From: Acidobacteriota bacterium
GTDB taxonomy: Bacteria > Acidobacteriota > Thermoanaerobaculia > Multivoradales > JBCCEF01
Length of the DNA stretch: 36,083 nucleotides
Assembly (NCBI GenBank): GCA_039028635.1
Contig: JBCCHV010000066.1
Span: 1-36,083, forward strand
Direction: 5' to 3'
Below the pieces are notes generated by a model that had not been told where the DNA came from, searched no databases, and saw only the letters and a list, made by a program, of their open reading frames with translations. Every line of letters starts with the position of its first letter. The stretch's first letter is position 1. Position numbers and translations under genes: made by a program. Positions 1-36,083 of the stretch are shown here, one piece after another.

Positions 1-22
1 GGTTCAATTCCTAGGTGCCACC
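1..22 (+). tRNA. 3' end of a tRNA, probably tRNA-His (partial)
   Basis: The window opens inside a tRNA T-arm. G2 and the loop TTCAATT (3-9) are followed by the 3' T-stem CCTAG (10-14), a seven-base acceptor strand GTGCCAC (15-21) and a C at 22. A C discriminator is characteristic of tRNA-His, where it pairs with the extra G-1, so His is the likely identity. The anticodon is outside the window. CCA is not encoded: the following bases are CGA. The T-loop pattern is seen directly; the isotype is inferred. Confidence 0.5.
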
Positions 23-333
23 CGAATTTCTCGGCGGCGTGTGGCGTCGGGGGCAGGGATCTGGCTGCGGCCGTTGACGGTCTGAACTGTCCTGGGTAGG
101 CTTGGCACCGAGCGAGGTCGCGGGCGTGAGCTCCTGTCGGGGGAAGTTTCTCCTTCAAGGCCGCATCCAATTCGGCCAAGCTCGCGAAGACCTTGGTTGG
201 ATGTAGGTCTGTCACTTCGGAGCCCGGATGGTCAAGGGCTTCCTCTCTTCTCAGTGAGCTTTGCTTCATAGCGGTCGGGCTCTTCCGGAGCCCGGCCGCC
301 CCGTTCGATGGGCTTTACTCGAGGAGAGTCAAA
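23..333 (+). other. Long leader/intergenic region upstream of the first TonB receptor
   Basis: About 310 bases with no convincing gene. A possible sigma70-type promoter is TTGACG (74-79), a 17-base gap, then TAGGCT (97-102); the -10 match is poor. If it is used, the transcript has a leader of roughly 220 bases. Several short complementary pairs (for example GACCT/AGGTC around 190-209) suggest the leader can fold, and it ends with the strong hairpin listed separately. I see no Fur box and no recognisable cobalamin riboswitch core. Confidence 0.35.
271..299 (+). promoter_or_regulatory. Strong 5'-UTR hairpin before the TonB receptor
   Basis: GCGGTCGGGCTC (271-282) pairs with GAGCCCGGCCGC (288-299) over 12 base pairs, one of them a G-U wobble, around the loop TTCCG. 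It ends 21 bases before the ribosome-binding site GAGGAG (321-326) of the receptor gene. No T-run follows, so it does not look like a simple terminator. It may stabilise the mRNA or be one arm of a translational or attenuation switch. The structure is visible in the sequence; the role is inferred. Confidence 0.5.
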
Positions 334-2679
334 ATGGAACAGCGCCGAACAGCGTTGCTGAGGGCGTTTCGCATACTCGGACCTTTGATGGTCTTGATCA
401 TGGTCGCCCTTTCGGGGCCGGCTGTCGCTTCAGCCAAGGCCGATCCGGCGATGGAGCGCAGTACCAAAACTTCGACCGCTGCTGGTTCCGCAGCCGAGGA
501 AGACGCCGCGTCGGTGGAAGCCGCCGAGGCCGCGCCGGAGAGCGCTGCCGACGATGGTGCCGCGAGCGACACCGTGGTCAAGGATTCGATCGTGGTGACC
601 GGCAGCCGCCGTGAGCAGCGCCAGAGTGAGCTCACCCGCACCACTACCGTCATCGATAGTCTCGAGCTCAAGGTCGATCTCACCAAGAGCTCGAACGTCG
701 GCGACATTCTGGGCCGATCGATCCCGGGCTACGGGGCTCCCACCTTCATCGACTTGATCCGCAATCAGACCCTGCGGGGCCGCGAGCCGCAGTATCTCTT
801 CGACGGCGTGCCGCTGGTCTACAACGGCGGCTCCGGGTTTTCCGAGAGTCCGCTGGTGAAGTTCGAGCCCGGCGTGGTCGATCAGGTCGAGGTGCTCTAC
901 GGTCCGACCTCGAACTATGGAGCCGGTGCCACCGGCGGCGTGATTCAGTTTCTGACCCGTGGCCCGGCGGACGACGCCTTTCGCCTCGAGCTCCGGCAGC
1001 AGGCGACGACCTTCACGCAGGCGAGCTCACCCTTCGGTGACGATGCCCTGAGCTACAAGACGTCGGCCGTGATGTCGGGCCGGTTGGGTCTTTTCGACTA
1101 CCTGGTGTCGGGCAGCTACGACTCCCAGAACGGCGTGATCGACGGCGAGAACGACGTCGCCAACCCGGTGTATTACGGCTTCACCGACGACACCAGCTAC
1201 TTCACCAAGCTGGGGGCCGACCTCACCCCGAGCCAGCGCCTCGAGGGCTTCTACAGCTTCATCGACCGCGAGCTCGACGGCCGGGTGTTCGAGACGGTGC
1301 TGCGCGATGACGGCTTCGCGACCGGCCGCGAGAGCCCCAACCAGCAGTCCTTCAACTATGGTTCGTCCAACACCCCGATTGACGAGAAAGAGCTGCTGAG
1401 CGTGCGCTACAGCCATGCCGACCTCGGCGGTGGTCAGCTGATGCTGCAGTACTACGATCGCGAGGACGAGATCATCGGGGCCTGGATCGACCTGCGCGCC
1501 ATTCCGCTGCCGCCGGTCTTCCCGAACAACTACCAGAAGACCCAGCTCGACTTCAGCGAGGGCTTCCGCTCCCAGTACTCGAAGTCCTTCGGCGACTCCT
1601 TCGACGTGCTGGTCGGATTCGATTTCGAGGACCAGACTCGCGGCAGCCGTGCGCTGGTGTTCGCGACCGGTCCGAACTTCGACATCGAACGCGATGTGAC
1701 GACGCCGATCCGCGATGACCTGTTCCTCTATCCCTTCGATCTCCAGACCGAGGGTTACTTCCTGCAGGCCGACTTCCGGGCGACGGACAAGCTGTCGCTG
1801 AGTGGCGGCGTGCGCTATGAGGATGTCGAGTTCGAGATCGGTAGCGGTGTGCGCGTCTTCGACTTCCTGCAGGCCTTCCGGCCCGGCGGTCAGGGCGCCA
1901 ACTCGGGGACCGCCTTCAATCTCGGCGGCACCTACCAGCTCAACGCCAGCGACCAGATCTACGGCAGCTTCGCCCAGGGCTTCGAGGTGCCGAGCCTGTT
2001 CAACGTCGCCCGCCTGGTGCCGCCGAACCAGCCGCTCGAAAGCGCCGAAGCGATCGAGCCTCAGATCGTCGACAACTTCGAGCTTGGCTATCGCGGCTAC
2101 CGCGGCGACTTCAGCTACTCCTTCGCCGCCTTCTTCACCGAGTCGGAGTTCGGCGAGAACTTCATCTACGATCCGGAGACCAACTTCGGCGAGTACAACC
2201 GCTCACCGGAAGAGACCTACGGATTCGAGACCGTGCTCGGCTGGCAGGCCAGCGCCAAGCTGTCCTTCTTCGGGACCGCCGCCTGGAGCGAGGGCGACTT
2301 CGATCCGGACGGCAATGGTCCCTCCGGCTTCGTGCCGCAGACCAGTCTCGATATCCAGCCCTGGAAGGCGACCCTCGAGGCGAAGTACTTGCTGACCAAC
2401 AAGGTGACCCTCAACGGCCTGGTGCTGGCGGTGGGGGACCGTGACCGGGCCTTCGACGAGGGCATCGACCTCTACGAGATCGAGGGCTATGCGGTGGCCG
2501 ACGTCGGCGTCGACTGGAGGCTGCCGCGGGGTGAGCTCGGAATCCAGATCTCCAATCTCTTCGATCGCGCCTACTTGCCGCCGAGCAGCCAGAGCTATCG
2601 CGGCAATCCGCTGTTCGTGGCGCGGGTGGCGGGTGCTCCCGGCCGTTCGGTGGGGCTGTCCTACTCGATCGACTTCTGA
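334..2679 (+). CDS. TonB-dependent outer-membrane receptor (first)
   Basis: A 781-residue outer-membrane receptor that would import a scarce ligand, such as an iron chelate, using TonB-ExbBD energy. The ATG at 334 is chosen because GAGGAG lies 7 bases upstream and the product begins with a signal peptide (charged MEQRR, hydrophobic core, AVASA near residue 34). A Glu/Ala-rich linker follows, then a TonB-box-like stretch DSIVVTG (residues 84-90), a plug domain (VEVLYGP, GATGGVIQF) and a long beta-barrel ending in the aromatic residue F, as barrel proteins do. The barrel is rich in alternating Tyr/Phe/Arg strands. The substrate cannot be read from sequence. Unlike the second receptor it has no visible Fur box, so it may import something other than ferric siderophores or be regulated otherwise. 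Confidence 0.9.
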   Translation: MEQRRTALLRAFRILGPLMVLIMVALSGPAVASAKADPAMERSTKTSTAAGSAAEEDAASVEAAEAAPESAADDGAASDTVVKDSIVVTGSRREQRQSELTRTTTVIDSLELKVDLTKSSNVGDILGRSIPGYGAPTFIDLIRNQTLRGREPQYLFDGVPLVYNGGSGFSESPLVKFEPGVVDQVEVLYGPTSNYGAGATGGVIQFLTRGPADDAFRLELRQQATTFTQASSPFGDDALSYKTSAVMSGRLGLFDYLVSGSYDSQNGVIDGENDVANPVYYGFTDDTSYFTKLGADLTPSQRLEGFYSFIDRELDGRVFETVLRDDGFATGRESPNQQSFNYGSSNTPIDEKELLSVRYSHADLGGGQLMLQYYDREDEIIGAWIDLRAIPLPPVFPNNYQKTQLDFSEGFRSQYSKSFGDSFDVLVGFDFEDQTRGSRALVFATGPNFDIERDVTTPIRDDLFLYPFDLQTEGYFLQADFRATDKLSLSGGVRYEDVEFEIGSGVRVFDFLQAFRPGGQGANSGTAFNLGGTYQLNASDQIYGSFAQGFEVPSLFNVARLVPPNQPLESAEAIEPQIVDNFELGYRGYRGDFSYSFAAFFTESEFGENFIYDPETNFGEYNRSPEETYGFETVLGWQASAKLSFFGTAAWSEGDFDPDGNGPSGFVPQTSLDIQPWKATLEAKYLLTNKVTLNGLVLAVGDRDRAFDEGIDLYEIEGYAVADVGVDWRLPRGELGIQISNLFDRAYLPPSSQSYRGNPLFVARVAGAPGRSVGLSYSIDF

Positions 2680-2702
2680 GCTCGTCGAGGCGCGAAATGA
2701 TT

Positions 2703-2737
2703 CGCCCCTCGGGCCCGATGGGGCGCGAGGGGCGTTT
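2703..2737 (+). terminator. Terminator hairpin after the first TonB receptor
   Basis: CGCCCCTCG (2703-2711) pairs perfectly with CGAGGGGCG (2726-2734) and is followed by TTT. It lies 24 bases past the receptor stop codon and before the convergent SDR gene. The stem is strong but the T-tract is short. Confidence 0.6.
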
Positions 2738-2777
2738 CGCTATGAGGAGCTGTTGAATCTGCCGCCTGGAGTTGGAA

Positions 2778-3560
2778 TCAGAGGTTCTGGCCGCCGGAGA
2801 CCTCGATTCGCTGACCGGTGATCCAGTGGTTGTCGCCCGTCAGCAAGCTGGCCACGGCGCCACCGATGTCGTCCGGCAGACCGACCCGGCCGAGGGCGGT
2901 GTTGGCGGCGATGAATTGGTTGAGCTCGGCGTTGTCGCGCACCGCGCCGCCGCCGAAGTCGGTCTCGATGGCTCCCGGAGCGATGGTGTTGACGGTGATG
3001 CCGCGGGGCCCGAGCTCGTGGGCGAGGTAGCGGGTCAGCACTTCGACGGCACCCTTCATGCTGGCGTAGGCGGAGTAGCCGGGAAATGCGAAGCGGGTCA
3101 GGCCGGTCGAGATGTTGACGATGCGTCCGCCATCGGCGAGCAACGGCAGGAGCCGCTGGGTGAGAAAGAAGGTGCCCTTGAAGTGAATGTTCATCAGGGC
3201 GTCGAACTCTTCCTCGCTGGTGTCGGCGAAGGGCTGGTGCACTCCGATGCCGGCGTTGTTGACCAGGAAGTCGAAGCGGTCGCGCTGCCAGGTCGAGGCG
3301 AGGGTTTCGCCGACCCGACGGGCGAAGTCTTCGAAGGTCTCGCTGCGGCCGGCGTCGAGCTGCAGGGCGGCGCCTTGGCCGCCGCCGGCTCGAATCTCAT
3401 CGACCACCTGGTCGGCAGCGTCGGAACGGGAATGAAAGGTCAGAATCACGCCGACGCCGCCGGCGGCGAGCTCGAGAGCCATACTCTTGCCCAGGCCACG
3501 GCTGCCGCCGGTGATCAGGGCGATTCTCTCGCTCGGGTGCGCATCGTGAAGATCGGTCAT
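2778..3560 (-). CDS. Short-chain dehydrogenase/reductase (SDR)
   Basis: A classical SDR of about 260 residues, a cytosolic NAD(P)-dependent oxidoreductase. Visible motifs are the Rossmann glycine motif TGGSRGLG near the N-terminus, NNAG about 80 residues later, the catalytic Ser in NIS, and the catalytic YASMK (Tyr-x3-Lys). The C-terminal half has PGAIETDF and ends WITGQRIEVSGGQNL, as in FabG-like SDRs. Two ATGs are close together at 3566 and 3560. GGAG on the minus strand sits only 2 bases from the first but 8 from the second, so I prefer 3560. The gene is divergent from an AraC regulator, a common pairing in which the regulator controls the SDR. The Arg after TGGS is compatible with NADP use. 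The substrate is unknown. Confidence 0.92.
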   Translation of the reverse strand: MTDLHDAHPSERIALITGGSRGLGKSMALELAAGGVGVILTFHSRSDAADQVVDEIRAGGGQGAALQLDAGRSETFEDFARRVGETLASTWQRDRFDFLVNNAGIGVHQPFADTSEEEFDALMNIHFKGTFFLTQRLLPLLADGGRIVNISTGLTRFAFPGYSAYASMKGAVEVLTRYLAHELGPRGITVNTIAPGAIETDFGGGAVRDNAELNQFIAANTALGRVGLPDDIGGAVASLLTGDNHWITGQRIEVSGGQNL

Positions 3561-3594
3561 CGTCATCTCTCCGAGGGTCTGGGTGGGTTGGGAA

Positions 3595-3611
3595 GCGCGG
3601 CAGCGCCGCGC
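3595..3611. promoter_or_regulatory. Dyad in the SDR/AraC divergent promoter region
   Basis: GCGCGGC (3595-3601), a three-base spacer AGC, then GCCGCGC (3605-3611) forms a perfect inverted repeat between the divergently transcribed SDR and AraC genes. It could be an operator or simply a GC-rich hairpin in the SDR leader. No clear -35/-10 pair was found for either gene. Confidence 0.3.
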
Positions 3612-3730
3612 CCCGTGGTCGAAGAGATGATGCCGTTTCGGGCCGTCGGTTGCCTGCCCAATCGACCGGAAGATCTGCCTATTTCTCCAAACCGGGCACG
3701 ATCGTCTGCCGGACGGTTTAGGCTTTCGCC

Positions 3731-4636
3731 ATGTCCGAGGCTCGACCCATCACGGTTTCCTCCAGGCTCGCCGACCTGGCTGCCCGGGTGGCGGGTTTCG
3801 CCGGCGAGGCGAGCCCGGGGCCCGAGCACGCCACCGACATCGAGGGCCTGCTGGCGATTCACAGCCGTCGTCCGACGGCGATCGAGCCGGTGCTCTACCA
3901 GCCCTCCTTTTGCATCATCCTGCGCGGCGGCAAGTGCGTTCAGCTGGGGGATCGGAGGCTCGACTTCGGCCCCGGGGATGCGGTGGTGATCAGCCACCAC
4001 TTGCCGGTCTTGGCGAAGATCACCGTCGCCAGCGAGCATGAGCCCTTCTCGTCCCTCGCCTTCGACCTCGATCTCGGACTGGCTCGCGAGCTGCACGATC
4101 GTGTCGGCGAGCCCACCTCGTCTCGATCCTTGTCCCGATCGCTGGAGACCGGGCCGGCACCGCCGGCGCTGGTCGATGCCATGGTGCGTCTGTTCGATCT
4201 GGTCGGCCGGCGTCGCGATGGCGAAATCCTGGCGCCCTTGTTGCGCCGCGAGATCCACTATCGCCTGCTCAGCGCTCCCCAAGGAGAGACTCTGCGGCAA
4301 CTGCTGCAGGAGAGCAGCCACGCCAGCCAGATCGCTCGCGCCATTTCGCTGTTGCGGCGCGACTTCTCGCAACCCCTCGCGGTGCCGGACCTGGCCCGGG
4401 CCGCGGGCATGAGTGACTCGTCTTTCCACGAGCACTTCCGATCCCTCACCGGCACCACGCCGTTGCAGTACCTGAAGAGCCTCCGCCTACTGGAGGCGAG
4501 GCGCTTGATCCGGGAAGGCAAGCACAACGTCACCGAGGCGGCCCTCGGTGTCGGCTATCAGAGCCCCACCCAGTTCAGTCGCGAGTACTCGCGCCACTTC
4601 GGCCATTCGCCGCGCCACGACCTGACCTCTGCCTGA
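3731..4636 (+). CDS. AraC-family transcriptional regulator with AraC_N domain
   Basis: A 301-residue cytosolic DNA-binding regulator. The N-terminal half (about residues 30-180) looks like the AraC_N cupin-type ligand domain, including EPVLYQPSFCIILRGGK and the turn GDAVVISHHLPV. The C-terminal half carries the two helix-turn-helix motifs of AraC/XylS proteins: a first recognition region around LARAAGMSDSSFHEHFRSLTG, then TEAALGVGYQSPTQFSREYSRHFGHSP. AraC_N-type regulators are often found divergent from an SDR or aldo-keto reductase that they control, as seen here, so regulation of the neighbouring SDR is the likely role. The ligand is unknown. No strong Shine-Dalgarno is visible, but the ATG at 3731 fits the family length. 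Confidence 0.9.
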   Translation: MSEARPITVSSRLADLAARVAGFAGEASPGPEHATDIEGLLAIHSRRPTAIEPVLYQPSFCIILRGGKCVQLGDRRLDFGPGDAVVISHHLPVLAKITVASEHEPFSSLAFDLDLGLARELHDRVGEPTSSRSLSRSLETGPAPPALVDAMVRLFDLVGRRRDGEILAPLLRREIHYRLLSAPQGETLRQLLQESSHASQIARAISLLRRDFSQPLAVPDLARAAGMSDSSFHEHFRSLTGTTPLQYLKSLRLLEARRLIREGKHNVTEAALGVGYQSPTQFSREYSRHFGHSPRHDLTSA

Positions 4637-4671
4637 TCGCTGCGTCGATTCGCCGCCGGGGGAAGAATTTC

Positions 4672-4701
4672 TTGACAAATCGGACGAAATCGGTCCACAA
4701 T
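4672..4701 (+). promoter_or_regulatory. Sigma70-type promoter of the second TonB receptor
   Basis: A perfect -35 TTGACA (4672-4677) is separated by 18 bases from the -10 CACAAT (4696-4701). Transcription would start near 4708, inside or next to the Fur-box-like dyad, giving a leader of about 120 bases. Confidence 0.65.
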
Positions 4702-4710
4702 TTTCAGTCT

Positions 4711-4733
4711 TTAATGAGATTCATTCTCAATAA
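4711..4733. promoter_or_regulatory. Fur-box-like operator
   Basis: An AT-rich dyad with core TGAGATTCATTCTCA: TGAGA and TCTCA are perfect inverted arms, and the symmetry continues into flanking TTA/TAA. It closely resembles classic Fur sites of the AATGAGAATNATTCTCATT type. It begins 10 bases after the -10 element, an ideal place for iron-dependent repression. The match is judged by eye; the regulator gene is not in the window. Confidence 0.7.
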
Positions 4734-4829
4734 GCGTTTTTTGCGCTTGGCCCGGGCGTTCCATCGTGTGCCCAGGTCCGCCGTCATCCGCATTCCCGCA
4801 CAAGCCTAATCAATGCAGAGGAACCCGTC

Positions 4830-7100
4830 ATGAAGGTGGCCACTTACTCGAATCTCGCCCTATTCTTGCTCGCCTTGGTGGTCCCGGTTCCTGGGGCCTT
4901 CGCCGATTCGCCGCCCAATGGGGCGGCCGTCGAAGAGTCCTCCGAGGAGGAATCCAGCCGCGAATCCTCCGCCGACGACGAGTCCCAGCGCGAAGAGATC
5001 TTCGACGAGATCGTGGTGACCGGCGGCCTGATCGAAGAGACCCTGCAGGACACCCCGGAGAGCGTCGCGGTGTGGGGATCGGACGCCATCACCGATGCCG
5101 GCATGCTGGAGCTGCAGGACGTTCTCAACCAGACCGCCAATGCCTACCAGCTCCTCAACGGCGAAGGCTTCGGTATTCGCGGCATCAACCACACCGGCGT
5201 CGGAACCGGTGGAGTCGGGGAGTTGGGCAGCTACTACATCGACGGCGTCGCGGTCACCGGTTTCGCCAAACGCATCGGCCCGACCCAGCTCTGGGACGTC
5301 GCCCAGGTCGAGATCCTGCGCGGTCCTCAGACCACCAACGTCGGTCTCAACGCCCTCGGTGGGGCGATCGTGCTCGCCACCAAGGAGCCGGTCTTCCAGT
5401 ACGAGAGCCGCTGGCGCGTCGGTCTGGCGGAGGATTCCAGCTGGGAAGCGGCGGGCATGGTCAACGCTCCCCTGAGCGACACCTCGGCGCTGCGAATCAC
5501 CGCCGAAACTTGGAATCGCGACGGCTACATCAACAACCCGACCCGTGGCGAAGACGACTTCAACGCCCGCGAGAACAACACGCTGCGGGCGAAGTACCTC
5601 TATCTGCCGAAGTCGGCGAACAACTTCAGCGCCCAGGTGACCGCCCAGTATGGCGAGACCCGACGGGGTAGCGACGTCATCGTCCTCGAGTTCCTCGACG
5701 ACCGCATCAACGACTCCAATCTCGAGGAGTTCGAGAACAACGACTCCCTGTCCTTCTCGGTCGATCTGAGATGGTCCCTCAACGATCGCTGGAGCCTGCG
5801 CTCGATCTCGTCGCTCCTGCAGTCCGACACCAGCACCTTCGGCGATGGTGACCGGGCTCCCACCGGCAGCACCTTCACGGCGCGCGACCGCAGCGACGAC
5901 AACTGGGCCCAGGACGTGCGCTTCGAGTACGCCGGCCCGTCCAGCCAGGGAGCCCTCGGCTTCTACGTCACCGAGGTCACCGCCAAGGGCATGTCGACGG
6001 CGGAGACCGAGCTGCTGTCGCGGGAGGTCGGGATTCCGCCCACCTTGCTGCCCTTCTATCCGGTGGTCAATCGGGTCGGGGTCGAGAGCCCGTTCGATAT
6101 CGAGACCAGCAATTACGCCCTCTTCGGACGCTGGGACTGGCAGCTGACGGACCGCTGGCGGGCCTTTGCCGGCCTGCGCTGGGACGTCGAGCAGCTCGAT
6201 TCCGACGAGACCATTCAGACGCGTCTGCTGTCGGAGTTGCCCGATACCTCCTTGCTGCCGCCGCCCCTCGCCGCCGCCATCGAACAGGTCAATGCGCTTC
6301 TCCTGGCGCGCTTGGGAACCACCAGCCGGCGCACCGAGACGGAGTACGACGCGCTGTTGCCGGAGGCCGGCATCAGCTACGAGTGGAGCGACGCGGTGAC
6401 CACGTCGCTGTTCTACAAGCGCGGCTACCGCGCCGGCGGTGCCCAGGTGACGGTGGTCGGACGGTTCAACGAGTACGATCCGGAGACCCTCGATCTGGTG
6501 GAGTTCTCGCTCCGCTCGACGGCCCTCGACAAGCGACTGACCTTCAACACAAACGTCTACTACGGCGACTGGACGGACCAGCAGATCACGGTGGCACAGA
6601 CCGACCAGATCTTCGACTTTTTGGTCGAGAACGCCGGCGCTTCGGAGCTCTACGGGGTGGAGATCGAGACCGCCTATCGGCCGCGCAGGGCGTGGAATGT
6701 CTATGGCTCGGTCGGCTTCGCCCACACCGAGTTCACCGAGTTCGAGACCTCCCAGGGCGAAGACGTCACCGGCAATCGCTTCGCCTCGGCGCCCGAGTGG
6801 ACGGCGTCCCTCGGCTTCAACTATCGCTTCGCGGACGGCTGGTTCGTGCACGCCGATGTCGGCTACCAGGGTGAGGCCTTCGCGCGCATCTTCAACGAGC
6901 CCGAGTTCATGCTCGACGAGCGCACCCTGTTCAATCTGCGGGGCGGCTACGAGACCGGAAGCTACTCGGTCCTGGCCTTCATCGACAATGCCACCGACGA
7001 GCAGTACCTGGTGTCGAAGTTCCCCGGCGTCGGCAACCGCGGCTTCGGTCGTCTGGGCGATCCGCGGCAGGCGGGAGTCCAGCTCCTCCTGCGCTTCTAG
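4830..7100 (+). CDS. TonB-dependent receptor, probably iron/siderophore (second)
   Basis: A 756-residue outer-membrane receptor. The ATG at 4830 has GAGGA 7 bases upstream. The signal peptide ends at AFA (residue 25), followed by an unusual Glu/Ser-rich acidic linker (about residues 30-57) and a TonB box around DEIVVTGG (59-66). The plug includes GFGIRGINHTGVG, YYIDGVAV and VEILRGPQTT; a barrel of roughly 550 residues ends in RF. The promoter and Fur-like box directly upstream point to iron repression and hence to ferric-siderophore or haem uptake. No siderophore biosynthesis, periplasmic binding protein or ABC genes lie nearby, so it probably scavenges exogenous chelates. The exact ligand is inference. 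Confidence 0.92.
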   Translation: MKVATYSNLALFLLALVVPVPGAFADSPPNGAAVEESSEEESSRESSADDESQREEIFDEIVVTGGLIEETLQDTPESVAVWGSDAITDAGMLELQDVLNQTANAYQLLNGEGFGIRGINHTGVGTGGVGELGSYYIDGVAVTGFAKRIGPTQLWDVAQVEILRGPQTTNVGLNALGGAIVLATKEPVFQYESRWRVGLAEDSSWEAAGMVNAPLSDTSALRITAETWNRDGYINNPTRGEDDFNARENNTLRAKYLYLPKSANNFSAQVTAQYGETRRGSDVIVLEFLDDRINDSNLEEFENNDSLSFSVDLRWSLNDRWSLRSISSLLQSDTSTFGDGDRAPTGSTFTARDRSDDNWAQDVRFEYAGPSSQGALGFYVTEVTAKGMSTAETELLSREVGIPPTLLPFYPVVNRVGVESPFDIETSNYALFGRWDWQLTDRWRAFAGLRWDVEQLDSDETIQTRLLSELPDTSLLPPPLAAAIEQVNALLLARLGTTSRRTETEYDALLPEAGISYEWSDAVTTSLFYKRGYRAGGAQVTVVGRFNEYDPETLDLVEFSLRSTALDKRLTFNTNVYYGDWTDQQITVAQTDQIFDFLVENAGASELYGVEIETAYRPRRAWNVYGSVGFAHTEFTEFETSQGEDVTGNRFASAPEWTASLGFNYRFADGWFVHADVGYQGEAFARIFNEPEFMLDERTLFNLRGGYETGSYSVLAFIDNATDEQYLVSKFPGVGNRGFGRLGDPRQAGVQLLLRF

Positions 7101-7227
7101 CCGGCTGCTGACGGGGTGATCGGCAGCGATTGGTAGACTCCTCCCATCGCAGCAAGTGAATCTGTCACATGGACTTAGCCTGCGGGCGGTTCCGTCGGGA
7201 CTGATTCCGTAGGCGGAGGGAGGGGTC

Positions 7228-7788
7228 ATGGTCTCACTCGCATCGTTGTGGTTGCCGATTCTGGTTTCGGCGATCGTCGTTCACCTGGCGAGCTTCATCG
7301 TCTGGATGGTGTTGCCCCATCATCGGTCCGATTGGGCCAAGCTGCCGGACGAGGATGCCTTTGCCGATGCGGTCAATCAGCAGAACCCCGCGGCGCCGGG
7401 GCAGTACGCCGTTCCCCACGCCGCCAACCCGTCGGACTGGAAGGACGAGAAGCTCCTCGAGAAGATGCGCCGCGGGCCGGTGGCGCTGTTGGTGCTCAAA
7501 CCGGTGGGGCAGACCGGCATGGGCAAGAACCTCGCCCTGCACTTCGTCCACTGTCTGGTGATCGCCACCTTGGCCGCCTACATCGGCGCCCTGACCTTGG
7601 CTGCCGGGACCGACTTCGCGAGGGTTTTCCAGGTGATCGGAGTCGCGGCGATCCTCGGTTGGGCGGGCTGCATTCCGGTGAATGCGAACTGGTTCGGCCA
7701 TAGCTGGTCTTCGACCATCAAGAGCATCATCGATGGAGTGGCGTATGGCCTGTTGACGGGAGCTATCTTCGGCTGGCTCTGGCCTTAG
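7228..7788 (+). CDS. Conserved membrane protein of unknown function
   Basis: A 186-residue inner-membrane protein. The ATG at 7228 follows a GGAGGGAGGGG ribosome-binding stretch. An N-terminal membrane segment (LPILVSAIVVHLASFIVWMVL) is followed by a charged soluble loop with PHHRSDWAKLPDE and KLLEKMRRGP. Three more hydrophobic segments follow (about residues 104-128, 132-150 and 168-186), and the protein ends in GWLWP. I do not recognise a named domain, although the loop pattern feels like a widespread hypothetical family. The gene stands alone between the second receptor and the interrupted exported gene. A role cannot be assigned. Confidence 0.75.
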   Translation: MVSLASLWLPILVSAIVVHLASFIVWMVLPHHRSDWAKLPDEDAFADAVNQQNPAAPGQYAVPHAANPSDWKDEKLLEKMRRGPVALLVLKPVGQTGMGKNLALHFVHCLVIATLAAYIGALTLAAGTDFARVFQVIGVAAILGWAGCIPVNANWFGHSWSSTIKSIIDGVAYGLLTGAIFGWLWP

Positions 7789-7796
7789 CCCGACAA

Positions 7797-7820
7797 CCTC
7801 GCCGGCGCTCGGCGGCGAGG
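7797..7820 (+). terminator. Hairpin after the membrane-protein gene
   Basis: CCTCGCCG (7797-7804) and CGGCGAGG (7813-7820) form a perfect eight-pair stem with an eight-base loop, 9 bases past the stop codon. No T-run follows, so termination is only a possibility. Confidence 0.35.
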
Positions 7821-7891
7821 CCGCCTCCGGGCGTCTGGCAGACTCTCCCGAATCTCGAACTTTCGGGGTCGCTGTCGCGTACAATCGATGC

Positions 7892-8569
7892 ATGAAGGGG
7901 ACTGCCTTCGGCCCAAGGTCTCGTCTGTGCTGGCTCGTGCTGCTGCTGTTGGCGGCGGTGACTCTCGCTGGTAGCGCCTTTGCCGACCAGCCACCGCCAA
8001 TCCGGCCGTCGAGCGCCCCCATATGAAGCGGTTGACCCGGCGAAGGGGCGCCGCTCCGGGGGAGCGGCATCGACGAGCGGTACAGCTTTTCACTGCGCTA
8101 CATCGACACCGATCTCGAGCGTCCGCGCTGGCGCTCGACGCTTCATGCGCGGGTTCATCCGCGGTTGCAGCTTGGTGTCGAGATCAATCCCGAGGCGGAC
8201 GAAATCGGTCCGCTGGTGACCTGGTTCCTGCTCACCGAGGACAGCCGGCGCCCGGCGCTGTTCCTCGGCACCAGCTCGGACCGCGTCGGTTCGCCCGAGG
8301 GCGAGCAGTCGTACTTCTTGACCGCCGCCAAGGGACATCCGCGCTGGCCGATTTCGGCCTATGTCAGCCTCAACTACTCGGAGTGGGATGAGGACTTCAA
8401 CTTTCCCTTCGGCGTCGAGGTCGACTTCGGCGAGCGCTACTCGCTGCGACCGATGTATGACGGCCAGCGCACCCACCTGATGCTCAATTACAAAGGCCAG
8501 CGCTTTGGCGCCTCGCTTCTCTGGATCTGGCTCGAGCGCGTCGGAGTCGCTTTTTCTACGAGGTTCTGA
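7892..8569 (+). pseudogene. Exported small barrel-like protein interrupted by two in-frame TGA codons
   Basis: From ATG 7892 the frame encodes a good signal peptide (WLVLLLLAAVTLAGSAFA) and about 10 mature residues, then TGA at 8024-8026 and again at 8033-8035. The same frame resumes and stays open to the stop at 8567. The downstream part (about 178 residues) has alternating aromatic and polar strands (RYSFSLRYIDTD, YVSLNYSEW, MLNYKGQRFGASLLWIWLE) and ends in F, suggesting an outer-membrane barrel. Between the C-run at 8016-8020 and the G-run at 8058-8062, a shifted frame reads sensibly (SAPYEAVDPAKGRRSGG). Two compensating homopolymer indels, real or assembly errors, therefore explain it well. 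The rare ATA codon before the first TGA also argues against the interrupted frame. The alternative is a U-x-x-U selenoprotein (see findings). A TTG at 8165 could only give a truncated protein lacking a signal peptide. Confidence 0.6.
8050..8068 (+). other. Strong hairpin downstream of the paired TGA codons
   Basis: GCCGCTCC (8050-8057), loop GGG (8058-8060) and GGAGCGGC (8061-8068) form a perfect eight-pair stem. The loop starts 22 bases after the second TGA and 31 after the first, which falls inside the spacing used by bacterial SECIS elements, and it contains G at the leading positions. It may instead be chance in GC-rich sequence. Confidence 0.35.
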
Positions 8570-8573
8570 GGCG

Positions 8574-9266
8574 ATGGCGAAATCCCCTCGCGCCCTGGTT
8601 ACCCTGCTCTCGATCTTGTTCTTCCTGGCTCCTGTCGGCTTCGCCCGCGAGGGTGCTGGAGCCGAAGACGGGGGGCGGGCTCTCTGCCCGGTCTGTCGTG
8701 TCCACGAAGGCGAGACGAAGGTCGAGTCGGTGGTCGCCAGCGCCGAGTTCGAAGGCCAGTGGTACGGCTTCTGCTCGGAGGGCTGCCGCGACACCTTCCT
8801 GCACGCCCCGGTCAGCTACCTACCACCGGTGTTTCCGCGGCCGGCGCCGGCGTTCGCGGTGCTGGGTCTCGATGGTTCCGAAGTCTCTTCGGAGTCTTAT
8901 CGTGGCAAGGTCCTGCTGGTCGACTTCTGGGCCACTTGGTGCCCGCCCTGTGTCAAGGACCTCCCGAGTCTCACCCGCCTGCACGAGCGCTACGCAGACG
9001 ACGGCCTGGTGGTGGTCAGCATTTCGATCGACGAAGGGGAGGATGCGGAGCGCAAGGTCGCCAAGATGGTCAAGCGGCGGAAGGCTCGGCATCCGGTCTT
9101 TTTGGACGCCACCACGTCCGCCTGGGTCGACTACCAGGTGCGAGTGGTGCCGACCCAGTTCCTGGTCGACCGCGCCGGGCAGATCGTGGCTCAGTGGTCT
9201 GGCAAGGTCGAGCTGGAGGCGGTGGAAGCCGAGATCGTTCGCCTGCTCGGTGTCGAGGACGGCTGA
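8574..9266 (+). CDS. Exported YHS/TRASH-like plus TlpA-type thioredoxin fusion protein
   Basis: A 230-residue periplasmic protein. The signal peptide (LLSILFFLAPVGFA) leads to a four-cysteine module with C38-P-V-C41 and C67-SEG-C71 in the context YGFCSEGCRDTF, typical of YHS/TRASH-like metal-binding domains. From about residue 88 a TlpA/redoxin domain follows, with FWATWCPPC (catalytic Cys123 and Cys126) and the cis-proline loop VVPTQFLVD. The expected role is a periplasmic thiol-disulfide reductase whose activity or target involves a bound metal, for example copper or haem maturation. The ATG lies 4 bases after the stop of the upstream interrupted gene, so the two are likely cotranscribed. 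The domain order is clear; the partner is unknown. Confidence 0.88.
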   Translation: MAKSPRALVTLLSILFFLAPVGFAREGAGAEDGGRALCPVCRVHEGETKVESVVASAEFEGQWYGFCSEGCRDTFLHAPVSYLPPVFPRPAPAFAVLGLDGSEVSSESYRGKVLLVDFWATWCPPCVKDLPSLTRLHERYADDGLVVVSISIDEGEDAERKVAKMVKRRKARHPVFLDATTSAWVDYQVRVVPTQFLVDRAGQIVAQWSGKVELEAVEAEIVRLLGVEDG

Positions 9267-9496
9267 GTCTTGCGGTCCCGAGCGGGCCGCTGAGCTCGGG
9301 GGATCGGTGGGCTCGCCATCACCGCCCCCGTGCCATGGAGGATTCCCCGAGCTGATGCAGTCGCGAGGTATGATGCCGACCGAATCGTCCGAGTGCGGGA
9401 CAGCCCTATCGGCCCGGTTGCAGGAGAACGGCTCGACGCTCCGACGCCCGCCGGTGATCATCCACAAAATCTCTTTTCTTGCCATGGAGACCCGCC

Positions 9497-10255
9497 ATGA
9501 CCGAACAACTCGATCGCATCACAGAGCACCAGTGCAACCAGCCGCCGGCGACCTATGACGATCTCACCGCCCTGTTCCTCAACTGCACGTTGACCCGGTC
9601 GCCGCTGCTCTCCCACACGGAGCAGTTGATCAAGGTGGCGCAGCGGATTTTCGAGGCCAACGGCGTCAAGTCCGAGATCGTGCGGCCGGTGGACTACGAG
9701 ATCGCCGCCGGCCTGGGCCGGAATATGGCCGAAACGGACGAGTGGGAGCGCGACGACTGGCCGCAGATCCAGGCCAAGGTCGATGCCTGCGACATCCTGA
9801 TCATCGGCACCTCGGTTTGGCTGGGCGAGAAGTCTTCGGTGTGCAACCGCACCCTGGAGCGCATGTACGGCTACACCCACTCCTTCAACGAGAAAGGGCA
9901 GTACCGCGACTACGGCAAGGTGGGGGCGACCCTGATCACCGGTAACGAGGACGGCGTCAAGCACTGCGCCATGAACGTCCTGTTCTCTCTCTCCCACATG
10001 GGTTACACGGTGCCGCCGCAGGCCGATGCCGGCTGGATGGGCGAGGCCGGCCCGGGACCGTCCTATGCCGATCCCGGCTCCGGCGGACCTGAGAACGACT
10101 TCACCAACCGCAACACCACCTTCCTGGTCTGGAACTGCCTCCACCTGGCCCGCATGCTGAAGGACCAAGGCGGAATCCCGGCCCACGGCAACCAGCCGGA
10201 GGTTTGGAAGGCTGGCTGCAAGACCGACTTCCACAGCCCCGAGCACAAGCGCTGA
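9497..10255 (+). CDS. Flavodoxin-like NAD(P)H-dependent FMN reductase family protein
   Basis: A 252-residue cytosolic protein. The ATG at 9497 is preceded by GGAGA with 6-base spacing and is preferred over a TTG at 9479. The fold is suggested by the N-terminal strand ALFLNCTLTRSPLLSHTEQL, where the Thr/Ser-rich loop would hold the FMN phosphate, by VKSEIVRPVDYEI, and by ACDILIIGTSVWLGEKSS, which matches the second nucleotide-binding loop of NADPH-dependent FMN reductases. VGATLITGNEDGVKHC is the fourth-strand loop. The C-terminal third is longer than in minimal family members. It probably transfers electrons to quinones or other acceptors. It stands alone. Confidence 0.75.
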   Translation: MTEQLDRITEHQCNQPPATYDDLTALFLNCTLTRSPLLSHTEQLIKVAQRIFEANGVKSEIVRPVDYEIAAGLGRNMAETDEWERDDWPQIQAKVDACDILIIGTSVWLGEKSSVCNRTLERMYGYTHSFNEKGQYRDYGKVGATLITGNEDGVKHCAMNVLFSLSHMGYTVPPQADAGWMGEAGPGPSYADPGSGGPENDFTNRNTTFLVWNCLHLARMLKDQGGIPAHGNQPEVWKAGCKTDFHSPEHKR

Positions 10256-10313
10256 GGAGCTTCCGCGGCCGGGGTTGGAGACGCCATCGGCCGCGATTGA
10301 TAGCATCTCGGCC

Positions 10314-11174
10314 ATGGACGCCTTCGATGCCTCGGAGCGGGGGGAGAAGATCGCCTCCGACCACCTCGGCGCGGTCGAAGAGACGCTGATGATTCCGCTG
10401 CGCGGCCGGGCCGTCGAGCAACGCCGGCGGCGTCCCCTGCTGCGTGATCCGAAGGCCGAGGCGATCGTCGCCGCCATCGACTACGACTTCGAGAAATTCG
10501 ACGGCCCCAGCCTGCGGGGCGCCACCTGGCGCACCCGCCTCTACGATCGCTTGGTGCGTCGCTGGATGGACGATCATCCGGGCGCCACCGTGGTCGAGCT
10601 GGGCTGCGGACTCAATACCCGCTTCGAACGCGTCGACGACGGTCGCGTGCGCTGGCGCGATCTCGACGTGCCGGATGTGATCGCCATCTGGCGGCGCTTC
10701 TTCGAGGAGACGGAGCGCCGCCGTGCCATCGCGTCGTCGGCCTTCGAGGAGGGCTGGATGGACGCTCTGGCGGAGGAGGTCGACGGCCCCGTGCTGTTCG
10801 TCAGCGAAGCCAGCACGCTGTATTTCTCGGCGGATCAGAACCGCGATCTCTACCGCAGCTTGGGCGCCAGGTTCCCAGGTTCCCAGGCGATCTTCGACAC
10901 CGCCAACGGAGCCTTCGTCGCCAATCAGGATCGCCACGATGCCCTGCGCCACTGCACGGCTCGCGTCTCGTGGGCGGTCGAAGATCGCGACGAGCTCGCG
11001 GCCTGGGGTCTCGAGGTCCTGGAGCGCTTCCCCTTGGTACGCCCGCCGCTCTGGCTGCGGCGCGAAGCTCCTCTTTACTACCGCGGCCTTTCGTGGCTGA
11101 TGGCCGTGCTGCGCAGCGCTCTTCTCGACACCTATCAGATCAACCGGGTGCGCCTCGGCAGCTCGCCGGCGTAG
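10314..11174 (+). CDS. LCM-type class I SAM-dependent methyltransferase
   Basis: A 286-residue cytosolic protein resembling the leucine carboxyl methyltransferase family (PF04072), which in bacteria includes O-methyltransferases linked to polyketide-type metabolism. SAM-binding motif I is VVELGCGLNTRF, followed by the acidic loop RWRDLDVPDVIAIWRRFF. GPVLFVSEASTLYFS is the usual motif after strand 4. The ATG at 10314 (MDAFDASERGEKIA) is chosen over an upstream TTG because the family normally begins near this point. No strong ribosome-binding site is visible. The small-molecule or protein substrate is unknown. An imperfect 8-base tandem (AGGTTCCC twice, 10869-10884) sits inside the gene without breaking the frame. 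Confidence 0.82.
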   Translation: MDAFDASERGEKIASDHLGAVEETLMIPLRGRAVEQRRRRPLLRDPKAEAIVAAIDYDFEKFDGPSLRGATWRTRLYDRLVRRWMDDHPGATVVELGCGLNTRFERVDDGRVRWRDLDVPDVIAIWRRFFEETERRRAIASSAFEEGWMDALAEEVDGPVLFVSEASTLYFSADQNRDLYRSLGARFPGSQAIFDTANGAFVANQDRHDALRHCTARVSWAVEDRDELAAWGLEVLERFPLVRPPLWLRREAPLYYRGLSWLMAVLRSALLDTYQINRVRLGSSPA

Positions 11175-11280
11175 TTTCGAGGTCGGCGAACGGACAAGCT
11201 CTTCTTCACTTTCAGGTCGGCCGGTGACCAAGCTCGCCGCTCGACTCTTCACTCGAAAACTTGCCAAAGGGAACATAGCA

Positions 11281-12033
11281 ATGATTGCAAGCTCTATCGG
11301 ACGTCGGGCTCTGGGCTCTTCTCTGGTTCTGCTCCTTCTGCTGATGCTGGCCGCCTGCGGTCCGCAGCCAACCTCGGAACCGGCGGCTCCGGCCGAGCCG
11401 GCCGTGGACAGCGAGCCGGCTCACGACGAGGCCCACCATGACGAAGATGTGCTGCCCCTGCCCAAGCGCCTCGCCTTCATGTCGGGGCACGTCGAAGCGG
11501 GGCTCGCCCTCTACCGCGCCGGTGAGCCCGAGATGGCCTCGACGCACTTGCTGCACCCGGTCTCCGAGACCCATGCCGACGAGCGCGTCGGCCTCGATGC
11601 CCTGGGCTTCGAGGCGGCACTCTTCGAGGTGGTTTCGGAGGCTCTCGAGAACGGTCTGCCGGCGGCCGAGATCGAGCCCCAGCTCGCCGCCGCCGAGGCC
11701 AACCTCGCTCAGGTCACCGGCAAGGCCGGGGGAGATCCGAAGGAGATCGTCGCCTACCTGATGGACACCGTCGTCGAAGAGTACGAGATCGGCGTGCCGG
11801 AGGCGACGGTCACCGATCCCGGTGAGTACCAGGATGCCTTTGGCTTCACCGTGGTCGCCATCCAGCGAGCCGAAGCCTTCGAAGGCGAGGCCGCCGATCG
11901 GCTGCATCAAGAGCTCGAGGCGCTCCTCGCCCTCTGGCCCGAGGCCCCGGTGCCGCCAGAGGCTCCGACCTCCTTCGCGGCCATCGAAGAGCAGGTCGAG
12001 CGGGTGCGCGAAGCCCTCGCGGCGATCGGCTAG
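11281..12033 (+). CDS. Helical lipoprotein of unknown function
   Basis: A 250-residue lipoprotein. The ATG at 11281 gives a signal peptide with lipobox LAAC (Cys26), so it is anchored in the inner or outer membrane. A Pro/Ala/Glu linker and a His/Asp/Glu-rich patch (HDEAHHDED) follow, then an all-helical domain with LAFMSGHVEAGLALYRAGEPEMASTHL and long Ala/Glu-rich helices. The acidic-histidine patch could bind metal. I do not recognise a named family; the helical pattern with periodic His/Glu recalls periplasmic helical-bundle metal proteins, but that is speculation. It ends just before a terminator and so seems to form its own transcription unit. Confidence 0.75.
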   Translation: MIASSIGRRALGSSLVLLLLLMLAACGPQPTSEPAAPAEPAVDSEPAHDEAHHDEDVLPLPKRLAFMSGHVEAGLALYRAGEPEMASTHLLHPVSETHADERVGLDALGFEAALFEVVSEALENGLPAAEIEPQLAAAEANLAQVTGKAGGDPKEIVAYLMDTVVEEYEIGVPEATVTDPGEYQDAFGFTVVAIQRAEAFEGEAADRLHQELEALLALWPEAPVPPEAPTSFAAIEEQVERVREALAAIG

Positions 12034-12059
12034 AAAAGCGTTCATTGCGGTTGATTGGG

Positions 12060-12090
12060 CCCCGGAGGACTCGGTTCTCCGGGGTCTTTC
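12060..12090 (+). terminator. Rho-independent terminator of the lipoprotein gene
   Basis: CCCCGGAG (12060-12067) and CTCCGGGG (12077-12084) form a perfect eight-pair stem with a nine-base loop, followed by TCTTTC. It separates the lipoprotein gene from the DoxX-TetR promoter. Confidence 0.75.
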
Positions 12091-12102
12091 ATCGTTCGCC
12101 CC

Positions 12103-12130
12103 TTGATTTTTGTATCGTTCGATACATAAT
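12103..12130 (+). promoter_or_regulatory. DoxX-TetR promoter with embedded TetR-type operator
   Basis: The -35 TTGATT (12103-12108) and -10 CATAAT (12125-12130) are 16 bases apart. The spacer and the start of the -10 are filled by the near-perfect palindrome TGTATCGTTCGATACA (12111-12126), two 7-base arms around TT. A palindrome exactly between the promoter elements of an operon that encodes a TetR repressor is the classic autoregulation layout. The leader to the first start codon is about 115 bases and holds no obvious gene. Confidence 0.75.
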
Positions 12131-12253
12131 GCTTCTCGAGAGCGCTTGGGCGATGGCGATTGTGCGGTCGCTGGGCTGCTCGTCCACCCTGACCTGGCGA
12201 CCGATCCCGCCGGCTCGCCGCGGCGAGTCGTGCGATTCACGAGGAGAGAGGCG

Positions 12254-12634
12254 ATGAAGGTGAAGCGACTGATTTTTTGGATTTCCACCACCCTGCTGGC
12301 GCTGATGTTCTGCGCTGGCGCGTTGATGTACTTTCTCAACTATGAGCGGGCCGCGGGCTTCTTTGTCAGCTTGGGATTCCCGACCTGGCTCATCTACCCA
12401 TTGGCCATCGCCAAGATCCTGGGCGCGGTGGCGGTGCTGACCCGGGCCTCGAGCTTTCTGAAGGAGCTCGCCTATGCCGGCTTCTTCTACGATGCTCTGC
12501 TCGCTCTGGTGGCGCACTGGATGGTGCGCGATGGCGAGTACCTGCCGGCCATCCTGGCGCTGCTGCTGACGACGGTTTCTTGGGTCTACGACCGTAAGGT
12601 CTTCGGGGCCTACCGGCAGGAGGCGGCGGGCTGA
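12254..12634 (+). CDS. DoxX-like membrane protein
   Basis: A 126-residue inner-membrane protein of the DoxX-like type (DoxX_2). Four hydrophobic segments are visible: WISTTLLALMFCAGALMYFL, then YPLAIAKILGAVAVL, AYAGFFYDALLALVAHW and ILALLLTTVSWVY. The family motif region is TWLIYPLAIAKILGAVAVLTR. The ATG at 12254 has GAGGAGAG upstream. The gene is first in a two-gene operon with the overlapping TetR regulator and is probably induced when that repressor meets its ligand. DoxX-like proteins have been linked to redox or electrophile stress; the specific function here is unknown. Confidence 0.88.
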   Translation: MKVKRLIFWISTTLLALMFCAGALMYFLNYERAAGFFVSLGFPTWLIYPLAIAKILGAVAVLTRASSFLKELAYAGFFYDALLALVAHWMVRDGEYLPAILALLLTTVSWVYDRKVFGAYRQEAAG

Positions 12635-13248
12635 GCAGCGCCGGTGAGGCCAAGCGAGGGCTCGGGCGACCGCGGGAGTTCGATCTCGACGAGGCCCTGG
12701 AGGCGGCGGTCGAGGTGTTTTGGGAGAAGGGCTTCGACGGCGCATCGATCAAGGACCTGACCCGCGCCATGGGGATCCGCGGGCCGAGCCTCTACGCCGC
12801 CTTCGGCGACAAGCAGGGCCTCTTCTTGCGGGCGATCGATCGCTACGCCGCGAGCGCCGGCTGCGGGCCCCTGGTGGCCTTCGAGGAGGAGGCCGAGATC
12901 GGCGCCGCGGTGCGCGCCTTCTTGCAGGCGGTGGTCGATCACGCGACGCTCCAGCCGAGCGGGGTGCGGGGATGTTTCTTGACCGCCTGCGTGGCGACCA
13001 GCGCGGGCGTGGTCGAGGGTGTCGATCGGCGCCTGCGGGAGGCTATTCGGAGCACCGACCTACGCCTGGCGGGGCGCTTCGAGGCCGAGACGGCGGCGGG
13101 CCGGCTACCGGCGGAGTTTCCCGCCCTCGAGCGGGCTCGGCTGCTCTTCGACCTGCGTCAGGGACTGATGCTGCGCGCCCGCGCCGGGATCGATCGCGAG
13201 ACGCTGCTCGCCGATCTCGACCAGCGGGTCGCGATGGTTCTGCTCTGA
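12631..13248 (+). CDS. TetR-family transcriptional regulator, apparent CTG start
   Basis: A 205-residue repressor. The N-terminal helix-turn-helix is complete only if translation starts upstream of the first conventional start codon, the GTG at 12715, which would delete about 28 residues including helix 1 (GRPREFDLDEALEAAVEVF). The frame is closed by TAA at 12595 and has no ATG, GTG or TTG between there and 12715. A CTG at 12631 lies 7 bases after a perfect AGGAGG (12618-12623) and overlaps the DoxX stop as CTGA. The HTH continues ASIKDLTRAMGIRGPSLYAAFGDKQGLF. The C-terminal ligand domain includes GCFLTACVATSAG, whose Cys could sense electrophiles. It probably represses its own operon through the palindrome at 12111-12126. 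Confidence 0.85.
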   Translation: MSSAGEAKRGLGRPREFDLDEALEAAVEVFWEKGFDGASIKDLTRAMGIRGPSLYAAFGDKQGLFLRAIDRYAASAGCGPLVAFEEEAEIGAAVRAFLQAVVDHATLQPSGVRGCFLTACVATSAGVVEGVDRRLREAIRSTDLRLAGRFEAETAAGRLPAEFPALERARLLFDLRQGLMLRARAGIDRETLLADLDQRVAMVLL

Positions 13249-13293
13249 GGGTTCTGGCGCCCGCTGTCGATCATGGCCGTCAGCGTGACCGGG

Positions 13294-14889
13294 TCATGGC
13301 CGCGCGACGCTCCACAAGGTCGCATCGCCACTCTCGAAGCCGTCGGCGAAGATCGATCGCCCGGTATCGAGCAGGCCGATGCCCTGGAAGGGCGAGTCGG
13401 GGTGGAGGCGGTAGTCATCGGCCGGCGGTGGCACTTCTTCCCAGACGGCCGGGTTGTTGGCCGGTGGTTGGTTGCTGTTGACCGCCAGGCTGCGCCAGAT
13501 GGTTCCGCCGCCGGGCTGGCCGATATCGGTGACGTAGCGGCCGACGCCGTAGGTCACCGCCTGACCGTCCGGCCGGGTGGCGGTCCACACCTCGAGACGG
13601 TGGTAGTCGAAGTCGGCCGGAAAGCCGGAATCGAGAAAGCGCACCGGGGCGAAGCTCGCCTGGGTGTTGCCGCTTGTGATGATGTTCGGCGTACTGGCGG
13701 TGATGAAGGTCTGGGGCCCGGTCCAGGTGTTGTCGACGAAGCGCATCGTCATGTCGCTGTTCCAGGTCGCCATGACGACGTTGGCGTCGGTCGTCTGACC
13801 GTCGAGCTCGTCGTAGTGGAAGTTCATCTCGCGAAACCAGTTGTCGGCCACGATCAGCTCGGTGACCTGGTCGCTCTGCGGATGCAGAAAAGCGCCGACG
13901 TGGCGCGAGTGGGAGAAGTAGTTGTCGCGAATCTCGATGGCGTCGCCGGGGAAGTGCTGGTCGTCGTCGCGCGGCTGGGGGAAGAGCTGGAAGAAGGTGC
14001 CGGCGCCGCCGATCAAAATGTTGTTGCGGATCGAAACGTTCGCTTCCCGCACCCCGAGCTGGCCGCCGTTGTCCTGCCAAGGACCCCAAGGGTTGCGCCA
14101 GGTGAGGGCGCTGAAGACGAAGACGTTGTTGTGGATCTCACTGTCGCGCCCGATCTGGCCGATCTGCACCCCCTCCGTTCCCGAGCGCACGATGCGGTTG
14201 TTGTAGAACCGGAGGCCGGGGAACTTGTGCTGCGGTGGCGTCTGGGTGCTGCCCAGGTAGACCCCCTCGCTGGCGTTGTCGTGGACGTAGTTGTCGTGGA
14301 CGCGCACGTTGCGCATGTGCGACACGCCATCGTCGTCGGTCTTCAGCACAATGCCGGCGAAACCGTTGCGCTCGACCTCGAGGTAGTCGAGCTCGAAGTC
14401 GGTGGCGCCGGCGGTGACCACCACCCCCGAGTCGCCGTTGGTCTCGAAGGCGTCGTCGACCCAGATGCCGTAGGTGCCGGCGCTATGGGCGTAGCCGCCG
14501 TCGTGACCGGGATAGTCGGGATGGCCGGTGCGGGCGACGGGGTCGTACTTGCCGGTGAGTCGCCAGTTCGAGCCCTGGCGCAGCAGGATGGCGTGGCTGC
14601 TACAGCCCAAGCCGCCGAGCTTGACCTGACCGCCGATGTTGGTGATCACCAAGGGGCGATCGGGGCTGCGATCGGGCAGCCCGGTGAGCAACAGGGTGCA
14701 CCAGTGCCCGGCCGGGATGTAGAGCCGGTCGAGGGTCTGCCAGTCGACCTGGGGAAAGCGCGTCTGGAGATCGAACCACATGCCGCCACCGGGCTCCGGA
14801 GCGGGCAGCGTAAAGGTCTCGAGCTCCTGTGCCGCCGACGGCAGGGAGCACAGCAGGGCCAGGGCGGAGGCGACGAGAAGAGATTTCAT
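13294..14889 (-). CDS. Exported parallel beta-helix protein with C-terminal GFESGD tag
   Basis: A 531-residue secreted or surface protein. The start at 14889 has GGGAG upstream and gives a clean signal peptide (LLVASALALLCSLPSAA). The central 300 residues show repeated short strands with Asn/Asp/Gly turns (VHDNYVHDNASEGVYLG, RFYNNRIVRSGTEGVQIG, IHNNVFVFSA, VSIRNNILIGG, IEIRDNYFSHS), typical of the right-handed beta-helix fold of pectate-lyase-like and carbohydrate-active proteins. No catalytic residues can be assigned. The last residues, IFADGFESGDATLWS, match tags in two other exported proteins of this window. It is convergent with TetR and follows the propeller-like protein on the same strand, so they may be cotranscribed. 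Confidence 0.85.
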   Translation of the reverse strand: MKSLLVASALALLCSLPSAAQELETFTLPAPEPGGGMWFDLQTRFPQVDWQTLDRLYIPAGHWCTLLLTGLPDRSPDRPLVITNIGGQVKLGGLGCSSHAILLRQGSNWRLTGKYDPVARTGHPDYPGHDGGYAHSAGTYGIWVDDAFETNGDSGVVVTAGATDFELDYLEVERNGFAGIVLKTDDDGVSHMRNVRVHDNYVHDNASEGVYLGSTQTPPQHKFPGLRFYNNRIVRSGTEGVQIGQIGRDSEIHNNVFVFSALTWRNPWGPWQDNGGQLGVREANVSIRNNILIGGAGTFFQLFPQPRDDDQHFPGDAIEIRDNYFSHSRHVGAFLHPQSDQVTELIVADNWFREMNFHYDELDGQTTDANVVMATWNSDMTMRFVDNTWTGPQTFITASTPNIITSGNTQASFAPVRFLDSGFPADFDYHRLEVWTATRPDGQAVTYGVGRYVTDIGQPGGGTIWRSLAVNSNQPPANNPAVWEEVPPPADDYRLHPDSPFQGIGLLDTGRSIFADGFESGDATLWSVARP

Positions 14890-15028
14890 GGCAGAGCTCC
14901 CGGAACGACGAGCCTCGACCGGCCCCGGAGCCGGCTCGTCAACGGCAATCACACGTCAGTCAGGGCAATAGATTACCGTTTGTCGATGGATTCCGGAAGG
15001 ACCTTGGAGCATCCGGACCGACGTCGCC

Positions 15029-16303
15029 TCAGTCGGAGTGGCTGGACCAGCCGGCGAGGTCGCCGCTTTCGAAGTCGGAGCTGAAGATCAGGCTGCCGAA
15101 GGCTTGATCCTGGGCCACCGCCACCAGCAGGTCGAAGTCGTTGGCGGCGGTGCTGTCGCCGGCGTAGCCGCCGACCCACAGGCGGTCGTCGCCCTGGGCG
15201 AGGCGGTAGCCGGCAGTGCTCACCTGGCCGACCACCAGCGGATCCGTGGTCAGGCGTTCGCCCGCGGCGGAGAGGGTGATCAGCTCGGTGTCGATGACGC
15301 GGCTGCCGGCGCCGCCGTCGAGGGTTTGGAGCAGCACCAGCTCGCCGTTCGCTCGGGCGACGACGTCGCGGCCGAAGGAGCGACGGCCGTCGGGGTCGTC
15401 GAGCACGGTGGTCCACTGGACGGCGCCGCCGGCGTCGGTGCGGATGATGGTGGCGTTGTTGCAGTTCGGCAGGTCACAGCCGGTGATCACGTAGCCATCG
15501 GTGATCGCCCGCAGGGAGAATCCCTCGCGAAAGAAGGCGTCTTGGTAGAGGCGGCTCCACTCCGGCTGCGCGTGGGCGTCGAACTTCCACAGGAAAGCGG
15601 TGCCGAGACCGCCGGATACGGTGCCGGTGGCGACGAATCCGCCGTCCGGGGTGGCGGCGAGGTTGTTGATGTAGGTGGCGACGCCGAACCCGGGTGTGCC
15701 GAGGGTTTCGAAGCGGTCGAAGCTCTCGAAGGTACCGTCGGCGGTGGCCAGCAGGACCCACGGATCTTCCGGGTTGACCATGGTGTTGGCGCCGCCGGCG
15801 AGGACGTAGCGGCCGTCCGTGAGGCGCGCCGCCCGGACGATGGCGGAGTCGACGTGGACATCGGCGGTGAAGCTCTCCTCGGAGCTCCAGAGGATTTCCC
15901 CGTGGGCGTCGAGGGCGAGGAGCCAGGGCCGGTAGTCGGGGCTCGCTGCATCGTCGACACTGCCGGCGATCACGGCGCCACCATCGTCCGTTGGCAGAAT
16001 CGAGTAAAAGGTCTCGGCCTTGGGAGAGAGGGACAGGCTGCGCTGCCAGAGGAGCTGGCCGTCGGCGTCGGTCTTGACGACGTAGCCGTCGACTAGCAGA
16101 TCGGTGTTGGTCAGGCCGCCGGCGAAGGCGCCGCCATCGGCCGCCGCTGCGATGTCGTAGGCGAGGTCGGCGCCGGGGCCGCCGAAGGTTTCCGCCCACG
16201 GTTGGGCACTGACAGGAGAGGCCAGGAAGGCGGTGGCGACGCCGATCGAGAGGAGAGTGCGGAACGAGGGCCTGGAGGCAGGGGAGAGAAGGAAGTTGGT
16301 CAT
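15029..16303 (-). CDS. Exported propeller-like repeat protein with C-terminal tag
   Basis: A 424-residue exported protein with a signal peptide ending near SPVSAQ (residue 34). The body has about seven repeats of the type DGGxxxxG followed by a lone strand and a W/D-rich turn (AADGGAFAGGLTN, TDDGGAVIAGSVDD, TPDGGFVATGTVSGG, with KTDADGQLLWQRS-type strands between them). This resembles delta-60/PQQ-like beta-propeller repeats of secreted proteins. No enzymatic motif is visible, so a binding or structural role is likely. The C-terminus IFSSDFESGDLAGWSS carries the shared tag. It lies 139 bases upstream of the beta-helix gene. Confidence 0.8.
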   Translation of the reverse strand: MTNFLLSPASRPSFRTLLSIGVATAFLASPVSAQPWAETFGGPGADLAYDIAAAADGGAFAGGLTNTDLLVDGYVVKTDADGQLLWQRSLSLSPKAETFYSILPTDDGGAVIAGSVDDAASPDYRPWLLALDAHGEILWSSEESFTADVHVDSAIVRAARLTDGRYVLAGGANTMVNPEDPWVLLATADGTFESFDRFETLGTPGFGVATYINNLAATPDGGFVATGTVSGGLGTAFLWKFDAHAQPEWSRLYQDAFFREGFSLRAITDGYVITGCDLPNCNNATIIRTDAGGAVQWTTVLDDPDGRRSFGRDVVARANGELVLLQTLDGGAGSRVIDTELITLSAAGERLTTDPLVVGQVSTAGYRLAQGDDRLWVGGYAGDSTAANDFDLLVAVAQDQAFGSLIFSSDFESGDLAGWSSHSD

Positions 16304-16675
16304 CTTGCCCTTTTCGGAGTTTTTATTTTGCCTGCACTATGAGTATTTGCCGAGCGATCGAGAACGGATGCAGTGAGCCGGGTCGATTCGCCGAACGGCG
16401 GTGGATACAAAAGCCCATTTCAGTAGCGATCTTGCGGTGCCGATTCGGTCATCGCTGCCGGCTGAGATGGTTTCGGAGGATGTCCGATCAAGCCACCGCG
16501 AGGTCGGAGCGTCCACCGCGCTCCGCTCGACGAAGAGGTAGGTGTCGAAGGTCTCGACGCGAGGGAACAGGCGACGAGCGAAATTGGTTGGCGTCATCGA
16601 CGAGAGCCTGGGTGCCAGCCCAGGGATGACGAATCCGGAAAGAGGCCGGCGAGCGGCCTTGGGAACAACGATGCG
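16304..16675. other. 372-base intergenic region
   Basis: This region separates divergent genes. The end nearest 16303 is relatively AT-rich (TTTTTATTTTG at about 16320) and probably holds the promoter of the propeller-like gene. I see no convincing gene, RNA or repeat elsewhere. A minus-strand 86-codon open frame at 16337-16597 has no ribosome-binding site and no recognisable protein character. Confidence 0.4.
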
Positions 16676-17968
16676 ATGAATTTCGAGACCCCGATGGATG
16701 ATGCGACGGTGGCTCCGGAGCCACCGTCCTCTGCCTCGCCGAGCCTGCCATTCCTCGCTGTCAGCTTGTTCGTGCTGCTCTGGTTGGGCGGCTCCGGTCT
16801 ACTGATCGGTGCCTGGATCCATCCGCTGGTGCCGGGAGGGTGGTGGACGGTGTTGGCGCTCTTGGGCGTGGTGCTCTTACCCCTCCGGACGCTGCTGCGC
16901 GGCTTTCGAGGCCGTTCCTATCCGTCGGCGATGACCCGGCTGTGGGTGCTTCGGCCCTTCTGGTTCGCGATGGGTGCTTTTCCCCTGCTCGCCGTCTCCA
17001 CCGCCGTTGCCGGGCTCGTCGGTTGGCCCTGGGGACTCGCCGGCAGCGCCGGTCGCTGGGGCTTGGCGGCTGGAGCATCGGTCCTCGTGGTGATGACCGC
17101 GGCCGGCTATCGCGGGGCGCGCCAGCTGGTGGTTCGGCGCCTCGAAGCCTCCTTGCCACGGTTGCCGAGTGCCTTCGACGGCTTACGGGTGGTGCAGATT
17201 TCGGATCTCCACATCGGCCCGCACACCTCGCGCGGTTTCTTGGCCCGGATGGTTGCGGAGATCGAGCGGGCCGACCCGGATCTGGTGGTCTTCACCGGCG
17301 ACCAGGTCGATGATTTTGCGCGCGACGTCGAGCTCTTCAATCAGACCTTTCGCCGACTCCAGCCGCCTCTCGGGAGGATCGCCGTGGCCGGGAATCACGA
17401 CGTCTACGCCGGTTGGGACAAGGTGCATCGAGGTCTCGAGGCGGGGGGCTGCCGCGTGCTGGTCAATCAGGCCATGGCTCTCGAACGGCACGGCCAGCGG
17501 CTGTGGATCGCGGGCACTGGAGATCCCGCTGGCAGGGCGTGGCGGCGGGACGGCGGGGCCGCGGCGACTCCCGACGTCGTGGCGACCCTGGATGCCGTGC
17601 CGCCGGGCGAAGCGACCCTCGCCCTGGCCCACAACCCCGCCCTCTGGCCGGCCCTCGCCGGGCGCGGCGTCGATCTCACCCTGAGTGGCCATACCCACTA
17701 CGGACAGTTCGCGCTTCCGCGCCTGGGGTGGTGCGCCGCCTCGCCCTTTCTCGACCTGGCGATGGGCGCTCATCGGTCCGATCGCTCGCTGCTCTACATT
17801 CATCCCGGGAGCAATTACTGGGGCATTCCGGTGCGCATTGGGACGCCACCGGAGGTGACTCTGTTGACCCTGCGACGCGGGGCGCCGGCGCTGCGCGAAG
17901 TCGGCCGCTCGCGGTGTGGCGGCGCGCCGCCGTTGGTGGACCCCGCCGAGGCCGAGGAGGAGTCATGA
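16676..17968 (+). CDS. Membrane-anchored calcineurin-like metallophosphoesterase
   Basis: A 430-residue protein with a four-segment membrane domain (about residues 24-46, 56-74, 97-120 and 126-145) followed by a phosphoesterase domain. Metal-binding motifs are all present: D177-L-H179 in ISDLHIG, D209 in FTGDQVDD, GNHD (239-242), and GHTHYG (338-343). This architecture matches YkuE/YaeI-type phosphoesterases that act on phospholipid-linked or nucleotide substrates at the membrane. The ATG is the usual length for the family; another ATG five bases upstream opens only a two-codon frame. Its stop overlaps the next start as ATGA, so it is translationally coupled to the selenoprotein gene downstream. 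Confidence 0.9.
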   Translation: MNFETPMDDATVAPEPPSSASPSLPFLAVSLFVLLWLGGSGLLIGAWIHPLVPGGWWTVLALLGVVLLPLRTLLRGFRGRSYPSAMTRLWVLRPFWFAMGAFPLLAVSTAVAGLVGWPWGLAGSAGRWGLAAGASVLVVMTAAGYRGARQLVVRRLEASLPRLPSAFDGLRVVQISDLHIGPHTSRGFLARMVAEIERADPDLVVFTGDQVDDFARDVELFNQTFRRLQPPLGRIAVAGNHDVYAGWDKVHRGLEAGGCRVLVNQAMALERHGQRLWIAGTGDPAGRAWRRDGGAAATPDVVATLDAVPPGEATLALAHNPALWPALAGRGVDLTLSGHTHYGQFALPRLGWCAASPFLDLAMGAHRSDRSLLYIHPGSNYWGIPVRIGTPPEVTLLTLRRGAPALREVGRSRCGGAPPLVDPAEAEEES

Positions 17969-18648
17969 GAAGTGAAAACTGTTGGGTGACCGGATCGGTC
18001 CTGGCGCTGGCGCTGCTGCTCGGTGTGCCGGCGACCGGCGCCGAAGATCAGGTGTGCTTTGCGGATTGTTCCGGGGACCTCGCCGGTGAGCGCGACCGGG
18101 GACCGCGCCTCGGCAGCGTAGCGCCGGCGATCGAGGTCTTTCGCTCGCCGGATGCGGGAGACGCGGCGACTCTGGAGTCGCTGCTGCGCGGCCGCCCCGT
18201 GATTCTGGCCTTCGGCAGCCTCACTTGAATGGGTTTGCGCTCCCAGTTCGGGAGCTTGGTCGAGCTCGAACGGCGCTGGCGGGGCCAGGCCGACTTCTAT
18301 CTGGTCTACGGTCGCGAAGCGTTCCCCAGCGAGTCTCGTTGGCCGGCACCGGTTCCCGATGGAGAAGTGGTCTCGGCACCCACCAGCCTGGCCGAGCGGT
18401 CGGTCTTGGCAGAGCGCTTCCGGGCGCAGGTGAGCGACCATCTGCCGCTGTTGCTCGATGGTCTCGACGACGCCGCGATGGCGGCCTATGACGCCTATCC
18501 CTTCCGGGTCTACGGCATCACGCCGACGGGTCGCATCGCGGTCCCCTCGGCCAAGGGTGCCGCCGGCTTCAGCGCCACCCTCGAGCGCATCGATCGCTGG
18601 TTGAAGAGCGTTACCGGCGAAGCCGCCACGACGCCCTCGGAAGACTGA
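17965..18648 (+). CDS. Deiodinase-family selenoprotein (in-frame TGA read as Sec)
   Basis: Read through TGA 18226-18228, the frame gives 227 residues with a signal peptide ([16 protein letters not shown]), cysteines 31 and 35, and a thioredoxin-fold domain. The motif [11 protein letters not shown]88 matches the FGSxTU active site of iodothyronine deiodinases, where U is selenocysteine. Downstream it continues to match the family: [38 protein letters not shown], then [10 protein letters not shown] and a terminal helix ending IDRWL. The His of the EAHPS motif, important in animal deiodinases, is Phe120 here, so true deiodination is doubtful; a peroxiredoxin-like or thiol-oxidoreductase role in the envelope is more likely. 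Coupling by ATGA to the phosphoesterase supports the start. An ATG directly after the TGA (18229) invites mis-annotation as a truncated cytosolic 139-residue protein. Confidence 0.9.
18239..18270 (+). promoter_or_regulatory. Candidate bacterial SECIS element
   Basis: Two overlapping, mutually exclusive hairpins follow the TGA. The first is GCTCCC-AGTTC-GGGAGC (18239-18255), whose loop begins 16 bases after the TGA. The second is TTC / bulged GG / GAGCT - loop TGGTCG - AGCTC / GAA (18247-18270), whose loop begins 28 bases after. The second has a GGUC-containing loop and a 5' bulge, like the E. coli fdhF SECIS that SelB recognises. Both fit the usual distance and have a G among the first two loop bases. 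Confidence 0.7.
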
Positions 18649-18655
18649 CCGGCCT

Positions 18656-19315
18656 CTAGACCCCCTGGGAGGCCAACCCGACCGGGCAGCTCACGCCGGT
18701 GCCGCCCATGCCGCAGTAGCCGTTGGGGTTCTTCGACAGGTACTGCTGGTGATAGTCCTCGGCGAAGAAGAACTTCGGGGCTTCGAGGAGCTCGGTGGTG
18801 ATCTCGCCGTGTCCGGCCGCCGCCAGATGCTGCTGGTAGGCGTTGCGCGACATCAGGGCGGCGCGCCGCTGGGCGTCGGAGGTGGTGTAGAGCACGGAGC
18901 GGTACTGGGTGCCGACGTCGTTGCCCTGGCGCATGCCCTGGGTCGGATCGTGGTTTTCCCAAAAGATCTTCAGCATCGCCTCGAAGGAGGTCTTGTTCGG
19001 ATCCCACACCACCTGGACGACCTCGGCGTGACCGGTGCCGCCGGAGCACACCTCTTCGTAGGTCGGGTTCGGGGTGAACCCTCCGGCATAGCCGACGGCG
19101 GTGGTGAAGACTCCCTCCGCCTGCCAGAACTTGCGTTCGGCGCCCCAGAAGCAGCCCATGCCGAAGAGGGCCTGGGCATGGCCGTCCGGATAGGGGCCCT
19201 CGAGGGGAGCGTCCAGCACGTGATGGCGGCTGGGGACGGCGAGGGCCTCCGCGCGTCCTGGAAGAGCGGTTTCCTTGGTCGGTCGCTCGAGCTTGTCTCG
19301 TCCGAAAAGTGCCAT
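18656..19315 (-). CDS. msrA: Peptide-methionine (S)-S-oxide reductase MsrA
   Basis: A 219-residue cytosolic enzyme that reduces the S-epimer of methionine sulfoxide in proteins. The catalytic motif GCFWG has Cys55. The family signature follows: [25 protein letters not shown], then ENHDPTQ, with GTQYRS completing it. Two C-terminal cysteines (about 201 and 210, in [14 protein letters not shown]) are the resolving residues. The start has AGGAG on the minus strand with 8-base spacing. It is the cysteine form, not a selenoprotein. It is convergent with the deiodinase-like selenoprotein (7 bases between stops); both concern redox repair, but they are not cotranscribed. Confidence 0.97.
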
Positions 19316-19406
19316 GAAGTGATCTCCTGAAGGAAGACGGGTCCGGTATCGGTCTCCTCAACGCGAATCCGGGAGGTGGCATTCCCTGGCCGAGCGACGG
19401 ATCGCC

Positions 19407-20939
19407 TCAGGTCCCCTGGCGCAGCTCCTTTTTGAGAATCTTTCCAGTGGCCGTCATCGGCAGGCTCGCCCGCACCTCGACCCGACGCGGATACTTGTAG
19501 GCCGCCATCTGCTCCCGGCCCCAAGCGACGATGGCTTCCGGCTGCGGCTGGCAACCCTCCTTCGGCACGATGTAGGCCACCACTTCCTCGCCGTGCTCCG
19601 CGTCCGGCTCGCCGATGACCGCGGCCAGGGAGATCTCGGGATGCTGCAGCAGGACCTCCTCGATCTCCCGTGGATAGACGTTGAAGCCGCCGCGCAGAAT
19701 CATGTCCTTGGTGCGGTCGACGATGAAGTAGAAGCCGTCCTCGTCGACCCGGCCGACGTCGCCGGTGTGCAGCCAACCGTCACGGATGGTCTCGGCGGTG
19801 GCTTCCGGCCGACGGTAGTAGCCCTTCATCACGTTGTGGCCGCGAACCAGGATCTCCCCGGGCTCGCCGATCGGCGGCTCGCTGCCGTCTTCCCGGGCCA
19901 AGCGCAGGTCGACGCCCCAGATCGGGGTGCCCACGGAGCCGGCCTTGCGCGAGTGGTCGAGGTGGTTGAAGGAGACCACCGGCGAGGTCTCCGAAAGACC
20001 GTAGCCCTCGAGGATCGGGACCTCGAAGCGCTGCTCGAAGTCGCGCAGCACCTGCACCGGCAGGGAGGCGCCGCCGGAGACCGCCAGCCGGAGGTGGCGG
20101 GCGATCGCCGCCGAAGTTTCCTCGGGAGCGTGGAGCAAGGCCCAGTACATGGTGGGGACGCCGCAGAAGACGGTGACGCGGTGCTCGCTGAGCTGGGCGA
20201 GCACGGCTTCGGGCTCGAAGCGCGGCAAGAGCACCGAGGTGACGGAGCGCAGCATGCCGGCAACGAGCTGTACCACCTGGCCGAAGGAATGGAACAGCGG
20301 CAGAACGACGAGGGCGATGTCGTCCGCCCGATAGCGCATCATGTCGGCGCACACCTGGGCGTTGAGGAAGATGTTGCTGTGGGTGAGCTCGGCGCCCTTC
20401 GGTTGGCCGGTGGTTCCCGAGGTGTAGAGGATCACCGCCGAATCGGCCTCGGCGGTGGCACTGAGGTCGAGGGCGTCGGGCGTGCTCTCGATCAGGCCAT
20501 CGAGGGTGTTCTCGGCGGCGCTCTCCGGGCCGGCCGGAATCTCGACGAAGTGGCGACAGCCCGGCACCTGAGCGAAGGCCTCCCGGCCGGCGGCGCCGAG
20601 GGGCAGCTCCGGCGTGCCGGCGAAGCACACCAGGGCGCGCGCTTGCGAGTCCTCCAGGTGGTAGGCGATCTCGCGCGCCTTGAGCAGCACGTTCAGGGGC
20701 ACCACGACGGCGCCGGCCGCCAGGATGCCGAAGTAGGCGACGGTGAAGGCCGGCAAGTTGGGGCAGGCCAGGGCGACCTTGTCGCCAGGAGCGATGCCGA
20801 GATCCCGCAAGGCGCCGGCAAAGCGTCGGGCGCGCTCGTCGAGCTCGCCAAAGGTCAAGGACGAAGGGCCTGCGACGACGGCAGGTTTCTGCGGATAGCG
20901 CTTGGCCGACTCGCGCAACACCATGGCAACGTTGAGCAT
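19407..20939 (-). CDS. Long-chain fatty-acid/acyl-CoA ligase (ANL superfamily)
   Basis: A 510-residue cytosolic AMP-forming ligase that activates a carboxylic acid to its acyl-CoA. Motifs in order are the P-loop-like YTSGTTGQPKG, VVLPLFHSFGQV, the adenine-binding EGYGLSET, GWLHTGDVGRVDEDGFYFIVDR, then KDMILRGGFNVYPREIEEVL, and the catalytic lysine motif PMTATGKILKKEL near the C-terminus. The start has AGGAG with 5-base spacing. Length and motifs fit FadD-like enzymes, but the acid (fatty or aromatic) cannot be determined. It may supply CoA thioesters for the aromatic-CoA monooxygenase encoded 10 kb away, though the two are not linked. Confidence 0.93.
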   Translation of the reverse strand: MLNVAMVLRESAKRYPQKPAVVAGPSSLTFGELDERARRFAGALRDLGIAPGDKVALACPNLPAFTVAYFGILAAGAVVVPLNVLLKAREIAYHLEDSQARALVCFAGTPELPLGAAGREAFAQVPGCRHFVEIPAGPESAAENTLDGLIESTPDALDLSATAEADSAVILYTSGTTGQPKGAELTHSNIFLNAQVCADMMRYRADDIALVVLPLFHSFGQVVQLVAGMLRSVTSVLLPRFEPEAVLAQLSEHRVTVFCGVPTMYWALLHAPEETSAAIARHLRLAVSGGASLPVQVLRDFEQRFEVPILEGYGLSETSPVVSFNHLDHSRKAGSVGTPIWGVDLRLAREDGSEPPIGEPGEILVRGHNVMKGYYRRPEATAETIRDGWLHTGDVGRVDEDGFYFIVDRTKDMILRGGFNVYPREIEEVLLQHPEISLAAVIGEPDAEHGEEVVAYIVPKEGCQPQPEAIVAWGREQMAAYKYPRRVEVRASLPMTATGKILKKELRQGT

Positions 20940-21061
20940 GGAATCTCCTGAAAATTGAGTGCGGCGCCATTCTATGGCTTGGCACCTGAGTGCCGGGTCC
21001 GGCAGCGGTTGGCTGGCGCCCCGGCGGCGCTCAGGAACTGTCCCGGCCTGCTGTTTTTCCA

Positions 21062-21222
21062 GGGGGGCTCAAGGCGCTCAAGGCGCCCCCCTATGCCACA
21101 CGCACATGTCGTGCGGCCTCACCCCCGACCTTGGCGCCCGCAGGGCGCCGCCTCGCCCTTGGGGCTCGGGGTCCGGCCCGGACCGAGACACCGCGATCCT
21201 CGAGTTTTTCCAGTGCTGCTAG
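21062..21222. repeat. Hairpin-rich intergenic repeat element, copy A
   Basis: A GC-rich block with nested structures: GGGGGGC (21062-21068) pairs with GCCCCCC (21085-21091) around a tandem CTCAAGGCG, and GGCGCCC-GCA-GGGCGCC (about 21142-21158) is a strong palindrome. It ends in AGTTTTTCCAGTGCTGCTAG, closely similar to the reverse complement of the edge of the block at 35910. The terminal CTA supplies the stop codon of the CadC-like gene on the minus strand. It looks like a small interspersed element inserted at a gene end. No transposase is encoded. Confidence 0.5.
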
Positions 21223-23081
21223 GGATCAGGGAATCCAATCGATTCCACGAGTTGGGCGTACTCCGGATGGGACTTGATGGATTCGAGTCTGGGATCGGTT
21301 CGAAAATGGAGGAGTGCCGGATACCGGCGATCGCGTGCGCGGGTGAGGAGTGCTATGGCCTTTTCTTCGTGTCCTGCCAGTGCGGCGGCGACCGCGGCGA
21401 AGTAGGGTGATGTGCTGTGGATCGGCGTTGATTCGGCGGCTGAGGCTTCTTGCCAGAGCCGGTCGAGGCGACTCGCCGGTGTGATCGAGCTGGAGGCGTC
21501 CTGGGCTGGGATGGAGGTTCGGAGAGCTCGTGCCGTCGACTCGAGGGCGAGCTGAAAGTTGCCCAAACGCCTTGCGGCTTCGGCCTGTCCTAGGAGCGAC
21601 AAGGCGTGCTCTGGCTCCAGCTCGAGGGCGCGGCTGCACTCCAGTTCGGCGTCGGCGAATCGGCTGGCGTGGATCAGGTACCAGCAAAGATCGCTACTCA
21701 GGCTGAACTTTGCAGGGTCCAGCCGGCGGGCTAGCTTGGCTCGCGGAATGGCTTCGTCGTAGTGACCCAGAGTGGCGAGATAGGAAGCCAAGGCGCTGTG
21801 GCTGTCTCCCCAGCCCGGTGCCAGCTCGAGAGCTCGGCGAAGGGATGCCTCGGCGGCCGCGAAGTCCCACTCGCGGTAGAGCTCGACAAGTCCCTTGGCG
21901 AGATGGGCCTCGGCCAGATCCGAGTCTCTCTCGATGGCTTGATGGGCGGCCGTGCTGGCTTGCTGCCAGTGGCCGGCTGACGAGGATCGCAGGGCGAGAC
22001 GAAGGTGGGTCGTGGCGAGGGCCGAGAATCCCTGGATGAAATCCGGGTCGAGGTCGACCGCCCGTTTGAAATGCTCGAGGGCCGCTTGGAGCTCGATACT
22101 CCGATCGTTGGCTCGCAGGTAGAGTCCCTTGAGGTACTCGTCGTAAGCCTGAGCATTCACGGGCCTTCTCACGTCGGACAGTCTGCCGATGCGATGGCCA
22201 GGAAGGGCTGCCACGACAGCCTCTGCGATTTCCCGTGCCAGGTCTTGGGGGACAAGTCCCGCCTCGATCGCTGGGTACTCGAAGGCCTGTTGTTCGAGGA
22301 CTGTGCCGGTGGCGGGGCGATGCAGTCGAAAAGTGATTTCGAAGCGATCGTCTTCGATCTTACGGAAGCTGCCCGAGAGTCGATAGAGCTCCGGTGAGTC
22401 CCGGGGCCGTTCGGGTGGGTGCCTGCGGTCGCGCCACTGGGCGAGGATGGCCCCCTGGGGATCAGAGCTGCTGCCGACTTCGACCAAAATCTCTTGCGCC
22501 AGGGCCGTCGCGAGATGGGGCTCATACGGTTCCTGATCTGTTCGTTCGAAGGGCTCGATGGCGAGCACGATTTCGGAGGGCACAGGTGCCGGGTTGGGGC
22601 GGGGAAGCCTGCTTCCGGTGATGATTCCTGCCAGGCTGATGCCAATAGCGAGGACGGTGAGACCGGCCGCGAGGAGGGTTCGAGGTAAGGATCGGGGGCC
22701 CGCCTTCTGCCCGGGCTCGAGGTCGGATCCAGGCCCGACGGAGGCGATGAAGCGATAGCCCTGCCGTGGCAGTGTCTCGATGAACCGGGGATCTTTCGCC
22801 GAGTCGCCAAGCGCTCGGCGGAGCCGTCGAACTACGCTGTTGAGTCCGAGCTCGTAGTCGACGAAAACCTCTCCCTGAGGCCAGAGCCGTGAGACCAGCC
22901 GGTCTCGCGGCACGATCTGGCCAGGTTGCTTGAGGAGGGTACGAAGAACTTCCAGGGACTGCGGGCGGAGGTGGACCCTCGTCTTCCCTCGCCAGAGCTC
23001 GCCACTCCGGAGGTCGAGGCGAAAGGGAGCGAAGACGAGGACACCTGGTGAGGCGGAGCCAGCGGGCTCGCGGTCGTTCAT
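21219..23081 (-). CDS. CadC-like winged-helix regulator with transmembrane segment and TPRs
   Basis: A 620-residue membrane-anchored regulator. The N-terminal OmpR/CadC-type winged helix (about residues 12-112) has RLDLRSGELWRGKTRVHLRPQSLEVLRTLL and ends ETLPRQGYRFIASV. A transmembrane helix (TLLAAGLTVLAIGISLAGII) follows, then a periplasmic domain with LAIEPFERTDQEPYEPHLATALAQEI, like the FlgO/adenylyl-cyclase-associated N-terminal domain, and several TPR repeats (about residues 315-540). The design suggests one-component transmembrane signalling with protein-binding TPRs as the sensor. Its last codon lies in the hairpin-rich repeat. It is 55 bases downstream of an exported-protein gene on the same strand, so they are probably linked. 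The ligand is unknown. Confidence 0.9.
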   Translation of the reverse strand: MNDREPAGSASPGVLVFAPFRLDLRSGELWRGKTRVHLRPQSLEVLRTLLKQPGQIVPRDRLVSRLWPQGEVFVDYELGLNSVVRRLRRALGDSAKDPRFIETLPRQGYRFIASVGPGSDLEPGQKAGPRSLPRTLLAAGLTVLAIGISLAGIITGSRLPRPNPAPVPSEIVLAIEPFERTDQEPYEPHLATALAQEILVEVGSSSDPQGAILAQWRDRRHPPERPRDSPELYRLSGSFRKIEDDRFEITFRLHRPATGTVLEQQAFEYPAIEAGLVPQDLAREIAEAVVAALPGHRIGRLSDVRRPVNAQAYDEYLKGLYLRANDRSIELQAALEHFKRAVDLDPDFIQGFSALATTHLRLALRSSSAGHWQQASTAAHQAIERDSDLAEAHLAKGLVELYREWDFAAAEASLRRALELAPGWGDSHSALASYLATLGHYDEAIPRAKLARRLDPAKFSLSSDLCWYLIHASRFADAELECSRALELEPEHALSLLGQAEAARRLGNFQLALESTARALRTSIPAQDASSSITPASRLDRLWQEASAAESTPIHSTSPYFAAVAAALAGHEEKAIALLTRARDRRYPALLHFRTDPRLESIKSHPEYAQLVESIGFPDP

Positions 23082-23136
23082 GGAGTCGGCGCCACGAGTG
23101 AGGCCCTGTCCCAGTCGGCCTGCGAACCCAGTGCCG

Positions 23137-24009
23137 TCATCGGCCGATATAGCTCTTTTGGAATCCCCGATAGGTCATCTTGAACAACGAAGAACCGTCG
23201 GCAACATTTCGATAGTCCCAGCCCAAGAAGTACGGGGCTTTATTGGACACGAAGAAACTGACCCGCGAGGATCGGCTCGGTGCGAGGGATTGAATCTCGA
23301 GAGCTTGGTGGCGCTGGCCGCGGGAATCGGTGATGGTGGTTTCTCCGATGACCTTGACGTTCAGCAACTGGACCCCGCTTGCGGCAGACTGTTGGTAGGC
23401 GTGGAGTCGGAGCCCTTGGCCCTTTCGAAGATCGAGAAAGGGAAGTACGAAGGGAAGGCCTCCGAAGTCGAAGAGGGGGCGCTCAATGGAGACCACTCGG
23501 TTCTTCGAGGGCCCCTCATCGGGTACCTCGGTTCGCCGCAACTCGCCGGCTTCGACGCCGACGAAGCTGTAGGGGCCGCCCCAGTCACTGCGTGGCTTCG
23601 TCGGCGCCATGCGATAGCGCAGGGCGCCGGTCTTGCGCTCCATGACCAGGAGGTCGAGGCTCGGGACACCGTGGTCCCCGGCCTGTTCGCTGGTGAAGGT
23701 CCACAGCATCCATGTCGCGGGGACACCTCGGAACATGGCTTTGTTGAAATCGATGGTCGTCAAGAGCTCGAGCGGACCCTCCGGGGTCGCGAAGACCCCG
23801 TCGTAGGCGACCGTCACCGCGGTCATCGAGCCTGTGTCGACGGTGAGGTCTCCGGGAGCGTAAAGGGGCCATTGGTCGGCGCCATCGAAGTGGCTCAGAT
23901 CAAGAGGCTCTTGCGCGCCGACGATCAAGGCCAGGGGCAGGCTCAGGCCTGTGATCAAGAGGCTCCAGAGCCACCGGATGAGCCGCGGTCGAAGAGTTTG
24001 CTCAGTCAT
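23137..24009 (-). CDS. Exported protein of unknown function
   Basis: A 290-residue protein with a long N-terminal hydrophobic segment (WLWSLLITGLSLPLALIVGA) that is probably a signal peptide or membrane anchor. The rest is beta-rich, with WPLYAPGDLTVDTGSM, FRGVPATWMLWTFTSEQAG, FVGVEAGEL and DFGGLPFVLPFLDL. It ends in PYFLGWDYRNVADGSSLFKMTYRG. The alternating strand pattern resembles lipoprotein-carrier or DUF3108-like beta folds, but I do not recognise it securely. It sits upstream of the CadC-like regulator on the same strand and could be its partner or target. Confidence 0.75.
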   Translation of the reverse strand: MTEQTLRPRLIRWLWSLLITGLSLPLALIVGAQEPLDLSHFDGADQWPLYAPGDLTVDTGSMTAVTVAYDGVFATPEGPLELLTTIDFNKAMFRGVPATWMLWTFTSEQAGDHGVPSLDLLVMERKTGALRYRMAPTKPRSDWGGPYSFVGVEAGELRRTEVPDEGPSKNRVVSIERPLFDFGGLPFVLPFLDLRKGQGLRLHAYQQSAASGVQLLNVKVIGETTITDSRGQRHQALEIQSLAPSRSSRVSFFVSNKAPYFLGWDYRNVADGSSLFKMTYRGFQKSYIGR

Positions 24010-24164
24010 GCCTGTCTCCTAGTTCCCGAGAGTTGAGAAATCGTTCAGCGCCATCGGAGACTGCCTCCGCCGACGGCTCGGATCTTGGGCCGAGGAGCCG
24101 TCCAAAGGCCATGACCAGAAGATGACAATTGACTGGGACGGGGGCATGGAGACTTCCTGGTGCC

Positions 24165-24194
24165 TTGACAGGTGACTTATTGGTCACGTATCGT
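24165..24194 (+). promoter_or_regulatory. Promoter and operator of the ArsR-SRPBCC gene
   Basis: The -35 TTGACA (24165-24170) and -10 TATCGT (24189-24194) are 18 bases apart. An inverted repeat GTGAC-TTATTG-GTCAC (24172-24187) lies between them. The start codon at 24202 is about 7 bases after the -10, so the transcript would be leaderless or nearly so. Placement of the palindrome suggests autorepression. Confidence 0.6.
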
Positions 24195-24201
24195 CTGGGC
24201 C

Positions 24202-24975
24202 ATGGATGACACCGTGTTCAAGGCCCTGGCCGATCCCAGTCGGCGGCTCCTTCTCGATCGCCTGTTCGCCGGCGACGGACAGACCCTCGGTGAGCTCGAG
24301 GGTTGTCTGGAGATGAGTCGCTACGGCGTGATGAAGCACCTGCGGGTGCTGGAGGCGGCGGGCCTGGTGACCACTTGCAAGGTCGGGCGGTGCAAGTACC
24401 ACTACCTCAATCCGGTGCCCATCGGCCGCATTCAGGAACGCTGGCTGAGCAAGTACGCGGCACCTTGGGTCGGCCTGATGGGCGGCCTGAAGAACTCTCT
24501 GGAGGGAACCGTGAGTCAGAAACCCAAGCACGTCTATGAGATCTACATTCGTACCTCGCCGGAGAAGCTGTGGCAGGCGATCACCAGCGGCGAAATGACC
24601 CAGCTCTATTTCCACGAGACCCGCATCGAGTCGGACTGGCAGGTGGGCTCGCCGATGGTCTACCGCGGCCCCGATGGCCAAGAGATGGTGGTCGGCGAGG
24701 TGCTCGAGATCGCGGCCCCCCAGCGCCTGGTGGTGAGCTGGCAGTTCACCGCCGCCCATGACGAAAAGCGGACCTCCGATCCGCCGTCGCGGGTCACCTG
24801 GGAGATCGAGAGCGTCGGCAAGGAAGAGGAGGTCTGCCGCCTCACCCTGGTGCACGATGGCTTCGAGACGGAGACCCGAACTTTCCAGATGGTGGCGCGT
24901 GGTTGGGTGCCGATCCTGGATAGCCTGAAGAGCCTGTTGGAGACCGGTCGCGCCCTGCCGGCGGTGGCCGTGTGA
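24202..24975 (+). CDS. ArsR-type regulator fused to SRPBCC/AHSA1 domain
   Basis: A 257-residue fusion. Residues 1-90 form an ArsR-like winged helix: MDDTVFKALADPSRRLLLDRL, with the recognition helix around MSRYGVMKHLRVLEAAGLV and wing VGRCKYHYLNP. Residues 105-250 form an AHSA1/SRPBCC hydrophobic-cavity domain (EIYIRTSPEKLWQAITSGEMTQLYF, QRLVVSWQF, LTLVHDGF, GWVPILDSLKSLLETG). The SRPBCC domain would bind a small hydrophobic ligand and control DNA binding. No Shine-Dalgarno precedes the ATG; together with the close promoter this suggests leaderless translation. No metal-binding Cys motif typical of arsenic sensors is present. Confidence 0.9.
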   Translation: MDDTVFKALADPSRRLLLDRLFAGDGQTLGELEGCLEMSRYGVMKHLRVLEAAGLVTTCKVGRCKYHYLNPVPIGRIQERWLSKYAAPWVGLMGGLKNSLEGTVSQKPKHVYEIYIRTSPEKLWQAITSGEMTQLYFHETRIESDWQVGSPMVYRGPDGQEMVVGEVLEIAAPQRLVVSWQFTAAHDEKRTSDPPSRVTWEIESVGKEEEVCRLTLVHDGFETETRTFQMVARGWVPILDSLKSLLETGRALPAVAV

Positions 24976-25226
24976 GGACCTTCGAGAGTGTCGAATTCGA
25001 AATCCCATGAGACGTTTTCCTCGGATTCGACGCCTTGGTGGATCGAGGGACGTTGGCCCGAGCGTCCGTCGGCGTTTGTTCTGAATCCCAGACTCCCCCC
25101 ATACGTCGACGGAGGGCCAGCGTCCCTCGAATTGCTTGGCCGGAGTTCCTGGCGGCGTGCCGCTGGTGGGTCTCCCGGCACTGCCCGGCGAGGCATCGCC
25201 GAACCGACGGTCGAGTGCAGGTCGCG

Positions 25227-25742
25227 ATGAGGGTTGCGATCACGATTCGTCAGGCCGAGCCCCGGGAGGTGCCCTGGCTAGCGGAAATCGAGCGCCGAGC
25301 CGCCGTTCTTTTCGAGCCCTGGCGGGACCGCCTGGCCCTCGATGACGGCGAGCCGACGCCCCTCGAGGAACTGCGCGAGGCGCAGGCCCGCGGCCAGCTT
25401 TTCGTTGCCGAGAGCGACCAGGAAAAGGTCGTCGGCTGGTATCGCCTCGGCGTGATCGACGGCCACGGCCACCTCTACGAAATCGACGTTCTGCCGGAGC
25501 TCGGCGGCCGCGGAATCGGCCGTCGACTGGTCGAGCACTCTCTCGAGGTTGCTCGCCAGCGTGGGCATCGCACCGTCACCCTGACCACGTTTCGCGACGT
25601 CCCCTGGAATCGGCCCTTTTACGAGCGCCTCGGTTTCGTCCTGACGACCGCAGACGGTCCCGAGATGAAGGCAATCCTCGCCGAAGAAGCCTCCTGGGGA
25701 TTCGACCCGACCCAGCGTTGCGTCATGGAGAGGATCCTCTGA
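25227..25742 (+). CDS. GNAT-family N-acetyltransferase
   Basis: A 171-residue cytosolic GNAT. The acetyl-CoA-binding motif is IDVLPELGGRGIGRRLVEHSLEVARQRGH, preceded by the strand EKVVGWYRLGVIDGHGHLYEI and followed by VTLTTFRDVPWNRPFYERLGFVL. The acyl acceptor is unknown; the family includes small-molecule and peptide N-acetyltransferases. The ATG at 25227 is taken because the preceding open sequence has no domain character, but no strong ribosome-binding site is visible; a GTG at 25215 is possible. The 250 bases upstream (24976-25226) contain nothing I can identify. Confidence 0.9.
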   Translation: MRVAITIRQAEPREVPWLAEIERRAAVLFEPWRDRLALDDGEPTPLEELREAQARGQLFVAESDQEKVVGWYRLGVIDGHGHLYEIDVLPELGGRGIGRRLVEHSLEVARQRGHRTVTLTTFRDVPWNRPFYERLGFVLTTADGPEMKAILAEEASWGFDPTQRCVMERIL

Positions 25743-26177
25743 GAACCGCCGTCGGCGGGGCCTCGGGCCGTTCGCTGAAAAAAATGCAATCGCGATGAGA
25801 CATTGTGCGCAGTTCTTCCGCCTTTTAGATCGGAAGGGTCGTGCACCGGTTGTCAGGGTGCCGACCTCGCCAGAATTCGCTGAGTCGTGGTTCTGCCACG
25901 CCTTGCGAGGTTCGAAGTGGGAGGGATCGCCTCGTCCTGAGGCCGATTCTCCCGAGCGCTTTTGTCCCGAGGTCCCGGTTCCTGTTGGCAACCAACGATC
26001 GGAGACCTCGGGCCCTTTTTTTCTCCACAACGTCTTTCGAAGAAGGGCTCTCCGCGAATCGTCGTGCTTGGCGGTCGCAGCGCGATTTTCTATGCTCGGT
26101 ATCTGAAGATCGCCCCGGGCGGTCGGTGACCGTCTCGGGGCTGTACGCGATCATTCCTTCGGAAGGAGAGGGAGCCG
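25743..26177 (+). other. 435-base intergenic region with terminator and folded leader
   Basis: No protein gene is visible. The first 220 bases are of moderate GC with an AT-rich patch (GCTGAAAAAAATGCAATCG at about 25776) and end in the strong terminator listed separately, so they could encode a small RNA or be a long 3' UTR of the GNAT gene. Downstream, CCCCG/CGGGG and CGGTC/GACCG pair in a nested hairpin (about 26115-26141) just before the DUF6526 gene, and the ribosome-binding stretch GGAAGGAG partly pairs with TTCC upstream. These could regulate the following operon. Confidence 0.4.
25966..26022 (+). terminator. Rho-independent terminator with structured loop
   Basis: CCCGAGGTC (25966-25974) and GACCTCGGG (26004-26012) form a perfect nine-pair stem, followed by CCC and seven T (26016-26022). 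The 29-base loop itself contains a perfect hairpin GTTGG-CAA-CCAAC enclosed by CCG/CGG. It lies 224 bases beyond the GNAT stop, farther than expected for that gene. Confidence 0.75.
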
Positions 26178-26618
26178 ATGGCCGACGCACCGCAGTCTCT
26201 ATCCAAACACCGGCGCTATGTGCCGGGGTACCACTTCGTCACCTTTGGTGTCCTGTTGATCCTGCTCTTCTGGCAGGGCTATCGGCTGTTCCGGGCACCG
26301 GGCTTCGAAACCGTGCTCGGGGTCCTGGTGGCGGCGGCCTTGATCGGCTCGTTGCTCTATGCGCGGGTCTTCGCCCTCGGTGCTCAGGATCGCGTCATTC
26401 GGCTCGAAGAGCGCCTTCGGCTGGAGCGCCTGACCCCCGCCGGTCATGGTCTCGAAGGTCGCATCGACGAGCTGACGCCACGCCAGGCAGTGGGCCTGCG
26501 CTTCGCCTCCGACGAGGAGGTCGTGGACCTCGCCCTGAGGACCCTCGACGAAGGCCTCGGCACCGAGCAGATCAAGAAGCGCATCAAGACCTGGCGACCG
26601 GACCACTTTCGGATCTAG
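26178..26618 (+). CDS. DUF6526 family membrane protein
   Basis: A 146-residue protein matching the DUF6526 pattern: N-terminal HRRYVPGYHFVTFGVLLILLFW, a second membrane segment VLGVLVAAALIGSLLYARV, then a soluble tail with QDRVIRLEERLRL, LTPRQAVGLRFASDEE and a C-terminal IKKRIKTWRPDHFRI. The family's function is unknown. The ATG at 26178 has GGAAGGAGAGGG upstream. It is the first gene of a tight run with the next membrane protein (13 bases) and the SGNH-TPR protein (overlap). Confidence 0.9.
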   Translation: MADAPQSLSKHRRYVPGYHFVTFGVLLILLFWQGYRLFRAPGFETVLGVLVAAALIGSLLYARVFALGAQDRVIRLEERLRLERLTPAGHGLEGRIDELTPRQAVGLRFASDEEVVDLALRTLDEGLGTEQIKKRIKTWRPDHFRI

Positions 26619-26631
26619 AGCGAGGGCGACA

Positions 26632-27051
26632 ATGAAACTGTCTCGAGTTGCGTATGGCGCTGGCGCCTGGCTCTACGGTGCGACCGGTGCGATCCACTTG
26701 TGGGCTCATCTCGGCAGCTCCGCTCGGGTTCCGACCGACCCCGACGAAGTCGAGCTGCTGCGCTTGGCGACAACCTTCCAGCGCGACATGGGGCAGGGTT
26801 TCGAGCGCAGCCTGATGGATTTCTTCAACGGCTTCAGCGTTTCGCTGACGATCCTCTGCCTCGCGCTCTGGGGACTCAATCTGATTCTGCTGCATCGTAC
26901 CGAGGGCTCTTTGCGGGGCCCTGCTCTGTTCAACGGTGCCGTCGGCGTGGCGATGATCGCCCTCAGCTGGAGCTATTTCTTCGTGCCGCCGATCACCCTC
27001 TTCGGCCTGGTGACCGCCGCTTTCCTGGTGGCGGCGGCGGGAGGGCGATGA
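26632..27051 (+). CDS. Small membrane protein of unknown function
   Basis: A 139-residue protein with about four hydrophobic segments: VAYGAGAWLYGATGAIHLWAH, then SVSLTILCLALWGLNLILL, a third in FNGAVGVAMIALSWSYFF and a C-terminal ITLFGLVTAAFLVAAAGG. A charged loop (FQRDMGQGFERSLMDFFNGFS) lies between the first two. I recognise no named domain with certainty; the HLW(AG)H and FQ(R)DMG features recall a family of small LIC-type hypothetical membrane proteins. Its stop overlaps the SGNH-TPR start as ATGA, indicating coupling. Confidence 0.75.
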   Translation: MKLSRVAYGAGAWLYGATGAIHLWAHLGSSARVPTDPDEVELLRLATTFQRDMGQGFERSLMDFFNGFSVSLTILCLALWGLNLILLHRTEGSLRGPALFNGAVGVAMIALSWSYFFVPPITLFGLVTAAFLVAAAGGR

Positions 27052-29405
27052 CCGCCGAGTCCAAGATCGGGCGCCGCCTCGGGCTGGTGGTGGTGGGCTT
27101 GCTCAGCCCGCTGTTGGTCTTGGCTCTGCTCGAGGGGGTGCTGGTTCTGGCCGGGGTGGGAGAAGCGCCCCTCGGAGAGGATCCTCTGGTCGGTTTCGCC
27201 CCCGGCAGCGATCTGTTCGTTGCCGCCACCGCCGACGACGGTCGCGACATCTGGCGCACCAACCCGCGCAAGCTGACCTTCTTCAATCCACAAGAGTTCG
27301 ACCGCCCGAAGGCCACCGGCACCTATCGGGTGTTCACCCTCGGTGGGTCGACCACGGCCGGTCGCCCATACGATCATCGGGTCGCCTTCGGAGCCTGGCT
27401 CGGTCACTATCTCGCGGCGGCGGCGCCGGAGCGCCGCTTCGAGGTGATCAACGCCGGCGCCATCTCCTATGCCAGCTATCGCGTCGCGTTGCTGATGCAG
27501 GAGCTAGAGCGCTATCAACCGGACCTGTTCGTCCTCTACACCGGCCACAACGAGTTTCTCGAGGAACGCAGCTACGGCGAGCTCAAGGCCGGCAACCGTG
27601 CCCTCCAAGGGGCACGGGCCTGGCTGGCGCGGCGGCGCTTCGCCAGCCTGCTGCGGCCGGCCCAGGGCGACGACGCGGAGCGGGTCACCCTGGGGGCCGA
27701 GGTCGAGACCAAGCTCGATGGCTGGACCGGTCTCGAGCGCTACCGGCGGGACGATGCCCTCGAGGCGTCGGTGGTCGAGCACTTCGACCTCAACCTCGAC
27801 CGCATCATCGCCATCGCCCGGCGCGCCGGGGCAGACATCGTGGTGGTCGATCCGATCGCCAACGTCAAAGACTTCTCGCCCTTCAAGGCCGAGCCCGGCG
27901 AAGGCCTCGCGCCGTCCGCTCGACAGCGTTTCGATGAGCTTCTGGGGCGCGCCGGAGCAGCTTTGGCCGAGGGACGCAGCGGTGAAGCCCGGTCGCTTTT
28001 GGAGGATGCGGTAGGGCTCGACGAGCGACACGCAGAGGGTTGGTTCCTCTTCGGGCAGGCGCTCTTCGCCGAAGGGGACCACGAGGCGGCCCGCGCCGCG
28101 CTGCTCAAGGCCAAGGACGAGGACGTGGCTCCGCTGCGCGCTCTCGAGAGCATCCACCAGCGGTTGGCGGCGGCGGCGGAGCGCAACGGAGTGCCTTGGA
28201 TTCCCCTGCGGGAGATGATCGAGACGGAAAGCCGCGAGCGCTTCGGGCACGATCTGCTGGGTGACGAGTTCCTACAGGACCACGTTCATCCGGCGCTGGC
28301 CGTGCACCGTCGCCTGGCGGCAGAGATCCTCGACTGGCTGGTGCGGGAAGGGCAGGTGGCGGCGGCCTTGCCGGTGGCGCGGCGGGCCGAGATCGACGCC
28401 GCGGTGATGGCGGATATCGACCGCAGCTACTATGCCCAACGCGATCTCAATCTGGCCAAGGTGCTGGGGTGGGCAGGCAAGCTGCGCGAGGCCGAGGCGC
28501 CGCTGCTTCGTGCCGCCGAGATCCTGCCGGATGATCCCGAGCTGTTGCTCAATCTCGGCATCCTCTACCAGAAGACGGGACGGCCGGCCCTCGCCGTGGA
28601 ACGTCTCGAGCGGGCCACTGACATCGCTCCGGAGCGTGCCGAAGGCTGGTTCAACCTCGGGGTGGCGCAGGCTCGACTGGGACGGCGCGATGCCGCCATC
28701 GCGGCTCTCGAAACGGCCCTCGATCGACGACCGGATTACGGCGAGGCGCGCCAGAATCTAGGCGTCCTGCTGCGCGAGGCGGGGCGCTTCGAGGAGTCCG
28801 AAGCGGCGCTGCAGGAGGTGCTCGCGGATCGTCCCGAGAGTGCCGAGGTCTACCGCAGTTTGGCTCTGACCCATCGGCGGGCGGGGCGCTGGGGAGAGTC
28901 CGAAGCGGCCCTTCGCAAAGCCCTCGCCCTCGATCCCTCGGCGCCCGGATTGCGCGCCGACCTGGCCGTCACCCTGCTCCAGCAGGGGCGCCTCGAGGAG
29001 GCCGAAGGCGAGCTCAACCGAGCTCTGGCGGTGGATCCCGAAGATGCCGAGGCCTGGTACAACCGTGGCGTGATGCGCGCCCGGCAGGGGGATCCGGAGG
29101 GGGCCCTCGAGGCCTACGAGCGGACCCTCGGGGTCGATCCGCGGCACGTCGGTGCGCTCAACAACCTGGGAATCGCCTTCGGTCGTCGCGGCGAGCTGCA
29201 GCGTGCCAGCGAGCTTCTGGTGGCGGCAATCGATGCCGATCCGGCCTTCGCCGACTCCTACTTCAATCTCGCCATCGTCTACGACCAGGCGGGCGCTCCG
29301 CAGGAGGCCCTGCGCGCCCTGCGGCGGGCGGCCGAGCTCGATCCCGAGGAGGAGCGCTATCGCCAGGTGCTCGACCAGTTCCTCGCCAACCGCGGCGGGG
29401 AGTAG
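27048..29405 (+). CDS. SGNH/GDSL-hydrolase-like protein with TPR array
   Basis: A 785-residue membrane-anchored protein. An N-terminal transmembrane helix (LVVVGLLSPLLVLALLEGVLVLAG) precedes an SGNH hydrolase domain: block I FTLGGSTTAG (Ser101), block II NAGAISYASYR, block III LYTGHNEFLEE, and the distal catalytic pair in QDHVHPALAVH (Asp and His). A TPR-like insert (about 300-370) interrupts this domain. From about residue 455 to the end, about nine TPR repeats follow (for example NLGILYQKTGRPALAVERLERA, read in pieces of 34). SGNH domains hydrolyse or transfer acyl groups, often on polysaccharides; TPRs would dock a partner. The ATG at 27048 overlaps the previous stop. It is the last gene of a three-gene unit. 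Confidence 0.88.
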   Translation: MTAESKIGRRLGLVVVGLLSPLLVLALLEGVLVLAGVGEAPLGEDPLVGFAPGSDLFVAATADDGRDIWRTNPRKLTFFNPQEFDRPKATGTYRVFTLGGSTTAGRPYDHRVAFGAWLGHYLAAAAPERRFEVINAGAISYASYRVALLMQELERYQPDLFVLYTGHNEFLEERSYGELKAGNRALQGARAWLARRRFASLLRPAQGDDAERVTLGAEVETKLDGWTGLERYRRDDALEASVVEHFDLNLDRIIAIARRAGADIVVVDPIANVKDFSPFKAEPGEGLAPSARQRFDELLGRAGAALAEGRSGEARSLLEDAVGLDERHAEGWFLFGQALFAEGDHEAARAALLKAKDEDVAPLRALESIHQRLAAAAERNGVPWIPLREMIETESRERFGHDLLGDEFLQDHVHPALAVHRRLAAEILDWLVREGQVAAALPVARRAEIDAAVMADIDRSYYAQRDLNLAKVLGWAGKLREAEAPLLRAAEILPDDPELLLNLGILYQKTGRPALAVERLERATDIAPERAEGWFNLGVAQARLGRRDAAIAALETALDRRPDYGEARQNLGVLLREAGRFEESEAALQEVLADRPESAEVYRSLALTHRRAGRWGESEAALRKALALDPSAPGLRADLAVTLLQQGRLEEAEGELNRALAVDPEDAEAWYNRGVMRARQGDPEGALEAYERTLGVDPRHVGALNNLGIAFGRRGELQRASELLVAAIDADPAFADSYFNLAIVYDQAGAPQEALRALRRAAELDPEEERYRQVLDQFLANRGGE

Positions 29406-29429
29406 GAGCTGCAGCGCGCACCAGGGGTT

Positions 29430-29458
29430 TTGCTTTCATGAAAATGTGAGTATATAGA
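29430..29458 (+). promoter_or_regulatory. Promoter in an AT-rich island before the six-cysteine gene
   Basis: TTGCTT (29430-29435), a 17-base gap and TATAGA (29453-29458) form a fair sigma70-type promoter. It sits in an AT-rich island (about 29426-29472) that stands out in this GC-rich DNA. A palindrome TTTCATGAAA lies in the spacer and could be an operator. Confidence 0.5.
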
Positions 29459-29531
29459 AATATTATTTAATATCGGCTATGGTCGCTGCGCGCCTGCAAT
29501 CCCGCAGGGCTTCATGAAGAGGAGCTGACGC

Positions 29532-29834
29532 ATGAACCGATGGTCGATGGTCCTGGTAACGCTGATCTGCCTTGCTCTCGCCACCGCTGGACTGACGGCG
29601 GCGCCGGCGTCCGAGGAAAAAGAAGCCGAGAAGATCGACTTCTCGGAGCTGCTCGTCAAGCAGTCGAGTGAAGACCAGCGCCTGAACTATCCGAGCTGCT
29701 TCGCCATGAACGGTCGCTCCTGTCCGGTCGCCGGCTCGACGCAGCTCTGTCTGCTGGCACCCTTCGAGCCCGAGATCTGTGTCTGTGGCACTCACGGCGG
29801 CTCGACCCTGACCCTGCGCTGCCTCTGGTATTAG
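29532..29834 (+). CDS. Small exported six-cysteine protein
   Basis: A 100-residue protein with a clear signal peptide (MVLVTLICLALATAGLTA), an acidic linker and a compact C-terminal half containing six cysteines (in PSCFAMNGRSCPVAG, TQLCLLAPFEPEICVCGTH and LRCLWY). The spacing suggests three disulfides in the envelope or outside the cell, as in small secreted modifiers or toxin-like peptides. GAGGAG precedes the ATG. It has its own promoter in an AT-rich island. I recognise no family. Confidence 0.75.
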   Translation: MNRWSMVLVTLICLALATAGLTAAPASEEKEAEKIDFSELLVKQSSEDQRLNYPSCFAMNGRSCPVAGSTQLCLLAPFEPEICVCGTHGGSTLTLRCLWY

Positions 29835-29862
29835 GAAACGCTGAAAGGCGCGCTTTGGGCTC

Positions 29863-30273
29863 CTAGACCTTCAGCCCTTCGAGTCCCTGGCGGAGCCACT
29901 CCGGCAGGGGCTTCTTGCGATAGGCCGCCAGGTCCATCCACACAGTGACCACGCGACCCTCGGCGGCGATCTCGTCGCCCTGGTGGTAGAGCCGGAAGCG
30001 CCAGGTGACGGAGGTTTTCCCGAGATCGAGGACGCGGGCTTCGGCCTCGATGACGTCGCCGTAGGCCAGGGGGCGGCGGTAGTCGACCTCCAGGCGAACC
30101 GCTGGCAGCCCGACCTGGCGCTGGTTGATCAGCTCCGGATAGGGCACGCCGAGGGCCGCCCCGAAGACCTCTTCCATGGCGACATGGAAGTAGTGCGGGA
30201 TGCGTGGGTAGTAGACGATGCCGGCGCTGTCGACGTCGGCGAAGCGCACCGTCAGCCGACTGCGGAAGGTCAT
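29863..30273 (-). CDS. 4HBT-fold acyl-CoA thioesterase
   Basis: A 136-residue hotdog-fold thioesterase that hydrolyses a CoA thioester in the cytosol. The N-terminal signature is VRFADVDSAGIVYYPRIPHYFHVAMEE, with the catalytic Asp in ADVDSAG as in 4-hydroxybenzoyl-CoA thioesterases. VDYRRPLAYGDVIEAEARV and KTSVTWRFRLYH follow. The start is placed at 30273, where ATG overlaps the stop of the upstream flavoprotein as ATGA; the upstream open sequence is the flavoprotein read in another frame. Coupling to a CoA-ester monooxygenase strongly suggests it releases the hydroxylated or reduced product. Confidence 0.92.
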   Translation of the reverse strand: MTFRSRLTVRFADVDSAGIVYYPRIPHYFHVAMEEVFGAALGVPYPELINQRQVGLPAVRLEVDYRRPLAYGDVIEAEARVLDLGKTSVTWRFRLYHQGDEIAAEGRVVTVWMDLAAYRKKPLPEWLRQGLEGLKV

Positions 30274-32633
30274 TCGGCGATCGGCTCGGCGACCAGCGGG
30301 GCCTTGGAAGCTTCTTCCTCCGGCAGGGATTCGCGCCGCGGCCCCATCGGTGACAGGGGGCGCAGCTTGCGCCGCCGGCTGGCTCTGGGCGGGGTCGCCC
30401 GCCCGAGGACGTACTGGCCGGGCCAGGGGTGATCCCACAGCTCATAGTGCTCGGCGGCGTGGAGCGTGAGATAGGGGTTGTGGAGGTGTGGTCGCGCCAT
30501 CAGCGCGAGGTCGGCGCGGCCGGCGGCGAGCACCGTGTTGGCGTGATCGGCCCCCTGGAGGGCACCGACGGCCATCACCGGGAGATCGGTCTCGAAGCGC
30601 GCCTTCTCGGCGAAGGGCACCTGGTACATGCGGCCGTACTCGGGCAGGGACTCGGGGGAGTTTCCCGCCGACGAGACGTCGAGAATGTCGCAGCCGGCGG
30701 CGCTCAAGCGGCGCGCGATGGCTACCGTTTCGTCCGGCGTCGTGCCGCTGCCGTCGTCCATCCAGTCGCTCGCCGAGACCCGCACCGCCAGCACCTTGGG
30801 CCAGACGGCGCGCACCGCCCGCAGCACCTCGAGGGGATAGCGGATGCGATTCTCGAGGCTGCCGCCATACTCGTCCCGGCGCTGATTGGAAAGCGGCGAC
30901 AGGAAGCTCGACAGCAGGTAGCCGTGGGCCATGTGCAGCTCGAGGAGGTCGAATCCGGCCTCGAGGGCGCGCTCGGCGGCGGCCACGAAGGCTGCCGTGA
31001 TGCGCTCCATGTCGGCTCGGTCCATGGCCTTCGGCACCGGCCAGTGGGGGTAATAGGGCAGCGCCGAGGGGGCGAGGGTTTGCCAGGCCCCTTCCGCCGC
31101 GGTCAGCGGGATGTCCTCCCCTTGCCAGGGATGGTGGACGGAGCCCTTGCGGCCGGCGTGGGCGAGCTGGATGCCGATCTTGGTGCCGGAGTGGCCGTGC
31201 ACGAAGTCGACCACCCGCTTCCAGGCGGCGGTGTGATCGTCGTTCCACAGACCGGCGCAGCCGGGGGTGATCCGTCCTTCCGGCGTGACGTCGGTCATCT
31301 CGGTGATGATCAGGCCGGCGCCGCCGATGGCGCGGCTGCCGAGGTGCACCAGGTGCCAGTCGTCGATCAGGCCGTCGCGGGCCGAGTACTGGCACATCGG
31401 GCTGACCACGATGCGGTTGGCGAGCTCGAGGTCGCCGAGGCGGAAGGGAGTGAAGGCGGGCGGCGGCGGCTCGGCGCCGGCGGGGACTTCGACCCCGCGG
31501 TCGCGGCAGTACCAGGCGTTGATCCGGCGCACCAGCTCGGGATCCCGTTCGGCGAGGTTGTCGTAGGTGATGCGCTTGCTGCGAGTCATCAGGTTGAAGG
31601 TGAACTGCACCGACTCCTGATCCTCGAAGCGGGCCGAGTTCTCGAACCACTCGAGGCTGGTCTGGGCGGCCTTCTGGAGCTTGACGACTTCCACCCAGCG
31701 GGCGTTCTCATAGGCCTCGAGGATCTCGGCAATGGAGCCCCCCGGTCGCTGCTGGAAGGCCTCGACGAGGGTCACCGCGTCTTCCATGGCGAGCTTGGTG
31801 CCGGAGCCGACGGAGAAATGGGCGGTGTGGGCGGCGTCCCCCAGCAGGACGACGTTGCCGTGGTGCCAGGTCTCGCACTGAACCGTCGGGAAGCTGCGCC
31901 AGATGGAACGGTTGTTGAGCAGCCGATAGCCGTCGAGATGCTCGGCGAAGAGCTCTTCGCAGAAGGCCACCGTCTCCGCCTCGGTGGCCGCGGCGAGGCC
32001 GGCCGCCTGCCAGGTCTCTTCGCGGCACTCGACGATCCAGGTCGAAAGGCCCTCCTCGAAGGGGTAGGCGTGGACCTGGAACAGGCCGTGCTCGCTGGGC
32101 TCGAAGATGAAGGTGAAGGCCGACAGCGGCTTGTCCGTGCCCAGCCAGGTGAACTTGCAGCGTCGCCAATCGATGCGCGGCCGGAACTGGTCGGCGAGCT
32201 GGCGGCGTACCCAGCTATTGGCGCCATCGGCGGCGAGAATCAGGTCGGCATCGCGAAACTCATCGAGGCTGGCGACCTCGCGCTCGAACTCGATCTCGAC
32301 ACCGAGGTCGAGGCACCGGCGGTGCAGGATCGCCAGGAGCTTTTTGCGCGATAGCGCCGAAAAGCCATGGCCGGTGGAGACCGTGCACTCGCCGTGGCGG
32401 TAGGTCTCGATGTCGGTCCAGTGCTTGAAATGACGCGTGATCTCGGCGTAGCTCACCGCGTCAGCGGCTTCGAAGTTCTCCAGCGTCTCGTCCGAGAACA
32501 CCACGCCCCAGCCGTAGGTGTCGTCGGGGCGATTGCGTTCGAGGATGCGGATCTCCGTCTCCGGAAACGCCCGCTTCATCAGAATGCCGAAATAGAGCCC
32601 TGCGGGACCTCCGCCGATGCTGACGATTTTCAT
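30270..32633 (-). CDS. Fused salicylyl/2-aminobenzoyl-CoA-type monooxygenase-reductase
   Basis: A 787-residue cytosolic flavoprotein. The N-terminal half (1-380) is a FAD-dependent aromatic hydroxylase: GGGPAGL (7-13) for FAD, ADGANSWVR, and NVVLLGDAAHTAHFSVGSGTKLAMEDA, typical of p-hydroxybenzoate-hydroxylase-like enzymes. The C-terminal half (about 395-760) is an Old Yellow Enzyme-like oxidoreductase: NRIVVSPMCQYSA, IGIQLAHAGRKG, LHMAHGYLLSSFLSPLSNQR, YGGSLENRIR and PHLHNPYLTLHAA. The fusion matches bifunctional salicylyl-CoA 5-hydroxylase/oxidoreductases and the Azoarcus 2-aminobenzoyl-CoA monooxygenase/reductase, which hydroxylate then reduce an aromatic CoA ester. The neighbouring thioesterase fits. 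No ring-cleavage genes are nearby, so the rest of the pathway is elsewhere. Confidence 0.92.
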   Translation of the reverse strand: MKIVSIGGGPAGLYFGILMKRAFPETEIRILERNRPDDTYGWGVVFSDETLENFEAADAVSYAEITRHFKHWTDIETYRHGECTVSTGHGFSALSRKKLLAILHRRCLDLGVEIEFEREVASLDEFRDADLILAADGANSWVRRQLADQFRPRIDWRRCKFTWLGTDKPLSAFTFIFEPSEHGLFQVHAYPFEEGLSTWIVECREETWQAAGLAAATEAETVAFCEELFAEHLDGYRLLNNRSIWRSFPTVQCETWHHGNVVLLGDAAHTAHFSVGSGTKLAMEDAVTLVEAFQQRPGGSIAEILEAYENARWVEVVKLQKAAQTSLEWFENSARFEDQESVQFTFNLMTRSKRITYDNLAERDPELVRRINAWYCRDRGVEVPAGAEPPPPAFTPFRLGDLELANRIVVSPMCQYSARDGLIDDWHLVHLGSRAIGGAGLIITEMTDVTPEGRITPGCAGLWNDDHTAAWKRVVDFVHGHSGTKIGIQLAHAGRKGSVHHPWQGEDIPLTAAEGAWQTLAPSALPYYPHWPVPKAMDRADMERITAAFVAAAERALEAGFDLLELHMAHGYLLSSFLSPLSNQRRDEYGGSLENRIRYPLEVLRAVRAVWPKVLAVRVSASDWMDDGSGTTPDETVAIARRLSAAGCDILDVSSAGNSPESLPEYGRMYQVPFAEKARFETDLPVMAVGALQGADHANTVLAAGRADLALMARPHLHNPYLTLHAAEHYELWDHPWPGQYVLGRATPPRASRRRKLRPLSPMGPRRESLPEEEASKAPLVAEPIAE

Positions 32634-32672
32634 GGCCCGATTCTAGCTCGGGAGGCTGATCCTCGGCCGTCG

Positions 32673-33347
32673 TTAACCGACGCTACTCCAGCGCGTCAGG
32701 TCGCCGCTCTCGAATCCGTCCTCGAAGATCTCGGCGCGCAGGATCTGCAGGCCATTGAGGGCGGCGCCCTGGCTGGGATCGGCGCCGGCCACGATCCCCG
32801 AGTGGAGGTCGAGTCGGCCGGTCGCGTCGACCAGGACGCGGTGGCGCGAGAAGGTGATCAGCTCGCGGTGCTGGCCGGACCAGGCGCCGCCCACGGAGTA
32901 GTGGGGCACGCCGAGTTCTTGATCGACGAAGGTATCGCTCAGCACGTCCGGAGCGTTCGGCATGCGGGCGTAGATCAAGACCACGTACTCGCCCGGCATC
33001 AGGCCGGTGAAGAACAGGCAGGACTCGAGGCCGGCGCTGAAGGTGACCAGGTAGTCGTCGAGCAGGCGGGCGTCGTCGCCGCTGGTGCTGGGGTCGACCG
33101 CGAGCGGGGTGTCGAGGCCGCCGAACTGACGCACGCTGACGGCCGTCACCGCGCCCTGGAGATCCACCAGGTCGTCGGTGGTGGTGGCGTGGTCCGCCGG
33201 CAGGCTGTTCCACACCCCGGCGATGCCCGCTGCGGCGTAGCTGGCGTCCGGCCCATGGTCCGGGGCGCCGAAGTCGAGATTGAGGCTCTGACCAGCGAGG
33301 GGCACCGCGGTCAAAGTCAGCAGAAGCGAGCAAGCCAGGATTTTCAT
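32673..33347 (-). CDS. Exported protein with C-terminal GFESGD tag
   Basis: A 224-residue secreted protein. The start at 33347 has AAGGAG upstream and gives a signal peptide (ILACSLLLTLTAVPLAGQ). The mature part is beta-rich (LNLDFGAPDHGP, GIAGVWNSLPADHAT, YLVTFSAGLESCLFFTGLMPGEYVVLIYA, GRLDLHSGIVAG) and resembles extracellular carbohydrate-binding or discoidin-like jelly-roll domains, although I cannot assign one. The C-terminus IFEDGFESGDLTRWSS carries the tag shared with the proteins at 13294 and 15029. It is separate from the monooxygenase upstream of it on the map and probably has its own promoter in 33348-33526. Confidence 0.78.
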   Translation of the reverse strand: MKILACSLLLTLTAVPLAGQSLNLDFGAPDHGPDASYAAAGIAGVWNSLPADHATTTDDLVDLQGAVTAVSVRQFGGLDTPLAVDPSTSGDDARLLDDYLVTFSAGLESCLFFTGLMPGEYVVLIYARMPNAPDVLSDTFVDQELGVPHYSVGGAWSGQHRELITFSRHRVLVDATGRLDLHSGIVAGADPSQGAALNGLQILRAEIFEDGFESGDLTRWSSVG

Positions 33348-33526
33348 CGGGACTCCTTGCATCGAGGGTGGGCTTGGCGCTGATGGTGAGCTGAATGTAA
33401 AGAGATGGCTGCAGGATAGCAGGTGCTCTCGCGCCAGCCGGTTGACACGGAGTGCCACCGATCGGCCTTCGTCCTGCTTTGCCGCCGCCCGACTCCCTTG
33501 CCTTGATGGCGGCGAAAGGAGGGAGG

Positions 33527-34876
33527 ATGGAGCCGAATGCAAACCCAACTCTGATTCAACGCCTGGGGGAGTCGACCTTCGTCAAGCTGGCGACCCTGGG
33601 CTTTTTGCTTCTGCTGCTGCTCTTGCCGGTGAGCCGGGTGCGCTCCCTGGTCAACGAGCGCATGGGCCGGCAGCAGGAAGTGCGCCACGAGATCACCCGC
33701 ACCTGGGGCAGCGCCCAGACCCTGCTCGGCCCGGTGCTGACGGTGCCGGTCGAGGTGCTGCGCGAGCGGCCGGTCGAGAAAGAGGGCGACGCCGTCAAGA
33801 CCTACTGGCAAGCCCACTACGTTCGCATCTTGCCGAAATCCTTGAGCTGGCAGGGAGAGGTCAACCCCGAGATCCGCAATCGCGGCCTGTTCGAGGTCGT
33901 GCTCTACGAGAGCGAGCTGGCGGCCAGCGGTCATTTCGAGATTCCAGATCTCGGTGGCGACGATCGCCGGGTGCGCTGGCAGGATGCGGAAGTGGCCCTG
34001 TTGCTGTCGACACCGCGCGGCTTGCAGCGTGAAGTGATCCTCGAGTGGGGCGATGGTGAATACCCCTTCCGGCCCGGCGCCGGTCTCGCCGACGGCCTCG
34101 GCAGTGGCATCCGGGTACCGCTTTCGGACCTCGCCGCCGACAGCGCGGTGCCGTTCTCCTTCGACCTTTCGTTGCGCGGCGCCGAAGAGCTGCTGTTCAT
34201 CCCGGTGGGCGACCTCACGACGGTCGCTCTCGGCTCGCCCTGGCAGGATCCCGGGTTCGTCGGCAGCTTCCTGCCGCAGCAGCGCCGACTCGATGCCGCG
34301 GGATTTGCGGCCGACTGGCAAGTGCCCGCCTTCGGCCGCGGCTTTCCAGGCCTGTGGTGGGACGGCCAGGTCGCCGACGTGACCCTCGACGCGACGGCCT
34401 TCGGCGTGTCCTTGATTCTGCCGGCGGACGCTTACCAACAGACGGAGCGGGCGGTGAAGTACGCGATGTTGTTCATCGTGCTGACCTTCGGCACCTTCTT
34501 CCTGCTCGAGGTCACCAGCCCGCGGCGCCTGCATGCGGTGCAGTATCTGCTCGTTGGCTTCGCCCAGTCGGTGTTCTACGTCCTGCTGCTGGCCCTCGCC
34601 GAGCACCTCGGCTTCGCTGCTGCCTACGGCCTCGCCGCCGTCGCCACCGTCGGATTGATCGCCGCCTACTCGGCGAGCGTGCTCGGCGGTTGGCGTCGCG
34701 CCGGTATCGTCGGTGTGTCCTTGGCGCTGCTCTATGGCTATCTGTTCGTGCTGCTGCGCCTCGAGGATCTCGCCCTGCTGGTGGGAGCGGTGGGCTTGTT
34801 CGCCGTCCTCGCCTTGCTGATGATCGCCACCCGCCACCTCGATTGGTTCAGCTTGCGCTGGCAGGCCGATCGTTGA
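33527..34876 (+). CDS. creD: Inner-membrane protein CreD
   Basis: A 449-residue CreD-family inner-membrane protein. The ATG at 33527 has AAGGAGGGAGG upstream and is chosen over longer open frames. An N-terminal membrane helix (LATLGFLLLLLLLPVSRVRSLVNERMGRQ) is followed by a large periplasmic domain with EVRHEITRTWGSAQTLLGPVLTVPV, GNRG-like turns (NRGLFEVVLYESEL), GAEELLFIPVGDLT and VPAFGRGFPGL, then about five C-terminal membrane segments. In enterobacteria CreD responds to the CreBC system and affects envelope integrity and colicin/beta-lactam sensitivity. No creBC is in the window. Its 3' end overlaps the convergent MarR-GNAT gene by 29 bases. Confidence 0.93.
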   Translation: MEPNANPTLIQRLGESTFVKLATLGFLLLLLLLPVSRVRSLVNERMGRQQEVRHEITRTWGSAQTLLGPVLTVPVEVLRERPVEKEGDAVKTYWQAHYVRILPKSLSWQGEVNPEIRNRGLFEVVLYESELAASGHFEIPDLGGDDRRVRWQDAEVALLLSTPRGLQREVILEWGDGEYPFRPGAGLADGLGSGIRVPLSDLAADSAVPFSFDLSLRGAEELLFIPVGDLTTVALGSPWQDPGFVGSFLPQQRRLDAAGFAADWQVPAFGRGFPGLWWDGQVADVTLDATAFGVSLILPADAYQQTERAVKYAMLFIVLTFGTFFLLEVTSPRRLHAVQYLLVGFAQSVFYVLLLALAEHLGFAAAYGLAAVATVGLIAAYSASVLGGWRRAGIVGVSLALLYGYLFVLLRLEDLALLVGAVGLFAVLALLMIATRHLDWFSLRWQADR

Positions 34877-35816
34877 GCCGGATTTCCATCTGGATGTCCG
34901 ACCGTGAGTACCCGGAGGGCTGGTTCTCGACTTCGACGAAACCCAGCTTGCGGTAGAGCTGGAGCGCCGGCGCCAGGCGCCGGTTGCTTTCCAGGAAGGC
35001 GCGGGGCGCGCCGAGCTGGCGCGCCCGCTCGATCACCGCTCGGCCGAGGAGGGCGCCGATTCCGAGACCCTGGGCCGAGGGCGTGACCGCCATCTTGGCG
35101 AGCTCGAAGCCGCCGTCGTCCATCTTGATCAGGGCGCAGGTGCCGACCACCTCGCCGCGGTGGAGGGCCATCAGGATCTGGCCGCCGGGCTCGAGGATGG
35201 TCGCCTCGGGATTCTGCAGGTAACGCAGGTCCTGCTCCTCGATCTCGAAGTAGGCGTCGATCCACTCGCGGTTGAGGCGCTCGAAGGCCGGGCCGTCGCC
35301 GGCCTCGAAGTCGCGCACTGCGACCTCGCCGGCGGGGGAAGCGTGAAAGCGCCGGGCGACCCGCTCGTAGAGGCTCTGGCGGTCGAGGATCGCCTCGACC
35401 TCGCCGAGGGCGGCCCACAGGTCGTGGCTCATGGCGCCCAGGATGTCGTCGACGGCGGCGCTGACATCGCGTCGCTGCGGCGCCATCTGGTCGACTGCCT
35501 GGTGACCGGCCTCGGTGAGGCGGGCGAGGCGCTGGCGCCGATCCTCCGCACTGCGCTCCGAAGTCGCCAGGCCGGCCTTGGTCATGGCCTTGAGAATCTG
35601 GCTCACCGAGGCGTGGGAGTGGCCGATGATGCGTCCGATCTCGCCCACCGGCAAGGGGCCCTGGTGGGCGAGCACGTAGACCACCGGAAACCAGCGCGGG
35701 TCGAGGGGAGAGCCGTAGAGGGCGTAGAGCTGGGCGGCGTCCTCGGTGATGCGAGCCGTCAGGGCGCGCAGCCGCGAGCCGATGGCCATCGGTCCGAGAT
35801 GTCGATAGAAGTCCAT
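34848..35816 (-). CDS. MarR regulator fused to GNAT acetyltransferase
   Basis: A 322-residue fusion. Residues about 1-150 are a MarR-type winged helix: VVYVLAHQGPLPVGEIGRIIGHSHASVSQILKAMTKAGLATSERS, wing DRRQRLARLT, and a long dimerisation helix. Residues about 165-315 are a GNAT domain with EVVGTCALIKMDDGGFELAKMAV, PSAQGLGIGALLGRAVIERARQLG (acetyl-CoA loop) and LQLYRKLGFVEVE. Such MarR-GNAT fusions are a known architecture and may couple acetylation to repression. The start at 35816 has AGGGAG with 6-base spacing; upstream open sequence to 35885 is the promoter. The gene is convergent with creD. Confidence 0.92.
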   Translation of the reverse strand: MDFYRHLGPMAIGSRLRALTARITEDAAQLYALYGSPLDPRWFPVVYVLAHQGPLPVGEIGRIIGHSHASVSQILKAMTKAGLATSERSAEDRRQRLARLTEAGHQAVDQMAPQRRDVSAAVDDILGAMSHDLWAALGEVEAILDRQSLYERVARRFHASPAGEVAVRDFEAGDGPAFERLNREWIDAYFEIEEQDLRYLQNPEATILEPGGQILMALHRGEVVGTCALIKMDDGGFELAKMAVTPSAQGLGIGALLGRAVIERARQLGAPRAFLESNRRLAPALQLYRKLGFVEVENQPSGYSRSDIQMEIRLNDRPASAS

Positions 35817-35842
35817 GAGGCTCTCCCTGGAGATGATTAATT

Positions 35843-35854
35843 GTAAGCGCTTAC
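35843..35854. promoter_or_regulatory. LacI-like palindromic operator GTAAGCGCTTAC
   Basis: A perfect 12-base palindrome starting 2 bases after the -10 of the MarR-GNAT promoter, so it spans the likely start site. The extended TGTAAGCGCTTACG closely resembles GalR/LacI-family operators (TGTAANCGNTTACA). Autorepression by the MarR domain is the alternative. Which protein binds is unknown. Confidence 0.65.
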
Positions 35855-35856
35855 GG

Positions 35857-35885
35857 ATTATGCAAAGGGCGACCCCGGCTGTCAA
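35857..35885 (-). promoter_or_regulatory. Promoter of the MarR-GNAT gene
   Basis: On the minus strand a perfect -35 TTGACA (35885-35880) and -10 CATAAT (35862-35857) are exactly 17 bases apart. This is among the best promoters in the window. Transcription would begin near 35850, inside the palindrome. Confidence 0.75.
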
Positions 35886-35909
35886 GTCCAGGATCGGCGG
35901 GACTGCGGC

Positions 35910-36083
35910 CTAGCAGGTTGCTGAAAAACTCATCGGCAACCTGCTTCCGGGCCCGGAAGGGCTGGGCGCCCCCGGCCCGGTGGCGGCGCAGCCGCCGCGA
36001 CGGGAGAGGAGGCCCAAGAACCGCGCTTCGTGGGCCGGAGCGGGGCGCGCAGGGAGGGGCGGGTAGCCCCTCGCGGCGCAAAC
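35910..36083. repeat. Hairpin-rich repeat element, copy B (incomplete at window end)
   Basis: It starts TAGCAGGTTGCTGAAAAAC, closely similar to the reverse complement of the edge at 21203-21222. AGCAGGTTGC (35912-35921) pairs perfectly with GCAACCTGCT (35936-35945), then a 16-base palindrome CTTCCGGGCCCGGAAG (35944-35959) and GGCGGC/GCCGCC stems follow. No convincing protein gene. It resembles a small non-autonomous mobile or REP-like element. The window ends inside it. Confidence 0.5.

Follow-up and report, generated by a model that had tools for sequence, protein, structure and literature searches.

A divergent deiodinase-family gene from an Acidobacteriota bacterium, very probably a selenoprotein gene, in which the conserved histidine is replaced by phenylalanine

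A single in-frame TGA divides an otherwise open reading frame in contig JBCCHV010000066.1 of an Acidobacteriota bacterium, and the question raised by this locus is whether the codon acts as a stop or is read as selenocysteine (Sec). When ORF listing ends at the TGA, the window (the whole stretch of 36,083 nucleotides that was analysed) yields a 139-residue ORF at 18229-18648; the gene is thus one more that would be divided by annotation ending at this codon. In the original prediction the two halves were joined into one forward-strand frame reading through the TGA, and the coordinates, the frame, the residues before the TGA and the EAFPS motif after it all proved correct. The frame starts with the ATG at 17965, ends with a TGA at 18646-18648 and contains one internal stop, the TGA of codon 88. 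The features discussed are collected in Table 1. Within the window, no match was obtained with Rfam at gathering scores and no tRNA gene was detected; a plasmid search gave no match.

Table 1. Positions in the window of the features discussed in the text
Feature	Position	Strand	Evidence or remark
Calcineurin-like phosphoesterase, hydrophobic N-terminal part	16676-17968	+	Stop overlaps the selenoprotein start (ATGA)
GAGGAGGAG, ribosome-binding-like stretch 5' of the start ATG	17954-17962	+	Sequence
Very probable selenoprotein gene, deiodinase family (PF00837), 227 residues, Sec at 88	17965-18648	+	Frame, profile, Dio3 match, alignment
Presumed signal peptide, residues 1-26	17965-18042	+	Hydrophobic residues about 7-21; low model confidence in the first 40 residues
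Cys31-x3-Cys35, possible resolving pair	18055-18069	+	Sequence; presumed role
In-frame TGA, very probable Sec codon 88, between model strand 79-84 and helix 89-104	18226-18228	+	
Hairpin of bacterial SECIS type, 6-bp stem, 5-nt loop AGUUC, -10.3 kcal/mol	18239-18255	+	
Phe120 (TTC) replacing the family His	18322-18324	+	Alignment

The probability of finding 226 codons without other stops is approximately 0.008, as estimated for independent bases with the base make-up of the region. One antisense frame is however also stop-free across the same stretch (codon scores of 0.13 and 0.02); the open frame alone is therefore weak evidence and the matter is decided by homology. The codon usage of the frame scores 0.16 and 0.33 bits per codon before and after the TGA, the other two forward frames being negative. 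The G+C content by codon position is alike before the TGA (0.736/0.563/0.77), after it (0.676/0.54/0.82) and in the upstream gene (0.723/0.549/0.809).

The read-through product scored 49.7 bits against the PF00837 profile, for a cut-off of 27, with an alignment extending across the active site. Mouse Dio3 (PDB) was aligned by phmmer on both sides of the TGA (E 1.9e-12), which stands opposite the catalytic residue; Dio2 (PDB) was matched with an E value of 2.2e-08, and in the alignment of relatives codon 88 coincides with the Sec/Cys column. The deiodinase-family match with the TGA at the Sec position, as originally proposed, is borne out by each of these comparisons. With the NCBIfam model NF038285 (deiodinase_rel) the product reached 106 bits, under the cut-off of 250, and a canonical relative is likewise under it (202 bits). 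The gene is very probably, on this sequence evidence, a deiodinase-family selenoprotein gene whose internal TGA encodes Sec. An AlphaFold2 model computed from a 62-row alignment (A2) has a mean pLDDT of 83.8, the least confident parts being the first 40 residues and the tail. The best structural match returned by Foldseek is Dio3 (4tr3, E 5.1e-14, TM 0.79 on target), then Dio2 (9h48, E 1.6e-13), with ResA and peroxiredoxins next. Sec88 is located in the model between a strand and a helix, as in thioredoxin-fold enzymes.

The genome was searched for selA, selB, selD and tRNA-Sec, a check suggested with the original prediction, and every one is present. The tRNA-Sec has the anticodon TCA, selA (535 bits) adjoins selB (367 bits) on contig C21, and these two genes as well as selD (279 bits) score above the curated cut-offs. 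Judged by its gene content, the cell is able to make selenocysteine. As selA was found in 139 of the 148 genomes of the class, the presence of the machinery discriminates little, and nothing is learned from an association of Sec forms with selA. The selenoprotein gene and the upstream gene both end in TGA, and the codon is therefore not used generally as a sense codon. At least three further redox-family genes with an in-frame TGA occur in the same genome (contigs C35, C11 and C52), among them a formate dehydrogenase alpha-type gene (motif UHAP) and two peroxiredoxin-type genes (TPGU and YGUIFC), whose TGAs we take, from the motifs, to be at the usual catalytic spots. Their putative SECIS-type hairpins have energies of -10.9, -7.6 and -12.1 kcal/mol, respectively.

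The hairpin found downstream of the TGA in the window (GCUCCC-AGUUC-GGGAGC) has its loop beginning 16 nt past the UGA, with G as the second loop base. The bSECIS model, as given in the available part of PMC13188914, comprises a loop of 3-9 nt with G in the first two positions and a stem of 4-16 bp, located 16-37 nt from the UGA, with an energy of at most -7.5 kcal/mol. The hairpin lies within these published limits, and it goes beyond chance only when the register is fixed by the family. A generic test without fixed register gave p 0.12; once the relatives set the register, a hairpin as good as that of the window arises in 331 of 20000 synonymous recodings, and nucleotide shuffling equals it in 55 of 20000 cases. 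A stem of at least 5 pairs is found in the family register in 38 of the 69 Sec loci of the wider scan and in none of the 9 Cys loci. Hairpins of -7.5 kcal/mol or lower were obtained for 39 of these 69 Sec loci, versus 6.4% expected from synonymous recoding; 30 miss the threshold, 6 of them without any hairpin, in a simple scan that admits no bulge. The corresponding result for the Cys loci (0 of 9) is no contrast by itself because only 2% are expected there. Two loci were omitted from the hairpin scan, L115 and L075, the latter with a TGA at the site. Control TGAs, namely the terminal TGA of the gene (-2.6) and that of its neighbour (-4.9), gave no hairpin as strong as that of the window, and the fold of a 61-nt segment favours another structure (z +0.5). 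The hairpin is good supporting evidence and is not decisive alone.

These data bear on a reading in which translation terminates at the UGA and restarts at the adjoining ATG (TGAATG) to give a second polypeptide. Such a restart would draw on the position of this ATG directly after the TGA and on the residue following Sec, which is Pro in 83 of the 87 aligned Sec relatives and Met in none, the window having Met89. It would however cut the thioredoxin fold at the active site, and no purine-rich ribosome site is seen before the ATG at 18229, whereas GAGGAGGAG precedes the ATG at 17965. With the Sec machinery genes and the hairpin also present, termination followed by restart is very unlikely.

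The window protein was searched against 147 genomes including its own, 23 of which gave a match. A TGA at the same codon was found in ten loci outside its own genome, within the class, nine of them being included in alignment A1. Six loci, as well as a paralog in the same genome, have Cys at the site, and the remaining weak matches that were read are ResA-like thioredoxins. Among 396 sampled genomes of the phylum, 43 gave a match; outside its own genome the identity never exceeded 41%, no close ortholog was found in this sample and the motifs of the window protein are absent from all 24 new loci read. A wide contig scan using the window protein alone returned no matches. In a second scan, queried with alignment A1, the best 80 of 135 relatives were kept, of which 70 have TGA at the site, 9 have Cys and 1 is cut before it. 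The family members of the wider scan belong to Acidobacteriota, Planctomycetota, Verrucomicrobiota, Myxococcota, Alphaproteobacteria and others. Sec forms predominate in the bacterial deiodinase-like family across the sets covered by this analysis.

An alignment of 106 relatives (87 Sec, 17 Cys and 2 Ser) was assembled, the window protein being the 107th row. Dropped before counting were five wide-scan rows judged to be the same loci as rows from the G-numbered genomes and three odd or partial ones, all eight of which keep EAH, together with seven ResA-like or unrelated thioredoxin matches. Seven other loci were left out of the counts, and each one read keeps the His. A check of residue 88 in relatives had been called for in order to distinguish a selenoprotein gene from a pseudogene: they have Sec or Cys, save three Ser forms. 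The latter (L139, L141 and L144, same phylum) constitute one distant group, two being among the 106 rows, and have Ser at the catalytic position (GSAS-S) with EAHP still kept. At least nine changes between Sec and non-Sec forms are required on a tree built by a quick method, five of them forced by well-supported branches. The end branch of the window protein on this tree measures 3.2, versus a median of 0.28, and has no supported placement.

One base change in this single genome would suffice for a sequencing or assembly error to convert TGC (Cys) into TGA. Most relatives read carry TGA at the same codon, however, and a SECIS-type hairpin follows it in the window. The EAF and MGL changes would in addition require several base changes, and the replacement of His by Phe120 does not come from a single error because two base changes separate TTC from a His codon. 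An error of this kind is hardly credible.

Among the 87 Sec rows, 29 columns are conserved at a level of 90% or more. The window protein keeps 24 of them, and the five exceptions are Met89, Gly90, Leu91, Gly116 and Phe120. Equal or lower numbers are kept in some other Sec rows (20, 20, 21 and 24), so that the divergence as such is not unique; the loss of the His is. The column of Phe120 contains His in 106 of 106 relatives, and EAF in place of EAH is unique to the window protein among the 107 rows. One of the two patterns used in the wide scan contained EAHP, which makes that scan an unfair test of His conservation; the 34 aligned rows from genome searches made without this pattern all have His. 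EAH is an observed conservation and not a Pfam family rule, and its loss marks a variant. Phe180 is found where 80 of the 87 Sec rows have Glu or Asp.

In the available parts of PMC11592359, Pro-Pro, His162 and Glu225 in the pocket of Dio2 are linked with thyronine binding, and Dio3 His202/Dio2 His162 is implicated in a hydrogen-bond network and in substrate contact; PMC9141512, likewise in part, reports mutational evidence for a proton relay by human DIO1 His174. According to our mapping from the E-x-H spacing, the His lost in the window protein is Dio3 His202/Dio2 His162. DIO1 His174 aligns in our mapping with Pro139, and His occupies that column in only 8 of the 106 relatives, so that this second loss is common to most of the bacterial family. 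The original prediction had described the change from EAHPS to EAFPS as the loss of a catalytic His; the change is present and unique among the aligned rows, and in this mapping the residue concerned is not the proton-relay His174.

Activity as a true deiodinase of iodothyronines or other iodinated compounds would agree with the fold, with the Sec position and with the retention of Ser85, Thr87, Tyr115 and Glu118 (numbering mapped in this analysis), a Ser, Thr, Tyr and Glu network having been proposed for deiodinases in the available parts of PMC11592359 and PMC9141512. The Pro-Pro, His162 and Glu225 of Dio2 (PMC11592359) are however replaced in our mapping by Met-Gly, Phe120 and Phe180, and thyroid hormones are unexpected in bacteria according to the available part of PMC1088965. 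This activity is most improbable; the changed pocket speaks against thyronine-like substrates.

The ATGA overlap between the phosphoesterase gene and the selenoprotein gene suggests that their translation is probably coupled. Phosphoesterase orthologs with approximately 60% identity were found in two of the 21 genomes searched (G002 and G015). Neither has a deiodinase-like gene behind the phosphoesterase, and searching the rest of both genomes with the window protein gave no match; the pairing therefore looks local. A convergent MsrA gene, in its Cys form, is located 7 bases downstream of the selenoprotein gene. In a search for conserved neighbours, seven window proteins were compared with the loci of relatives; the AMP-binding ligase and the TPR regulator were the two that gave matches, and neither the phosphoesterase nor MsrA was matched at the loci searched. 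Elsewhere in the window, a 787-residue ORF on the reverse strand (30270-32633) joins a FAD-binding monooxygenase domain to a NADH:flavin oxidoreductase domain, a GNAT acetyltransferase is fused to a MarR-type DNA-binding domain (34848-35885, reverse strand), and an AhpC-TSA/thioredoxin-like match lies at 8841-9191 on the forward strand, where its frame puts it within the ORF at 8505-9266.

The gene might also be a decaying remnant, that is, a former Sec deiodinase-like gene that lost its His and Pro-Pro-Phe by drift. The loss of conserved active-site residues, the long end branch (which fast decay could also give), the lack of a close ortholog in the phylum sample and the phosphoesterase orthologs of G002 and G015 without a deiodinase-like gene would fit such a history. 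The 227 codons are however free of frameshift and of a second stop, the codon signature persists past the TGA and the hairpin is in the family register. The losses among the conserved columns, moreover, sit beside the Sec and the His, whereas neutral drift of such size should scatter them evenly. Decay is accordingly regarded as unlikely, and a working selenoprotein gene, with the UGA at 18226 read as Sec and an exported deiodinase-fold redox enzyme with a changed substrate as its product, is likely.

The operation of such a working gene can be outlined as follows. SelB and tRNA-Sec would read the UGA as selenocysteine, guided by the hairpin just downstream, and the 227-residue product would be exported across the inner membrane by means of its presumed signal peptide. 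The product is predicted to adopt a thioredoxin fold of the deiodinase type that places Sec88 where helix 1 begins, and the retained Ser85/Thr87/Tyr115/Glu118 network could set up Sec88. The residues lining the thyronine pocket, by contrast, are replaced: Pro-Pro-Phe following Sec, the His, and Glu in the PER motif. The selenolate may then attack a substrate other than an iodothyronine, such as a disulfide, a peroxide or another oxidised or halogenated compound, and either Cys31/Cys35 or an external thiol may re-reduce Sec. Cys31 and Cys35 could resolve oxidised Sec since the presumed mature protein contains no other cysteine and they are located in a low-confidence, probably mobile segment; no Cys occurs in their columns among the aligned relatives. 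A more tentative proposal, held with less than even confidence, is that the rebuilt substrate face (PPF to MGL, I to G, H to F, and the Glu of PER to Phe) serves a different periplasmic Sec-dependent reaction, in a translational unit with the membrane-anchored phosphoesterase.

The deiodinase-like selenoproteins of bacteria form a recognised family, in print since 2005. Bacterial Sec and Cys members with bacterial SECIS elements were described, with a suggested redox role, in the available part of Zhang et al. 2005 (PMC1088965), and the family appears in the table of a 2008 ocean survey (PMC2398784, in the part available). Two reviews (PMC13188914 and PMC9312934) include it, in their available parts, with the motif UxxC; the motif of the window protein is U-M-G-L and UxxC occurs in one of the 87 Sec rows. 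In the open-access literature, partly represented by titles, no tested function and no substrate of a bacterial deiodinase-like protein was found, and no paper dedicated to the family in Acidobacteria was among the matches listed there, which is weak evidence of absence.

The window protein shares with these bacterial selenoproteins (PF00837, NF038285) the family, the Sec position, the downstream SECIS-type hairpin and a bacterial host. It differs from them by the lack of Pro-Pro-Phe after Sec, the Phe in place of His and its strong divergence, as well as by a signal-peptide-like N-terminus and a start overlapping the phosphoesterase gene. The paralog of the same genome (contig C64) also belongs to PF00837, but has Cys for Sec, an N-terminus that looks lipoprotein-like by eye and an intact EAHP. 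ResA-type thioredoxins and peroxiredoxins, the next-best structural matches, have the thioredoxin fold in common with the window protein, which contains no CxxC and is nearer to deiodinases in both sequence and fold. The fold, the Sec position and the Ser/Thr/Tyr/Glu network are those of animal Dio1-3 (PDB 4tr3, 9h48), whereas the window protein has neither of the two His residues, nor the Pro-Pro pair, nor the Glu that contacts the amino group. The gene is thus a divergent form within an already known family of bacterial selenoproteins; its unusual part is the loss of the His with Sec kept, and a natural Sec member without this His constitutes a ready-made test of the role of the residue and of the bacterial reaction.
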